From Candidatus Accumulibacter phosphatis (GTDB lineage Bacteria; Pseudomonadota; Gammaproteobacteria; Burkholderiales; Rhodocyclaceae), in the NCBI RefSeq assembly GCF_012939955.1, contig NZ_SPMY01000037.1:1-64000 (forward strand): a stretch of 64,000 bases of DNA, written 5' to 3'. Positions 1 to 64,000 of the stretch are shown in pieces; position 1 is the first letter of the stretch; every line of letters begins with the position of its first letter. The notes beneath the pieces were generated by a model. It searched no databases, was not told where the DNA came from, and was given only the letters and a program-made list of their open reading frames with translations. The position numbers and the translations under genes were made by a program.

Positions 1-447
1 CGCACCGAGCGGAAGGTCGAAAACAGCAGGACGAAGACCAGGCCAAGTGCGACGAGCACCACCCGGGCTGGCGGGAGCGCCACAGTGAGCCGGCGTCGTT
101 GCCTGAGGGTGCCACACCCGTGCAGACCATGTCCCATCGGCTGAAGACCAAGGAAGGGCGAGCGCGTTACGCGCTACGCAAGCAGACCATCGAACCGGTG
201 TTCGGGATCATCAAGTCGGTGATGGGATTTCGCCGCTTCTCACTGCGCGGTTTGAAGAAGGTCACCGGTGAGTGGACGCTGGTTTGCATGGCATGGAATT
301 TGAAGCGCTTGGCCGTATTGCGTCCACAGTAGGAAAAATGAGGGGGAAACCCTCGGAAAAGCCGGCAAATCAAGGAAATCCGACTTTTTTTATTCCGCAT
401 AGTGAAATTCGCGGACTTGACCGGAGTCAAGTCCGACAGGCTGCTAG
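1..447 (+). mobile_element. Right end of an insertion sequence (left part outside window)
   Basis: The segment holds the 3' part of a transposase followed by about 115 bp of non-coding sequence. That sequence contains a perfect 9-bp inverted repeat (412-420 with 427-435). It ends in a motif reading, on the minus strand, CTAGCAGCCTGTCGGACTT (429-447), which looks like an IS terminal inverted repeat. The boundary at about 447 is inferred from this motif; the left end and the target duplication cannot be seen. The element abuts the 3' end of the adjacent glycosyltransferase gene. Confidence 0.7.
3..332 (+). CDS. Transposase, C-terminal fragment (DDE type, IS1182/IS5-like)
   Basis: The frame is open from the window edge to a TAG at 330-332. 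The visible ~109 residues contain the stretch RKQTIEPVFGIIKSVMGFRR, typical of the C-terminal part of DDE transposases of the IS1182/IS5-like groups, where the glutamate in 'IEPVFG' is the last residue of the DDE catalytic triad. The rest of the protein lies left of the window, so length and integrity cannot be judged. The family assignment is by eye; another DDE family with the same C-terminal block is possible. Confidence 0.75.
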   Translation, partial: HRAEGRKQQDEDQAKCDEHHPGWRERHSEPASLPEGATPVQTMSHRLKTKEGRARYALRKQTIEPVFGIIKSVMGFRRFSLRGLKKVTGEWTLVCMAWNLKRLAVLRPQ

Positions 448-1631
448 GGGTGAATCAAAGCCTTGCGGCCGGCCTTGCCGGCATTCACGCTCAGTAGTTG
501 GTCGTAGAGACCCTGGTAACGCCCGCTCATCGCTTGCAGGCTGAAGTGCTGCTCGACCCTGGCCCGCCCCGCCGCCCCGGCGGCACGCGCCTGCTGCGGA
601 TCGTTCGCGTAACGGGCTATCTGCTGCGCCATCGCCGCTGGATCGGAAACCGCCACCAGTTCGCCCGAGCGGCCGGCTTCGATCAACTCGGCGTTGCCAC
701 CGACATCCGTCGCGATCACCGGCAGACCACTGGCCATCGCTTCGAGGATGGTGTTGGAGATGCCTTCGGCCAGCGAGGGCAGTACGAAACAGTCCAGACC
801 ACGCAGTATTTCGGGAATATCGTCACGCTGTCCCGGCAACCACGCCAAACCGGCTACGCCGGCCTCTGCGAGCATCGCCTGCGCGCGCGCGCGCAGCGGG
901 CCGTCACCGATCATCACCAGTCGCAGACGGCTACGCAGCTCGGGAAACTCCGCCAGCACCCGGATGAAAGCCTGCGCCAATGTCGTCTGATCCTTGACCA
1001 GTTGCATACGCCCTACACTACCGACCAGCCAGCAGTCCGCATCGGTAAACGGGCAGCCGGCAATCGCCTGGCGTGAGCTGAGCGGATAGAAATGCTGCCC
1101 GTCGACGCCGTTATAAATCTGCGCAACACGGGTCGGCGACATACCGACCCGGCAAGTCAGATAATCTTCAAGATCACGCGACAGCGCTATGTAACGGCTG
1201 ACGAACGGACTATAAAAGCGGCGCAGCCACTGGTTTTTCCGGTTCGAACCATCGAGGTCGCCCACATCACGACCATGCTCACCGTGGATACGCACGGGCA
1301 CGCCAGCCGCCCAGGCCGGGATGGCGACTTCCAGTGCGGCCAGGTTGCGAGTGTGCACAATGGCCGGGCGCAAACGACGCAACAGTCGCCACAAGCGCGG
1401 ATAGATCCAGAGCGCATGACCAGGCGGCTTTCCCAACGCAATGAAGCTGACGTCGTCACGAACGATGCGGCGCTTGAAGTCGGTGATCTCGGTCAGTGAA
1501 ATGACCGCGTGACGATAAGCGGCGCGCGGCATGTGGTTGATCAGATTGACCACTCCGTTCTCGAGACCACCCACGTCAAAGCGGAACACCACATGGACCA
1601 CCAGCGGACGCCGGTCCGCAGCGACCGTCAT
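444..1631 (-). CDS. XrtA-system-associated glycosyltransferase, family 4 type
   Basis: This 395-residue GT-B glycosyltransferase probably adds a sugar to the exopolysaccharide or its lipid-linked precursor at the inner face of the membrane. The N-terminus (VVHVVFRFDVGGLENGVVNL) is the acceptor-domain start typical of the sugar transferases found in PEP-CTERM/XrtA loci. The C-terminal half has the family-4 donor-site block 'LPSLAEGISNTILEAMASGLP' (E-x7-E type) and 'ATDVGGNAELI'. Its ATG overlaps the exosortase stop by four bases (ATGA), so the two are translationally coupled. The stop codon (444-446) lies inside the terminal repeat of the neighbouring IS, so the last residues may be IS-derived. 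Confidence 0.88.
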   Translation of the reverse strand: MTVAADRRPLVVHVVFRFDVGGLENGVVNLINHMPRAAYRHAVISLTEITDFKRRIVRDDVSFIALGKPPGHALWIYPRLWRLLRRLRPAIVHTRNLAALEVAIPAWAAGVPVRIHGEHGRDVGDLDGSNRKNQWLRRFYSPFVSRYIALSRDLEDYLTCRVGMSPTRVAQIYNGVDGQHFYPLSSRQAIAGCPFTDADCWLVGSVGRMQLVKDQTTLAQAFIRVLAEFPELRSRLRLVMIGDGPLRARAQAMLAEAGVAGLAWLPGQRDDIPEILRGLDCFVLPSLAEGISNTILEAMASGLPVIATDVGGNAELIEAGRSGELVAVSDPAAMAQQIARYANDPQQARAAGAAGRARVEQHFSLQAMSGRYQGLYDQLLSVNAGKAGRKALIHP

Positions 1632-3181
1632 TGACCGTCCAGCGTCTGCCGCAGCGCGGCATTGATGGCTGGTCCGGCGGTACGCACGAAGTCTTCAAGT
1701 AGCGCCTCCCCGCTACCGCCGCCATCCAGCGGCGTGTAGAGGACGATCAGCGCCGAATCATCGCCTTTGCCGCTCAGGCGCGACAGCGCCATATAGGCTT
1801 TGGCCATGACCTCGCTGGCAGTCCAGCGCCCGTTGACCCAGTACCACTGCCAAACCAGCATCCGTAGCGGCGGCTGTCCGCGCAACACGACCGTGCGCAC
1901 CTTGATTTCCTGTTCGTCAAACAGAATCGCGCGAGTTCCGCCAGCCACTTTCGCCCACAGCGGATCGTTGTTCCTGACCAGGGCATTGTTCGAACTGACC
2001 AGCTTGTGCTGTTCGTCCTGGTTCCGGTAGTAGGCGAGGAAGAGTCCCAAAGGGCGCCCGTCCTTCGCGAAGCTGGCCTGGCTACTCGCCGCGTAATTCT
2101 CGAAGCTTGGCTGCCACTCGTACAAGCGAGAATCGCTCGCCTGCCAGCCAGCAATCGGGCCGACGCGCGCCGCCTGAGCGATCTGCGGTGCACGATGGTC
2201 CTCGATCTGCAATTGCACGAAACTCCAGAAGCCGCCCACCAGGACGGTGGCGACGGCCGCGACCAGTGAACGCGAAGTCGCCGCAAGCGCGGGCGCCGCG
2301 GTGCGCGCCGTCGCCTGCGGCGGGTCCTCTAACTCGTCCTCCCGCCAGCGCGCACCGATCCAGAACATGGCCAGGATGACGATACCGAAGAAGAGCCAGC
2401 CGTAGATCAGATGGTCGACGCCGACCGCCAACTTGTTGCCCGACAGATGGCCGATCATGACGATCATGTAGGCACGGGCCCAGTTGGCGATAATCGGAAC
2501 CAGGAAGGAAACGAGGACGAAAAGCAACCGCCGGGTCAACGAACGATAGGTGAGGTAGGCGAACAGCGTCCCGACGGTGACCGAAGCGATCAGGTAGCGA
2601 ACACCGCTGCAGGCCTCGACCACTGACCAGCTGCCCGTTGGAATCACGAACCTCAGGCCTTCGGCATGCACCGGGATGCCGGAGAAACGCAAGCCAAGAA
2701 TGGTGAAATGCGCGGTCCATTCCATCAGCTTGGGCATCGTGAAATCGCCGAATGGTACGGCGAAGAACAGGAAAAACAGCGGAAAGGCAATGTGCCGTGC
2801 GACTCCCCAGCCGAGGACCGCGGGGACGGCCAGTATCAGCATGGCCACCAGTGCAAACTGGGAAAGCGCATTGACCGCCGCTACCTCGCCGAGCAGCCAG
2901 GCAAAACCGACGCCGGCAATCAGGAACACCGCCAGAAAGCTGTAGCGGGGCGCCAGCACGGCGAGACTGGAACGAAGCCGCCAGATCAGCCACAAGGTGA
3001 TCGGCGGCACGATAAAGCCGTGCGCATAGGTATCCGAGCGCTCCCAGACAGCGGCCATAGTCAACGCCGTCTCGCGAAAGAGGAGCAGGATAAGCAGCAA
3101 GGTCAAGACCAGCGTGGGAAGAGCGACACGCCAGGCCGGATCAGCGGCAAGCGAGGTCGGGCGGAGTACGGCTTGGTTCAT
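1628..3181 (-). CDS. xrtA: Exosortase A fused to an EpsI domain
   Basis: This is an integral-membrane cysteine protease/transpeptidase that processes PEP-CTERM sorting signals, and in this locus is linked to exopolysaccharide export. The first ~290 residues form about eight transmembrane segments. The exosortase triad is visible: Cys in VVEACSGVRY (about residue 191), Arg in ANWARAY (about 236) and His in GVDHLIYGW (about 257). The C-terminal ~200 residues are a soluble EpsI-type domain, a fusion usual for XrtA. I use the ATG at 3181; an in-frame GTG at 3208 would add nine residues. No PEP-CTERM substrate gene is visible in the window. Confidence 0.93.
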   Translation of the reverse strand: MNQAVLRPTSLAADPAWRVALPTLVLTLLLILLLFRETALTMAAVWERSDTYAHGFIVPPITLWLIWRLRSSLAVLAPRYSFLAVFLIAGVGFAWLLGEVAAVNALSQFALVAMLILAVPAVLGWGVARHIAFPLFFLFFAVPFGDFTMPKLMEWTAHFTILGLRFSGIPVHAEGLRFVIPTGSWSVVEACSGVRYLIASVTVGTLFAYLTYRSLTRRLLFVLVSFLVPIIANWARAYMIVMIGHLSGNKLAVGVDHLIYGWLFFGIVILAMFWIGARWREDELEDPPQATARTAAPALAATSRSLVAAVATVLVGGFWSFVQLQIEDHRAPQIAQAARVGPIAGWQASDSRLYEWQPSFENYAASSQASFAKDGRPLGLFLAYYRNQDEQHKLVSSNNALVRNNDPLWAKVAGGTRAILFDEQEIKVRTVVLRGQPPLRMLVWQWYWVNGRWTASEVMAKAYMALSRLSGKGDDSALIVLYTPLDGGGSGEALLEDFVRTAGPAINAALRQTLDGQ

Positions 3182-3303
3182 GGCGTGGCTTTCAACAGGC
3201 GAAAACACTCAAGAGTCAGCGAAGGTAGTAAGGTTAGCGAGTTCATGTTTTCATCGATTCAAGCTTGCTCGCGCCTGGCGCAGCAGCGGCCTCCGCGCTA
3301 CGC

Positions 3304-4389
3304 CTAACCGAGGTTGCGCACAATGAAAGGGCCAAGCCAGTTGGCGAGGCCAATCGGCAGCCGCCGCCAGGTCTTGATCAGCAACTGGTACTTGGCGTTG
3401 GCAGGGTTGTTTTGCGGGATCGAATCACGGCTGTACAGGCAATACTCGTAGAACAGGGGTTGCGGCTCGAAGCCCCAGTTTTTCTTGAAGGAATACGAGC
3501 CGGTACCCTGCTTGCTGCGACCGTAGTCAAAGATCTTCAGGCCGCGCTCGCAGGAGCGGCGCATCAACTCCCAGTACTTGAAATCGTTGGCCGCCAACTG
3601 GCGCGCCGAAACATCGTCACCGGCGTAGTAAGGCAGGACTTCGTCACGAAAATAAAAACTAAGCACAACACTCAGCGCCCGGCCATTGCCGTCCACCACG
3701 GTAAGCGCCTCGCAGTCGCTAGCGAAGACGCGCTGCAAGATCTCGAAATAGCGCCTGGGAAGTGCCGGCGTCCCATGCCGATGAACGTTGTCGGCGTAGA
3801 GCGCAAAAAAGCGGCTCAAATCCTTGTCGATCTCGCTGCGCAAGCCATTCTTGATCCCTTTGCGGACCATCGCTCGCTGCTTGCGTGGAATGGCCAGCAT
3901 GTTGGCCTCGACCGTGGTTTCGAGTTCCTTGCGGAAGCGCACGTAGAGATCCTGCAGCGGCCACTCCGGATGACGATGCTGCAGGTTGCGCAGCTCCAGA
4001 TGCTCGACACCGAGACGCGTAGCGATGGCCTGCGCTTCGCGCTCCAAGGCCTCGGCCGCGGCCGGGCTGCTTGCCGCGACCCCGCCATAGACGGCAAACG
4101 GCAAAGAGACCAGGGAATTTCCGAAAAGCACACTTTTCACCTGCGCCAACGGCAGGACACCCTCGATCGCCCCGGAACGCTCGGCATACAGGAAATGCGT
4201 GCGATGCCCGAAGGACTCTTTGAGAACTTGCTGCCAACCGGATTTGTGAAAAAAGGTCGCTTCCGGGCAGCCGTTGACGAAAGCATCCCAGCGGCGAACG
4301 GCAGGCCGGTCGGCGGGATCCAGTGTCTTGACGAGCAAGGGTGCACTCGCCGCAACCAGCCTGGCCACTTCCTCGATTGTCGTTTCCAT
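3304..4389 (-). CDS. FemAB-like protein, XrtA/PEP-CTERM-associated
   Basis: This 361-residue protein belongs to the FemAB/GNAT-fold group found in XrtA exopolysaccharide loci. FemAB proteins transfer aminoacyl groups from tRNA; in this locus type the substrate is unknown. The C-terminal part contains the characteristic 'FDYGRSKQGTGSYSFKKNWG' block. The ATG at 4389 overlaps the deacetylase stop (TGATG), indicating coupled translation. A TTG one codon upstream is possible but less likely. About 120 bp separate it from exosortase. Membership in the exopolysaccharide operon is clear; the biochemical role is inferred. Confidence 0.88.
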   Translation of the reverse strand: METTIEEVARLVAASAPLLVKTLDPADRPAVRRWDAFVNGCPEATFFHKSGWQQVLKESFGHRTHFLYAERSGAIEGVLPLAQVKSVLFGNSLVSLPFAVYGGVAASSPAAAEALEREAQAIATRLGVEHLELRNLQHRHPEWPLQDLYVRFRKELETTVEANMLAIPRKQRAMVRKGIKNGLRSEIDKDLSRFFALYADNVHRHGTPALPRRYFEILQRVFASDCEALTVVDGNGRALSVVLSFYFRDEVLPYYAGDDVSARQLAANDFKYWELMRRSCERGLKIFDYGRSKQGTGSYSFKKNWGFEPQPLFYEYCLYSRDSIPQNNPANAKYQLLIKTWRRLPIGLANWLGPFIVRNLG

Positions 4390-5252
4390 CAATTCACCAT
4401 TGGCGGCCGCAGCGCGGAAGCAAGGAATACCTCATCCATTCGTCCCCAGCTGAAGTCACCGAGCAAGCGCCTGATACGCGCCTCGGTGTACTGCAGATTT
4501 ACGTAGTGACGAAAGCGGGTCTTGGTGCTGATGCCGGCGATGCGTGGCTGCTCGGCATCGATTTCCCAGGGATGGAAATAGAAGATCGCCGGCTGCTGAT
4601 CACGCTGGTTGACTTTCCGCAACAACCAGCGCGACAGCGCGTAGGGCAGCAGGCGGAAGTAACCACCACCGCTGGCCGGCCAGTTGCGGTCGAAATAGCG
4701 CAGGGTGGTCACCGGTAGCTCGAGTAGTCCGTCGCGCACGTGATGCGCGAAACGCGGTGCATTGGGCATGCCGTAGTGGTCATGGCGAATCGGGTAGATG
4801 CTCGAACTGTAGCGATAGCCGGCGCGGGCGAGACAGTCAAAGGCCCAGAGATTCGCTTCGCCGATCGAAAAACTCGGCGCGCGGTAGCCCTTGACTTCCT
4901 CCCCGGAGATGTCTTCCAGCAACTTTTTGGCCGAGCTGATATCGGCCGAAAACTCGGCTTCGCTGAGATCGCTGGCACGCTGATGTCCGTAACCGTGACT
5001 CGCCAGCTCGTGTCCACCGGCGACGATACGACGGACGAGCTGCGGGTAGCGTTCAGCAACCCAGCCGAGCGTGAAGAAGGTCGCCCGTGTCTGCGCTTCG
5101 TCGAGCATCAGAAGAATTCGCTCGACATTGCGTTCGACGCGGCACTCGCGCGAATCCCACTGCTCGCGAGGAATATACGGGGCCAGCGCGGAGACCTGAA
5201 AATAGTCTTCGACGTCGATGGTCAGGGCGTTGGTTATCGGCAGGCCGGACAT
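4389..5252 (-). CDS. XrtA-system polysaccharide deacetylase (NodB/CE4 fold)
   Basis: This 287-residue NodB-homology protein probably de-N-acetylates the exopolysaccharide or an intermediate. The opening 'ALTIDVEDYFQVSAL' carries the metal-binding Asp pair of this subfamily (TFDDG is replaced by TIDVED). 'GGHELASHGYGHQ' supplies the two metal-binding histidines, and 'RAPSFSIGEANLWAFDCLA' follows. The frame stays open upstream to 5447, but those codons overlap the wecB remnant in another frame and are not conserved-looking, so I choose the ATG at 5252. The 3' end is coupled to the FemAB gene. Confidence 0.9.
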   Translation of the reverse strand: MSGLPITNALTIDVEDYFQVSALAPYIPREQWDSRECRVERNVERILLMLDEAQTRATFFTLGWVAERYPQLVRRIVAGGHELASHGYGHQRASDLSEAEFSADISSAKKLLEDISGEEVKGYRAPSFSIGEANLWAFDCLARAGYRYSSSIYPIRHDHYGMPNAPRFAHHVRDGLLELPVTTLRYFDRNWPASGGGYFRLLPYALSRWLLRKVNQRDQQPAIFYFHPWEIDAEQPRIAGISTKTRFRHYVNLQYTEARIRRLLGDFSWGRMDEVFLASALRPPMVN

Positions 5253-5332
5253 TTTCTGCTTGTTGTCCAATTGACCACGAGGGAAACGGTCATGCCGTCC
5301 ATGATGATGTGGGTCGCAAGAGGTGACCAGCG

Positions 5333-5808
5333 TTACGCGGTACGCAGCGTGTGCCGCGCGAGCAGCCAGGTAGCGAGGTCGGCGACCATCCTCGGTGCCG
5401 CCTGGCCATCCCAGAACTCGGGGATGCGACCGCGTTTGCCGGCGCAAGCGAACCGGCGAGCGTCGAATTCACGTCACCGACGACCAGAACACAAGACGGC
5501 CGCTGGCTGTCCAGCACCGGCTCGAAACGCTTCATGACGTCGGCTGTTTGCACGGCGTGGGTCCCGGAACCGACTTCGAGGTTGATATCCGGATGGGGCA
5601 GACGCAAATCGACGAACAAACGGTCGCTCATATCATTGTCGTAGTGCTGGCCGGTGTGCACCAGAAGCGCCGGCACGGCCGGCTGGTGGGCACTCAAAGC
5701 GCGCAGGATCGGCGCCATCTTCATGAAATTCGGCCGCGCGCCAACCACACAGACGACAGGGCCGAGATCGGCAGACCACAGCTCGTCAGCCATCACACTC
5801 TCCCTCAT
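5333..5808 (-). pseudogene. wecB: UDP-GlcNAc 2-epimerase remnant with internal deletion
   Basis: The first ~120 codons (from 5808) encode a convincing N-terminus of a non-hydrolysing UDP-GlcNAc 2-epimerase: VCVVGARPNFMKMAPILRAL, then 'HTGQHYDNDMSD' and 'VVGDVNSTLAGSLA'. Close to 5440-5450 the similarity jumps, in a different frame, to a typical C-terminus of the same family: 'GRIPEFWDGQAAPRMVADL' ending at the TAA at 5333-5335. The family is about 370 residues long, so roughly 200 or more residues are missing, and the join is out of frame. The product cannot be a working epimerase. The ATG overlaps the ATPase stop (ATGA), so the gene once belonged to this operon. An assembly collapse is the alternative explanation. 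Confidence 0.85.
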
Positions 5809-6899
5809 TGTTTGGCCCGAACCGCATCGACCAGTTGTTGAATCAGCGAAAGAACCGCTGCATTGCTACGTTCAAGGCGAACAATGCTGCGCTCGATGCG
5901 GATCATCCGCTGGTCCGCCTGACCGCTTTTCAATTCGGCAATGGCGCGTGACGCGCGCTCCGCGATATTGGGCTCGAGTTCCAGACGCGAGAGGTCGATA
6001 TCGAGGATCCCGCTCTCGGTCAGCTGTGCATGCACCGCACTCTCGCTGCCATCGCCGGGGCTGTTCGGCGCGACGACTGAAGGCGATTGTGTTTCTTCCT
6101 TGAGCTCGCTGGCCACTTCCTCGACGTCAGCACGCGTAAACTCGCTCTTGCCGGCCAGGAAGCCGGACAACAGCAGGCGATCACAATGCGCGTTGATGCG
6201 CCGCGGTATGCCACCACTAGCCTCGAAGATCGCCTCAAAAGCGCCGGCATCAAAACGCGGCGAACCCTGCGCTCCGGCACACTTCAGCCGATGCTCGATG
6301 TAAGCCTGTGTTTCGTCCTGAGCCATCGGGCCGATGTGACAGGCGGCGATCACTCGCTGACGCAACTGCTTCATTTGCGGGCTCTGCATGACCTTGCGAA
6401 ACTCCGGCTGCCCGATCAGGAAACTCTGCAACAGCGCCTGCGTTCCAAACTGAAAATTCGACAGCATGCGCAGCTCCTCAACCGCACGCGGCGTCAGGTT
6501 TTGCGCTTCATCAACAATCAGCAAACAGCGCTTTCCCTGGCTCGTCACCTCGACCAGAAAAGCTTCCAGGGCCAGCAGCAGCTCCGACTTGCCAACGTTC
6601 TTGCCGCCGACGCCAAAGGCCGCCGCCACCATGCGTAGCGTGTCCTCGGCGTCGAGCTGGGTAGTGACCAGCTGCGCAGCGACCACCTTGTTTGAGTCGA
6701 GGTCACTGAGCAGACCGCGGACGATCGTCGTCTTGCCGGCACCAATCTCGCCGGTGACGACGATGAAACCTTCGTTCTGATTCAGGCCATACTCGAGGTA
6801 GGCCATGGCCCGCCGGTGCTGCTTGGAAGCGTAATAAAAACTGGGGTCAGGGTTCAGCTGGAAAGGCTTGCTGGTCAAGCCATAGAAGGATTCGTACAT
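5805..6899 (-). CDS. XrtA-associated secretion ATPase (ExeA-like AAA)
   Basis: This 364-residue cytoplasmic ATPase has the N-terminus (MYESFYGLTSKPFQLNPDP) shared by the PEP-CTERM-locus ATPases and ExeA/GspA proteins. Walker A is 'GEIGAGKTT' near residues 50-58 and Walker B is 'CLLIVDEAQNL'. The AAA module spans about residues 1-270. The C-terminal ~90 residues are acidic and helical ('RMIRIERSIVRLERSNAAVL') and may be a coiled coil. It lies nine bases after the outer-membrane barrel gene and overlaps the wecB remnant by four bases. It probably powers or organises assembly of the export complex; the exact role is inferred. Confidence 0.9.
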   Translation of the reverse strand: MYESFYGLTSKPFQLNPDPSFYYASKQHRRAMAYLEYGLNQNEGFIVVTGEIGAGKTTIVRGLLSDLDSNKVVAAQLVTTQLDAEDTLRMVAAAFGVGGKNVGKSELLLALEAFLVEVTSQGKRCLLIVDEAQNLTPRAVEELRMLSNFQFGTQALLQSFLIGQPEFRKVMQSPQMKQLRQRVIAACHIGPMAQDETQAYIEHRLKCAGAQGSPRFDAGAFEAIFEASGGIPRRINAHCDRLLLSGFLAGKSEFTRADVEEVASELKEETQSPSVVAPNSPGDGSESAVHAQLTESGILDIDLSRLELEPNIAERASRAIAELKSGQADQRMIRIERSIVRLERSNAAVLSLIQQLVDAVRAKQ

Positions 6900-6908
6900 G
6901 ACGGCCGA

Positions 6909-8516
6909 TCAAAAACTATGGAGGAGTGCAGCGGTCAGCGCACTCTCCGTGTAACTGGTCACACCACTGGAAATCACCCGGCGCGCACCAACATTGGCGT
7001 TGGTATTCGGCCCAATGCGGGTAGAAAACAGCAGATTTGCGTACTGCGTTTCGGTTTCAGGCGAACCGGCCGTATAGCCCGTACTCCGTTGTTGGCTGAG
7101 AGAAAGGGACAAGGACGATAAACCTGTGAGCTTATGCCCCCAGGAAATGGAAACGCCTTGCTGAAGAACCCTGTCCGGAAGCGAAAAATCGTTGGTCACG
7201 CCGTTGACCAGGCCCAAAGGCTGTTGCTCACTGCGCGTCGCGGTCAGCGTGACCGTATTCCGAGCGCCCAGCATGGCGAATGAGAGCCGCTGCAACTCCT
7301 GTACTTGCTGGCGATCCGTCAGGTAACCATTGACCGCCGTACCATCCGCCGGCAGCCCTCTGCTTTGCAGAGCTTCGGTCACCTGCGCCTCGATCTCGCT
7401 GGGAGAGAGTTCGGGATTATTTGCCGCGATGAGCGCATAGCTGGCGTCGTAGTTACTGCCCATCCCAGTATTCGAGACCCCTGACGGCTGCGATGTAACA
7501 TCCCTGCTGGCCAGAAAGGTCACCAGAGAGCGGCGCATGCGGTGACGGAAATTGACGTCGTAACCCGTTCCGAAGAAACGGTTGCGGACCTTCGCAGCGA
7601 GCTGGGTGCGCAAATCGGGTGTCCAGTCGACACCGAAACCGCGAGTGTAGTTGGTCTCCTGATCCAGAGTGACGTAATCGTTCGATTCCCGTCCGCCAAG
7701 CAGCGAGACCTGAAACTGCGGATTGAAGCGGTACGACAAGGTGATTCCATAGTGCGACCCATCGGTGTCGCGGCCACGCGAATAGGTGTTTTGCACGTGG
7801 CTCGCATCGAGCGCCCAGGTGATGCGACTCCAACGTGTCGAGCCATCGATAACGCCGGTCCACTCACTGGCGTCGTAGTCCGAGGCCAAGTTTGACTGCG
7901 AGCTGGTCGTGCTGCGACGGTAGCGTACGAGGTAATCCACCCACCCCAGCATTGTGCCCCGGACGTACGGCGACAGGGAGTAGTTCGAGGTCTCGGTTTG
8001 GTTGTTATTGACGTTGGCGGTGCTCGGCGAAACGGCACCGAAGGCTGAAAGATACTGCTGCGAGATGGTCCCCGTGGCGTCGATGAAGAAAAAGTCCTCA
8101 ACGGCCTCAAGCGCGCCGATGGCTCTCAGGGAATTCTGTGAATTCCTCTGGTTGCTCTCCCTGAGATAGAGTTGCTCGGTATAACCATAGGCCAGACGAA
8201 GCTTGGCGCGACTTCCCTCGCCTTTGATTGAGATGCCAGGCGTAATGCCGGTCACCAGATCGCCCGTCTTGTCCGACGATGAAGAGAGGTAGAGGTTATC
8301 GGTCAAGGTCTCCCTGACCTGAATCGATGGCTGTATCGTCCAGTTCGCGGCCTGCACCGGTCCGGCGGCGCAGGCCAGGGCGATGACCAGCGGAGAAACG
8401 AAGCCCGGGCGCCGAAGCGCACGCCTGCCCCAGGCGAGTAAAGCGTCACCATCAAGAGCAAGCGTCTGTCGCCTCAGACCACGTGCGGCGCACGCGGCCG
8501 GGCCTTGATCAAGCAC
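6909..8516 (-). CDS. XrtA/PEP-CTERM-associated outer-membrane beta-barrel protein
   Basis: This protein of over 500 residues has an N-terminal signal region (residues ending 'GPVQAANW', cleavage after VQA) followed by a long run of alternating amphipathic strands rich in aromatic, Ser and Thr residues. It ends in Phe ('ALTAALLHSF'), the classic C-terminal signature for outer-membrane barrel insertion. It matches the conserved hypothetical barrel of XrtA loci. The start is uncertain. The frame is open to 8576 but overlaps the Tyr-Gly tail of the upstream kinase; a GTG at 8516 overlapping the kinase stop is plausible, so the true start may be a few codons either way. Confidence 0.82.
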   Translation of the reverse strand: MLDQGPAACAARGLRRQTLALDGDALLAWGRRALRRPGFVSPLVIALACAAGPVQAANWTIQPSIQVRETLTDNLYLSSSSDKTGDLVTGITPGISIKGEGSRAKLRLAYGYTEQLYLRESNQRNSQNSLRAIGALEAVEDFFFIDATGTISQQYLSAFGAVSPSTANVNNNQTETSNYSLSPYVRGTMLGWVDYLVRYRRSTTSSQSNLASDYDASEWTGVIDGSTRWSRITWALDASHVQNTYSRGRDTDGSHYGITLSYRFNPQFQVSLLGGRESNDYVTLDQETNYTRGFGVDWTPDLRTQLAAKVRNRFFGTGYDVNFRHRMRRSLVTFLASRDVTSQPSGVSNTGMGSNYDASYALIAANNPELSPSEIEAQVTEALQSRGLPADGTAVNGYLTDRQQVQELQRLSFAMLGARNTVTLTATRSEQQPLGLVNGVTNDFSLPDRVLQQGVSISWGHKLTGLSSLSLSLSQQRSTGYTAGSPETETQYANLLFSTRIGPNTNANVGARRVISSGVTSYTESALTAALLHSF

Positions 8517-9480
8517 TGTCTGAACCATAACCATAGCCATACCCATAACCATAACCGTAGCCATAGCCGTATCCATCCTGACTACTAGTACGCGCCTGGT
8601 TGAGCAGCATCAGCTTTACCGGGCACGACTCAATGGCAGCCAGGGCGTGCTTGACGTCACGGCAAGCCGTGCTTTCTGCCTTCACGACCACCACCACCTG
8701 CCCCATGTGGGTAGCCAGCACTCGCGATTCGGTGGTCATCAACAGCGGTGGCGAGTCAAAGATGATGATCCGATCCGGATAGCGGTTAGCCATCTCATCC
8801 AGCAGGTCGACCATCCCGCCGCTGGCCAGGAGTTCGGTCGCCCGCGCGTGCTGCGTACCGCTCGGCAAAATAGTCAGTGTTTCGACATTGGTCTTCATCA
8901 ACACCTGCGAGAGATCAACCGAGTCGTCGGTCAACACGTCGAGCAGGCCGCGCGATGGGGGCAAACCAAGCATCTTGAGCACCGAAGGCTTCGGCACGTC
9001 GGCATCAACCAACATCACGGTGTTGTCCATCTCCATGGCAATGCTCATCGCCAGATTGATCGCCGAAAAACTCTTGCCTTCACCGGCAACCGCGCTGGTG
9101 ACCATGATCAGGTTGCCGCGCTTGACCGGTGCGGCACCCTTACCCATGGCGTTGGCAATCAAGGGCCGTTTGATCACCCGATACTGATCGGCAATCTGCG
9201 AGCGCGGCGCATCCGGGCTGATCATACCTCTGGTCGCCAGCGCATTCAGGTCGATTTCGACACGCCGCGAAGCCGGCACATTAGCTAGCGAAGGCTTGCT
9301 TGTCGACATCTCGGCACGCTGACGTTTGAGGTCCGCAACCGCTTCGACTCGCGCCACGGCCGCAAGCTCAGCCTGGACTGCCAAAGGCAATGGCTGGGCA
9401 TCGGCGAAGGAGTCGCTGCTTTCCACACCCGCGTTGCGCAGCTGTGCCAGACGTTTCGCCGCTTGTTCAATGAGGCTCAT
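8509..9480 (-). CDS. XrtA-associated polysaccharide tyrosine autokinase (BY-kinase)
   Basis: This 323-residue bacterial tyrosine kinase would regulate polymer length by phosphorylating its own C-terminal tyrosines and interacting with the chain-length determinant. Walker A is 'SAVAGEGKSFSAINLA', Walker A' is 'VMLVDADVPKPSV', and Walker B is 'IIIFDSPPLL'. The C-terminus is a striking (Gly-Tyr) repeat of about eight units ending GSDSA, the autophosphorylation cluster. The ATG at 9480 overlaps the chain-length determinant stop (9467) by 14 bases. The DNA encoding the Tyr-Gly tail also overlaps the start region of the next gene. Confidence 0.92.
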   Translation of the reverse strand: MSLIEQAAKRLAQLRNAGVESSDSFADAQPLPLAVQAELAAVARVEAVADLKRQRAEMSTSKPSLANVPASRRVEIDLNALATRGMISPDAPRSQIADQYRVIKRPLIANAMGKGAAPVKRGNLIMVTSAVAGEGKSFSAINLAMSIAMEMDNTVMLVDADVPKPSVLKMLGLPPSRGLLDVLTDDSVDLSQVLMKTNVETLTILPSGTQHARATELLASGGMVDLLDEMANRYPDRIIIFDSPPLLMTTESRVLATHMGQVVVVVKAESTACRDVKHALAAIESCPVKLMLLNQARTSSQDGYGYGYGYGYGYGYGYGSDSA

Positions 9481-11054
9481 CGCTTTTCCTTAGGCAGTAC
9501 GGACGGAAAAAAAGGAACAAGGCAAGAAGCCCCGCAGCATAGGCACCGACCAGCGAAATACAGGCCGCAGAAAAACGGATCAGATCGCGGCGCTGGCTAC
9601 GTTTCATTATTTCATCGGTGAGCAGGGACACCGTCCCCAGAAGAGGCAGGCTGCAGGCTTCTCGCAGGGTGCGCGAATCGAAGAACGCCGGCCGAAGCTG
9701 ACTGGCAGCGAAGGTCACAGCCACGCCAGCAGCCAGCGCAATAAGCAAGGTCAGTGGCAGGAACAGGCTACGGTTCGGCGCGACCGGCTTCGGCGACACA
9801 CGCGGCGGGTCGATCAGTCGGAAATCAACCCCGACGGTGTTAGTGATCTCGCTACCCATGTTGGCCGACTCACGACGTTGAACCAGTTGCTCGTAGTTTT
9901 TCTTGTTGATCTCGTAGTCACGGTTGAGTTGGGCAAACTCTGCTTCGATCTGCGGCATCAGTTTGACCGCCTCTTGCATGCGGTCGTAGCGCACCTGATA
10001 CTCCGCGACGCGGGTCTGCAGGGCGGCAATGGTCGCCTCGGCCTCGGATACCGAAATTGCCAGTTGCTGGTGCACCGGATTGGTCGACATAGGCGTCGAG
10101 GGATTCGACGATGCCGCCAGGCGCCGGGCCTTGATCTGCTCCCGTTTCTGCTCTTCGAGTTCCGTGATCAGGCGGCGGACACTGAGCACATCCGGGTGCT
10201 TTTCTGTAAACCGCTGCAGCATGGCGTCGAGATTGCGCTGCATGGCGTCCAGTCGGCTGTCGATCTCAGGGATCGACACTCCGGAGATGTTCTCCTGCAT
10301 TGGTGGGGCAGACAGGAGTGACGGCTCCTCGCCGAGGAGATGGCGAGTAAGCGCCTCGTGGGACTGTTCGGCCTCACGCAAAGCGAGTTTGCTCTGCTCG
10401 AGAAGCCTGCCGGCCTCGCTCATCTGAGTGAAGTGGTCCTTGCCCTCGATACTCTGGGTTTCCAGGTTGCGCAACTTGAACTCCTTGAGCCTGGCCTCCG
10501 CCTCTCGGAGCTTTTTTTTCGTAGGTCGTGATCTGTTCGTCGATGAATCGGCGCGCCGATTCCGAATCCTTGCGCGCATCACCGAGATTCGATTCGACAA
10601 AAATCGAGACCAGCGACTGCACCACGCGTTTTGCATTCTCTGGCTGCGTGTCGCGATAGTTGATGTTATAGATATTGTCGCGCGAGGTATTGGCAATCTT
10701 GAGCGACGCCATCAGCCTCTCTACCAGCGCGTCGCGCTCGGCCTTCGACTCGACTCCGAGGTCGAGATCTGCCATGCGGATCAGCTTTTCCACATTGGGC
10801 CGGGTGATCAGCGTGCGGCTCAGCATCATCACCTGCTGGTCGATATTGGGTTGCGTAACCAGCCCGGCCATCAGCGGCCGCAGGATCGACTGGGTATCGA
10901 CAAAAATTCGCGCCGAAGCCTCGTACTTGTCGGGTATCGCCAGCACCGCCGCCACACTCGCCAGAGCAACGATCCAGGCGACGATGATCCCCAGCCAACG
11001 ACGCTTCCACATGCCGAGCAGTATTGTTGTCGCTTGTCGAAGCAGTTCATCCAT
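9467..11054 (-). pseudogene. XrtA-system chain-length determinant, split by a +1 frameshift
   Basis: Two overlapping frames together encode a Wzz/GumC-like chain-length determinant of about 528 residues. The first runs from 11054 (MDELLRQATTILLGMWKRRW, first membrane helix, then 'ASARIFVDTQSILRPLMAG') to just past 10520. The second continues with 'KKLREAEARLKEFKLRNLET', a long coiled coil and a C-terminal membrane region ending at 9467. The break is at a run of eight T (10512-10519; A8 on the coding strand). Seven A would restore the frame. It may be a real mutation, a consensus error, or a site read through by transcriptional slippage on A8. Length and membrane layout are otherwise normal for the family. 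Confidence 0.85.
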
Positions 11055-11166
11055 CGGATTCAGACTCTATCGGTATCGGTTCGAGGAGTGCCGGCGAGAT
11101 GACGAAAATCACCGGCAGCGGAGGAAACATGTCAAGGCAGGCATCAAAAGAGATACCAGACCATCA

Positions 11167-11799
11167 TCAGAACCAGCTCTGAGGAATGATCAGCACATCG
11201 CCAGGCTTGACATCGACGTTGGCCGATATATCGCCCCGGCGGATCAGATCCGTAAGGCGAACACCGTACTGTTTATTGTCGTCGGACGCGCGTAGCAAGG
11301 TCGCGCTGTTGCCATCGGCAAAATCGGTCAAGCCGCCAACCGCAATCATCACGTCAAGCAACGTCATCTTCTGGCGATAGGGGAGTGCCTGCGGCTTCGA
11401 CGCTTCGCCAACGACGCGAATCTGCTCGCTCTGGCTGCCGACAAAACTAGTCACCACGACCGTCACCACCGGATCGCGGATGAAGACGCCGAGCGCCTTC
11501 TCCATATCACGCGCCAACGTCGTCGGCGTCTTGCCCATCGCCGGCATATCCTCGATCAAGGGACCGGCAATCATCCCGTCGGGACGTACGGGAACCGACA
11601 TGGAAAGCTCGGGGTTGCGCCAGACGATGATATTCACGTTGTCGCCAGGCCCGATAAGGTAGCGATAATCCGGTGAAGCGGCGACCTCCGGGGCGGGCGG
11701 AAAGTCGGACGATGCGCAGCCAACGGCAAGTGCGCCGACGACGCCCAACACAAGCCAACGCAACGCAGCGCCAACGACATGATGCAAGCGTGAAACCAT
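11167..11799 (-). CDS. XrtA-system polysaccharide export lipoprotein (Wza-like)
   Basis: This 210-residue outer-membrane lipoprotein forms or gates the exopolysaccharide export channel. A signal peptide ends in a lipobox (LAVGC, about residue 28). The polysaccharide-export (Poly_export) domain begins 'YRYLIGPGDNVNIIVWRNPE' and is followed by a SLBB-type region ('IRVVGEASKPQALPYRQKMT'). The ATG at 11799 is preceded by a strong AAGGAGAG ribosome-binding site, which decides the start; the open frame upstream to 11853 is not needed. It is the first gene of the exopolysaccharide operon, so the operon promoter should lie in the stretch above 11800. Confidence 0.92.
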   Translation of the reverse strand: MVSRLHHVVGAALRWLVLGVVGALAVGCASSDFPPAPEVAASPDYRYLIGPGDNVNIIVWRNPELSMSVPVRPDGMIAGPLIEDMPAMGKTPTTLARDMEKALGVFIRDPVVTVVVTSFVGSQSEQIRVVGEASKPQALPYRQKMTLLDVMIAVGGLTDFADGNSATLLRASDDNKQYGVRLTDLIRRGDISANVDVKPGDVLIIPQSWF

Positions 11800-12286
11800 G
11801 ACCCTCTCCTTTTGTAGCCGCCGGCCTGGAAGCGGAATGCGGCAAATCCCCACGACATTGCGCTGACGGGTATCGTAAAGCGCGCCACAGTATAGTTGAA
11901 TTGTCCCGAGCCGCGAAAGCCTCGCGCCCGGCCAGCATTGCCTGTTGCTTCTGGTTCACGTTGGCGTGCCACAGCTCCTCGGTAACGCGGCGCAGAGCGC
12001 CGTAACGCCTCATGCCCAAATCATAACAACGATACGCAGGCGCTAGTGTTGCCTAGCGGCAGGCAGCGCTCAAGTGCTGTTGATCGTCGCAAGCCCCCTG
12101 TGAATGGAAGGAGAATACTTGCTTCAGTGCGCTCAACAAGAGGAATAACGCACAGTTCGCAGCATTTCTTTAGGGTCATCGCACACAAAAACATAGAAAA
12201 CACTATAACACGCTGATATAGAAAGACAAAAAAATTGCCACACTTGGGTAGCACCAGCACCAAAAGGTCATCACATCTTGAGACAA

Positions 12287-12328
12287 CACTGACCATGGAA
12301 GTCGCGCAGCCGACTTTCATGGTCAGTG
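12287..12328. repeat. Hairpin with 18-bp arms, REP-like
   Basis: The arms at 12287-12304 and 12311-12328 are inverted repeats with one mismatch around a 6-base loop (CGCAGC). The arm contains GACTTTCATG, which also occurs in the dispersed repeat copies at 12.5, 29.6 and 57.65 kb, so this hairpin may be a minimal member of the same family. It has no T-tract, so a terminator role is not indicated. Confidence 0.65.
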
Positions 12329-12504
12329 CCGCCACACCAAAAAGAGTGGGCTTGCGACAAACGCCCTCATGGAGGAGCATTGACGTCGCTGAGCAGCGCC
12401 AGCCGCCGTCTTGGCGAGAAGCGTCCGTAAAGGCAGCAATCGGCGCCCGCCGAGAGGGGATCAGCGAGACGGGCAGCCCGGCCGTCTGGCGGCAATCGCC
12501 TGAA

Positions 12505-12692
12505 CATGAAAGTCGCGCAGGCCACTCACGAATCTCCCCTCCCCCCCCTCGGTGGCCGGGCCGGCGGAGTGAGGCGGGGAATTCAGGGAGCCTGCTCCCT
12601 GCCCGTCGAACAATCCGGCGTGCGAGCCGAATGCACGCTGCAGGCACGGGCGACGGTCATGACTTTCATGATCTGGGGTATGTCGACATATC
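12505..12692 (-). repeat. Dispersed palindromic repeat, copy C (inverted orientation)
   Basis: The two ends (12505-12545 and about 12655-12690) are the reverse complement of the repeat at 29.6 kb and 57.65 kb: a GAAAGTCGCGCA-type end, a polypyrimidine stretch, and a CATGACTTTCATGATCTGGG end. About 100 bp between the ends differ from the other copies. It ends right at the proposed cheR start and so forms its leader. Confidence 0.65.
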
Positions 12693-13526
12693 ATGACCGT
12701 GAGCGAGGTATTGATGGAGCAAGCACCGATCACCGACCAAGAGTTCGCTCTTTTCCAGCGACTAATCTACAGGATTGCCGGCATCAATCTCGCGGACAGC
12801 AAGAAGATTCTTCTCGTTGGCCGCTTGCAGCGCCGCCTTCGGGAACGTCAACTCGCCAGTTTCGGCGACTACTATCGCCTGCTCAGCAACGGCCAGCACC
12901 CGGACGAGCAGCAGACAATGGTAGATCTGCTGACCACCAACGAGACCTACTTCTTCCGAGAATCGAGACACTTCGACTTCTTGCGCGACGACGTGCTTGG
13001 CAGCCGCGAACAACCCCGGAGCTTTCGCGTCTGGAGCGCCGCCAGTTCCAGCGGTGAAGAGGCCTACAGCGTGGCCATGGTACTTGCCGAAGCGCTTCCC
13101 AACAGCGCGTGGGAGGTTTTTGGGTCGGATATCAGCACGCAGGTGCTGGCCAAGGCGCGCACCGCCTGCTACCCGGTCAACCGCAACGAAGGCATCCCCG
13201 AAGCCTATCGGCGCAAATACTGCCTGCCCGGCGAGCGAGGCAACGACGAGACTTTCCAGATCGCGCCCCGAATCCGCCAGCAGGTACGCTTCGCACAGGT
13301 CAATCTGACGCTACCAATCAGCCCGGCGGTTGGCAGTTTCGATGTCATACTCGTACGCAATGTCATGATCTATTTCGATGCCGAGACCAAGCGTAAAGTG
13401 GTTGCCAATCTCCTACCGCGACTGCTTCCCGGCGGCTACTTCATCGTTGGCCATTCCGAATCGCTGAACGGCGTCAGCGACCAGTTGTCGGTCGTCAAAC
13501 CGACAATCTACCGCAAGCCAGAGTGA
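12693..13526 (+). CDS. cheR: CheR-type protein-glutamate O-methyltransferase
   Basis: This 277-residue SAM-dependent methyltransferase would methylate receptor glutamates. The N-terminal helical CheR domain ('FALFQRLIYRIAGINLADSK') and the 'TTNETYFFRESRHFDFL' block are followed by the SAM motif VWSAASSSGEEAYSVAMVL. 'DVILVRNVMIYFDAETKRKV' and 'GGYFIVGHSESLNG' complete the family pattern. No chemoreceptor, CheA or CheB gene is nearby, so it may serve a distant or non-chemotaxis (Wsp- or Frz-like) pathway. The ATG at 12693 sits at the edge of a dispersed repeat without a clear ribosome-binding site; the in-frame ATG at 12714 is an alternative. Confidence 0.9.
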   Translation: MTVSEVLMEQAPITDQEFALFQRLIYRIAGINLADSKKILLVGRLQRRLRERQLASFGDYYRLLSNGQHPDEQQTMVDLLTTNETYFFRESRHFDFLRDDVLGSREQPRSFRVWSAASSSGEEAYSVAMVLAEALPNSAWEVFGSDISTQVLAKARTACYPVNRNEGIPEAYRRKYCLPGERGNDETFQIAPRIRQQVRFAQVNLTLPISPAVGSFDVILVRNVMIYFDAETKRKVVANLLPRLLPGGYFIVGHSESLNGVSDQLSVVKPTIYRKPE

Positions 13527-13684
13527 GTGCGCCGAACGCGCAGCGCGCCGACCTCCGCCACGAGAAGCCCGCATTCACTGCCCATTACGCAGGCGCAAGA
13601 ACCCCTTCTGCTTGACGATATCATCCCCACAGCCGCCCGCTTCACAGCAAGCCATTTGCCAGTCGCCGCCGGCGGTTGAAAAAA

Positions 13685-13708
13685 GTCAGAACGTCAGAAC
13701 ATCAGAAT
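13685..13708. repeat. Short tandem repeat, ~3 x 8 bp (GTCAGAAC)
   Basis: GTCAGAAC, GTCAGAAC and ATCAGAAT lie at the 3' end of the MBL-fold hydrolase gene and include its stop codon. Confidence 0.85.
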
Positions 13709-14469
13709 TCGAAAATCTGATTGTTCTGCAGCCTCGTTGGCCGGAAGTCGCTGGCGCAGGCTTGAATTTCAGCCATGGTCAATTCGGCCTGGCCTGGCTT
13801 GAGATGGCTAATATAAATCTCCGGCTTGATCGTCAGTTTGTGCAACTCGTCGGCGAGCATGCTCGGGCAAAGGTGTTTGGAAATCTCGGCCAGCCGCTGT
13901 TCGCGGTTTGCGAAGGCCGTTTCGATCAAAAGATAGCGTAGATTGGCAATGCGGTTGACCACCGGCCAAAAGGAATCATTGACCGTTGTATCACCGGTAA
14001 ACACCAGACAGCCCGACCCCGAGTCAAGCTGATAACCCACCGCAGGAACCGTATGCTCGGCCGGCAACGCGGTAATCGTTCGCTCTCCGAGGCGGACCGA
14101 GCGCCCAAGATCGATAGTCTGGTACTGCATGACTGCGTTCTCACGACTCGGGATAACGCTGAAATCAGGCCAGATGGCCCAGTTGAAAATGTGCTTGGCA
14201 ATGATCGCCAGGGTTGCCGCGGTCGCATAGACGCGCAGCGGCTTCTCGCGCAGATCGCTGACCGAATCGATCAGCAGGGGCAGCGAAGCGATGTGATCGA
14301 GATGCGAATGAGTCAAAAAAACATGGTCGATGCGGGCCAGCTGCGCGCGCGACAGGTCCGCGACCCCGGTTCCGGCATCAACGAGGATATCGTCGTCGAC
14401 CAGCATTGACGTGGTTCGCAAATGGCAGCCGCCAATTCCACCGCTACAGCCCAGAATCCTGACTTTCAT
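13702..14469 (-). CDS. MBL-fold metallo-hydrolase, class II cAMP-phosphodiesterase/RNase Z-like
   Basis: This 255-residue metallo-beta-lactamase-fold protein contains the metal motif 'VFLTHSHLDHIASLPLLID' (HxHxDH) and 'LVFTGDTTVNDSFW' with the bridging Asp. A C-terminal 'YISHLKPGQ' gives the last histidine. The N-terminal 'MKVRILGCSGGIGG' is the usual start for this group, so I use the ATG at 14469; the frame is open to 14601. The family includes cyclic-nucleotide phosphodiesterases and RNase Z-type enzymes; substrate is not predictable here. It lies downstream of the FHA and PP2C genes on the same strand. Confidence 0.82.
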   Translation of the reverse strand: MKVRILGCSGGIGGCHLRTTSMLVDDDILVDAGTGVADLSRAQLARIDHVFLTHSHLDHIASLPLLIDSVSDLREKPLRVYATAATLAIIAKHIFNWAIWPDFSVIPSRENAVMQYQTIDLGRSVRLGERTITALPAEHTVPAVGYQLDSGSGCLVFTGDTTVNDSFWPVVNRIANLRYLLIETAFANREQRLAEISKHLCPSMLADELHKLTIKPEIYISHLKPGQAELTMAEIQACASDFRPTRLQNNQIFEF

Positions 14470-14563
14470 GAGCGCTCCGCTGCACCCTCCGTGCTCGCTT
14501 TCTGCCGCCTGGCTGCCATAGTGAGGGCGCCAGGCGCTCCACGCAAGCAGCAAACGAAACCCG

Positions 14564-15253
14564 TCAGGCCTTGATAAAGAATTCCATTCGCACGCCGGCA
14601 ATTTCGATCACATCATGGTCTTCCAGACGATGCGCCTGTGCGCCAAGCGCCTGGCCGTTCACGGTCGGGAAGCTGGCGCCCTCGACGTGTGTCAGAAAGT
14701 AGCCATGCGGCCGCCTGGCAATCACGGCGACCTGCAAGCCAGGCTTGCCAAGCGTGGTCAGGGTCTTGGTCAGCAGCAGTTCGCGGCCAGCGTTGGAGCC
14801 GCTGAGCAACTGGATGGCGGCAGCAGGAGTGGTTGTGCCGGGCGCTGCAGCGCCCGGCCGCCCCGCGGCGGCAACCATCGGATCGCCGAGCGTAGCCACA
14901 TCGGGCAGCGGCCCTGAGCGAAACAACATGCTTTTGTCGTAGTCTGCCGTTTCGCCCGGAGCCACCGCTGCGACCAGGTATTTCATCTTGTACTTGCCCA
15001 GTTCGATCACATCGCCGTCCTTCAGGAAATGCTTCTTGACCGACTGGCCATTGACCAATGTGCCGTTGGTACTGTTCAGATCCTCAAGGAAAGAGTCGTT
15101 GAGAATGGTCACCACCGCTGCATGTTCACCGCTGATCGCCATGTTGTCGATCTGGATGTCGTTGTGCGCCTTGCGGCCAATGCTCATGCGCTCCTTGAGC
15201 AGCGGGATTTCCTTGAGTACCAGACCATCCATGCTGAGAATGAGCTTTGCCAT
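14564..15253 (-). CDS. Double FHA-domain protein
   Basis: This 229-residue cytoplasmic protein has an N-terminal FHA domain with the phosphothreonine-binding signature (GRKAHNDIQIDNMAISGEHA, then 'LEDLNSTNGTLVNG'). After an Ala/Gly/Pro-rich linker (about residues 120-145) comes a second, more divergent FHA-like domain ending 'ITDVRMEFFIKA'-like (seen as IEIAGVRMEFFIKA). The gene ends 15 bases after the PP2C gene's stop region on the same strand. The pair PP2C + FHA suggests Ser/Thr phosphosignalling, but no kinase gene is in view. Confidence 0.88.
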   Translation of the reverse strand: MAKLILSMDGLVLKEIPLLKERMSIGRKAHNDIQIDNMAISGEHAAVVTILNDSFLEDLNSTNGTLVNGQSVKKHFLKDGDVIELGKYKMKYLVAAVAPGETADYDKSMLFRSGPLPDVATLGDPMVAAAGRPGAAAPGTTTPAAAIQLLSGSNAGRELLLTKTLTTLGKPGLQVAVIARRPHGYFLTHVEGASFPTVNGQALGAQAHRLEDHDVIEIAGVRMEFFIKA

Positions 15254-15267
15254 CGCCTGTTTCGTCC

Positions 15268-16098
15268 TTATTTAAACCACGACCAGAGCTTCGCCCAGCG
15301 CCCCGGGGCAGCTGGAAACTCGCGCAAGACCTTGATCACCACTACCGAGATATTGTCGTCCCCACCGTTGTCGTTGGCGAGCTGTAGCAACTGCGTGGCA
15401 GCGAGTTCAAGATTGGCGCCAAACCTCTCCAGCACGAGCTGAACCTCGCCTTTTTCGAGCATGTCGTAGAGGCCGTCGGAACACAGCAGGTAAACATCGC
15501 CCGGGTAAACCGAGTGCCAATGCAACTCGGCCTCCACCTCTGGATCAACGCCAACGGCACGCGTCACCAAATTGCGGTTGACCGAATAGCGCGCTTCTTC
15601 GGCCGATATTTCGCCACAGTCGAGTTGCTCCTGCAGCAAGGAGTGGTCGTGAGTCAAAGCGACGAACTGCTCGCCACGTAGTCGATACAGGCGCGAGTCA
15701 CCGATATGCGCAACCACCATCAGGTCGTCGCAAAAGACAGCGGCAACCAAGGTAGTGCCCATGCCGCCGAAGCGCGACTGACCCTCAGCGGCACTATAGA
15801 TGGCCGAGTTGACCACGGCGATCTGTTCAAGCAGCGCTCGCTCGGCAAACAATTGCCCGGTGTCAGGATCGGCGGTATGCGCCGCACAGGCCTTGAATGC
15901 TCGTGCTAGCCCGCTCGACAGGAGTTCCGTCGCCATGCTGCTGGCTACTTCACCAGCTTGGTAGCCACCCATGCCGTCGGCCAGGATTGCCAGGCCCAGC
16001 TCAGCGTCGGCAAATACCGAATCCTCGTTCTGTCCCCGCACCAGTCCGGGGTCGGTGCGCGTAACCATTTCCAGCACACCCAAGAGACTGTTTGTCAC
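15268..16098 (-). CDS. PP2C-family Ser/Thr protein phosphatase (Stp1-like)
   Basis: This 276-residue metal-dependent phosphatase has all the classic PP2C motifs: 'VRGQNEDSVF', 'LAILADGMGGYQAGEVAS', 'GTTLVAAVF', 'VAHIGDSRLYRLR', 'LTHDHSLLQEQ', 'LLCSDGLYDML' and 'DNGGDDNISVVVIKV'. The aspartates that bind the two metals are all present. A GTG at 16098 with GGGGGAGAAGAC directly upstream is the best start; an ATG at 16068 would give a shorter but still complete domain. It probably dephosphorylates the partner of the adjacent FHA protein, which is inference from context. Confidence 0.9.
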   Translation of the reverse strand: MTNSLLGVLEMVTRTDPGLVRGQNEDSVFADAELGLAILADGMGGYQAGEVASSMATELLSSGLARAFKACAAHTADPDTGQLFAERALLEQIAVVNSAIYSAAEGQSRFGGMGTTLVAAVFCDDLMVVAHIGDSRLYRLRGEQFVALTHDHSLLQEQLDCGEISAEEARYSVNRNLVTRAVGVDPEVEAELHWHSVYPGDVYLLCSDGLYDMLEKGEVQLVLERFGANLELAATQLLQLANDNGGDDNISVVVIKVLREFPAAPGRWAKLWSWFK

Positions 16099-16217
16099 GT
16101 CTTCTCCCCCATAACCAATGCTCGGCATGCCAACGCGGCCACACTTCACTCACGGCTCACGTTGCGAGAAACGCCTCGAGCGCTCAGGCGCTCCCGGCCG
16201 CAGACATTGTGCCAACA

Positions 16218-17176
16218 CTAGCCGCCAAAAGGCAATTCGAGACCCAGACCACGCTCACGTGCAAGCGCCTCGAGGCGGACGGCCAGCGCCAGATCCTGAA
16301 CGGCCATGCCCTGTGATTCGAAGAGCGTGATCTCGGCAGCCGTCGAACGTCCCGGCTGCCGACCACAGATCACGTCCCCGAGTTCGACCAGGGAACGCGC
16401 CTGCAGGCGGCCTTTCTCGAACAAGGGCAAGAGGTCTCCGGCTTCACAAAGAGCCGTCTGAACACTGTCAACGATGATCGCCGAACAACGCTTCAGAACA
16501 TCTTCGCCGATTTCGCGGCGAATCAGCGAATTGGAGCCGGCGCCATTGATGTGCGTTCCCGGCGATAGCCAGTCGGCATGGAACAGCGGCGTCGATGCGG
16601 TGGTGACGGTACTGACAATATCGCTACCGCGCACCACCTCTTCGGGCGACGTAGCCGCGACGACTTCGATACCGAGACGGTCTGCCATGCGCGTGCAAAA
16701 TTCAGCCAGTCGATCAGCGCGACGGGCGTACACTTTGACGAGTCGCAACTGCCGTACGGCGGCAATTGCCTCAACATGCCCCTCCGCCTGCCAGCCGGCA
16801 CCAAAGATACCCGCGACCTGCGCATCGGCTCGGGCCAGGAAGCGGGTGGCGACGCCGGCAGCGGCAGCGGTACGCATCATACCCAGGCGGTCAGCTCGAT
16901 CACCGCCCGCAGGCGGCCGGTCGAGGCCTGGAACAGGTGGACCAGAAAGCGCACACCCGAGCGGTTGCTGGTATAGGCCTTGTAGCCAATGGCATCGAGC
17001 TGTGGCAATGCCCCCTGCAGGATATGCAGCGTCGTTTGCGGCAGGCGCGTCCTCTGCCGCGGCACATCGCAGGCCGCCGTGGTCGAAAGCTGGCGATGCG
17101 CAGCCTCGACCGCCGCCAACGCCAGCGGCATGGTCAACAGCTGCTCAACCTCTTTTTCAGTCAGGAACAGAGCCAT
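16218..17176 (-). pseudogene. Ornithine cyclodeaminase/mu-crystallin family gene, split by a 1-base deletion
   Basis: Two frames together give a ~320-residue NAD(P)-dependent protein of the ornithine cyclodeaminase/alanine dehydrogenase/ketimine reductase family. The 5' part begins MALFLTEKEVEQLLTMPLAL (ATG 17176) and ends near 'RLRAVIE'. The 3' part resumes with 'DRLGMMRTAAAAGVATRFLA' and has the Rossmann block 'VAGIFGAGWQAEGHVEAI'. Adding one base near 16894-16896 (GAG-GCT-GAC instead of GAGCTGAC on the coding strand) restores the family's usual 'IEADRLG' sequence. It is either a recent frameshift or a consensus error; everything else looks intact. The family substrate is not predictable. 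Confidence 0.83.
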
Positions 17177-17323
17177 TTTGTTCTCGCATCCGTAACACGC
17201 GTAATACTGGCGATTTGACGCTACGCAAACTTGCCTTGCCCGCAACATCAAACTCGCAGAAAGCCTGCATCGCCGATTCTACCGGGAAATGGCCTGCGCC
17301 AATCAGCACAAGGCAATGGCCAA

Positions 17324-17357
17324 GAAAAAAGGCAGACCGCAGTCTGCCTTTTTTCTT
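17324..17357. terminator. Bidirectional rho-independent terminator
   Basis: A GGCAGACCGCAGTCTGCC stem-loop is flanked by an A-run on the left and a T-run on the right, so it can stop transcription in both directions. It lies just downstream of sucD on the minus strand and separates it from the cyclodeaminase-family gene. Confidence 0.85.
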
Positions 17358-17384
17358 GGCTGGACTTCAGCCAGATCGCTGCGC

Positions 17385-18278
17385 CTAGATCAGCTTCTTG
17401 ATCAGCTTGCCCATTTCCGACGGATCGCGAGTCACCGTGAAGCCGCACTCTTCCATGATCGCGAGCTTGGCGTCAGCGGTATCTGCGCCGCCGGAGATCA
17501 GCGCGCCAGCGTGGCCCATGCGCTTGCCTGCAGGAGCGGTAACGCCAGCGATGAAGCCAACGATCGGCTTCTTCATGTTCGCCTTGCACCACACAGCAGC
17601 ATCGGCTTCGTCGGGACCGCCGATTTCACCGATCATGATCACCGCATCGGTATCAGGATCGTCGTTGAACAGACGCATGATGTCGATGTGCTTGAGACCG
17701 TTGATCGGGTCGCCACCCGTACCCACGGCGGTGGTCTGACCAAGACCGATTTCGGTCAGCTGGCCAACGGCCTCGTAGGTCAGAGTGCCGGAACGCGAAA
17801 CCACGCCGATGCGACCCTTGCGGTGGATGTGACCGGGCATGATGCCGATCTTGACTTCATCCGGGGTGATTATGCCAGGGCAGTTCGGGCCAAGTAGCAG
17901 GGTCTTTTTGCCGCCGGCGGCTTCACGTTTCTTCATCCGGTTGCGAACCATCAGCATGTCGCGGACCGGAATGCCTTCGGTAATGCAAACCACCAGATCA
18001 AGGTCAGCTTCGACAGCTTCCCAGATCGCGGCAGCCGCACCTGGCGGCGGTACGTAGATCACCGAAACAGTGGCGCCAGTCTCGGCAGCAGCGTCCTTGA
18101 CCGTGCCAAAGATCGGGATACCCATCAGGCTCTCGCCGGCTTTCTTGGGGTTGACGCCGGCAACGAAGCAATTCTTGCCGTTGGCGTACTCCTGGCACTT
18201 CTCGGTGTGGAACTGCCCGGTCTTGCCGGTCATGCCCTGGGTGATGATTTTGGTGTCTTTGTTGATCAGAATCGACAT
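17385..18278 (-). CDS. sucD: Succinyl-CoA synthetase, alpha subunit
   Basis: This 297-residue subunit binds CoA and carries the phosphohistidine of the TCA-cycle enzyme that makes ATP (or GTP) from succinyl-CoA. '[15 protein letters not shown]' and 'GVNPKKAG' form the CoA-binding domain, '[12 protein letters not shown]' follows, and '[10 protein letters not shown]' contains the active-site histidine. Length is normal. It follows sucC by nine bases in one operon and is closed by a terminator at 17324-17357. Confidence 0.97.
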
Positions 18279-18287
18279 GTTGGCTCC

Positions 18288-19449
18288 TTACTTGACCGCA
18301 GCAACGATCTTGGTGGCGGCATCAGCCATTGAATCCGCAGTGATGATTGGCAGACCGGAATCGCTCAGGATCTTCTTGCCGATATCTTCGTTGGTTCCCT
18401 TCATACGCACCACCAGCGGGACCGCGATGTGTGTTTCCCTGGCTGCCGCAACAACGCCGGTGGCGATGGTGTCGCAGCGCATGATGCCACCGAAGATGTT
18501 GACCAGAATTCCCTTGACCTTGGGATTCTTGAGCATGATCTGGAACGCCGAGGTGACTTTTTCGGTGGTTGCGCCACCACCAACGTCGAGAAAGTTGGCT
18601 GGCTCGGCGCCGAAGAGCTTGATGGTATCCATGGTCGCCATGGCCAGACCCGCACCGTTCACCAGGCAGCCGATATTGCCGTCAAGCGAAATGTACGAAA
18701 GATCGTGCTTGGATGCCTCGAGCTCGTCAGGGTCCTCTTCGTCGAGGTCGCGGAAAGCCATGATCTCGGGCTGCCGATAGAGGGCATTGGAGTCGAAGTT
18801 GAATTTGGCGTCGATGGCCTTGATGTTGCCATCACCTTCAAGAATCAGCGGGTTGATCTCGGCCAGCGAGGCGTCGGTTTCCATGTAGCACTTGAAGAGC
18901 CCCTGCAGCGCGTTGACAGCGCTGTCGACCGATGCGGCGGGAACGCCAATGCCGGTAGCGAGTTCAGCTGCCTGCTTGGCGCTCAAACCTTCCTCGGGGT
19001 CGACGAAGACCTTGAGGATTTTCTCGGGGGGTATCGTGAGCGACCTTCTCGATATCCATACCGCCTTCGGAAGAGGCCATTATCGCCACCGTCTGCGTCG
19101 TACGATCGGTCAGCGCGGCAACGTAGTACTCCTTGCGGATATCGGCACCCTCTTCGATCAGCAGGCGGCGGACTTTCTGGCCAACCGGACCGGTCTGGTG
19201 CGTCACCAACTGCATGCCGAGAATCTGGCCGGCAAACTCGCGGACTTCGTCCAGCGACTTGGCGACCTTCACACCACCGCCTTTACCACGACCGCCAGCG
19301 TGAATCTGGGCTTTGACGACCCAGAGATTGCCTCCCAGGGATTCGGCTGCCTTGACCGCTTCATCGACGGATTGGCAGAAGACCCCGCGCGGAACGGCAA
19401 CGCCGAATTTCTTCAGGAGTTGCTTACCCTGATATTCGTGAATTTTCAT
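18288..19449 (-). pseudogene. sucC: Succinyl-CoA synthetase beta subunit, split by a +1 frameshift
   Basis: Two frames encode a complete ~386-residue ATP-grasp beta subunit. The first (ATG 19449, [17 protein letters not shown]) runs through '[18 protein letters not shown]' to 'IEKVAHDTP'. The second continues '[20 protein letters not shown]' to '[18 protein letters not shown]'. The break is a run of six G at 19026-19031 (C6 on the coding strand) where five would keep the frame. Because this is a TCA-cycle gene next to an intact sucD, and no residue is otherwise lost, a base-calling or assembly error is at least as likely as a true mutation. Confidence 0.9.
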
Positions 19450-19480
19450 GCGCTTTCCTTGCTTGAGTTAAGGTTGCGAA

Positions 19481-19516
19481 GTGTAACCAGTGGAACGAGT
19501 GGAACGAAAGTAACGA
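19481..19516. repeat. Short tandem repeat, ~4 x 9 bp (AGTGGAACG)
   Basis: AGTGTAACC, AGTGGAACG, AGTGGAACG and AAAGTAACG follow one another about 30 bases upstream of the sucC start (minus strand), in the probable leader of the sucCD transcript. Confidence 0.85.
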
Positions 19517-19533
19517 ACCGCAGGCAGAGTATC

Positions 19534-20085
19534 CTACCCGGGCTTCTGGCCACGGTACCAGCGCGGGTAATAGCGCCGAACCGCGTCCGAATGCGACTCC
19601 AGCGCGTGGCAACGATCAAGCTGATAGGGCTTGTGCCCGCTATCGTCGCTGTCGCGCACGTCACTGGCGAAGGTCTGCAGCGCCGCGGTCGGCAAGAAGC
19701 TCACCAACTCGCTGATATGCGAGCAACCACGCGTGCTGCGGAAGAGATTCTTGACTGCCGTCCGGAAGCCATGAAAGAGATTGAGGCCGATCAGCTGCGA
19801 GTAATCGGGAGCAATCTGATCGCAATATCCGCTGTACGGCATCGCGTCGATACAGGCCGACGCATCCAGAATATTCATCTGGGCATCAATGACCACCCGC
19901 ACCGAGATGTCGTGCACCGCTTCACCTCGCTTGCGCAAGCCCGACGACAGCGGATAGTCGTGCTCCTTGAAGTCCACCAGTCGTGCCTCGATATCCCAAC
20001 AACCATCATTACGCTTGTAGCCGCCGAGCTGGACGCTGCGGACGTGCATACGGGTGCGTTCGGCAGTGGGTGCGGGCAGCGGCAT
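19534..20085 (-). CDS. DUF2889-domain protein of unknown function
   Basis: This roughly 183-residue protein has the pattern of DUF2889: an N-terminal 'LGGYKRNDGCWDIEARLVDF', a central 'IDAMPYSGYCDQIAPDYSQL' and 'STRGCSHISELVSFLPTAAL' near the C-terminus with Cys and His residues that could bind a metal. No signal peptide or membrane segment is seen. I prefer the ATG at 20085; the frame is open to 20139. It lies alone between sucC and the glutamate dehydrogenase gene. Function is unknown. Confidence 0.82.
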   Translation of the reverse strand: MPLPAPTAERTRMHVRSVQLGGYKRNDGCWDIEARLVDFKEHDYPLSSGLRKRGEAVHDISVRVVIDAQMNILDASACIDAMPYSGYCDQIAPDYSQLIGLNLFHGFRTAVKNLFRSTRGCSHISELVSFLPTAALQTFASDVRDSDDSGHKPYQLDRCHALESHSDAVRRYYPRWYRGQKPG

Positions 20086-20279
20086 CAAGAATCCTGAGGG
20101 GATTTGCGAGCCTGTGAAAGCCTCGCAGCGGGCAAGCAATTCTACACCAAAACCCTTCCCGGGTCTCGGCGCAATTCATAATTATGGCTGCCAGAACGGC
20201 GCAAGGACCCGGCGACCTGGCACTCAAGGCACAGGCAGGAGATCCCGCCACATGAACGAGAGCTCCTGCCTCGGTCGCT

Positions 20280-23200
20280 TCAGGAGACCAACAGACGCCT
20301 GGCCTCTGCCAGACCCGCCGAGAGCATGGCCAGATCCTGCGGCACGTTGCTCTTCAGCTCGTCAATCACGGCACTGGCCTGCTCGGTAGGCTGCATGGAG
20401 CCGCCCAAGACCTGCTGCAAGAGCTGCTGGCGAAGACCGGTCAACTCGGCCGAGAGCTGGGCACGTGCTCGTGCCTGCCAGCGGTTGCCGGCTGGAAGTC
20501 GATTGATCGCCGCACCCAGCCAGTCCAGGTCGAGCTTCTCGGCCAATTCGCGGAGTGCGCCGGCAACCTGAACCAAGGGGAAGGCACAGGCACGCGCAAG
20601 ATTCACCAACTCGAACGCGGCGACGATCTGCGCACGCGCTTCGAGCAGCGCTGTAAGCCCCTGCGCCCCGCTCCCAGCGACCCGAATACGGTCCATGCAG
20701 TCGACCACCGCGGGCCGGTACTCGGCGACCATTTCGCCAATCGAAGCACCGCCGACATGCTGTGTCACCAGCAGCCGAGTTGCCGCGCCGGTCATCGTCC
20801 GCAGCTCGACCATCAGGGCCATCTGCGCCACCGCGTCGATTGCCAGGTCCAGGGATTCGACATCGCGCCATAGTGATTCCGCATCGAGCACGCTGCTGGC
20901 GGCGTACCAGGCGCCGGCGACCTGCTCCGGTGAAGCGCCGGTCTCGTCGCTGACCTCCATGACGAAGATCGTCCCCATGCGGTTAACCAGACGATTGACC
21001 AGCTGGGTGGTGATGATGTCACGCTTCAAGGGGTGCGCTGGCAGCAAATCGCTGCACTGTCCGAGCACAGCGGCAGGGAAGTAGTTCACCAGCAACTCGT
21101 AAACGTCCTTGTTGTCGGGCAGCTGCGAAGCCAGAATGGCTTCCTTCAGGGTGATCTTGGCATAGGCCAGGAGAACCGAGAGCTCCGGTGCACTGAGGCC
21201 GCGCCCTTGCTGCGCACGCTCGGCCAGGCGCTTGTCGTCAGGCAATGACTCGATGGCGCGGCGCAAAGCACCTTTCGCTTCGAGAGTGCGGATGAAACGT
21301 CCGTGCGCTTCGATCAGCTCAACGCCCGCCGCCGCTTCAAGCGCAATCGCCTGCGTCTGCTGATAGTTGTCGGCCAGCACCAGGCGCCCGACCTCGTCGG
21401 TCATCGAGGCGAGCAGGGTGTCGCGCTGCTTGCCGGTCACGTCACCACGACTGATCAGGCCGGCGAGCAGGATCTTGATGTTGACCTCGTGGTCGGAGCA
21501 GTCCACCCCCGCCGAGTTGTCGATGGCGTCGGTGAAGATGCGGCCGCCGTGCAGCGCGAACTCAATACGGCCGGGCTGAGTCAGCCCGAGGTTGCCGCCT
21601 TCACCAATCACCCGCGCCTGCAGTTGACTGGCATCGACCCGCAAAACGTCGTTACCACGATCATTGGCTTCCTGATGACTCTCGCTACTGGCCTTGACGT
21701 AGGTCCCGATACCACCGTTGTAAAGCAGATCGACCGGTGCCTGCAGGATGATCTTGATCAACTCGTGCGGCGGCAGCTGGATCGCTGCAGTACCCAGCCA
21801 CGAACGCACTTCTGGCGACAGTGGAATGGCCTTGGCGCTGCGCGACCAGATGCCGCCGCCCGTGGAAATCAGCGCCGGGTCGTAGTCCGCCCACGACGAA
21901 CGCGGCAGCGCGAACAGCCGCTGCCTCTCGGCGTAGCTCGGTGCCGGATCCGGATTCGGATCGAGGAACAGGTGGCGGTGATCGAAAGCGGCGATCAGCC
22001 TGATTTGCGGCGAGAGCAGCATGCCATTGCCAAAGACGTCCCCCGACATGTCGCCAATGCCGACGACCGTGAAGGGCTGCGTTTGCGTATCCAGCCCCAG
22101 CTCCCGGAAATGCCGTTTGACCGCTTCCCAGGCGCCGCGGGCGGTGATACCCATTTTCTTGTGGTCGTAACCCACCGAACCGCCTGAGGCGAAAGCATCA
22201 CCAAGCCAGAAGCCGTACTCGATGGCGATGCCGTTGGCGATGTCCGAAAAGGTCGCCGTCCCCTTGTCGGCGGCGACCACCAGATAGGCGTCATCACCGT
22301 CACGACGGCGCACGCCGGGTGGAGGAACGACCTGGCCGTCCACGAGGTTGTCGGTCAGATCGAGCAGACCGCGGATGAAAGTCGAATAACAGGCAACCCC
22401 TTCGGCCTGGAAAGCTTCCCGGTCGCTGACCGGTGGCGGCCGCTTGCAAACGAAGCCCCCTTTCGAACCCAGCGGAACGATCACCGCGTTCTTGACCATC
22501 TGGGCCTTGACCAGACCAAGCACCTCGGTACGGAAGTCTTCCATCCGGTCAGACCAGCGCAAACCGCCACGCGCCACCCGCGCACCGCGCAGGTGCACCC
22601 CTTCGACCCGATCGCTGTAGACAAAGATCTCGTAGAGCGGCTTCGGCTCGGGCAGGAAGGGGATATCGCGCGAGGAAAGCTTCAGTGACAGGTAGTCGCG
22701 TGCCTTTCCGTCAATGGCTGACTGGTAGGCATTGGTGCGCAGGGTGGCTTCGATCACCGTCTGCATGGCGGCGAGGATGCGGTCGTCGTTGGGATTGCTG
22801 ACCTGCAGCAAGGCCGCGCTCAGTTCCTCGGAAATGGCTTTCGCACGCGCGTCGTCTGCCGCTGGCGAGAACAGCGCTTCGAAGAGGTCGACCAGAGCAC
22901 GGGTAATGCTGAAATGGGTCGCCAGACATTGCTCGATGTAGGTCTGGCTGAAGGGCAGTCCAGCCTGCAGCAGATACCGGCGATAGGCGCGCAGAATGCC
23001 GATCTGCCGGCCGTTGAGACCAGCGAGCAGGACCAACCGGTTGAAACCGTCGTTCTCTGCTTCGTTGCGGAGCAGGCTTTCAAGCAATTCGACGAAGGCT
23101 CGCCGCGTGCTGTCGTCGTCGAGTGCCGCCGGGTCAGGGAGCTGGACAGCGAAATCAGCGAGGTGCAGATCACTCTGTGGCAACTTGAACGGTTGCTCCG

Positions 23201-24953
23201 AAAGTACCGTCAGCCCGAGGTTTTCGAGAATGGGCAGGATCGCCGACAGCGGTCGCGGGCGACCGCGGCGGAACAGTTTCACGTGCTGGTGCGAACCGTC
23301 ATCACCTTGCGCGGCGCTAAGCTTCACTTCGACCCGGCCGCTGCTTTCGGCCGCTTCCAGACGCTCCAGGTCGGACACCGCAGAAGCGGGCGTGACACGC
23401 TCCTGATAGAACTGCGGCAATTCGGAACCGTAGCGGCGCAAGAGGGCATTGCCCCGTTCCTCGCCATAATGCCCGATGAGATTGTGTTTCAGTTCGTCGG
23501 CCCAGCCACGAACGATGCGCGCAACCTGCCTCTCGATGGCCTGTGCATCGTAGTCGTAGGTGGTGCCAAGCGGCGTGTGCACGATGAAGTGAATGCGCGC
23601 CAGCCGAGATTCGCCGAGCATGATAAAGAAATCGACACTTTCGGCAAGCAACGTTTCGTTAAGCAGCGCCGAAATTCGTTTGCGCAAGCGGGTATCGAAA
23701 TGGTCGCGCGGCATGTACACCATCACCGAAACGTAGCGCCCCCAGGCGTCGTTACGCATGAAGACGCGCACCTGCTCGCGTTCGTGCAGCGAAACGATGC
23801 CATGTGCAGCGGCCATCAGGTCGCCCTGCGCGATCTCGATCAACTCATCGCGGGGATAGGTTTCGAGGACATTGAGCAGGGTTTTTTCGCGGTGACTGCG
23901 CGGGATAAAGCCGATGGCTTCCCTGACTGCAGAAATCTTACGCCGCAGGATCGGAATGTCGGTTGCCGCCACGTGATAGACATGCGCCGTGTACAGACCG
24001 ACCAGAGCACGCAGGCCGATGACCTGGCCGCCAGCGTCATAACGCTTGACGCCGATGAAGTCGAGGTAGGCCGCACGGTGAACAGTCGAACGCGCGTCGG
24101 TCTTGACCAGGATCAGCGGCGAGGGATCTCCGGCCAACGCAGCAACGGCGCCCTGAAATCCGGCCAGGCAATGGCCAAAGCCTTGGTGGTCGGCGTGACG
24201 GAGGATACCGAGTCCGCTGTCCGCAACGCGCGCGAGCGTGCCGCTTTCCGGGCTGACGAGGTAGTCGGCATAACCGAGAAAGACGAAATTGTTGACCCCG
24301 ATCCAGCGCAGATACGCCCCTGCTTCATCGCACTCTGGACCCGGAATGGTGATCATCTCGTCGTACGCTTGTTGCATGCAGCTCTGTATGGCGGCGACAT
24401 CTTCGACCGCCGCGCGCACATCGAGGAGACCGCTGGCGATCTCCTGGCGCAGCCGTTCAAGCAGCTGTCCGTCGCCAACGCGGTCGATCTCGAGGTGGAT
24501 CCAAGATTCCGGCTGGCTGCCGGTGGCACCGCGCGGCAAAGTGTGTTGCAACTGCCCCTCCACGTTTCGCTCGGTGGCCAGCAGAGGATGCAGCAAGCGA
24601 TGGATGACCAGACCATGACGGTACACGACCATGGTGATCGAATCGACCAGAAAGGGCATGTCGTCGGTCACGACATCGATCACCGTGTGCGGCGAATGCC
24701 AACCGTGGCGGTCAAAATCCGGAGTGTACAGAGCGACAGCGGCTTTCCCCGGTGGCCGCGCGTCGCCCAGGCGAAAATGCTGGACAGCTGCACCGAGGAG
24801 CTCTTCCGGGCTGGCGTCACTGGAGTCGCTCAGTTCGCCATCACCGAAGTAGCATTCGAGGTACTCGTTGATGCGCGCGGGCAGATTCTGCTGCTCCGCG
24901 ATCTCGCGCAGGTTGCGCCGCAGATTGAGGGTGGATTCATTGGTCAATACCAT
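20280..24953 (-). CDS. gdhB: NAD-specific glutamate dehydrogenase, large (~180 kDa) type
   Basis: This 1557-residue protein oxidatively deaminates glutamate to 2-oxoglutarate using NAD. Its length is typical for the bacterial L_180 glutamate dehydrogenases. A long N-terminal region with ACT-like parts precedes the catalytic domain. That domain contains 'GARVARGGLRWSDRMEDFRT' (substrate binding), 'KAQMVKNAVIVPLGSKGGFV' with the catalytic Lys, and 'VVGIGDMSGDVFGNGM' as the NAD-binding motif. The ATG is preceded by AGGAGAGCGGC. The frame is intact over 4.7 kb, in contrast to several smaller neighbours. Gene naming differs between organisms (gdh2, gdhB). Confidence 0.95.
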   Translation of the reverse strand: MVLTNESTLNLRRNLREIAEQQNLPARINEYLECYFGDGELSDSSDASPEELLGAAVQHFRLGDARPPGKAAVALYTPDFDRHGWHSPHTVIDVVTDDMPFLVDSITMVVYRHGLVIHRLLHPLLATERNVEGQLQHTLPRGATGSQPESWIHLEIDRVGDGQLLERLRQEIASGLLDVRAAVEDVAAIQSCMQQAYDEMITIPGPECDEAGAYLRWIGVNNFVFLGYADYLVSPESGTLARVADSGLGILRHADHQGFGHCLAGFQGAVAALAGDPSPLILVKTDARSTVHRAAYLDFIGVKRYDAGGQVIGLRALVGLYTAHVYHVAATDIPILRRKISAVREAIGFIPRSHREKTLLNVLETYPRDELIEIAQGDLMAAAHGIVSLHEREQVRVFMRNDAWGRYVSVMVYMPRDHFDTRLRKRISALLNETLLAESVDFFIMLGESRLARIHFIVHTPLGTTYDYDAQAIERQVARIVRGWADELKHNLIGHYGEERGNALLRRYGSELPQFYQERVTPASAVSDLERLEAAESSGRVEVKLSAAQGDDGSHQHVKLFRRGRPRPLSAILPILENLGLTVLSEQPFKLPQSDLHLADFAVQLPDPAALDDDSTRRAFVELLESLLRNEAENDGFNRLVLLAGLNGRQIGILRAYRRYLLQAGLPFSQTYIEQCLATHFSITRALVDLFEALFSPAADDARAKAISEELSAALLQVSNPNDDRILAAMQTVIEATLRTNAYQSAIDGKARDYLSLKLSSRDIPFLPEPKPLYEIFVYSDRVEGVHLRGARVARGGLRWSDRMEDFRTEVLGLVKAQMVKNAVIVPLGSKGGFVCKRPPPVSDREAFQAEGVACYSTFIRGLLDLTDNLVDGQVVPPPGVRRRDGDDAYLVVAADKGTATFSDIANGIAIEYGFWLGDAFASGGSVGYDHKKMGITARGAWEAVKRHFRELGLDTQTQPFTVVGIGDMSGDVFGNGMLLSPQIRLIAAFDHRHLFLDPNPDPAPSYAERQRLFALPRSSWADYDPALISTGGGIWSRSAKAIPLSPEVRSWLGTAAIQLPPHELIKIILQAPVDLLYNGGIGTYVKASSESHQEANDRGNDVLRVDASQLQARVIGEGGNLGLTQPGRIEFALHGGRIFTDAIDNSAGVDCSDHEVNIKILLAGLISRGDVTGKQRDTLLASMTDEVGRLVLADNYQQTQAIALEAAAGVELIEAHGRFIRTLEAKGALRRAIESLPDDKRLAERAQQGRGLSAPELSVLLAYAKITLKEAILASQLPDNKDVYELLVNYFPAAVLGQCSDLLPAHPLKRDIITTQLVNRLVNRMGTIFVMEVSDETGASPEQVAGAWYAASSVLDAESLWRDVESLDLAIDAVAQMALMVELRTMTGAATRLLVTQHVGGASIGEMVAEYRPAVVDCMDRIRVAGSGAQGLTALLEARAQIVAAFELVNLARACAFPLVQVAGALRELAEKLDLDWLGAAINRLPAGNRWQARARAQLSAELTGLRQQLLQQVLGGSMQPTEQASAVIDELKSNVPQDLAMLSAGLAEARRLLVS

Positions 24954-25388
24954 GCCGCTCTCCTAGTTTATTTATTCATCCAGTGCTACTCAGCCCGGCT
25001 TGACCGGTCTTCAGAAAAGGCAAGCCACGCCTGAACTGCAAGTCAGGCCGCGATCGGGTAAGCCCCCTCCCCGGCGTGGAAGCAAACGCCAGGGCAATTA
25101 CGAGTCCCTCGGCTCGAGGCTCGGAGCGCATTTGCGCTGGCGAGGAATGCGACCGGTGGCGCGCCGACACGTCCTGGCTGCGCAACAGAACCGCGACCGC
25201 GGCCACGAAGGCAAGATGCCGCTTTTCGCTTGCCGTAGGCGGCCATGAGAGATATCGCCGCGCTTGCTGTCGAGAGGCGCAGAGAGAAGCGCCGATCGCA
25301 GGCGACGCGAGTCGGCGCTTCTCTCTGGCGGAGTGGCCGGTCGCGGCCGCCCCGCCCGCAGGCACGCGCAGAATCAGCGCATCAGTAA
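24954..25388. other. Intergenic region between gdh and asparaginase genes
   Basis: This 435-bp gap should contain the glutamate dehydrogenase promoter near its left end. I see no convincing gene; open frames in it are short and unrecognisable. It contains a perfect 15-bp inverted repeat at 25281-25326 and ends with a 7-bp tandem duplication (ATCAGTA twice) at 25381-25394. Confidence 0.6.
25281..25326. repeat. Perfect 15-bp inverted repeat (hairpin)
   Basis: AGAGAGAAGCGCCGA (25281-25295) pairs perfectly with TCGGCGCTTCTCTCT (25312-25326) across a 16-base loop. It lies downstream of the asparaginase gene (minus strand) and could act as an RNA-stabilising or termination structure, but there is no T-tract. 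Confidence 0.7.
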
Positions 25389-27496
<2,108 letters not shown>

Positions 27497-27757
27497 GCCT
27501 CGCTCAAACCCCCTTCCGCTCTAGCCAAACAAATTTCTCTTCGGGCCTATTCCCGGTGAAATCATTGTGGCACGACTTGCGCCGGGATCCTAGCGTTGCT
27601 CAGGTCGTTGAAGCGTCAGCGGATTGACCGACAGGCGCGGCGTCGGCGTAGCGACACCTCCTCTGCTGCACCGCCGAGACGGCGACCACTGCCTGGCGAA
27701 CAGTACAGAAGCCTTACAATTCCCACCGTGCCACCCTACGATAAGAGAAAACGCCCG

Positions 27758-29803
27758 ATGAAGCCCGCGAGCATCTTCTACAGCATCCGCCCGAGCCACC
27801 CGGAGGCGCACATTTTCGAGGTGCGCTGCACGCTGGCTAACGCCGACCCAAGCGGCCAGCGCTTTTCCCTGCCCGCCTGGATCCCCGGCAGCTACCTGAT
27901 TCGGGACTTCGCGCGCCACATCGTGTCGATCCGCGCCGAGTCTGTGGGCAAGCCAGTACGTCTCGACAAGATCGACAAGCACAGCTGGCAGGCCATGCCG
28001 ATGGGCAAAAAACTGTCCGCGCTGACGGTGATCTGCGAAGTCTACGCCTGGGACCTTTCGGTACGCGGCGCGCACCTCGACCAGACACACGCTTTTTTCA
28101 ACGGCAGCAGCGTTTTTCTGCGCGCCCTTGGTCACGAGCATCTACCCTGCCTGGTGGATATCCAGCGGCCGCTTGGCAAGCGCTATCGCGACTGGCGTGT
28201 GGCGACCGCGCTAGCGCCTGCCGAAGGCGAAAAAGGTGCCGCCGACCGGCACGGCTTCGGCGTCTACCGTGCTGCCAACTACGCGGAATTGATTGACCAT
28301 CCGGTGGAGATGGGCGGCTTCACGCTGGCTACGTTCAGCGCTTGCGGAGTGCCGCAGGAGGTAGTCATCAGCGGGCGCCACGACTGCGACCTGGCACGGC
28401 TCACGGCCGATCTGACGCGCCTTTGTGAATGGCAGATCCGATTTTTCGGCGAGCCCGCACCAATGCCGCACTACCTGTTTCTGATCACCGTCATCGACGA
28501 CGGCTACGGGGGTCTCGAACACCGCGCCTCGACGGCGCTGCTCTGCGCCCGCGACGACCTGCCCTACCCGGGCATGCAGGGAACGCCCGAGCGCTACCGC
28601 ACTTTCCTGGGACTGTGCAGCCACGAGTACTTTCACAGCTGGAACATCAAGCGTATCCGCCCCGCCGCATTCACCGCCTGCGATCTCGATGCAGAGAACT
28701 ACACCACACTGCTGTGGGCCTTCGAAGGCTTTACCTCGTACTATGACGATCTGGCGCTGCTGCGCTGCGGCTTGATCGAACTGGAGGAGTGGCTGGGATT
28801 GGTCGCGCGAACGATCGACAAGGTCCTCCGCGACCCGGGCCGCAAGCGGCAAACGCTGGCCGAGTCGAGTTTCGACGCCTGGACCAAGTTCTACCGACCG
28901 GACGAGAACACACCCAACGTGGTGGTCAGCTACTACGCCAAGGGCGCTTTGGTCGCCCTGGCTCTGGACCTCAGGCTGCGTGCCGGCACCAGGAACCGGG
29001 TATCTCTTGACGACGTCATGCGTGCGCTCTGGCTACGGCACGGCGAACGCACTGCTTACGGCGGCGTCGGTGTCGGTGACGATGACATCCGCTTGCTCGC
29101 CGAAGAGCTGTCCGGCCTCGACCTGGCGCAGTTTTTCGCCACGGCGATACACGGCACAAGCGAGCTCGCGCTGGCGCCACTGCTGAAACCGTTCGGTATC
29201 CAGCTGTTACGCCAAAAAGCGTCGACAACGCCGACGCTTGGCGCAAAAATCAGCACTGACGGCCGGGAAGTGCGCCTGGCGACGGTGTACGCAGGAAGCC
29301 CTGCTCAGACAGCCGGTCTCTCGGCCGGCGACCTGTTGATAGCCATCGACGGCCTGCGGGTTACGCCCGATTCTCTCGAACGCCTGTTGTGCCGGCGGCA
29401 AGCGGGCGAAAGCATCCGCGTACTCGCTTTCCGACGCGACGAACTGATGGACTTCTCGCTGCGCCTCGAATCGCCAGCCAGCGACAAGCACCAACTGGTC
29501 GTAAAAGAGAAGCGCAATGTCCTGCGCGAAGGCTGGCTAACGATCATGTCAGTCGAGATACCCCGGATGATGAAAGTCATGACCGTCCCCCCCCCTTCCC
29601 CCGGCCCTTCTCCCGCAGGGGGAGAAGGGAGGTTCGTGAGTCGCATACGCGACTTTCGCATTAAGGGTCATGGCATCTCGATATACCCCATGATCATTGG
29701 AGTCATGGCCGCCCTCCCGCATTTGCAGTGCGCATCCCGGTTGCGGGGCGCCAGCATTCTTCAACCCACCTATACCCCAGGCACCGACGATGACCCAACT
29801 TAG
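27758..29803 (+). CDS. M61-family metallopeptidase (glycyl aminopeptidase) with PDZ domain
   Basis: This is a zinc peptidase. '[16 protein letters not shown]' gives HExxH with the third ligand Glu in '[15 protein letters not shown]'. The N-terminal half is the M61 beta domain ('[20 protein letters not shown]') and the C-terminal part is a PDZ domain ('[20 protein letters not shown]'). The ATG at 27758 matches the family start; upstream codons look non-coding. The natural end appears to be near 'NVLREGWLT' (about 29538). A dispersed repeat then extends the frame by about 85 residues to 29803, overlapping the pdxH start. No signal peptide is evident, so it is probably cytoplasmic. Confidence 0.9.
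29545..29710 (+). repeat. Dispersed palindromic repeat, copy A
   Basis: It begins CATGTCAGTCGAGATACCCC, continues with GATGAAAGTCATGACCGTCC, a long C/T-rich run, a CTTCTCCCGCAGGGGGAGAAG hairpin-like block and a GAGTCGC/GCGACTTTC hairpin. It ends with a degenerate direct copy of its first ~40 bp. The body is nearly the same as the copy at 57.65 kb. It lies in the 3' end of the M61 peptidase frame. Confidence 0.75.
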
Positions 29804-30428
29804 CGACCTTCGAAAAAGCTACGAGCGTGCCGAACTCAGCGAGGAGGCGTCGCATGCCGACCCCGGCGAGCAGTTTTCGAAATGGCTCGCCGAAGCGATT
29901 GCTGCACAAGTACCCGAGCCGAATGCGATGACCCTGGCCACGGTCGACAAGCGCATGCGCCCGTCCACACGGGTCGTCCTGATCAAGGGCTTCGATGCGC
30001 AGGGCATCACCTGGTTCAGTAACTATGAAAGCCGCAAAGGCCGCGAGTTGGCCGCCAATCCCTGGGCCGCGCTGCAGTTCCACTGGGTCGAACTGGAGCG
30101 CGTCGTGCGTATCGAAGGCCGGGTCGACAAGATCGGCGAAGCAGAAAGCGACGCCTACTTCGCCAGCCGCCCGCTCGACTCAAGAATCGGCGCCTGGGCC
30201 AGCCCGCAAAGCCAGGTTATTTCCAGCCGCGCGGTGCTGGTCGCCAACGCCGCTCGCTATGGCGCCAAGTTTCTGCTGCAGCCGCCGCGCCCGCCGCACT
30301 GGGGCGGCTACTGCCTGCAAGCGGATTGCTGGGAGTTCTGGCAAGGGCGCAAGAGCCGCCTACACGACCGCTTGCGCTACCGGCTTGGGAGTGATCAGCA
30401 ATGGATTCGCGAGCGACTCGCTCCCTGA
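29790..30428 (+). CDS. pdxH: Pyridoxamine 5'-phosphate oxidase
   Basis: This 212-residue FMN enzyme makes pyridoxal 5'-phosphate from PNP or PMP. '[20 protein letters not shown]' and '[20 protein letters not shown]' are FMN-binding family motifs, '[13 protein letters not shown]' is present, and the C-terminus '[10 protein letters not shown]...WIRERLAP' is the conserved substrate-site end. The ATG at 29790 overlaps the extended M61 peptidase frame by 14 bases. Length is normal. Confidence 0.96.
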
Positions 30429-30521
30429 CTACCGAGGCGCGGAAATTTAGTAAGCGCAGCGACTCCCGGCAAGCGCGCGCCGACGGTTGCGCCATCAGCC
30501 CTCACGGCAACCCGCCTCGGC

Positions 30522-30975
30522 CTATTCGGCACGCGGCGCAACCTGCTCCCAGGTGCCGGGACACTGGGTCACTACCGGATAGTAGGCAGCGAGTTCCCGG
30601 CAGTAATACCAATAGCCGGGCTCGAGCGCCTGGCCGCTCGCCGCTGCAGAGACCTGCTCCCTTTCGACGTAAACCACCGGAGGGGGAACGTTGATGACTG
30701 GCGGATAGACTGGCTGCGGATAGTAGACTGGCGGACCCCACGGCCAACCCCAGCCAAGGGGGGCGCCAAAATAGACCCCCACAGAGCCACCTCCATAGCC
30801 CCTGCCCCCGTACCCTCCCCCGGTATCCGCCGCGATAAGGGCCGCGATAGCCACCGCCACCACCGACGACCACAGCGCCGACCGCCGGATAGGCGCCACG
30901 CCCACGGCCATCGGCAAGAACGGTGTTCGGTTGCACGAAGGCCAGCAGCAACAGCGCGCCGATCACGGTTTTCAT
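30522..30975 (-). pseudogene. Gly/Tyr/Pro-rich secreted protein, split by a +1 frameshift
   Basis: The start (ATG 30975) gives a signal peptide (MKTVIGALLLLAFVQPNTVLADG) and a Gly/Arg/Tyr-rich stretch. At a run of five G (in the coding strand near 30822-30827) the frame breaks. The next frame continues 'GGYGGRGYGGGSVGVYFGAP', a Pro/Tyr-rich part and a conserved-looking end, 'EPGYWYYCRELAAYYPVVTQ'-C-'PGTWEQVAP'. Removing one G joins the two into a ~150-residue secreted protein. The C-terminal GYWYYC...YYP...C...W pattern occurs in small envelope proteins of betaproteobacteria. Function is unknown. Confidence 0.7.
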
Positions 30976-31155
30976 GGAATCGTCTCCAATTATGATGATT
31001 TTCCAGAGCGCTGGCCGGCAGTCGCAGGATTGCTTGCCGGCCCGATAGCGATGCCGGCCTGGAGAAGAGGCAACGCTTGGCTCTTGACGATGATTCGATA
31101 GTAACGCAGCAGCCGCGACACGGCTGACAGGCTGACCACCTTCCCCATCTTCAGA

Positions 31156-31866
31156 TCACGAAGACACCTCGTCCTGCGGCCCAAGAACTGCCTCGACAAT
31201 AGCTCGTGTCGCCGTACAGCGCCATTTTATTTCCAGATCGTAGAGACGAAAGCCGTACTGGCGCAGAGGATCTGCTGCGTATGCCGGACGCGGATCCTGT
31301 GCCAGGACCTCGCGCAACAGGGCCGCCAGATCCGGCCAGCGCCGCTCGTGGAGAGACACCTGGGCCGCCGCCTGCGCACTGAACTTGACGGCCAGTTGCT
31401 GCGGCGGCCCAGCGACGAAACCGGCGCGTGCGGCCGCTTGGCTCTCGGCGAAGGGGATGTACGGTTTGATATCGAGAACCGGAGTACCGTCGAGCAGATC
31501 GACGCCGCCGAACGTGAGCAGCACGCCGTCGCACGTATCGATCGCCAGCAACTCGACCAGCGACAAGCCCAGAGGGTTGGGGCGAAAAGGGCTACGACTG
31601 GCGAATACGCCGACCCGCGCATTGCCGCCAAGGCGCGGCGGACGAACCGTCGGGCTCCATTGATCGGCACTGCGGTGGAAAACGAAACTGAGCCAGACAT
31701 GCGAGAACGCCTCCAGCCCACGCACCGCTTCCGCTCGATCATATGGGCGCAGCAAGCGCAACTGGCCGCGGGCATGGGGCGCCAGCTGCGCCTGCCGTGG
31801 AATGCCGAAACGATCGCGAAACGGCGTTGCTAGAAATCCGATCGGAGAAAAGCTGAACTCAGGCAC
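31156..31866 (-). CDS. trmO: tRNA (t6A37) N6-methyltransferase TrmO (TsaA/UPF0066)
   Basis: This 236-residue SAM-dependent enzyme methylates t6A at position 37 of threonine tRNAs. 'FSFSPIGFLATPFRDRFGIP' is the conserved N-terminus; 'SHVWLSFVFH', 'VGVFASRSPFRPNPLGLSLV' and 'LDIKPYIPFAES' are family signatures. The start is a GTG at 31866 with GGAG seven bases upstream; an upstream open frame to 32088 lacks family similarity. The C-terminal ~80 residues match the longer proteobacterial form. Confidence 0.93.
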   Translation of the reverse strand: MPEFSFSPIGFLATPFRDRFGIPRQAQLAPHARGQLRLLRPYDRAEAVRGLEAFSHVWLSFVFHRSADQWSPTVRPPRLGGNARVGVFASRSPFRPNPLGLSLVELLAIDTCDGVLLTFGGVDLLDGTPVLDIKPYIPFAESQAAARAGFVAGPPQQLAVKFSAQAAAQVSLHERRWPDLAALLREVLAQDPRPAYAADPLRQYGFRLYDLEIKWRCTATRAIVEAVLGPQDEVSS

Positions 31867-31954
31867 CGCAAGGCTCCACGCCAGCCCTGGTAGCGCGCAG
31901 AAATCGAGAACGCGCGACGCGCGCCTGGCACGCGCTGCCGCTGGCCACTGTCGA

Positions 31955-32329
31955 CTAGCTGTCGACCAGCGCCAGCGCGTGCCAGGCCATCGCCTGCACG
32001 ACGCTCTCGGCTTCGCCGATCGCAGCGCCCAATTCAAAATGCGCCTGCGGATGGCTACACCGCAACTCGTCGAGCAGCAAGGGCACATCGCGTTTCAGAT
32101 GTCCGCCGCGGGCGATGAACATCGGCAGCACGACGATCCGTTCGAAGCCCTCGGCGAGCAGCGACTCGGCACAGTCGCGCAACTCGGGCTTCATGAACTC
32201 CAGGAAAGCCAGTTCGACGCGCCGATGGGGAGCCTGTGCGCGAAGGACGGCGCAGACGCGGTGCATGGGATCGGCCCAGTCGGGGTCACGTGCGCCATGA
32301 GCAAAAAGGATCAGAGCGGTCTTGGGCAT
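31955..32329 (-). CDS. CbiX/SirB-like chelatase-family protein
   Basis: This 124-residue protein is of the short CbiX type, related to sirohydrochlorin cobalto/ferrochelatases. 'ALILFAHGARDPDWADPMHR' has the active-site His, 'LAFLEFMKPEL' supplies the conserved Glu region, and 'IVVLPMFIARGGHLKRDVPL' has the second His. Single-domain forms work as dimers. The genes around it are not for tetrapyrrole synthesis, so the substrate is uncertain. Confidence 0.88.
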   Translation of the reverse strand: MPKTALILFAHGARDPDWADPMHRVCAVLRAQAPHRRVELAFLEFMKPELRDCAESLLAEGFERIVVLPMFIARGGHLKRDVPLLLDELRCSHPQAHFELGAAIGEAESVVQAMAWHALALVDS

Positions 32330-32367
32330 AGAGCTTGTCTCGAAGAGGTCACGAACGTCACGGGCGT

Positions 32368-33024
32368 TCAGTGTACACCGGCCAGGGCGGCAATTTGGTG
32401 AGCGTGATCGACAACATGATCGGCGCCCCAGTTCTCTATCGGGTCGCCATCTCCGAGATAACCATAGCGCACGGCCACGGTTACCATGCCCGCGGCACGG
32501 CCAGCCTGGATGTCACGCAGATCGTCACCGACGTAGAGGCAACTCTCGGGACGCCTGGCAAGCAGCGAGCACGCCAACTGCATCGGGTGTGCTGCCGGTT
32601 TGGCGCGGCGTGCCGAATCGCCGCTGACGACACAGGCTGCGCGTTTGGCGTAGCCAAGCCGGGCCAGGAGCGGCAGGGTGAAGCGCTGCGCCTTGTTGGT
32701 GACGATACCCCATGGCGAACAGCGCCCCTCAAGTCCGTCAAGGAGTTGCTCAATACCCGGAAAGAGCGTCGTTTCGACACAAATGTCCTGACTGTAGTAG
32801 TGCAGGAAGCGATCGTAGAATTCTACGTAGCGGGCATCACTCGGCAGCATCGCGAGCCCGCCCTTGAGCATGCCCCGTACGCCCTGCGAGGTCAAAGGGC
32901 GGAGTTGCCCTGGCGGCACCGGCGCCATCCCCAGATCGGCACGCAAACGGTTGAGGGCGGCGGCCAGGTCGGGCGCGGTATCGGCAAAAGTGCCGTCAAG
33001 ATCGAACAATACCGCTTCAAACAT
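32368..33024 (-). CDS. gph: Phosphoglycolate phosphatase (HAD superfamily)
   Basis: This 218-residue HAD hydrolase has motif I '[20 protein letters not shown]', motif II/III region '[16 protein letters not shown]' and '[20 protein letters not shown]' (motif IV). It removes phosphate from 2-phosphoglycolate; in many betaproteobacteria it sits directly after ubiG, as here (8-base overlap). In motif IV, GDD replaces the more common GDS/GDT, which is acceptable in HAD enzymes. Confidence 0.93.
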
Positions 33025-33715
33025 TCTTCACGCTGTGCAGGAGGTAGTTCACGTCGGTGTCGCTGCCCAGCGCGTAATGCTTGCTAAAAGGATTGTAGGT
33101 CATCCCACGCAGCTCATCCGGATCGAGACCGACATTTCGCAGCCAGCGCGAGAGCTCTGACGGCTTGATGAATCTCGCATAGTCGTGGGTACCCTTGGGC
33201 AACATCTGCAGCACATACTCGGCGCCAATCACCGCAAACAGGTAGGCTTTCGGATTGCGGTTGATGGTCGAGAAAAAAACATGCCCGCCGGGTTTGACCA
33301 GAGCCGCGCAAGCGGCGACGGTGCTCGCCGGATCGGGGACATGCTCGAGCATTTCCATGCAGGTGACGACGTCAAAGCTGCTGCCCTGCCGGGCAGCCAG
33401 CTCTTCGGCAGAAATCTGCCGATAGTCGACCTGTCGACCACTTTCGAGCAAATGCAGTCGGGCCACGCTGAGCGCCTTGTCGGAAAGATCGATACCGGTC
33501 ACCGTCGCGCCCTTCTCGCACATGCCTTCGGAAAGTAGTCCACCACCACAACCGACGTCGAGCACACTCTTGCCGGCGAGCTGGCAATGACCGTCGATCC
33601 ACTCCAGGCGCAAGGGGTTGATGTCGTGCAAGGGCTTGAAATCGCTGTTCGGGTCCCACCAGCGATGGGCTAGCTGGCTAAATTTCTCGAGTTCGTTCGG
33701 GTCGGCGTTGATCAT
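33017..33715 (-). CDS. ubiG: Ubiquinone biosynthesis O-methyltransferase UbiG
   Basis: This 232-residue SAM-dependent enzyme performs both O-methylations in ubiquinone synthesis. '[20 protein letters not shown]' is the UbiG N-terminal signature, '[20 protein letters not shown]' is SAM motif I, and '[18 protein letters not shown]' and '[20 protein letters not shown]' complete the family pattern. The gene lies upstream of, and overlaps, gph. Confidence 0.97.
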
Positions 33716-33812
33716 TGTGAAGCGGTTTCCCTAACAAAAGGCGGGCAGCAGGTTCTAGTGCGCGACCTTCGTGGCGCGCAAAAGCAAGTGCGCAGTGCCC
33801 GGGCGCAGCAAC

Positions 33813-33845
33813 AAAAAAAGCCCTGCCGAAGCAGGGCTTCTTCCG
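33813..33845 (-). terminator. Rho-independent terminator after ompA-like gene 1
   Basis: An A-run, the stem-loop GCCCTGCCGAAGCAGGGC (33821-33838) and a short T-rich tail form a terminator for the minus-strand OmpA-type gene that stops at 33859. It separates this gene from ubiG. Confidence 0.85.
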
Positions 33846-33858
33846 TAACACAAGCGGA

Positions 33859-34416
33859 TTACTTGGTGCCGATGAGTTCGATATCGACACGACGATCAGG
33901 CTGCAGGCAGGCGATGACTTTCGCGCTCTTGGCACCGGCGCACTGGCCAGGCTGAGTCACGGGCTGCTTCTCGCCCTTACCTTCGGTGTAGACGCGGTTG
34001 GCTTCGACACCCTTGCTGACCAGATAGCTCTTGACCGACGCGGCACGCCGCTCGGACAGTTTCTGGTTGTAAGCGTCGGAGCCGATACGATCGGTGTGAC
34101 CAACGGCGATGATCACTTCCAGCTTGATCTGCTTGGACATGGCGACGACTTCGTCGAGCTTCGCCTTGCCGGCCGGGCGCAAGGTTGCCTTGTTGAAGTC
34201 GAACAGCGCGTCGGCAGCGACAGTCACCTTGTCACCAGACGGCTTCGGTCCGGCGGCTTTGGCCATCGGCGGCTCGCAGACTTCCTTCGGCAGCAGATCC
34301 TTGTCGCACTTGCAGCCAGCCGGGTCCTTGGCTGCGCCTGCAGGCGTCCAGAAGCCGGTCCGCCAGCAGAGGCCGGCACCGCTCATCGCGACTTCACCGC
34401 GGGAGTCGATCACATA
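33859..34416. repeat. ~550-bp direct repeat, unit 1 (OmpA-type coding sequence)
   Basis: This stretch is almost identical in DNA to 36001-36558, with only a handful of mostly synonymous differences seen by eye (offset 2142 bp). Identity ends abruptly at the signal-peptide coding region. The two copies flank a single amidohydrolase gene. Confidence 0.9.
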
Positions 34417-34527
34417 GACACGATCCAGGGGAATCGAAGTCTGTGCTTGAGCCAGCGAGGCGCCGAAGCCGAGAGTGGCGGCAGCGAACGCGGCCACGAT
34501 GGTGCTTGTTCTTACAATTCTTTTCAT
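33859..34527 (-). CDS. OmpA-family peptidoglycan-binding protein, copy 1
   Basis: This 222-residue exported protein has a signal peptide ending 'GASLAQAQT', a ~90-residue middle part with four Cys in 'WRTGFW...PAGCKCDKDLLP...C', and a C-terminal OmpA domain ('LFDFNKATLRPAGKAKLDEV', 'GHTDRIGSDAYNQKLSERRA'). It anchors the outer membrane to peptidoglycan. No eight-stranded barrel is present, so it is not a classical OmpA. The mature sequence is almost identical to the copy at 36001-36651; the signal peptides differ. Confidence 0.92.
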   Translation of the reverse strand: MKRIVRTSTIVAAFAAATLGFGASLAQAQTSIPLDRVYVIDSRGEVAMSGAGLCWRTGFWTPAGAAKDPAGCKCDKDLLPKEVCEPPMAKAAGPKPSGDKVTVAADALFDFNKATLRPAGKAKLDEVVAMSKQIKLEVIIAVGHTDRIGSDAYNQKLSERRAASVKSYLVSKGVEANRVYTEGKGEKQPVTQPGQCAGAKSAKVIACLQPDRRVDIELIGTK

Positions 34528-34603
34528 CTAGGTTTCCCTCGTTAATTTAAGGCTGCGGAGCAGGTCCACATAGCCTGTTATGCCTCGTTGTTCACTGAAC
34601 TCG

Positions 34604-35917
34604 TCACGGACGGATTTTATTTTGCCACAAGAGCGCCAGTTTTATCAATCCAGTTTCGTTGCTTTCAATCAGTTGCCCATCCTCGACGCGTATCCGACCA
34701 GCGACCCACACGGCAGAAACATGCTCTCGGCCTACAGCATAGGTGAGGTGTGAAACGGGCTCGTAACAAGGCGCAAGCACGAGATCGTCGAGAGCGACAG
34801 CGCATAGATCCGCCGCCTTGCCGGGCGTGATCGAGCCGATCTGTGCCTCGAGGCCCAGTGCCCTGGCGCCAGCGAGCGTTGCCATGTGCAGTACTTGATG
34901 GGCATTCAAGGCGTCGGCGCGGCCACTCTGTTGCTTGGCCAGCAATGCCGCCAGCCGCATCTCCTGGAAAAGGTCGAGGCGGTTGTTGCTGGCCGCGCCG
35001 TCGGTACCTAGACCGATGTTGATCCCTTTCGCCACCAATTCGCTAATCGGAGCAATCCCGCTGGCAAGCTTGAGGTTGGAGCTGGGGCAGTGTGCGAGCG
35101 AACACCCGTGCTGGGCGAGCAGGTCGATTTCGTGCGCCTCGAGGTGCACCCCGTGCACCGCGATCAGCGCCGGGCTCAGCAATCCCAGGCGACGGATGCG
35201 CTCGATCGGTCGCACCCCGAAGCGCTGCACGCTTTCCTCAATTTCCTGGCCGGTTTCATGCAGATGCAGGTGTATCGGCAGCTCGATCTGCTCAGCAAGC
35301 GTCAGCACCTTGGCAAAGCCGGCGTCGCTGACGGTGTAGGGCGCATGGGGAGCCAGGCAGAAGGACAGCAGCGGCTGTTCCAGGCGTTGGTCGCGGATGG
35401 CCAGCCCCTTGGCCAGATAGTCGTCCGCATCGGTCGCGTAGCTACTCGGAAAGTCGACCGTGATCAGGCCTATTGCGGCGCGCATCCCCGAGGCCAACGC
35501 GGCGTCGGCCGCAGCGCCGGGGAAAAAATACATGTCATTGAAACAGGTAATCCCGCCGCGCAGCATTTCGGCACAAGCCAGCAGCGTACCGTCATAGACG
35601 AACTGCTCCGAGACATGCTCAGCCTCAGCCGGCCAGATGTGATGCTGCAGCCACTCCTTGAGCGGCAGGTCGTCGGCAAGACCGCGCAACAGGCTCATCG
35701 CGGCGTGAGTATGTAGATTGACCAGTCCCGGAATCAGCACATGCTGTTCCAGCCGCTTGTGGCTCTTGGCCGAAAAGCGGCTCGCAGCCTCATCCTGAGG
35801 AAGGACGGCAAGGATGCGACCATTATCGACCACGACGGCATGATTTTCGAGAACCACGCCGGCGGGGTCGACCGGAACTATCCAGCGCGCCTCGATGAGC
35901 AGATCGACAACTTTCAT
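34604..35917 (-). CDS. mtaD: TRZ/ATZ-family amidohydrolase (MtaD-like adenosine-compound deaminase)
   Basis: This 437-residue zinc amidohydrolase probably deaminates S-adenosylhomocysteine, methylthioadenosine or 5'-deoxyadenosine. 'HVLIPGLVNLHTHAAMSLLR' has the metal HxH, followed by 'LPLKEWLQHHIWPAEAEHVS', 'FCLAPHAPYTVSD', 'IHLHLHETGQEIEES' and 'NIGLGTDGAASNNRLDLFQE' with the catalytic Asp. ATG 35917 (MKVVDLLIEARWIVP) fits the family start; a frame continues to 35950. In related genomes this gene precedes ubiG, which it nearly does here apart from the OmpA-type gene. Exact substrate is inference. Confidence 0.9.
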   Translation of the reverse strand: MKVVDLLIEARWIVPVDPAGVVLENHAVVVDNGRILAVLPQDEAASRFSAKSHKRLEQHVLIPGLVNLHTHAAMSLLRGLADDLPLKEWLQHHIWPAEAEHVSEQFVYDGTLLACAEMLRGGITCFNDMYFFPGAAADAALASGMRAAIGLITVDFPSSYATDADDYLAKGLAIRDQRLEQPLLSFCLAPHAPYTVSDAGFAKVLTLAEQIELPIHLHLHETGQEIEESVQRFGVRPIERIRRLGLLSPALIAVHGVHLEAHEIDLLAQHGCSLAHCPSSNLKLASGIAPISELVAKGINIGLGTDGAASNNRLDLFQEMRLAALLAKQQSGRADALNAHQVLHMATLAGARALGLEAQIGSITPGKAADLCAVALDDLVLAPCYEPVSHLTYAVGREHVSAVWVAGRIRVEDGQLIESNETGLIKLALLWQNKIRP

Positions 35918-35954
35918 GGGCAGGGTCGCCGTATAAACAGGTTTGTACAAGCTG

Positions 35955-35986
35955 AAAAAAAAACCCCGCCGAGGCGGGGTTTTCTT
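35955..35986 (-). terminator. Rho-independent terminator after ompA-like gene 2
   Basis: A nine-base A-run followed by ACCCCGCCGAGGCGGGGT and TTTTCTT forms a strong stem-loop (stem ACCCCGCC/GGCGGGGT) just past the stop of the second OmpA-type gene on the minus strand. It may also work in the opposite direction. Confidence 0.87.
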
Positions 35987-36000
35987 AGGCCTTGCCTGAA

Positions 36001-36558
36001 TTACTTGGTGCCGATGAGTTCGATATCGACACGACGGTCAGGCTGCAGGCAGGCGATGACCTTCGCGCTCTTGGCACCGGCGCACTGGCCAGGCTGAGTC
36101 ACGGGCTGCTTCTCGCCCTTACCTTCGGTGTAGACGCGGTTGGCTTCGACACCCTTGCTGACCAGATAGCTCTTGACCGACGCGGCACGCCGCTCGGACA
36201 GTTTCTGGTTGTAAGCGTCGGAGCCGATACGATCGGTGTGACCAACGGCGATGATCACTTCCAGCTTGATCTGCTTGGACATGGCGACGACTTCGTCGAG
36301 CTTCGCCTTGCCGGCCGGGCGCAAGGTTGCCTTGTTGAAGTCGAACAGCGCGTCGGCAGCGACAGTCACCTTGTCACCAGACGGCTTCGGTCCGGCGGCT
36401 TTGGCCATCGGCGGCTCGCAGACCTCTTTCGGCAGCAGATCCTTGTCGCACTTGCAGCCAGCCGGGTCCTTGGCTGCGCCTGCAGGCGTCCAGAAGCCGG
36501 TCCGCCAGCAGAGGCCGGCGCCGCTCATCGCGACTTCACCGCGTGAGTCGATCACATA
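36001..36558. repeat. ~550-bp direct repeat, unit 2 (OmpA-type coding sequence)
   Basis: This is the second copy of the near-identical OmpA-type coding sequence (see 33859-34416). Same orientation means recombination between the units would delete the amidohydrolase gene between them. Confidence 0.9.
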
Positions 36559-36651
36559 AACGCGATCAGCCGCAGTTTGCGCTTGTGCGACGCCAACTGC
36601 AGCAAAAAGGCCGATTGAGGCCAGTAGGGTAGTAATGATTTTCGATTTCAA
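36001..36651 (-). CDS. OmpA-family peptidoglycan-binding protein, copy 2
   Basis: This 216-residue paralogue of the protein at 33859-34527 has a different signal peptide (MKSKIITTLLASIGLFAAVG, cleaved near VAQAQT). From 'DRVYVIDSRGEVAMSGAGLC' onward the protein is the same: the Cys-rich middle part and the OmpA C-terminal domain with 'GHTDRIGSDAYNQKLSERRA'. It has its own terminator at 35955-35986 and presumably its own promoter above 36651. The very high DNA identity points to recent duplication or ongoing gene conversion. Confidence 0.92.
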   Translation of the reverse strand: MKSKIITTLLASIGLFAAVGVAQAQTAADRVYVIDSRGEVAMSGAGLCWRTGFWTPAGAAKDPAGCKCDKDLLPKEVCEPPMAKAAGPKPSGDKVTVAADALFDFNKATLRPAGKAKLDEVVAMSKQIKLEVIIAVGHTDRIGSDAYNQKLSERRAASVKSYLVSKGVEANRVYTEGKGEKQPVTQPGQCAGAKSAKVIACLQPDRRVDIELIGTK

Positions 36652-37025
36652 GATATTCCTCCTCGATTAATCTCTGTTAGGTCCGAATGCGTGTCACGCG
36701 ATGCGATTTTTGCGCAGTCGGCGGATTTAAGCATACAAACTTCAGCGGCTTCAAGCATTGGTTTGGCATTGTGTTGCTTTTATACAACGATTGAGGGTTA
36801 GCGATGCCCCGCGACGAGCACCGAAAGGCTTCCCACGACGCCGAGGCAGGCCCTGCGGACCAGCTCTCTGCCGCCCGCGGACAGCATTCGCCAGCGGTAC
36901 GCTGGAGCCGCTGCGCACCGACTAGCCCCTTGCCAGCGAATCATCAGGCCAAGGACGGCCTCGAAGGCCAGTTCCCCGGCGGTCGTTTCTGGCAATCCAC
37001 AGCGAGCACGGGAAAGGAGAGGAAG
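36652..37025. other. Intergenic region between ompA copy 2 and sirtuin remnant
   Basis: This 374-bp gap between divergent genes starts with an A+T-richer part (about 36660-36800), the likely promoter zone of the OmpA-type gene. The rest is GC-rich with open frames on both strands that resemble nothing known. I could not fix promoter boxes with confidence. Confidence 0.5.
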
Positions 37026-37466
37026 ATGCAATCAAACAGCCTGGCGTCCGGCGCTTCCCTGCTCCGCACAGCGAAGGGAATCGTCGTCTTCTCGGGTGCC
37101 GGTCTTTCCGCCGATAGTGGGATTCCAGCTTTCCGCGACGGGGAAACCGGACTCTGGAACACGGTCGATCCTGACGAGGTCGCCAGAATTGAGGGCTTCC
37201 CGCGCCATCCGGCACGCGTCTGGAGCTGGCTGCTGGAGTTGAAGAAGTGGGTGGACGAACGGCAACCGAACGCCGCTCACCAGGCCCTCGCTCGATTACA
37301 GGAAACCTGCCGGGGAAAGCGACTGACAGTCATTACGCAGAATATCGATAACTACCATAGCCGTGCCGGGAACGCACCAGTGCTCGAAGTGCACCGCACC
37401 ATCCACCACCGCCGCCGCTGCCAGCAGCATTGCGGCTTCACGACGAAGCTCAAGCAAGCGGCTTGA
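37026..37466 (+). pseudogene. Truncated Sir2-family NAD-dependent deacylase
   Basis: The first ~120 codons encode the N-terminal Rossmann part of a sirtuin: 'GIVVFSGAGLSADSGIPAFR', 'GLWNTVDPDEVA', 'NAAHQALARLQ' and 'LTVITQNIDNYHSRAG', then 'VLEVHRTIHH'. The similarity stops there. The zinc-ribbon cysteines and the second NAD-binding half of a normal ~240-residue sirtuin are absent, and the frame ends after a short unrelated tail that overlaps the DUF1272 gene on the other strand. The ATG has AAAGGAGAGGAAG in front, so the gene was once properly expressed. It is very probably inactive. Confidence 0.8.
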
Positions 37467-37683
37467 ACACGCGCTGTGTCGAGGCTGGATGGCGCAGGAG
37501 TTGATCCGCCGGGCGAATCGGCCGCCGCACGAGTTCGCCGCCGCAATTAGGGCAACGACCGAGCAGTCGCCGCTCGACGCAAGCGGCGCAGAAGGTACAT
37601 TCGAAGGAGCAGATCATCGCCTCCCGCGACTGCGGCGGCAGTTCGCCATTGCAGCATTCGCAATTCGGTCGCAATTCAAGCAT
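37450..37683 (-). CDS. DUF1272 zinc-ribbon-like protein
   Basis: This 77-residue protein has the DUF1272 pattern: 'LELRPNCECC', then 'ICSFECTFCAACV' and 'GRCPNCGGELVRRPIRP', giving paired cysteines that should bind one or two zinc ions. It overlaps the isochorismatase-like gene by eight bases and follows it in one transcript. The function of the family is unknown. Confidence 0.9.
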   Translation of the reverse strand: MLELRPNCECCNGELPPQSREAMICSFECTFCAACVERRLLGRCPNCGGELVRRPIRPADQLLRHPASTQRVFKPLA

Positions 37684-38260
37684 GTACGGCTCCGAGGCTG
37701 GCCAGGCAGTCGTCGACGCTGGCGATGCGTGCGAAGCGCCCGGCCAGCACCAGTTCGGTATGCGCCTTGATCTCTTGCGACGAATACACCCGACTGCTGA
37801 CGGGATGTGTCATCGAGAAAGTGAGCGTCGCTTCGCTGACGAAATCAACCTGATAGCCGATATCCGACGCCACCCGGGTGGTCGTCTCGCAGCATTGCTC
37901 TGTGCGGATACCGGCGATGATCAGCCGCTCGACGCCGTGGCGGCGAAGCCACAGGTCAAGGCCGGTGTCGGAAAAGGCGTTGTGCGTGTGTTTGACGAAG
38001 GACACGTCGGGCGAGCCCGGCAGCCAGTCGAGCCCACGCACTGCGCCCGATCCCTCACTGAACGGGCCGGCCTGGCCGACGTGGAAGATGTGCACTACCG
38101 GCACGCCGCGCGCGCGGCAGCCGTCGTCGAGGGCGAGCAGCGCCTCCTTGAAGGCGGGCACCTCGGTCTCTGACCAGAAAGGCATCTGACGGAAAGACTC
38201 CTGCACGTCGATGACGATGAGTGCGCAGCGGCTGACGTTTTCGATTTCGTTCGCGGACAT
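37676..38260 (-). CDS. Isochorismatase-family cysteine hydrolase
   Basis: This 194-residue protein has the family core: 'ALIVIDVQESFRQ' (catalytic Asp), 'FVKHTHNAFSDTGLDLWLRR' (Lys) and 'LIIAGIRTEQCCETTTRVAS' (nucleophilic Cys). Relatives include nicotinamidase and N-carbamoylsarcosine amidase; the substrate cannot be chosen from sequence alone. The ATG at 38260 is preceded by AAAGGAGAACCGGAA, which decides the start. It overlaps the DUF1272 gene. Confidence 0.9.
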   Translation of the reverse strand: MSANEIENVSRCALIVIDVQESFRQMPFWSETEVPAFKEALLALDDGCRARGVPVVHIFHVGQAGPFSEGSGAVRGLDWLPGSPDVSFVKHTHNAFSDTGLDLWLRRHGVERLIIAGIRTEQCCETTTRVASDIGYQVDFVSEATLTFSMTHPVSSRVYSSQEIKAHTELVLAGRFARIASVDDCLASLGAVHA

Positions 38261-38464
38261 TTCCGGTTCTCCTTTGTTGAGCGTGCGGCCATCGTAAGGT
38301 TTTTTCCCGAGCGGAACGATAGCCAAGGCGGAGCACAAGGGGGGGAGAAAGCACCATCGCCGTTGCGGCGAGCGGCGGCGGCCGCGCTGCCTAGTAGCCA
38401 GCGAGGGCCAGGCAAGCAGTACCAGCGCCCGGGTTCAGGCTCGGATTATTGCCAGATAGCCGGA

Positions 38465-38488
38465 GACACTCAGACACTCAGACACTCA
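38465..38488. repeat. Short tandem repeat, 3 x 8 bp (GACACTCA)
   Basis: Three perfect copies of GACACTCA lie in the gap between the ppnP stop and the isochorismatase-family gene. It is one of several intergenic 8- to 9-bp tandem arrays in this window. Confidence 0.9.
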
Positions 38489-38514
38489 GGGTCTCAAAGA
38501 CCCGCAGACGCGAA

Positions 38515-38832
38515 CTACTCGAAATGGCAGACGTAGTGAAAAGCGTCGTCGCAGACGATGTCGAACGACGAGTCGCCGGGAACGGCGAAGGACTGCCCGG
38601 CGGCGTAGGTAGTCCACTGCTCCTTGCCGTTGAGGCGCACGCGGCACGCGCCAGCAACGCATTCCATGACTTCCGGGGCGCCGGTGGTAAAGGTCAGCGA
38701 CGAGGGCATGATGACGCCGATCGTCTTGCGGCTGCCGTCTGCCAGGAGCACGGTGTGGCTGACGCACCTGCCGTCGAAATAAACATTGGCCTGCTTGACC
38801 ACACTGACGTTGTCGAACTGCGAGCTACTCAT
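38515..38832 (-). CDS. ppnP: Pyrimidine/purine nucleoside phosphorylase PpnP (DUF1255)
   Basis: This 105-residue cupin-fold enzyme phosphorolyses nucleosides with broad specificity. '[20 protein letters not shown]' and '[20 protein letters not shown]' are diagnostic, and '[20 protein letters not shown]' ends the barrel. The ATG at 38832 overlaps the DUF2788 stop by four bases (ATGA), so they form one transcript. Length is normal. Confidence 0.94.
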
Positions 38833-39038
38833 AATCCCCAGACTTTCTCCATAATCGTCTTGGCTATGAAGCCAAGCATCCCGAAGGACAGGACGAAGAA
38901 CAGGACAATCGTTCCTGTCCTTCCGGCTTTCGCTTTCCACGCAATCTCGCCGATGATGAACAACATGAAGAGCATGAAGGCACCGATCCCGAAGGTCATG
39001 CCAAATTCCGCTATCTGCTCTTCCGTCAGCCCAAACAT
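38829..39038 (-). CDS. DUF2788 small membrane protein
   Basis: This 69-residue protein has two hydrophobic helices ('[14 protein letters not shown]' and '[20 protein letters not shown]') separated by a short basic loop, matching DUF2788. It is coupled to ppnP and lies 18 bases after argG on the same strand. Function is unknown. Confidence 0.88.
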
Positions 39039-39056
39039 GGCGGGCTCATCTCCAGA

Positions 39057-40286
<1,230 letters not shown>

Positions 40287-40352
40287 GAGATTTCCCTGCT
40301 GATCTTGCTGATTGTTCTGGTTCTGCTGAGGATGCTGATCGTGTCGCTTCAG

Positions 40353-41291
40353 CTATTTGGATTTCGGCGCCTCGACCCGGCCCACGAGGAGGTACTCGAG
40401 GAGCGCCTTCTGGGTATGCATGCGATTCTCGGCCTCGTCCCAGACGACGCTCTGCGCACCGTCAATGACCGCGGCCTCGACTTCCTCGCCGCGATGCACC
40501 GGCAGGCAGTGCATGAACAGCGATTCGGGCCCGGCGGCGCGCATCATTTCGAGGTCAACCTGCCAGTCGGCGAAGTCCCGCCGGCGCTCGTCGTTCTCGG
40601 CTTCGAAACCCATCGAGGTCCACACGTCGGTGGTCACCAGGTCGGCGCCGCGTGCGGCTTCCATCGGATCGGCGTAGCTCTCGAAGTGGTCGGTGCCATA
40701 CAGGCCGGCGCGTGCCGGCTCGACTTCGTAGCCCGGCGGCGTCGACACATGGACGTTGAAATCGAGCACTTCAGCGGCCTGCAACCAGGTATTGCAGACG
40801 TTGTTCGAATCGCCGATCCAGGCCACCGTCTTGCCCTGAATCGGACCGCGATGCTCGATGAAAGTGAAAATATCGGCGACGATCTGGCAGGGGTGATACT
40901 CGTTGGTCAGGCCATTGATCACCGGCACCCGCGAATTGGCGGCAAAGCGCTCGATCATCGCCTGCTCGAAAGTGCGGATCATGACCACGTCGCTCATCCG
41001 CGAAATCACCCGCGCCGCGTCCTCGACCGATTCGCCACGCTGCAACTGCGAATCGCGGCTGTTCAGGTAGATCGCCGAACCGCCGAGTTGCTGCATGCCG
41101 GCTTCGAAGGACAGGCGGGTGCGCGTGCTGGCCTTCTCGAAAATCATCACCAGCGTACGGTCGCTGAGCGGCCAGTATTTCTGGTAGGACTTGAACTGCC
41201 CCTTGATCCAGCGCGAGCGCTCGAAAAGGTGGTCGAACTCTGCACGCGTGAAGTCCTTGAACTGCAGGAAATGTTTGACGCTATCCATCAC
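40353..41291 (-). CDS. argF: Ornithine carbamoyltransferase
   Basis: This 312-residue enzyme makes citrulline from ornithine and carbamoyl phosphate. 'IFEKASTRTRLSFEAGMQQL' contains the STRTR carbamoyl-phosphate motif, 'NGLTNEYHPCQIVADIFTF' the HPxQ motif, and 'LFMHCLPVHRGEEV' the ornithine-binding HCLP motif. Length is normal; it lies between argD and argG. Confidence 0.97.
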   Translation of the reverse strand: MMDSVKHFLQFKDFTRAEFDHLFERSRWIKGQFKSYQKYWPLSDRTLVMIFEKASTRTRLSFEAGMQQLGGSAIYLNSRDSQLQRGESVEDAARVISRMSDVVMIRTFEQAMIERFAANSRVPVINGLTNEYHPCQIVADIFTFIEHRGPIQGKTVAWIGDSNNVCNTWLQAAEVLDFNVHVSTPPGYEVEPARAGLYGTDHFESYADPMEAARGADLVTTDVWTSMGFEAENDERRRDFADWQVDLEMMRAAGPESLFMHCLPVHRGEEVEAAVIDGAQSVVWDEAENRMHTQKALLEYLLVGRVEAPKSK

Positions 41292-41300
41292 CGATCTCTA

Positions 41301-42473
41301 TCAGGAGGCGAGAAAATCGCCAATCACTCCGCCCAGGCGGCTCACCAGTTCACGCGCCTCGTCGGCACTGAAGTTCAGCGGCGGCAGCAGGCGCACGACC
41401 TTGTCGGCAGTAACATTGATCAGCAGCCCGACATCGAGCGCGCGGGTCACTAGTTCGCCGCAGGGGCGATCAAGTTCGATGCCGATCATCAGGCCCTGGC
41501 CACGAATCTCGACCACGCCTTCGCAATCCGCCAGGGCCTGCGCCAGACCCTCACGGATCAGCCGACCGATGGCCACCGCACTGTCGATCAAGCCGTTCTC
41601 TTCGATGACCGCAATGGTCGTCAGCGCAGCGGTCGACGCCAGCTGGTTGCCACCGAAAGTCGACCCATGCTTGCCTGGTTTGAACAGGCCGACCGCCTTG
41701 CCGGCTGTCAGGCAGGCGCCGATCGGCACGCCGCCGCCCAGCCCCTTGGCTAGCGTCACCACGTCGGGGTGGATGGCCGCGTGCTGAAAGCCGAACCAGG
41801 TACCAGTGCGGCCGGTTCCGCACTGCACTTCGTCGCAGATCAGCAGCCAGTCGTTCTCGTCACAGAGCGCGCGCAGGCCGCGCTGGAAATCGACGTCTGC
41901 GATGTTGATGCCGCCCTCGCCCTGGACGATTTCAAGCATCACGGCGACGACGTTATGATTCGACTTGGCTACCGCCCGAATGGCTTCGAGATCGTTGTAG
42001 GGAACGCGCACGAAACCGGAGACCAGCGGTTCGAAGCCGGCCTGCGCCTTGCGGTTGCCAGTCGCCGAAAGCGTCGCCATGGTGCGGCCGTGGAAGGCGT
42101 TCTCCATGACCACGATCGCCGGCCGCTCGATATCCCGCTTGTGGCCGTAATAGCGCGCCAGCTTGATCGCTGCTTCGTTGGCTTCGCAACCCGAGTTGCA
42201 GAAGAAGACCTCGTCCATCTCCGCCAGCGCCGCCAGCTTGTCGGCCAACTGCGCCTGCTGCGGAATACTGTAGAGGTTCGACGAATGCAGCATGCGCCCG
42301 GCCTGTGCAGCAATCGCCGCGACCAGCGCCGGGTGGTTGTGCCCAAGCGTCGACACGGCAATTCCCGACAGCGCGTCGAGATAGACCTTGCCGTCGGTAT
42401 CGGTCACCCAGCTGCCATCGCCATGGCTGAAGGCGATGGGCAAGCGAGCGTAGGTATTCATCAGGTGCGACAT
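41301..42473 (-). CDS. argD: Acetylornithine aminotransferase
   Basis: This 390-residue PLP-dependent class III aminotransferase converts N-acetylglutamate semialdehyde to N-acetylornithine. 'FFCNSGCEANEAAIKLARYY', 'LLICDEVQCGTGRTGTWFGF' and 'VVTLAKGLGGGVPIGACLTA' with the PLP lysine are all present. It is the first of three clustered arginine genes; the argF ATG follows nine bases after its stop. Confidence 0.95.
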   Translation of the reverse strand: MSHLMNTYARLPIAFSHGDGSWVTDTDGKVYLDALSGIAVSTLGHNHPALVAAIAAQAGRMLHSSNLYSIPQQAQLADKLAALAEMDEVFFCNSGCEANEAAIKLARYYGHKRDIERPAIVVMENAFHGRTMATLSATGNRKAQAGFEPLVSGFVRVPYNDLEAIRAVAKSNHNVVAVMLEIVQGEGGINIADVDFQRGLRALCDENDWLLICDEVQCGTGRTGTWFGFQHAAIHPDVVTLAKGLGGGVPIGACLTAGKAVGLFKPGKHGSTFGGNQLASTAALTTIAVIEENGLIDSAVAIGRLIREGLAQALADCEGVVEIRGQGLMIGIELDRPCGELVTRALDVGLLINVTADKVVRLLPPLNFSADEARELVSRLGGVIGDFLAS

Positions 42474-42817
42474 GGATCACCCATTGCAAAGCACTTGAAA
42501 CTGAAACGGCGGCTCGCGCCGCCGAATTACGAGAAAAACGAGAAAAACGAAATGAACGAGATCCGCACAGGAACCAGCATCGGTCCGTTCCGGCATGCTT
42601 TAACAGGGGTTCACACACCGTCTTACAAGGGCATGGATTTTACGGGAAAAAGACTCTGCTGTATAGAAAAGGCGGGGGTTTTGAGGAGTGTGCACCGGGC
42701 TGGTGAGGCGGAGAGGTCGATAGGCGTGCATGCGGCACAGGGCGGCACGATTCAGGTGACTGCTGGCGCGGCGATGGTTTCGCGCGGCTCCCTCCGCCCT
42801 TCCGAAACGCTTCAGCG
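42474..42817. other. Intergenic region between argD and the FGE-sulfatase island
   Basis: This 344-bp gap should hold the argD promoter and the 3' end of the island transcript. A degenerate 9-bp tandem repeat (GAGAAAAAC, GAGAAAAAC, GAAATGAAC) lies at 42531-42557. I see no terminator with a clear T-run and no recognisable gene. It is the left border of the accessory island. Confidence 0.55.
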
Positions 42818-43651
42818 TCAGGATCGCATGAGGAAGCGAAAACCCGTGAACTGGTTCGCGCCGCCGGGCGCAACGACGAGGCGGTCTGCGGCGCGCACGT
42901 CCCTGGCGTTGCTTCCCCACGAGCCGCCGCGCTGCGCGCGCAGGGTTGCGCTCGGGTCAGCCGCGCCGATGCGCAGCGATTCCTGCTCGTCGAAACCGTC
43001 GGCGCACCACTCCCAGACGTTGCCGTGCATTTCGTAAAGGCCCCACGCGTTGGCGGGCAGGCTTTTCACTGCCACCGGCGCGGCGGGGTCGGAGCCGCTG
43101 CGAAAGTTCACCTGTGCCAGAGTGATCTCGTCGCCGAAGCTGTAGGCGGTGCGCGAGCTGGCGCGGCAGGCGTACTCCCACTCCGCTTCGCTGGGCAATT
43201 CGGGCGGCACGCCCTGGCTGAAACTCTGCAGCCGGGCGAGGAAACCGCTGCCGGGTGCCGTGATGTCGTTCCAGCTCACCTGTTCGACGGGATGTTGCGG
43301 GCTGCCCGGATGGGTCGTGTTGCTGGCGCTGAACTGGCTTGGGTTGCTGCCCGTCACCGCCTGCCACAGCGCCTGCGTGCAGGCGGTGTCGGCGAGCCAG
43401 AAACCGGCGGCGATGCGCGTCTCGATCTGCCGGTCCGGCTGCCGCTCGTCGCCCATCAGGAAACGCCCCGCTTCGATCCAGCGCAGGCGCTGCACGACGT
43501 CAGCGACCGCCAGGTCGGCCCAGAGTCCAAAGCGGTCGTCGCCCCAGGCGCTCGCCCAGCGCGGCGGGAAGGGAGCGGGGCCGCGCTGGCGCCATTCTTC
43601 AGGGGTGATGGCGTTCATCGCTTGCTTCGCTTGGGATTGGGAATCGGCCAT
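42818..43651 (-). CDS. FGE-sulfatase (SUMF1-like) domain protein
   Basis: This 277-residue protein consists mainly of a formylglycine-generating-enzyme-like fold: 'RWIEAGRFLMGDE', 'FWLADTACTQALWQAVTGSN', 'PVEQVSWNDI', 'LPSEAEWEYACRASSRTAYS', 'NAWGLYEMHGNVWEWCADGF' and a C-terminal 'QRGGSWGSNARDVRAADR...GFRFLMR'. The copper-binding cysteine pair of true FGE is absent at the expected place (NARDVRAADR), so it is unlikely to make formylglycine; such domains often bind peptides or ligands. It ends the minus-strand island transcript, 70 bases after a larger FGE-domain gene. Confidence 0.9.
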   Translation of the reverse strand: MADSQSQAKQAMNAITPEEWRQRGPAPFPPRWASAWGDDRFGLWADLAVADVVQRLRWIEAGRFLMGDERQPDRQIETRIAAGFWLADTACTQALWQAVTGSNPSQFSASNTTHPGSPQHPVEQVSWNDITAPGSGFLARLQSFSQGVPPELPSEAEWEYACRASSRTAYSFGDEITLAQVNFRSGSDPAAPVAVKSLPANAWGLYEMHGNVWEWCADGFDEQESLRIGAADPSATLRAQRGGSWGSNARDVRAADRLVVAPGGANQFTGFRFLMRS

Positions 43652-43721
43652 GGTCTTGGTGTGCTACCCGGCTGGCGCACCAAAGGGGTAGCACGGGTCA
43701 GCACGTCGGCAACGCGCCGCC

Positions 43722-46496
43722 TTACTTCCATGCAGCCGCCCCCGGGGCATGGGCCACACGTCCAGCGACCCCAGCGGCGCCGTCCCGAGGGGCTGGCCCC
43801 TTCTTGGTCCCGGCCGAACTGCTTGACCGTAGGACGAACCGAAACCCGACGTGGTCGTCACAGTAGCTAGACTCTAGCCTGAGCCAGGCGGCGCAACGTG
43901 CGGCCCTGCCGAAGTTATACCACGAGCCGCCGCGCGAAACGCGGGAGCCTCTCTCATGCGTCCGAGGAAAAGTCTCGGCTCGTGCGGTATAGTCGGACAG
44001 CCCGGCGGCACACCACTCCCACACGTTGCCATGCATCTCGTACAGACCCCAAGCGTTGGAAGGCAGACTCCTGACCGGAACGGTCGCGGCTCGATACACA
44101 ACGCTGCCGCGCTTGTCGTACGCTTCTCGACCGTCGTAATTCACTTCGTCGGTACTGATGCTGTCACCGAAAGCGAATGGCGTGCAAGTACCAGCGCGAC
44201 ACGCGTACTCCCACTCAGCTTCGCTCGGCAGACTGACAACAGCGCCGGATAGTACTTCTTCGAGCCGCTGCACGAAGCGTTGCACGTCGTCCCAGCTCAC
44301 CTGCTCGACCGGATGCTGCGCTCCACCGCCTTTTCCGGCGCGGAAAGAGCTCGGGTTATTGCCCATCACCGCCTGCCACAGCGCCTGCGTACAGGTGCTG
44401 TCGGCGAGCCAGAACGCCTGCGTCAGGGTCACCTCGTGCTGCGGGCGTTCTTTCTCCGAGCGCATTCCTTCTGACAGCGGCGAGCCCATCAGGAAATGGC
44501 CGGCTTCGATATAGCGCATTCGGAAGAGGATCGCCGGCGGGCTGTCCGGCGCAGCGCGCGGTTCGACGGGCAGCAGCACGTCGGCGTAGAGCCCGAAGCC
44601 GTCGCGGCCGATTTCGTCCGCCCACTCGGGGCGCTCGATACGGCTGACGAGGTAGCGGTGACGGCCAGCGACCAACGTCAGCGCGCCTGCCGGGCCAGCG
44701 AAGGCCTCGGCCGTCGCAATCCGCTGCACGCCAGCGGCCGGGTCGAGCAGGCGCGTCGACTTGCCGCCTGCATCGCTGACCTGCAGCCGCTTGATCTGCA
44801 GCGGCGAGCCGAGCCGGGAATGGCCGGGTCCGGCCGGGCGCTCGGCACCCCAAAGCATCAGCCCCTCGTCGCTGACGCCGAGTTGGCAGTCGACTTCCGT
44901 TAGGTCCGTGCGGGCGGCGACCGCCTGCGCCAGGTGTTCAGCGCCCAGCGCCGGCGGCGACTGGCGCTCCCCGGTCGCCAGCCACAGCGGCGACAGCCAC
45001 TGCGAGTTGGCCGCAACCCAGCGCTGATCGGCGCCGTTGCGGGCGAGCAGGTCGAGCGTGTATTGGCGCGTTTGCTGGTCCACTGAGCCAGTTCTGGTCG
45101 CGCGCTCGCTGAATGCGGCGAACCAGCGCTGCGCCTCGTCGATGCGGGGAGCACAGCCGTCTTGCGCCTCGGGGCGGGCGTGCGCTTGCCAGATGAGGAC
45201 TTCGGCGGCTTCGGTCGCCCTGCCCCGCCAGGCGTGGATGTGCAGCGCCACTTCGAGCGCCGCAAGTTGTTCGGCGGCAGCCAGTTCGGCGAAAGCCTGG
45301 CGATAGGTCTCGACATATTCCGCCGAGACGGCACGCGAGACACTACTGTCCTGGACCACCGGCTGGCGCGCCCAGACCAGTGCTTCAAGCGCCGGTTCGG
45401 CGGCGTCGTCGGCGCTGACGCCGCGCAAGGCGCGCAGCAGCGCCGGTTCGGCCCGAACGCAGAAAGCCATGCGTGCCAGCAATTGCTCGCGCAGCGCTGC
45501 CAGCCGATTCCGTTCGAGTCGCCGCTGCTCGTCAGTGGCGATACGGCCACGCTGGCGACGCAGACCGCCGGCCGGCTGCAGGCAAAAGACGTCGGCCCAG
45601 CGCGTCAACTCGACCTCGATCTGTCGCGGCGCCAGCGGCGCCCAGACGACGGGCTGCGCGCCGTGCTGCGACAGGTGGCGGGCAAATTCGGCCCACGCGT
45701 GCATCGCCGGCTGCGCGCCTAGCGCGCCGACATCAGAGAGCAACAGCACCCGCGTTCCCGGCGCCGGCATGGCAATGGCCTCGGGCCGAGGCGCAGAAAC
45801 CCGGCCGGCATGAGCGGGCTTCTCGGGCCAGCGCTGACGGACCTGCTGCGGACTGCCGTCGACCAGCCACAAGGTAAAGCCTCCGGCACCGCGTTGGCGC
45901 AGCAGGTCGGTGACGATGGCCTGGAAGTCTTCCTGGTAAGGCTGCAGGTGTGCGGCGCGATCCCAGACGACCAGCAGTTCGCCGCCCCACAGCGACTGGC
46001 GAAGGCGCGGCAAGCGTCGCAGCGGTCGGGCGTCGGACAGTTCGCGCAGCAGGCGCGGCATGTCGAGCCCGGCGTGGCGCGTTTCGACCGCCGAGCGCTT
46101 GAGCGCCGGCCACAGCCGCGCGTGACGAACCAGCGGAACGAAGGGCGCCGCTTCGCCGTCGCTGCGCCGGGGCGCGCATTGCGCGGGCGTCAAGGGCTGC
46201 GATCTGTCTTGTCGGGCGCGTTCAGCCGGCAGTTCGAGACGTTGGCAGGCGGTGATGGCGAAAAGTGGCGCGCGCAGAGGCTCTCTTGCTTCGACTTCGG
46301 CAGATGTTGCAGGCGCAGGACCGACCACGACACGAACTTGGCCTACGGGCGAAATGATGCCCGAGACGCTTGCAACCACCGGTTGCCGCTCGAAGGCAAG
46401 CAGGCCAGCGTAGCGACGCTGTCGCTCCTCGTCGTCGCCGGCAAGCGACAGCGCGCGCAACAGATCGGCCCGCGCCAACAAAGGCGAGCGGTTCAT
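43722..46496 (-). CDS. Large protein: vWA-like N-terminal region plus C-terminal FGE-sulfatase domain
   Basis: This ~924-residue protein has a C-terminal FGE-sulfatase domain (about residues 655-890: 'RYIEAGHFLMGSPLSEGM', 'FWLADSTCTQALWQAVMGNN', 'LPSEAEWEYACRAGTCTPFA', 'NAWGLYEMHGNVWEWCAAG', 'SRGGSWYNFGRAARCAAW'). The middle is Ala/Arg-rich and helical. The N-terminal third has 'LLVVWDRAAHLQPYQEDFQA' and later 'TRVLLLSDVGALG', arranged like the two metal-site strands of a vWA domain but without intact DxSxS, so it may be a degenerate vWA. The ATG at 46496 overlaps the MoxR stop (ATGA), coupling it to the ATPase. It is probably the MoxR partner; the vWA reading is inference. Confidence 0.8.
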   Translation of the reverse strand: MNRSPLLARADLLRALSLAGDDEERQRRYAGLLAFERQPVVASVSGIISPVGQVRVVVGPAPATSAEVEAREPLRAPLFAITACQRLELPAERARQDRSQPLTPAQCAPRRSDGEAAPFVPLVRHARLWPALKRSAVETRHAGLDMPRLLRELSDARPLRRLPRLRQSLWGGELLVVWDRAAHLQPYQEDFQAIVTDLLRQRGAGGFTLWLVDGSPQQVRQRWPEKPAHAGRVSAPRPEAIAMPAPGTRVLLLSDVGALGAQPAMHAWAEFARHLSQHGAQPVVWAPLAPRQIEVELTRWADVFCLQPAGGLRRQRGRIATDEQRRLERNRLAALREQLLARMAFCVRAEPALLRALRGVSADDAAEPALEALVWARQPVVQDSSVSRAVSAEYVETYRQAFAELAAAEQLAALEVALHIHAWRGRATEAAEVLIWQAHARPEAQDGCAPRIDEAQRWFAAFSERATRTGSVDQQTRQYTLDLLARNGADQRWVAANSQWLSPLWLATGERQSPPALGAEHLAQAVAARTDLTEVDCQLGVSDEGLMLWGAERPAGPGHSRLGSPLQIKRLQVSDAGGKSTRLLDPAAGVQRIATAEAFAGPAGALTLVAGRHRYLVSRIERPEWADEIGRDGFGLYADVLLPVEPRAAPDSPPAILFRMRYIEAGHFLMGSPLSEGMRSEKERPQHEVTLTQAFWLADSTCTQALWQAVMGNNPSSFRAGKGGGAQHPVEQVSWDDVQRFVQRLEEVLSGAVVSLPSEAEWEYACRAGTCTPFAFGDSISTDEVNYDGREAYDKRGSVVYRAATVPVRSLPSNAWGLYEMHGNVWEWCAAGLSDYTARAETFPRTHERGSRVSRGGSWYNFGRAARCAAWLRLESSYCDDHVGFRFVLRSSSSAGTKKGPAPRDGAAGVAGRVAHAPGAAAWK

Positions 46497-47554
46497 TGCG
46501 GCGGCGGCTCCCCTGCTCCGAGGGCTGCTCGCTGCTGCGACAACTGCGGACTGCCGTCGATGATTCCGTTCTTGAGGAAAGCGTACGGCGCCAGCCTCGC
46601 CAGCCACTCTTTCTGCTCGTCGCGCTTGCCGGGCGCCAACCGGCCGAGAGCGGTGAGCAGGTCAATGTATTCGGCCAGCCCCGGTGGCGAAACACCCGCC
46701 ATGCGTGCGTTATGCCGATCAGCCTCGAGTTGCTCGGCGGCCATCCTGAGGATCGTTTCGTGCAAACGCCTAGCTGATGGTGCCGCGGTGCCGAAGTGCG
46801 CGAGCCCACGTTTGACGAGAAAGTCGGCATACGAATCGTCGGGCCCTAAGGTGAGTACCACGCAGCGGCGCAGGAAGGCCGCCGGCAATTCGCGCTCCTC
46901 GTTGGTGGTGATCACCACCAGCGGCAGGCCATCGCCGGGCTTGATCGGCTGCCGCGTCACCGGGTTGGGAAACTCGCGGCTGCCGAGAACTTCGAGCAGG
47001 CTGTTCGGCAGGTCGCTGTCGGCCTTGTCGATTTCGTCGATCAGGATGACGTGCCCGGCGGGTTTGGCGCCGGCGCTCGCTGGTGCGCCGGCTGAGTGGC
47101 TGCCCGGCGACGCTTCGCTGCCATCGCCGACGTACTGCTTCACGGCGGCGGACTGCGGTCCATACCCAAGCGCGTCATCCCAGGCAAAAGCCAGCCAGAA
47201 CGGTCCGGGCAGCCAGTAGCAGTGATCAGGCTTGACGCCACCGCCGGCAACGCCGGCGGCCTGCGCATCTGCCAGTCGCTGCACGGCGTCGAAGCGGTAA
47301 AAGAGATCCTGCGCCTCGAAGCGAGGGCTGATCGTGACGCATTCCAGGCGCCAGTCCAGGGCCCTGGCCACCGCCAGCGCCAGCTGGGTCTTGCCGGTTC
47401 CCGGTTCGCCGCGCACCAGCAGCGGCCTTCCTGACGCCAGCGCCAGATGCAGGGCGTCGATTTCGTTCTGCGACCATTGATGAACGATGTCGTCGAAGCG
47501 CTCGACGGCGTCCGTTTTCAGGTTCTTCAGCAATTCTCTGACGTCAGTTTCCAT
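46493..47554 (-). CDS. MoxR-family AAA+ ATPase
   Basis: This 353-residue ATPase has Walker A 'RGEPGTGKTQLALAVA' (about residues 48-63), Walker B 'HVILIDEIDKADSDLPNSLL' (Asp/Glu about 173/174), sensor 1 'LVVITTNEERELPAAFLRRC' and an arginine finger pair. A 40-residue Gly/Ala/Ser-rich insertion (about 130-168) precedes Walker B. MoxR proteins act as chaperone-like remodelers together with vWA partners; the coupled downstream gene fits that. It follows the TIR-domain gene by 35 bases. Confidence 0.92.
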   Translation of the reverse strand: METDVRELLKNLKTDAVERFDDIVHQWSQNEIDALHLALASGRPLLVRGEPGTGKTQLALAVARALDWRLECVTISPRFEAQDLFYRFDAVQRLADAQAAGVAGGGVKPDHCYWLPGPFWLAFAWDDALGYGPQSAAVKQYVGDGSEASPGSHSAGAPASAGAKPAGHVILIDEIDKADSDLPNSLLEVLGSREFPNPVTRQPIKPGDGLPLVVITTNEERELPAAFLRRCVVLTLGPDDSYADFLVKRGLAHFGTAAPSARRLHETILRMAAEQLEADRHNARMAGVSPPGLAEYIDLLTALGRLAPGKRDEQKEWLARLAPYAFLKNGIIDGSPQLSQQRAALGAGEPPPQ

Positions 47555-47589
47555 TGGTTCGGCCTGTAATGTCGTGGCGTGGTTGATCT

Positions 47590-48951
47590 CTATGCCCGGG
47601 GCGGCATCTCTTCGAGGCGCGCGATGATGAGCGCGGCAGCCTTGGCGGGAGGATGCTTACGGCAGTCGGCAGCGAGGTCGATGGAAAACAGACCATCCAC
47701 CGGTTCGTCGTCAAAACGGAAAGGCATGATGCGATCATCCTGACGCTTCTTGATCAGCTCACGCACGACGCGCCATTCAACGCCACCACACCATTCCTTT
47801 GCCTGGTAATCCCTGCCGAGAAAGACGACCACCAGATCGGCCTGCTCGTGATAGATCTTCTGCAAGAGGAGGTCTGCGTTCGGTCTTGCCAGCTGTGCCT
47901 CGAAGTTGGGGTAGTAGAAGACGGCGTCGCGTCCCAATTCCTCGACGAGGTCCGAGGCGACCTCATCAACATACTCGCGTTGTTCACCCGCGAGCGAAAG
48001 CGCCACCCGAAAGCGCATGTCCTGCAAACCGGACCGGGCCTGCGCCTTTGGTCCGGACAACCGCTCGAAAAGCGGCAACAGATAATCCATCAGGTCGGCC
48101 TGTAGATTTGCTCGCTTCCACGCCTGCCTGCCGGGTTCGTCCAGCCGATCCCCGATGGCCTCACCGTAGCGGAAAGTGGGCACGCCAAAGTACGTCGCGA
48201 ACTCCTTGCGCAGAGCCTCTTCATCGAGCGGGTGAGCGCTGGCCGCGTTCAGGCCGAACATCAGCCGCGAATCGTTCTTGCGGGCGTAGCGCGTCAACTG
48301 GCTGAGCAGCGCGTCGTCGGAAACGACACCACGGGCCTTGACGTCCTGCAGAAGCGTCCGTCGATCGACCTTCCCCAGATCATCCAGCGGCGTCTTGACG
48401 ATCGCCTGTAGCTCTGCCTTGACACATTCCCGTGCCCCCTGGAAATCCAGTTCCAGCGGCGGCACGTCGTGCAGGACATTGATCGCTTCGGCAGTTCGCG
48501 TCTGCTCGTCGAAACGGATGCGGACGCCGTTTTCGCACCACGCGGCCGCAATCACCGCGGCGGCCAGCTGCTCGCTGGCGGCGATCAGCATCTCGTCGGC
48601 TGCTCCGGCTCCAGCTTCGCCTCCTGGGCCGATGCCTTCGGCTGCGAACTTTTCTTGCACCCGCCGTTCGCAGGCGACCAGGCAAATGCCGATGGCCACC
48701 TGCTGCAGGGCTTCGGGCGTCCCGGCGCGACCGCCAGCGAGTTTGCCGAGCTTTGGCGCAAGGCCCAGGATGTTGCCCAGGACATCAAAGGCGCCCTGCC
48801 CCAGACAGTCTTCCAGGAGCGCCGCAGCGTCAGCCGGGACCCCGGTCTCGCACTCCACAGCCCAGGCTTTGGCGAAAGCCGACCACAGTTCTTCCTGCTC
48901 GTGAAGCTCCCCGAGCCGGTCGCGAAGGCTCTGCTGCAGGCGAGTGGTCAT
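47590..48951 (-). CDS. TIR-domain protein with novel N-terminal region
   Basis: This 453-residue protein carries a C-terminal TIR domain (about 313-425): 'RFRVALSLAGEQREYVDEVA', 'AVFYYPNFEAQL', 'ADLVVVFLGRDYQAKEWCGG' and 'VEWRVVRELIKKR', with Glu392 in the W-x5-E position expected for the NAD-cleaving glutamate. Residues ~200-300 ('VDRRTLLQDVKARGVVSDDA...') may be an effector-associated helical module. The first ~150 residues are Ala-rich helices, a possible adaptor. Bacterial TIR domains degrade NAD or make signalling nucleotides in antiphage defence. Here it is followed by MoxR in the same transcript. Confidence 0.88.
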   Translation of the reverse strand: MTTRLQQSLRDRLGELHEQEELWSAFAKAWAVECETGVPADAAALLEDCLGQGAFDVLGNILGLAPKLGKLAGGRAGTPEALQQVAIGICLVACERRVQEKFAAEGIGPGGEAGAGAADEMLIAASEQLAAAVIAAAWCENGVRIRFDEQTRTAEAINVLHDVPPLELDFQGARECVKAELQAIVKTPLDDLGKVDRRTLLQDVKARGVVSDDALLSQLTRYARKNDSRLMFGLNAASAHPLDEEALRKEFATYFGVPTFRYGEAIGDRLDEPGRQAWKRANLQADLMDYLLPLFERLSGPKAQARSGLQDMRFRVALSLAGEQREYVDEVASDLVEELGRDAVFYYPNFEAQLARPNADLLLQKIYHEQADLVVVFLGRDYQAKEWCGGVEWRVVRELIKKRQDDRIMPFRFDDEPVDGLFSIDLAADCRKHPPAKAAALIIARLEEMPPRA

Positions 48952-48962
48952 CGTTCGCCGCT

Positions 48963-48986
48963 CACGTAATCACGTAATCACGCCAT
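48963..48986. repeat. Short tandem repeat, ~3 x 8 bp (CACGTAAT)
   Basis: CACGTAAT, CACGTAAT and CACGCCAT follow one another in the 42-bp gap between the zinc-ribbon gene and the TIR gene. The array covers most of the spacer, including the place where the TIR ribosome-binding site should be. Confidence 0.85.
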
Positions 48987-48993
48987 CACCCGC

Positions 48994-49776
48994 TCAGCGC
49001 CGCAGCAGGTTCCAGACGGTTTCGATACCGCCCACGACCAGATCGGAAATGTCTGCCTCGAGCAAACCCTTGCGCGTTTCCCGAGTCGCCAGCGACTTCG
49101 CGCGCTCGTTGGCGAGCAGCGCATCGGCGACGGCGTGCGGGTTCACGTGCTCCTGCCGGCTGGCTTTTGCGCCAAAGTTGTCGAGCGCGTCCTGCACCGC
49201 GTCGGGATCAAGAATGACGATCGGCGAACGGCAATGCGTGCACACGTGATCGCGACGGATATCGACCGGTGCGCCACAACCCGAGCAGCGGATGGTCTGC
49301 ACCTGCCGCGCCAGCTCGGCGACCTCGGCGCCGTTGAGTTGGCGAACGAAGCCTTTTTCGATCATGAACGCCGCGAAGGCGCTGTAGCGACCGTGGCGCT
49401 GCGGGCAGCGGCTGTAGGCGAAGCGGCCGTTGCGCGTGCTGTCGAGCCGGTGCATCAGGGGTTCGCGGCAGCGTGGGCATTGCAGCACGTCGCGCCAGGG
49501 TTGGCGCAGGTCGGCGTGGTGTTCGTGCAGCAGGCGGAAGAGTTCAAGAACGCCGGCCGGAGCGAGTTGCGCGCTCTCGAACTCGTCGAACCAGATACCC
49601 TGGCAAGGAAAGCAGATGTCGAGCGACACGACGCCGTTGAGCTGGCGCTTGAACTGCTGCACCGCCATCGGCGCGTGGCAGCTGGGACATGGGCCGCCGC
49701 TCGCCGAACGAGAGGGCTGAGCGGAATGATCGGAATGCGCGGCTTGCGCTGACTGCGGATCGCTGGTGTTGTTCAT
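48994..49776 (-). CDS. Multi-zinc-ribbon protein (TFIIB-type Zn finger)
   Basis: This 260-residue soluble protein has three Cys-rich units: 'CPSCHAPMAV...CFPCQGIWFDE' (zf-TFIIB type with the W-F-D/E signature), 'CPRCREPLMHRLDSTR...CP' and 'IRCSGCGAPVDIRRDHVCTHC'. The C-terminal ~70 residues ('HAVADALLANERAKSLATRE') are helical. It is the first gene of the minus-strand island transcript. Start at 49776 (MNNTSDPQSAQ) is directly preceded by an 8-bp tandem array; the open frame to 50010 runs through it and is less likely. Function unknown; it could sense or bind a partner for the TIR/MoxR module. Confidence 0.82.
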   Translation of the reverse strand: MNNTSDPQSAQAAHSDHSAQPSRSASGGPCPSCHAPMAVQQFKRQLNGVVSLDICFPCQGIWFDEFESAQLAPAGVLELFRLLHEHHADLRQPWRDVLQCPRCREPLMHRLDSTRNGRFAYSRCPQRHGRYSAFAAFMIEKGFVRQLNGAEVAELARQVQTIRCSGCGAPVDIRRDHVCTHCRSPIVILDPDAVQDALDNFGAKASRQEHVNPHAVADALLANERAKSLATRETRKGLLEADISDLVVGGIETVWNLLRR

Positions 49777-50306
49777 GGCATCGAATGCTTGAATGCTTGA
49801 ATGCTTGCATGCTTGGATCACTGGAGGTGGGGCGTTTCTGCCACTCCCCACCTGCTGCTCCGCGCCCTGGCTGCTCACCGCAGCCAGAAGCGCACGTCGG
49901 CGAGTATAGCCGCCAGTCCTTCCACAAGCGAGCGCGGACCGGGGCGACTCGCCGTCGTCCACTTTTCTTGCCGCCTGTGCCGTGGGCACTGGTGCCCGTT
50001 CAGTAGGCATCCTGACGCGCGCGGCAGCGAATGCTCTCTAAGAGCACTCACATTTCCCAACGGAGTGATTCGGCCGATAGAATCAATCAATCGATCCAGG
50101 ATTGCATTCTGTCGCTTGTGACCTAGAGTACTTATATCGTCCCCCATGCTCACTTAGCGGTCTTCCGCTACAGGGCCACTCGGCTGTCTTGTCCGGGCTG
50201 GCACCCCCCAGCGGGCACCAGGGCCGAAAGAGGCACTTTCCGCCGCAGCCACGGGCTGCACGAAAAGCGCCAGGAATCCGAGACAGGCAAAGTGGAAGGA
50301 AAAGCC
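49777..50306. other. Divergent intergenic region of the island
   Basis: This 530-bp gap separates the minus-strand zinc-ribbon/TIR/MoxR/FGE transcript from the plus-strand subtilase. It should contain both promoters. Next to the zinc-ribbon start lies a 4 x 8-bp tandem repeat (49783-49814). A somewhat A+T-richer stretch is at about 50070-50150. I could not define promoter boxes or operators with confidence and see no gene. Confidence 0.55.
49783..49814. repeat. Short tandem repeat, 4 x 8 bp (GAATGCTT)
   Basis: Three perfect GAATGCTT units and one GCATGCTT unit lie immediately upstream of the first gene of the TIR/MoxR transcript. Changes in copy number would alter its leader, and also the frame of any translation starting upstream. 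Confidence 0.92.
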
Positions 50307-51524
50307 ATGAGCGAGAAGCGGAAATCGGTAATCATCACCTTCAAGGCAAAGGAAAAGCGTTCGGACAAGAGCGCGGACAAGGTGGACATCGTGCGCAGCG
50401 TATTGCCCAAAGGCATGCAGACGTACTTTTTTGACGCGACGAGCCTGGCGTCAGGAGCATCAGTGCCGGCGATGGACCAGGATCTGATCGCTTACGACGT
50501 CAATCAATACGAATCGCCGATCGTCACCGCGCGGCTGACCAAGGCGGAGATCGAGGAACTGTCGAAAAATGGCAACGTCGCCGAGGTAGAGGAAGACCAG
50601 GTGTGCTACGCGATCGGCAGTCAGTTCGGCCACCTGCAATTCGAGAACCAGCCGAGCATCCTGGCCGAAACCGTGCCGGCCGGCGTTGTGCAGATCAAGG
50701 CACCGCAAGGCTGGCCGTCGTCGCAGGGCGAAGGAATACGGGTGGCGGTGGTCGACACCGGTATCGACTACAACCACTCGGACCTCAAAGCCAACTACCG
50801 CGGCGGCGTCAGCTTCGTTGCCGGCGCGAGCACACCAATGGATGATCACGGCCACGGCACGCACTGCGCGGGCACGGTTGCCGCCGCAATCAACGGTGCC
50901 GGCGTCGTTGGCGTAGCGCCCAGCGCCTACCTGTACGCGGTCAAGGTTCTGGACAGCAGCGGTAGCGGCTCGTATAGCCAGATCATTTCGGGCATTGACT
51001 GGTGCATCCAGAACGGCATGCGCGTGGTCAGCATGAGCCTCGGCGGGTCAGGCGGGTCGACGGCCCTGCAGAACATCTGCAATACCGCTTGGAGCAAGGG
51101 TCTGCTGGTCGTCGCGGCGGCCGGAAACACCGGTGCCAGCGTCGGCTACCCGGCCAAGTACAAGAACGTGATCGCCGTATCGGCGATTGATTCGGCCAAC
51201 GCCCTAGCAGGCTTTTCCAGCCGTGGGCCGGAAGTCGACATCTGCGCGCCGGGAGTTAACGTCCTGTCGACGACCAGGGGTGGTGCTTATGGGACGATGA
51301 GCGGTACCAGCATGGCCTGCCCGCACGTTGCCGGTGCAGCTGCCGCGGTGTGGGGCGCCCACCGCTTCGCCAGCAACGAGCAGATCTGGAACCTTCTGGC
51401 GTACTACGTCGATAATCTCGGCGCGCCGGGCTGGGACGCCAGCTTCGGTTATGGCCGGGTCAACGTCGACCGGGCAGCGTTGGCCTTGACGCCAGCACCG
51501 GTGATCGCCAAGAAAGGCATCTAG
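50307..51524 (+). CDS. Subtilisin-like (S8) serine protease without signal peptide
   Basis: This 405-residue protease has a full S8 catalytic set: Asp150 ('VAVVDTGIDYNHSDL'), His183 ('DDHGHGTHCAGTVAAA'), Asn274 ('AAAGNTGASVGYPA') and Ser335 ('GTMSGTSMACPHVAGAAAAV'). Residues ~1-100 look like an I9-type propeptide ('PIVTARLTKAEIEELSKNGN' then 'VAEVEEDQ'). There is no signal peptide or membrane segment, so it may act inside the cell. The ATG at 50307 has GGAAGGAAAAGCC upstream; a GTG five codons earlier is possible. It is divergent from the TIR/MoxR transcript and convergent with a stand-alone I9-like gene. Confidence 0.9.
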   Translation: MSEKRKSVIITFKAKEKRSDKSADKVDIVRSVLPKGMQTYFFDATSLASGASVPAMDQDLIAYDVNQYESPIVTARLTKAEIEELSKNGNVAEVEEDQVCYAIGSQFGHLQFENQPSILAETVPAGVVQIKAPQGWPSSQGEGIRVAVVDTGIDYNHSDLKANYRGGVSFVAGASTPMDDHGHGTHCAGTVAAAINGAGVVGVAPSAYLYAVKVLDSSGSGSYSQIISGIDWCIQNGMRVVSMSLGGSGGSTALQNICNTAWSKGLLVVAAAGNTGASVGYPAKYKNVIAVSAIDSANALAGFSSRGPEVDICAPGVNVLSTTRGGAYGTMSGTSMACPHVAGAAAAVWGAHRFASNEQIWNLLAYYVDNLGAPGWDASFGYGRVNVDRAALALTPAPVIAKKGI

Positions 51525-51717
51525 GATCGCTGCGCGCTGCGGGCCTTGGTGGTCAGGTCAGAGAGCACGGACCCGCTTCGCCAGCGAGGTTGTTCGCGCT
51601 GCGCGCCGCCTGTTGGATACTTCGGCAGAAAGGTTGTTGCTGCCGGCGGCAGCGCCGCTTGCCGATCAACGACCGTGAGCTGTTGGCGCCAGCCTGACGG
51701 AAAGCAATGAGCCCGCC

Positions 51718-51978
51718 TCAGCGTGGCCCGAGTGCTGCCGCCGGCTGATCAAGTTCTATCGACGTGACGTTGCCGGCAGCAGCCAGGGTCGCAATCTGGG
51801 CGGCAGTGACTGCTGCCGCGGCGGCGGCAATGCTCTGATAGACGGCTGTCGGCTCGACTCCCAAGTGGCGCAGCAATTCGACGCTGGCACTATCCTTGAA
51901 CGAGACGATAACGGAGAACTTGCGCGAGTCGTCACGGTTTGCCCGCAATTCGTCGGCCAGCGACGTTTCGATCTTCAT
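51718..51978 (-). CDS. Stand-alone I9-like (subtilisin prodomain/inhibitor) protein
   Basis: This 86-residue protein (MKIETSLADELRANRDDSRK...) has the prodomain pattern: 'FSVIVSFKDSASVELLRHLG' then 'AVTAAQIATLAAAGNVTSIE'-LDQ, which lines up well with the propeptide of the neighbouring subtilase ('VTARLTKAEIEELSKNGNVA'-EVEEDQ). A GGAGG four bases before the ATG decides the start; a longer upstream frame to 52230 is unlikely. No signal peptide is present. Its position next to a cytoplasmic-type subtilase suggests a dedicated inhibitor, chaperone or immunity-type partner; this is inference. Confidence 0.72.
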   Translation of the reverse strand: MKIETSLADELRANRDDSRKFSVIVSFKDSASVELLRHLGVEPTAVYQSIAAAAAAVTAAQIATLAAAGNVTSIELDQPAAALGPR

Positions 51979-52347
51979 ATGGCCTCCGGTGCGCCCTTTG
52001 CCGTTGGCCGCCTCGCCACCGCATGTGGGCGTTGGCGTGAAGACCAGCAAGTGCGCGAAAAGTACAATGATCGCCTTGGCACGCCCGCCTCGACAGCTGG
52101 CGTATTGCTTGTCGCTAGACATCATGGCCGACCCTCCGCTGCACTTGTGCGGCAGCCACCCGAGCCGCCGTCCGAGCGAGCAGCGCGCCGCCGTCCGCGG
52201 GTGCATCAACAGGGCTGCGAGCGTGTACAACGCACCTGTTCAGCATAGCTCATCCGGGGCCATCGCGCACGATGCGCCGCAAGCCAAGTCGCCATGCTCT
52301 CGACGCAACCCGAAGCGGACGTCAGCAGAGCCCGCACGACCAGCCCG
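51979..52347. other. Intergenic region at the right border of the island
   Basis: This 369-bp region separates the I9-like gene from the DUF3567 gene and marks the return to core genes. It should hold the I9-like gene's promoter. Open frames on both strands have no recognisable similarity, and I see no tRNA, integrase or direct repeats that would identify an attachment site. Confidence 0.5.
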
Positions 52348-52581
52348 TCAGTGCAGCACGATGGCGCGGGCGGCGCCCGCGCAGTAGGTGTCAAGCACGG
52401 CGTCGATCGATTCTTCGTCGCGCTCATTGTCGGGAATCTCGTCGAGCGTGCGGCGCAGGGCCCTGGCCACCGAGCCCTGGACGAAAAGGCTGCGGCTGGC
52501 CGCCTTGTCGACCAGCTCGAAGCCCTCCTGCACAGGATAAGCGACGATCGAGTAGTGCGCACTGTCATAGACGAGGTTCAT
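52348..52581 (-). CDS. DUF3567-domain protein
   Basis: This 77-residue protein begins MNLVYDSAHYSIVAYPVQEG, continues 'FELVDKAASRSLFVQGSVAR' and ends 'VLDTYCAGAARAIVLH', matching the short DUF3567 family of betaproteobacteria. It is transcribed after clpB on the same strand with a 41-base gap. Function unknown. Confidence 0.85.
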   Translation of the reverse strand: MNLVYDSAHYSIVAYPVQEGFELVDKAASRSLFVQGSVARALRRTLDEIPDNERDEESIDAVLDTYCAGAARAIVLH

Positions 52582-52622
52582 ATCGGTCGCTCCGTTTCGG
52601 CCCCGCGGGCCATGCCTGTATC

Positions 52623-55205
<2,583 letters not shown>

Positions 55206-55446
55206 GCCGCACTCCTTCGGAGGTTTATGTTCATGCGCTACAAGTGGGGGCATGCCGGGCTAAGTCAACGCCAAGACTGACTCGATGGCTTATTTCTTGC
55301 ACGCGTTGCACGACTGTCAGGCTTGCTGAACCGCTCGTCGGGAGTGCGGTATGCAGCGGAAAACAGCGAGAGGATGAAACTGGATTGCCGCGTCGGCTGC
55401 GCCTCCTCGCAATGACGGCGGGTGAGGAACGCTGCGCGCTGCTCAG

Positions 55447-55920
55447 TCAGGCGGTGCCTGGCTCCTGCCAGCGTTCGGCCGCCTGGTCATCGGCGTCGCG
55501 GGCGTCTACCCAGCGCGCGCCGCTCGGTGTGACTTCGCGCTTCCAGAACGGTGCGCGCGTCTTGAGATAGTCCATGATGAACTCGCAGGCGGCAAAGGCT
55601 TCGCCGCGATGCCCGCCAGCCACCGCAACCAGGACGATCTGATCGCTCGGCAAGAGGCGACCGACGCGGTGAATCACCAGCGCATCGATAATCGCCCAGC
55701 GCCGGCAGGCCTCTTCGACGATCTCGCCAAGCGCTTTCTCGGTCATCCCCGGATAGTGCTCGAGGCTCATCTCGGAAACGCCGGCCCCGTCGTTGTTAGC
55801 GCGCACCAGGCCGACAAAGGAGGCCACGGCACCGATCTGCGGATTCCCCTGGCGCAGGGCAGCCAGCTCAACGCCGACGTCGAAATCGGCTTCCTGAACG
55901 CGGACGCGCAACTCAGCCAC
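55447..55920 (-). CDS. moaE: Molybdopterin synthase catalytic subunit MoaE
   Basis: This 157-residue large subunit of molybdopterin synthase transfers sulfur from MoaD to precursor Z. 'GAVASFVGLVRANNDGAGVS', 'SLEHYPGMTEKALGEIVEEA', 'IHRVGRLLPSDQIVLVAVAG' and 'EFIMDYLKTRAPFWKREVTP' with the catalytic Lys are present. It starts with GTG (55918-55920) and overlaps moaD by eight bases. Confidence 0.95.
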   Translation of the reverse strand: MAELRVRVQEADFDVGVELAALRQGNPQIGAVASFVGLVRANNDGAGVSEMSLEHYPGMTEKALGEIVEEACRRWAIIDALVIHRVGRLLPSDQIVLVAVAGGHRGEAFAACEFIMDYLKTRAPFWKREVTPSGARWVDARDADDQAAERWQEPGTA

Positions 55921-56164
55921 CGGTCACCGGCGGGAAGAAAGCAACCTCATCACCCGCCTGCACGGGCGAGTCGAGCCGTGCCATCTGCTGATTGACCGCA
56001 TAGCGCAGGTTCCGCAGCGTCAGCAAGCTTTCCCAGGCGCCGCCGCGGGCGGCCAACAAGTCGCGCAAAGCCGCGACATCGCTCACCCCGGCCGGCAGCT
56101 CAAGTTCCTCGCTGCCCTGTCCAAGTCGCTCGCGCAGCCCGGCAAAGTAGAGAATTTTCAGCAT
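55913..56164 (-). CDS. moaD: Molybdopterin synthase sulfur-carrier subunit MoaD
   Basis: This 83-residue ubiquitin-like carrier (MLKILYFAGLRERLGQGSEE) ends in the required Gly-Gly ('DEVAFFPPVTGG'), where thiocarboxylate is formed. The ATG at 56164 is the natural family start. It lies 31 bases after moeA and overlaps moaE, so moeA-moaD-moaE form one transcript. Confidence 0.94.
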   Translation of the reverse strand: MLKILYFAGLRERLGQGSEELELPAGVSDVAALRDLLAARGGAWESLLTLRNLRYAVNQQMARLDSPVQAGDEVAFFPPVTGG

Positions 56165-56195
56165 GCTCGCCCTCTCCCCAGCCGCCTTGATTGGC

Positions 56196-57401
56196 TCAGC
56201 CGAGCAGTTCGGAAAACGGCAGGAAGCGCACCATCTCACCCCGTCGTATCGCCTGCTGCGGCGGGTTATCCACCAGGCCGTCGCCCCACACCGCCGAAGT
56301 CAGCACGCCCGAGCCCTGGTTGGCAAAGAGCGCCACCCCGCCATCGGCATTGATCCTGGCGCGCAGGAACTCGCGGCGCGCGTCGGGCCGTGGCCAGTCG
56401 CCGTCGGCACGCAGCCAGAAACTCAGCGGCTCCGTGCGGCGCACACCCTGCATCCGGAGCAGGAAGGGGCGCACCAGCATCAGAAAGGTAACGAAGCTGG
56501 ACACCGGGTTTCCCGGCAGGCCGATGAAAGCCACCTCACGCCCAGGCGCGGCGATCTGACCGAAGGCCAGTGGCTTGCCCGGCTTGATGGCGATTTTCCA
56601 CATCTCGAGCCGCCCTTCGGCTTCGACGGCGGCCTTGACGTGGTCCTCCTCGCCGACGGAAACGCCGCCCGAGGTGAGAATCAGATCGCTGTCCTGCGCC
56701 GCAGCACGCAAGGCCTGGCGTGTCGCGGCAAGATCGTCGGGCACTTGCCCATGGTCGCGCAGCTCGCAGCCCAGACGCTCCAGCAGAGCGCTCAACAAGA
56801 AACGATTGGCGTTGTAGATCGCCCCTGCCTGCAGCGCCTCGCCAGGCATGCGCAGTTCGTCGCCGGTAAAAAAGACGGCGACCCGCAAACGCCGCAAGAC
56901 AGGCAAGGAAGCAATCCCCACCGACGCCGCCAGCGCGGTGTCCTGGGGCCGCAGGCGCTGCCCGGCGGCGAGTATCTCGCTGCCGGCGGCGATGTCGCTG
57001 CCGGCACGGCGGATGTGCTCGCCCACTTCCGGCCGATGATTGATCGTCACTTCCCCGGTCGCGTGTTCGCAAAGCTCCTGCATCACCACCGCGTCGGCGC
57101 CGGCCGGGATCGCTGCGCCGGTGAAAATCCGGGCGGCCGTTCCCGGTTGCAGCGGAGTACCGACGCTGCCGGCCGGGATACGCTGCGCCACCGGCAGACG
57201 CGCCGGCACGCTGCGAACATCGGCGACGGCGACGGCATAGCCGTCCATGGCCGAATTGTCGAGCGGCGGCGCATCGATCGGCGCCCGCTGCAGCTGCGCC
57301 AGCACGCGCCCGGCGGCGGCCAGTGTCGGCACGGAACTCGTTTCGGAAACAGCGCAGGCTTCCACCAGCAGCTGTGACAGCGCCTGATCAAAGGTCAGCA
57401 T
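56196..57401 (-). CDS. moeA: Molybdopterin molybdotransferase MoeA
   Basis: This 401-residue enzyme inserts molybdenum into adenylylated molybdopterin. 'PPLDNSAMDGYAVAVADVRS', 'RIFTGAAIPAGADAVVMQE', 'LILTSGGVSVGEEDHVKAAV' and 'GKPLAFGQIAAPGREVAFIG'-LPGNPVS are all present. The start overlaps the extended 3' end of mobB by seven bases. Confidence 0.96.
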   Translation of the reverse strand: MLTFDQALSQLLVEACAVSETSSVPTLAAAGRVLAQLQRAPIDAPPLDNSAMDGYAVAVADVRSVPARLPVAQRIPAGSVGTPLQPGTAARIFTGAAIPAGADAVVMQELCEHATGEVTINHRPEVGEHIRRAGSDIAAGSEILAAGQRLRPQDTALAASVGIASLPVLRRLRVAVFFTGDELRMPGEALQAGAIYNANRFLLSALLERLGCELRDHGQVPDDLAATRQALRAAAQDSDLILTSGGVSVGEEDHVKAAVEAEGRLEMWKIAIKPGKPLAFGQIAAPGREVAFIGLPGNPVSSFVTFLMLVRPFLLRMQGVRRTEPLSFWLRADGDWPRPDARREFLRARINADGGVALFANQGSGVLTSAVWGDGLVDNPPQQAIRRGEMVRFLPFSELLG

Positions 57402-58225
57402 CGCGGGTTTCCCTCAGTGAAATGGACCTTAGGCGATTGCCGGAAAAGAACGTACCAGATTGTGCCGGATTTTCGGTCGGCTTCAAGGCGCGACAACAGG
57501 CGCATAGTCGAACTATGTAACTGTTGTCGCAACACAGAAGACGGGCGAAAAGACAAGCAAGATGGTATGTTCTTTGACAGAAATCGTCTTAGTGGAAGGG
57601 AACTCAGTTGAAGCGTCATGCCAGTCGAGATACTCCAGATCATGAAAGTCATGACCGTCCCCCTCTTCCCCCGGCCCTTCTCCCGCAAGGAGAAGGGAGG
57701 TTCGTGAGTCGCGTGCGCGACTTTTAGATTGAGGGTGTCGAAAATATAGCGGACGATGGCCGCGGTATCGTTCAAGTCCAGCGCCATCAGAGTGGCGGGA
57801 AAGTCCTTCGGCAGGGGCTCGTCGGAGGCCACGGCGACGATTTGGCGACGCTCCGGCCACAGCGGCGGCTTGCCGTTGGCCGGCCGGTAGACTTCCAGCG
57901 TCGGCACGACCTCGTCCTTGAAGCCCTCGACAAGCACCAGATCACAGGGCGAAAAACGGGCCAGATAGTCGGCCAATGACGGCTCGGGAGCGCCGCGCAA
58001 CTCGTTCATCAGCACCCAGCGCGAAGCGCTTGCCAGCAGCACTTCGCCAGCCCCCGCCTGGCGGTGGCGAAAAGAGTCCTTGCCTGGACGATCGATATCG
58101 AAATTGTGGTGCGTATGCTTGATCACCGAGACCCGCAGGTCCTGCGCGATGATCGCCGGCAGCAGTTTCTCGAGCAGCGTCGTCTTGCCGGAACCGGAAT
58201 AGCCGGCGACCCCGAAAACTTTCAT
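57395..58225 (-). CDS. mobB: Molybdopterin-guanine dinucleotide biosynthesis protein MobB, 3'-extended
   Basis: This P-loop GTP-binding protein assists MobA in making the dinucleotide form of molybdenum cofactor. 'KVFGVAGYSGSGKTTLLEKL' is Walker A, followed by 'VSVIKHTHHNFDIDRPGKDS' and 'DLVLVEGFKDEVVPTLEVYR'. The normal protein should end near 'IVRYIFDTLNL' (about 57730). Instead a dispersed repeat (57617-57740) keeps the frame open and adds about 110 unrelated residues, down to the moeA start. The ATG at 58225 overlaps the upstream gene's stop (ATGA). Confidence 0.9.
   Translation of the reverse strand: MKVFGVAGYSGSGKTTLLEKLLPAIIAQDLRVSVIKHTHHNFDIDRPGKDSFRHRQAGAGEVLLASASRWVLMNELRGAPEPSLADYLARFSPCDLVLVEGFKDEVVPTLEVYRPANGKPPLWPERRQIVAVASDEPLPKDFPATLMALDLNDTAAIVRYIFDTLNLKVAHATHEPPFSLREKGRGKRGTVMTFMIWSISTGMTLQLSSLPLRRFLSKNIPSCLSFRPSSVLRQQLHSSTMRLLSRLEADRKSGTIWYVLFRQSPKVHFTEGNPRC
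57617..57740 (+). repeat. Dispersed palindromic repeat, copy B
   Basis: It begins CATGCCAGTCGAGATACTCC (57619), followed by GATCATGAAAGTCATGACCG, a C/T-rich run, CTTCTCCCGCAAGGAGAAG, GGAGGTTCGTGAGTCGC and the GCGCGACTTT hairpin arm. The order and sequence match copy A at 29545. It lies inside the 3' end of mobB. Confidence 0.75.
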
Positions 58226-59610
58226 CGACAGCCGCCTGAAGAATCCTGACAGGACACCGGCAGCACCGCCGCAAAGCCACCACCCGGCGTTCGGAAATTG
58301 GTCGTCTGACCCCGGTAGAGCCGCGCCGAGAGCAGTTGCACCTCGCCCCGGTAGACGTAGTTGCGCAGGTCCAGTTTGAAGTCCTGCCCGACGCCATCGA
58401 CCAGCAGATGGCGCTCGGAGGGTACGACCAGTGCCTGGGCGACGTAGCCGCCACGCGCGATCTCGGCGAAGACGCGGCGGGTGATCTTGTCGCCACGGTA
58501 GGCCGCCTTGCTGCCAAAACCGGCTGCCGGCTTGAAGAACCACTGCTTGCGACTGTTCCAGAAGGTATCCGCCGCGGCCGGCAGCACTTCCTCGGTGCGC
58601 GGAATGTTGCTCGCCAGAAGCCGCCGATCCTGCTCGCCGACGCCAATCTGCGCCAGCCACTGCTGGTCACCGAGAGCCACCAGATTGCGCTTGTCGGCGT
58701 AGAGCGCGTGCATCTGCGGATGCGGAGTGAGTACCACCGCGTCGGCCACATAGGCGGCACGCAGGGCCGCATGCTGCGGCTCGGCGAGGGCGAAGTCGGT
58801 GAGCCGGTTGTAAACCAGGTCGACCGTCTCGCCACGACAAGTCAGGCGCTCGCCGTCGAATGCCAGCTCATCCGGGTCGGCCACCATCGCCGCAATGCCA
58901 TGCGTTTCGAACAACTCGCGGAAGAGTTCAAACTCGGGCGCCAGAAACTGCTCGCCGGGCCGGCTATCGACAATCGCGATGCGCGTCAGCGGCTGCTCTT
59001 GAGTTTGTCCCTGGGCCACCCGCGCCAGCTGCGCGAGGCGCCACTCGTCGCGAAACATACGTACGAAAGCGGCCTCTAGCGCACGCGGCGCGGGCATCAT
59101 TTTCGCCACCGGCGTGCAGCAAGCGCGCTGGGCGCGCAACAGGCGGGCGTTGAGCAACGCCCCGCCGGCATTCGAATTGATCTCGATCAGCTGCGGACCC
59201 TGCGGCCCGAGGTGGAAATCGTAACCCAGGAAAACGCCGGCGGCAGCAGGCGAATGGCGGGCGATTGCCGGGGCGTAGGCCAGCACCCGCTGGCGATACG
59301 CCGGCAGCACCAGCACCCGCTCCAGGGCGGCGATGGTCTGCGCCATGCGCAACAGATGCACTTCGCTGACAAAGACGACGCTGTCCGAAAAGAGGTGTGG
59401 CCGCGTCGCCAGGAGCTCGGCGTGTGAGACGCGTCCCTGGCCTTCTTCGAGTGCCTGCTTCAGCGACGGGTGATCGACGGAAACACAGGCGCAGCCGCGA
59501 TTGAGCCACTCGGCTGCGGCGGCGCAGTCGGCCGGCATCAGTTCGGCAAGTGCCGGCGGCAGGGCTTCGGCCCTCTCGCCGCGAGCGGCCGTATCAATCA
59601 TCGCCGTCAT
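58222..59610 (-). CDS. ATP-grasp-like protein of unknown substrate
   Basis: This 462-residue soluble protein shows features of ATP-grasp enzymes: 'GPQGPQLIEINSNAGGALLN' resembles the Glu/Asn metal-binding end of such domains, and 'KQWFFKPAAGFGSKAAYRGD' with 'GGYVAQALVVPSERHLL' resembles the ATP-binding loop region. The order of these blocks is permuted relative to the usual arrangement, as in circularly permuted ATP-grasp proteins. I do not recognise a characterised member. It is coupled to mobB (ATGA) and to the upstream helicase (ATGA). Peptide- or glutathione-like ligase activity is a guess. Confidence 0.6.
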   Translation of the reverse strand: MTAMIDTAARGERAEALPPALAELMPADCAAAAEWLNRGCACVSVDHPSLKQALEEGQGRVSHAELLATRPHLFSDSVVFVSEVHLLRMAQTIAALERVLVLPAYRQRVLAYAPAIARHSPAAAGVFLGYDFHLGPQGPQLIEINSNAGGALLNARLLRAQRACCTPVAKMMPAPRALEAAFVRMFRDEWRLAQLARVAQGQTQEQPLTRIAIVDSRPGEQFLAPEFELFRELFETHGIAAMVADPDELAFDGERLTCRGETVDLVYNRLTDFALAEPQHAALRAAYVADAVVLTPHPQMHALYADKRNLVALGDQQWLAQIGVGEQDRRLLASNIPRTEEVLPAAADTFWNSRKQWFFKPAAGFGSKAAYRGDKITRRVFAEIARGGYVAQALVVPSERHLLVDGVGQDFKLDLRNYVYRGEVQLLSARLYRGQTTNFRTPGGGFAAVLPVSCQDSSGGCR

Positions 59611-61553
59611 CCACGCCCCGGCGCGTTTGGCGCTGCGAAGAAAGCCAGCGCCTCCTCGACATCGCGACTGCGCTTCATCGGTGGCAGGCTGCGCCAGATG
59701 CGCTTGCCGTAGGGTTTGCTGATCAGCCGCGGGTCACAGATCATCAACACCCCGCGGTCACTCTCGTCACGAATCAGACGCCCGGCGCCCTGCTTGACAT
59801 TGATCACCGTGCGCGGCAATTGATACTCCATGAAGGCATTGCGACCGGCGCTCCGCATGCGCTCGATACGCGCCGAGAGCACCGGATCGTCAGGGGGCGC
59901 GAAGGGCAGCTTGTCGATGACCACCAGCGACAAGGCTTCGCCGCGCACATCGACGCCTTCCCAGAAACTCTGGCTGGCGATCAGGATGGCGTTGCCAAGG
60001 CGGCGAAAACGTTCGAGCAGCTCATTCTTGCTGCGCTCACCCTGTAGCAGCAAGGGCAAATCGAGGCCGGCCCGCTCGAGCGCTTCGCCGAGCAGTTCGT
60101 GCGTGCGGCGCATCGCGCGCAGCGAGGTGCACAAAAAGAAGGCGCGGCCGTGGCTGGCCTTGAGCAAGGGAAAAGCAGCCTTCACCACCGCTTCGGTGTA
60201 GCCCTGGCTGTTCGGTTCGGGAAGTCCTTTCGGCACGTACAGCAAGGCCTGATTGGGATAGTCGAAAGGGCTCTCCCAACGCGCCGAGCTGGCGTCGACA
60301 AGCCCCATCTCGGCGCAGTAGTGGCCGAAATCCTCCTGCACGGCGAGCGTCGCCGAGGTGAAAATCCAGGCCCGTGGATGACCGCTCATCTGCTTCTGCA
60401 TGATCTCGGCGATCACCAACGGCGTCGCGTTGAGCTGCAGGCTGTGGGTATGCGTCTCCCCCCAGCGCACGAAGTCGGCATTCGCACCGTTCTGCCAATT
60501 ACGTAGGCGCAGGAGCAAGTCGCCGGCACGTCGCCAACAGCTGTCGAGGCCCTCCGAGCGCTGTGCCTGCGTTTCCAGCAAGCCGGCCAGCGCTTCAAGC
60601 TCGCTGAGCACGCTGCTGACGCCGCTCGCGAACCCCTCCCTTCCCTCGAGTTGCAAAAGCGCGAAACGCGCCGGCTCGACCGGTAGCGTCAGGCGCAGAT
60701 CGCGCACGGCTTTTTCGAGGCTGGCACACAGCTTCGGCAGGTCTAGGCAATCGCGCGCCGACGCCAGCGCGGCGATCTGGGTATCGCGAAGCAGCTCGCC
60801 GAGCTGCGCCGTCGACACGCTCTCGCCGAAAAACAGGCTGGCGACTTCCGGTAATTGATGCGCTTCGTCGAAAATCACCGCGTTGCACGCTGGCAGCAGT
60901 TCAGCCGTCCCTTCGTCGCGCAACATCACGTCGGCAAAGAACAGGTGATGATTGACCACTACCAGATCGGCGGCCAGCGCTTCGCGGCGTGCCGCCAGAA
61001 CAAAGCACTCCTTGTGCTGCGGGCAGTCCTGGCCGAGGCAGTTATCGCGCGTCGAGGTGACCATGCCCCACACCGAGGCGTTCTCCGGCACGTCGGCGCA
61101 ATCGGCCTTGTCGCCAGTGCGCGTCTGCTTGGCGAAACGCGCGATATGTCGCGCGTAGGCGGCATCGTCGCGGGAAAGGAAACGACCGTCGGCCAGCGCG
61201 CGCTCGAGATGATAGTGACAGAGGTAGTTGGCGCGGCCCTTGAGCAGCGCCACCCGAACCGGCGCCTTGAGCACCTGGCGGATAGTCGGAATGTCGCGCG
61301 AGAAGAGCTGATCCTGCAGGTTCTTGGTGCCGGTCGAAACGATCACCTTACCACCCGAGAGCAGCGCCGGAACCAGATAGGCATACGTCTTGCCCGTGCC
61401 GGTGCCCGCTTCGGCGATCAGCACGCTGTTGTCGGCCATCGCGGCGGCAATGCGCTCGGCCAGTTCGAGCTGCTGAGTGCGCAGCCGATAGCCGGGAACA
61501 CCGCTGGCCAGCGGGCCATTGGCAGAGAAAACTTCGGAAAGCAAGGCGGTCAT
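59607..61553 (-). CDS. yoaA: DinG/YoaA-family ATP-dependent DNA helicase (Fe-S, XPD-like)
   Basis: This 648-residue superfamily 2 helicase has Walker A 'AEAGTGTGKTYAYLVPALLS', the DEAH box 'NAVIFDEAHQLPEVA', and the four iron-sulfur cysteines in the region 'NYLCHYHLERAL...CADVPEN...NCLGQDCPQHKECF'. Motif VI is 'QGAGRLIRDESDRGVLMICD'. Such enzymes help repair replication-blocking damage. The stop overlaps the next gene's ATG. The dinG versus yoaA assignment is by length and Fe-S spacing and is tentative. Confidence 0.92.
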   Translation of the reverse strand: MTALLSEVFSANGPLASGVPGYRLRTQQLELAERIAAAMADNSVLIAEAGTGTGKTYAYLVPALLSGGKVIVSTGTKNLQDQLFSRDIPTIRQVLKAPVRVALLKGRANYLCHYHLERALADGRFLSRDDAAYARHIARFAKQTRTGDKADCADVPENASVWGMVTSTRDNCLGQDCPQHKECFVLAARREALAADLVVVNHHLFFADVMLRDEGTAELLPACNAVIFDEAHQLPEVASLFFGESVSTAQLGELLRDTQIAALASARDCLDLPKLCASLEKAVRDLRLTLPVEPARFALLQLEGREGFASGVSSVLSELEALAGLLETQAQRSEGLDSCWRRAGDLLLRLRNWQNGANADFVRWGETHTHSLQLNATPLVIAEIMQKQMSGHPRAWIFTSATLAVQEDFGHYCAEMGLVDASSARWESPFDYPNQALLYVPKGLPEPNSQGYTEAVVKAAFPLLKASHGRAFFLCTSLRAMRRTHELLGEALERAGLDLPLLLQGERSKNELLERFRRLGNAILIASQSFWEGVDVRGEALSLVVIDKLPFAPPDDPVLSARIERMRSAGRNAFMEYQLPRTVINVKQGAGRLIRDESDRGVLMICDPRLISKPYGKRIWRSLPPMKRSRDVEEALAFFAAPNAPGRG

Positions 61554-61642
61554 GCGCGGATCATCGAAAGCAGCGCTGCATGCTACCAGAAGCTGGCACC
61601 CGCAGAGCGAATACTGAATACTGCTTCCTGACCACTCCCCGA

Positions 61643-62503
61643 CTACAGATTCGCGTCGCGCATCAAGTCGCTCAGGTACTCAGAGGGAATGGCAAAGCTG
61701 ATCCCGGATGGTTTGCTCAGCGTCGATTCCTTGCTCTCCTTGACGAAGACCATGTTGATGATCCCGACCACTTCGCCACGGCTCACCTCGTAGAGAGGGC
61801 CGCCGCTGTTGCCGGGATAGGCCGTAGCGTCGAGCTGGTAAATGTCGAAGCTGCCACTCCGCAAGCGGGCAATGACTTTGGCATTGAGATTGCGGGCGTT
61901 CGAGCTGGGCAGAACGATCGGTGTGATCGACGCAATGATGCCCCGGTGGGTCACCGGCGACAGTCCGAGCACGGCACCAATCGGAAAGCCGGTAAACGCC
62001 ACGGACTGCCCCTCGCGCACCCGCGCGGAGTCGTGCACCGTCAGCGCCGGCATGCTCGGGCCGTCAACCCGCAGCAGAGCGAGATCGTGAGCGTGGTCGA
62101 CCGCCACCGAGGTGGCTTCGCGCCGCTGCAGTGACGAGCCCGCCGGACGCGCCATGATCACCAGGCGCTCGCCTGCCGCCTCGTTGATCTTGTCCGGCAG
62201 GACGTGCGAATTGGTCGCGATATGACGGCCGTCGCCAACGACGAAACCGGTTCCACGCATCACGAACTGCGGGCTGCGCGTCAGCTGATAGGTGCCGACA
62301 ACGACGATCGAAGGTTTTACGCGATCGATCACGTCGGGCAGGTCCGCCGCCACCGGCGCGGCGACGAGCAGCAAGCCGGCCAGCGACCCGGCACGGCAGC
62401 CGCGCAACAAGGGCGCCAGCGCCTGGCCTGCACGCTGCGGACTGCCCGGCAAGCTGCCGTAGCCCTTGCTCAGGAAAGAATGAATTCGGGACCAGAAGCT
62501 CAT
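61643..62503 (-). CDS. Trypsin-like (S1C) serine protease, exported
   Basis: This 286-residue protein has a basic N-terminus and hydrophobic segment ('AGSLAGLLLVAAPVAADLPD') as a signal peptide, then a trypsin fold with His ('HIATNSHVLPDKI'), Asp ('DHAHDLALLRVDGP') and Ser ('DATAYPGNSGGPLYEV'). There is no PDZ domain, unlike DegP/DegQ. The ATG at 62503 with AAAGGAACAAG in front is the best start; the frame runs on upstream through a repeat. Likely periplasmic. Confidence 0.9.
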   Translation of the reverse strand: MSFWSRIHSFLSKGYGSLPGSPQRAGQALAPLLRGCRAGSLAGLLLVAAPVAADLPDVIDRVKPSIVVVGTYQLTRSPQFVMRGTGFVVGDGRHIATNSHVLPDKINEAAGERLVIMARPAGSSLQRREATSVAVDHAHDLALLRVDGPSMPALTVHDSARVREGQSVAFTGFPIGAVLGLSPVTHRGIIASITPIVLPSSNARNLNAKVIARLRSGSFDIYQLDATAYPGNSGGPLYEVSRGEVVGIINMVFVKESKESTLSKPSGISFAIPSEYLSDLMRDANL

Positions 62504-62549
62504 CTTGTTCCTTTGGCGAACATCAATCGCAGGGTGACGGAGGAAGTGA

Positions 62550-62612
62550 TTCGGCTGACGGTCACGAGCTGTCGAGCTACCCGAGATCGTGAAAGTCATG
62601 ACCGCCCCCCCA
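62550..62612 (+). repeat. Dispersed palindromic repeat, partial copy D
   Basis: TCACGAGCTGTCGAGCTACC and GATCGTGAAAGTCATGACCG match the first ~45 bp of copies A and B, followed by a short C-run. The rest of the element is missing. It lies between the trypsin-like protease and lytic transglycosylase genes. Confidence 0.65.
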
Positions 62613-62659
62613 CCACTTTCAGTGCGCAGCTTTTCGCCGCTACTTGGCGCGCCGCTTTC

Positions 62660-63589
62660 CTAGCTGCCCTGGGTCAGGCGGATCAGCGACAACGCTGGCG
62701 AAGGTGTCGTCACTCGGGCGTCGTAAGGATGCGCCTCGCGCTGAAAAAGGCCAATGATGCGCTTCACGTAGCCGCGCGTCTCGGCGTACGGAGGTACGCC
62801 GCGGTAACGATTGACCGCCCCCTCGCCGGCATTGTAGGCCGCCGCAACGAGGCTGACGTCGCCTTCAAAATAGGCCAGCAACCAGCGCAGATAGGCGAGA
62901 CCGCCACGCAGGTTCTGCTCCGGATCGAAGGGTTGCTTGACGTTGAAGCGCGCCGAGGTATCGGGAATCAGCTGCATCAGGCCCTGTGCATTTTTGTTGG
63001 AGAGCGCCTGCGAATTGAAGTTGGACTCGGTACGGATCACGGCCAGGGCCAGGCGCGGACTGACGCCATACTCGGGCGCCAGCTGCCTGACCAGACCGAA
63101 AACGACTTCCTGAGCTTCGCTGCGGGCGACCAGGACATCACGGCCGTCGTCGGCAAGAACCGTCGGAAGCATACATTCGGGCAGCTTCGGACCGGGCTCT
63201 CCGACGAAACGCAACATCTTCTGCGACTGTGCATGCCCCTGCTTTGCCGCCAGCCCAAAAAAGTACGCTGCGCGCGTATCATCGCGCTCGACCCCGCGGC
63301 CATTGGCGTACATCCAGCCGAGATTGAACTGCGCCTCTGCGTCGCCGAGCAGCGCCGCTTGACAATACAGTCGCGCCGCTCGCAGCGGGTCTTTGGGCAC
63401 CCCTTCACCGTGCTCGTAACTCAGCGCCTCGCTACGCATCGCCAGCCGCTGTGCGCTATCGGCCTTAGCTGCCTTATCTGCCGTCTCCGCCGCGGTCGCG
63501 GTCGCTGCCACGGCGAGCGCCAGCAGCGCGCAGGCGAAGGCCATGGCGCCACGGCGCAGCAGCGAAGAGAGGACAGCGAGGGCTTGCAT
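62660..63589 (-). CDS. Lytic transglycosylase (SLT) with Sel1-like repeats
   Basis: This 309-residue exported protein has a signal peptide ([20 protein letters not shown], cleaved near TATAAETA). Two Sel1-like repeats follow ('EHGEGVPKDPLRAARLYCQA' and 'YANGRGVERDDTRAAYFFGL'). The SLT domain has the catalytic Glu in 'LALAVIRTESNFNSQALSNK', then 'AQGLMQLIPDTSARFNV' and 'VAAAYNAGEGAVNRYRGVPP'. It cleaves peptidoglycan glycan strands. The ATG overlaps the epimerase stop (ATGA). Confidence 0.92.
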   Translation of the reverse strand: MQALAVLSSLLRRGAMAFACALLALAVAATATAAETADKAAKADSAQRLAMRSEALSYEHGEGVPKDPLRAARLYCQAALLGDAEAQFNLGWMYANGRGVERDDTRAAYFFGLAAKQGHAQSQKMLRFVGEPGPKLPECMLPTVLADDGRDVLVARSEAQEVVFGLVRQLAPEYGVSPRLALAVIRTESNFNSQALSNKNAQGLMQLIPDTSARFNVKQPFDPEQNLRGGLAYLRWLLAYFEGDVSLVAAAYNAGEGAVNRYRGVPPYAETRGYVKRIIGLFQREAHPYDARVTTPSPALSLIRLTQGS

Positions 63590-64000
63590 CACGTGCCGCC
63601 TCCCGGCCGTGCGAAACGTGACACATACCACGGCATCGCCACTTGCACCCCCGCCAGCAGCGAGTGACTGGGCGAATAGCCGAGCAAGCGCCTGGCTTTG
63701 CCGATATCGGCCTGAGAATGGCGCACGTCGCCGGCTCTAAAATCCGTGTACACCGCTTGCACCTGGCGTACGTCTGGGCGAATGTCGGCAAGCGCATCGC
63801 GGAGGATTTCGAAGAGCCGATTCAGCGTCGTGCGATCATCGACGGCGACGTTATAGACCTGATTGAGGGCCGCCGGATCGTCGCTCATCGCGGCCAGCAG
63901 ATTGGCCTGCACGGCGTTGTCCACGAAACAGAAATCGCGGCTGGTCTCCCCGTCACCATTGATCGTCACCAGTTCACCAAGCAGTAGGGCACGCGCCCAG
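63589..64000 (-). CDS. NAD-dependent nucleotide-sugar epimerase, C-terminal part (WbpP/TviC-like)
   Basis: The frame is open to the window edge, so the N-terminus lies outside. The visible ~136 residues contain '[20 protein letters not shown]', '[20 protein letters not shown]' and '[20 protein letters not shown]', typical of the C-terminal half of UDP-GlcNAc(A) 4-epimerases used for surface polysaccharides. The catalytic YxxxK and the glycine-rich NAD motif are off-window. The stop overlaps the lytic transglycosylase start. Confidence 0.9.

Follow-up and report, generated by a model that had tools for sequence, protein, structure and literature searches.

The stretch of DNA analysed here (the window; 64,000 nt of Candidatus Accumulibacter phosphatis, whose own genome is G000 and to which all coordinates refer unless another genome is named) carries genes for a zinc-ribbon protein, a TIR protein, a MoxR ATPase, two FGE-sulfatase proteins, a subtilase and a short I9-like protein. 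Which of these genes belong together, and what would two FGE-family proteins be doing in such company? A first-pass annotation of the sequence had taken all seven for a single conflict or defence island. The open reading frames that it listed are where it placed them, with Pfam matches for the zinc-ribbon, TIR, MoxR, both FGE and subtilase proteins (Table 1), and MoxR and the large FGE gene do overlap by ATGA. The reading that we favor, with a probability of roughly 0.7, is that the TIR, MoxR and two FGE genes make up a mobile TIR conflict cassette switched by MoxR, whose sensors are frozen former targets of a diversity-generating retroelement (DGR; a reverse transcriptase with its template repeat) that has been lost in the window lineage.

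Table 1. Coordinates of the cassette, its genes and putative former variable regions, and the neighboring genes
Feature	Position	Strand	Match or comparison
Inserted cassette	42716..48993	.	delimited against G001, whose site is empty
Short CLec/FGE-only protein, 277 aa	42818..43651	-	FGE-sulfatase, E 1.2e-34
Putative former variable region, short CLec	42833..42931	-	compared with the G026 template
Gap between CLec genes, 70 bp	43652..43721	-	in relatives, place of an HRDC-like gene, a reverse transcriptase and a template repeat
Large CLec protein (presumed sensor), 924 aa	43722..46496	-	FGE-sulfatase, E 5.4e-40
Putative former variable region, large sensor, 39 codons from RGGSW	43818..43934	-	compared with the G026 template, 35 codons
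MoxR-type AAA+ ATPase, 353 aa	46493..47554	-	AAA_5, E 3.4e-14; bpMoxR, E 2e-6
TIR gene (presumed effector), 453 aa	47590..48951	-	TIR_2, E 2.2e-9
Zinc-ribbon gene	48994-49776	-	Zn_ribbon_TFIIB, E 2.1e-7
Subtilase	50307-51524	+	Peptidase_S8, E 3.9e-64
I9-like gene, 86 aa	51718-51978		

A four-gene cassette inserted next to argD

The four genes are transcribed from the minus strand in the order TIR, MoxR, large FGE/C-type-lectin (CLec) and short CLec, and span ~6.3 kb, with gaps of 42 bp between the zinc-ribbon and TIR genes, 35 bp between TIR and MoxR, and 70 bp between the two FGE genes. Full-length relatives of the TIR protein were found in 7 of 60 relatives searched, every one from the same genus. 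Counting the window, MoxR adjoins the TIR gene in all eight loci and the large FGE gene comes next after MoxR in seven, one of these copies (G012) being cut by a contig end; in the eighth locus, G009, the contig stops within MoxR. TIR, MoxR and the two FGE genes are thus one co-occurring unit. It lies at the zinc-ribbon site in six of the eight loci and elsewhere in G010 and G026.

The borders of the unit are visible against G001, in which the site is empty. DNA homology with G001 ends just past the zinc-ribbon stop codon and restarts at ~42715, ~100 bp beyond the short FGE gene, and because identity breaks and restarts at these points we take the cassette to extend from ~42716 to 48993. The zinc-ribbon gene and argD flank this insertion, for which empty sites are known. 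Its G+C content is 66.9%, compared with 61.7% for the remaining window. PADLOC has no model for this gene set and returned only weak matches, to AAA+ proteins (IetA and others) and to the subtilase (IetS), with no match for the TIR protein.

MoxR and the two CLec proteins

MoxR is the presumed switch of the cassette. The large protein encoded after it begins with an N-terminal (R/G)ADLL region, followed by a vWA-like alpha/beta region (residues ~130-345), a helical and beta region, and a C-terminal CLec/FGE domain (~660-890). In a wider collection of genome contigs, MoxR and the N-terminal part of this protein occur together in 14 of the best 80 loci, the two genes being neighbors. An AlphaFold2 model built from 18 sequences (pLDDT 73.9, pTM 0.56) has the DGR-variable protein 2y3c as its top PDB match (E 9.6e-14), with PvdO and FGE next. 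Structures of vWA proteins stand at ranks 46-49 (E 0.011-0.014, probability 0.99-1.00), and at rank 45 (E 0.010) is a chain of the NorQ-NorD complex that we assume to be the vWA protein NorD (vWA-group probability 0.97-1.00 overall). The model weakly suggests that the large sensor holds a vWA-like region, the part that the first-pass annotation had given this protein, and Pfam yielded no vWA match in any of 18 large-sensor homologues at E<=0.01. The short CLec/FGE-only protein is presumed to be a second sensor, and has orthologues in G022, G004, G013, G010 and G026.

Diversity-generating retroelements at related loci

Three elements lie between the two CLec genes of G026: an accessory gene, a reverse transcriptase of 338 residues that contains YMDD, and a template repeat. 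Over a 105-nt core, the two variable regions of G026 are changed relative to their own template at 17 and 14 of 25 adenines and at 0 and 0 of 80 other positions, and when the alignments are extended, adenines account for 17 of 19 and 17 of 21 mismatches. For G019, a member of a sister clade with a SEFIR effector, the figures are 16 and 15 of 22 adenines, and 0 and 1 of 83 others. (The comparison of variable regions with templates took 13 of the variable regions found.) Related clades likewise have a reverse transcriptase, accessory gene and template between their CLec genes.

Closer to the window, the retroelement is found in several states. The reverse transcriptase of G013 is full length; a REP-type transposase separates it from a template whose fit is poorer, with 17 of 36 mismatches falling at adenines. 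G010 has kept its template, with the reverse transcriptase reduced to residues 133-231 (99 residues). G004 has neither reverse transcriptase nor template, its gap holding only a REP-type transposase, and its variable regions differ from the G026 template at 19 and 14 of 25 adenines and at 3 and 6 of 80 other positions. Adenine-biased variable regions are clear in both G004 and G010. REP-type (Y1) transposase-like genes, a family assignment made from a motif by eye and not by profile, also occur within or beside decayed DGR gaps at L129 (10073-10650), L131 (1860-2402), L219 (2498-2995) and L209 (14070-14414); such transposases may take part in DGR loss.

Across the genus, 24 loci could be assessed, and in half of them (12/24) the reverse transcriptase is absent or fragmentary. 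It is full length in 11 (at least 322 of 338 residues with no stops, so that 'intact' refers to length and open frame only), nearly full in one (L209, residues 65-333), a fragment in five (L132, L138, L142, L219 and L220) and absent in seven (the window, L128, L129, L140, L141, L208 and L211); MoxR was not seen in L141, L219 and L220. L134 was left out with 289 of 779 gap bases masked, as were L143, L146, L214, L215, L216 and L218, where the contig or the fetched stretch ends.

Probable absence of the retroelement from the window lineage

No match to a reverse transcriptase or to the accessory gene was found in the window at E<=0.01, nor any template-like repeat between positions 40000 and 53000. 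In the own genome as a whole, there are no matches to the G026 reverse transcriptase at E<=0.001, and the three RVT_1 matches (two over the cut-off) are all without the SQ motif, which marks DGR-type reverse transcriptases. These reverse transcriptase fragments or genes without the DGR motif are L223 (G000:C21), L224 (G000:C82) and L225 (G000:C7), the last of which resembles a group II intron enzyme. The template peptide has eight matches, every one of them within an open frame of 280-873 aa, as expected of genes. The own assembly consists of 149 contigs and is 97% complete with 5% contamination, so that a retroelement located elsewhere could be missing from it, and the absence of a DGR is therefore likely rather than proven. 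We also considered collapse of a repeat during assembly as the cause of the short gap and rejected it: both CLec genes are whole, their variable regions differ, and G022, a separate assembly, shows the same retroelement-free state.

The variable regions of the window show a weak trace of a DGR, weakest in the large sensor. Compared with the G026 template, the short-sensor region differs at 16 of 25 adenines and 17 of 80 other positions (Fisher p 1.2e-4) and the large-sensor region at 17 of 25 and 29 of 80 (p 0.005, a weak trace); these Fisher values treat sites as independent, and sites within a codon are dependent.

Might the locus still be diversified in trans, by a DGR that was missed in the assembly or is variably present in the population? 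Doré et al. (PMC10907252), in the available part of their paper, report both loci diversified in trans and loci that are intact in only part of a population, and the own assembly is incomplete. However, the own genome has neither a DGR reverse transcriptase nor a template in a short frame, and the variable region of the short sensor is nearly identical in G000 and G022. We consider rewriting in trans unlikely. Distant rewriting is possible in the G022 lineage, because G022 holds other DGR reverse transcriptases, both of which show the SQ motif. The variable region of the large sensor of G022 (L128, 12644) is fitted better by the template of a sister clade (18 of 22 adenines, 10 of 83 others) than by that of its own clade (22 of 25 adenines, 19 of 80 others), which hints at rewriting or at exchange between clades. 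G022 also has a second locus without a reverse transcriptase, L208 (G022:C41:12000-31000), with an N-terminal-TIR effector and a template-like stretch (G022:C41:24166-24279) that is 82% identical to the G026 template peptide.

A second question is whether a retroelement was ever present, or whether the locus was originally free of one and a DGR entered between the CLec genes of other lineages at a later time. The gaps of the window and of G022 are clean and short (70 bp and, at the same position, ~131 bp) and contain no recognisable remains, as an ancestral absence would have it. Against this, reverse transcriptase, accessory gene and template occupy the same place in related clades, G010 keeps a partial reverse transcriptase together with its template, the variable regions of G004, which has neither, fit the G026 template, and the short sensor of the window itself has the adenine bias noted above. 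In a tree of 29 MoxR proteins, the window clade comprises ((G000,G022),G012), (G004,G013) and (G026,G010), with supports from 95/86 to 100/99 except for G004 with G013 (98/81). G026 and G013 fall on opposite sides of the deepest split in this clade and both have full-length enzymes, so that, if regain is excluded, presence is ancestral and three losses are required (G000/G022, G004 and G010). An ancestral absence thus appears improbable, and we infer that the retroelement was lost from the window lineage and not primarily absent; the absence itself is seen in the own assembly and in G022.

Probable recognition surfaces in place of sulfatase chemistry

The Pfam family of both CLec proteins is FGE-sulfatase, and PvdO and FGE are among the top structural matches of the large one, as would befit a true enzyme pair (formylglycine-generating or another FGE-family oxidase) that works with a chaperone and not as conflict sensors. 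Yet the cassette is without a sulfatase, the DGR of relatives rewrites the C-terminal part of exactly this fold, and the top structural match is a DGR-variable protein. The C-terminal motif in the window is GFRF (identified by eye), whereas active FGEs carry GFRC. We consider an enzyme pair very improbable. Because both FGE proteins are of the kind that DGRs diversify, their role is more likely that of a recognition surface than one in sulfatase chemistry. TvpA of Treponema denticola (2y3c), where the DGR is still present, has an FGE-like CLec fold with its variable region at the same C-terminal end as in the large sensor, but its architecture is different and it is without MoxR.

Different effectors on a shared core

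The TIR protein has a helical-looking core (residues ~1-305) and, at its C-terminal end, a TIR domain (residues 316-429). Within this domain, Glu392 is invariant in all eight aligned TIR proteins; it lies in the motif WC(x)2-3E, and we take it to be the catalytic Glu of TIR NADases. TIR_2 is the sole Pfam match of the protein at E<=1, with none to VMAP-C, although the Pfam copy used may not hold a VMAP-C model; a single-sequence structural model is poor (pLDDT 36).

The position directly upstream of MoxR is occupied by different effectors: among ten proteins tested, three match TIR_2, two SEFIR, three DUF4062 and one Trypsin_2, with one unmatched. What remains of the DUF4062 and SEFIR proteins outside the effector is 79% identical over 281 columns; different effectors are therefore carried on one core. 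Residues 1-305 of the window TIR protein match this DUF4062/SEFIR core with an hhalign probability of 93-94% and scores of 57-59, where the best of 50 column shuffles scored 23.9. There is also a weak match between the TIR core and the L137 protein (41%, score 36.6; shuffles up to 21.5). The core is not general, since hhalign shows no relation to it (probability <1%) for the C-terminal portions of either the trypsin protein or the N-terminal-TIR proteins. Of 300 genomes of the order that were searched, among which the own genome is the only one of its genus, none but the own genome has the TIR core. At L144 (G017:C62:95000-114900), a trypsin-like effector precedes MoxR in a locus with an intact DGR, and a second MoxR/CLec set with a TIR gene lies nearby in the opposite orientation.

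Between G000 and G022, the dN/dS ratios of the cassette genes are 0.19-0.33, and the cassette is still under constraint. Synonymous divergence (dS) between the same two genomes is 0.64 for TIR, 0.26 for MoxR, 0.25 for the short sensor and 0.06-0.23 for the flanks; in the large sensor it is 0.47, 0.18 and 0.59 for residues 1-80, 81-620 and 621-848, respectively. (Where a gene is missing from a locus, its row in this comparison reflects a chance alignment, mostly with <50% identity, and was disregarded.) G010 and G026 are 90% identical in MoxR and 93% in the upstream flank, and 44% in the TIR core and 39% in the TIR domain. At the same chromosomal site, G009 combines the same core (60-62% identical) with a different TIR domain (22-24%). 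G004 and G013, in turn, differ more in the core (63% identical) than in the TIR domain (86%), a pattern that speaks against simple effector swapping. As for the CLec domains, a tree of 57 of them points to no donor clade for that of G000 or G022, both of which fall in their own clade on long branches. One could tentatively picture an immune-type receptor locus from which the retroelement has been lost repeatedly within the genus, and whose diversity may now come from exchange of whole modules (effector/core and CLec) around a MoxR/vWA-like switch that is kept; from the sequence comparisons, we regard this extension as possible but doubtful.

Neighboring genes are not part of the cassette

The zinc-ribbon gene belongs to the genomic backbone and lies outside the cassette. 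It is present in 22 of 28 Candidatus Accumulibacter genomes (the own genome counted) and in 9 of 33 others searched, mostly without a cassette. In 16 TIR-free neighborhoods fetched from the same genus, its distance to argD is 188-475 bp in eight and 1.7 kb in one (G011); of the other seven, five have no argD in range and two stop at a contig edge. Beside the zinc-ribbon gene of G018, a stretch (L181, G018:C5:119013-119279) resembles residues 3-90 of the TIR protein (33% identity, E 2e-4, one stop), and is perhaps the scar of a lost cassette.

The subtilase occurs at the zinc-ribbon site only in the window genome and G022 (99% identical). It carries an Inhibitor_I9 match of its own (residues 8-100, E 1.3e-4, Pfam). 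The 86-aa gene, which had been read as a stand-alone I9-like gene, has no Pfam match at E<=1, and resembles the subtilase propeptide over a 30-residue stretch only (13 of 30 residues identical, E 2e-4 in a single comparison). Subtilase and 86-aa gene (50307-51978) form an insertion that separates the zinc-ribbon gene from DUF3567 and is seen only in the own genome and G022. That all seven genes act jointly as one larger island of zinc-ribbon, TIR, MoxR, FGE, FGE, subtilase and protease inhibitor deserves hardly any credence: they are together in the window and G022, but the zinc-ribbon gene mostly occurs without the cassette, neither the subtilase nor the I9-like gene adjoins the TIR gene at the zinc-ribbon site of G012 and G009, and the next-best subtilase outside G022 is 44% identical and at another place. 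The neighborhood comparison thus sustains the co-occurrence of TIR, MoxR, FGE and FGE proposed in the first-pass annotation and removes the zinc-ribbon, subtilase and I9-like genes from its island.

Relation to known systems

Doré et al. (2024; PMC10907252) have already described both MoxR-CLec-DGR systems and DGR loci in a degenerate state, so the loss of a DGR is not new as such. In the portion of that paper available, the degenerate loci of Thiohalocapsa have missing or broken machinery and some are diversified in trans, and DGRs in Accumulibacter had been noted by 2012 (PMC3521204, likewise available in part). The gene set had not at first been recognised as described; it is, in fact, close to clade 5A of Doré et al. 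as given there. Clade 5A has a short, CLec-only second target with TIR or protease effectors nearby, and several related DGRs in Accumulibacter are reported; its arrangement, in which MoxR immediately precedes a long CLec target and a short CLec-only target is also present, is that of the window. In contrast to clade 5A, neither the window locus nor the own genome yielded a DGR reverse transcriptase or a template. The N-terminal extension of the long target is domainless in the text available from PMC10907252, whereas our model weakly suggests a vWA-like part, and the same text contains no mention that we found of a core common to TIR, SEFIR and DUF4062 proteins.

The VMAP ternary systems of Kaur et al. 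(2020; PMC7159879), to judge from the part of the paper at hand, resemble the window in having MoxR, a variable third component with TIR or a peptidase, and frequent FGS (FGE) partners, and in occurring in a multicellular or aggregate-forming organism. The window differs from them in that it has no VMAP-C match and no vWA recognisable by sequence, and in that the CLec domain sits on the presumed vWA-like protein. The passages available from the two papers also propose different orders of events: Doré et al. have the CLec protein sense and MoxR relay to the effector, and Kaur et al. another sequence. Both predict such systems to act in conflicts, in agreement with the initial reading of the locus; for the window itself, the defence function is one that we infer. 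Thoeris and other TIR antiphage systems share with the cassette a TIR domain with a conserved Glu as presumed effector, but the window has no Thoeris, SLOG or STAND partner. Among open-licence papers, none was found that treats MoxR, a TIR domain and FGE-sulfatase together in conflict systems, or DUF4062 together with MoxR. As far as our searches of this literature show, what is new is a retroelement-free lineage under constraint, the shared effector core, and effector swapping.

How might such a cassette work? The surface of a CLec domain would bind a ligand, perhaps from an invader, and the vWA-like region of the larger CLec protein would couple it to MoxR, the change being relayed through both at the cost of ATP. 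Release or activation of the TIR protein would follow; provided that it acts as other TIR enzymes with this Glu do, it would consume NAD+ or make a derivative of it, and the cell would be stopped or killed. In relatives, the DGR between the CLec genes rewrites the CLec surface at adenines, as the sequence pattern in G026 shows. Because the window lineage has, on our favored reading, lost its retroelement, its recognition surfaces would now be fixed, ordinary mutation and recombination aside.

Sensors diversified by DGRs have been compared to adaptive receptors in bacteria, and Accumulibacter matters for the removal of phosphorus from wastewater. Within this one genus, intact, decaying and lost retroelements are found at the same kind of locus, and empty, full and retroelement-free versions at one site. 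With such loci, and with effectors that can be exchanged on a shared core, the purpose of diversification, the function of frozen sensors, and the coupling of effectors to a MoxR switch could be tested directly.
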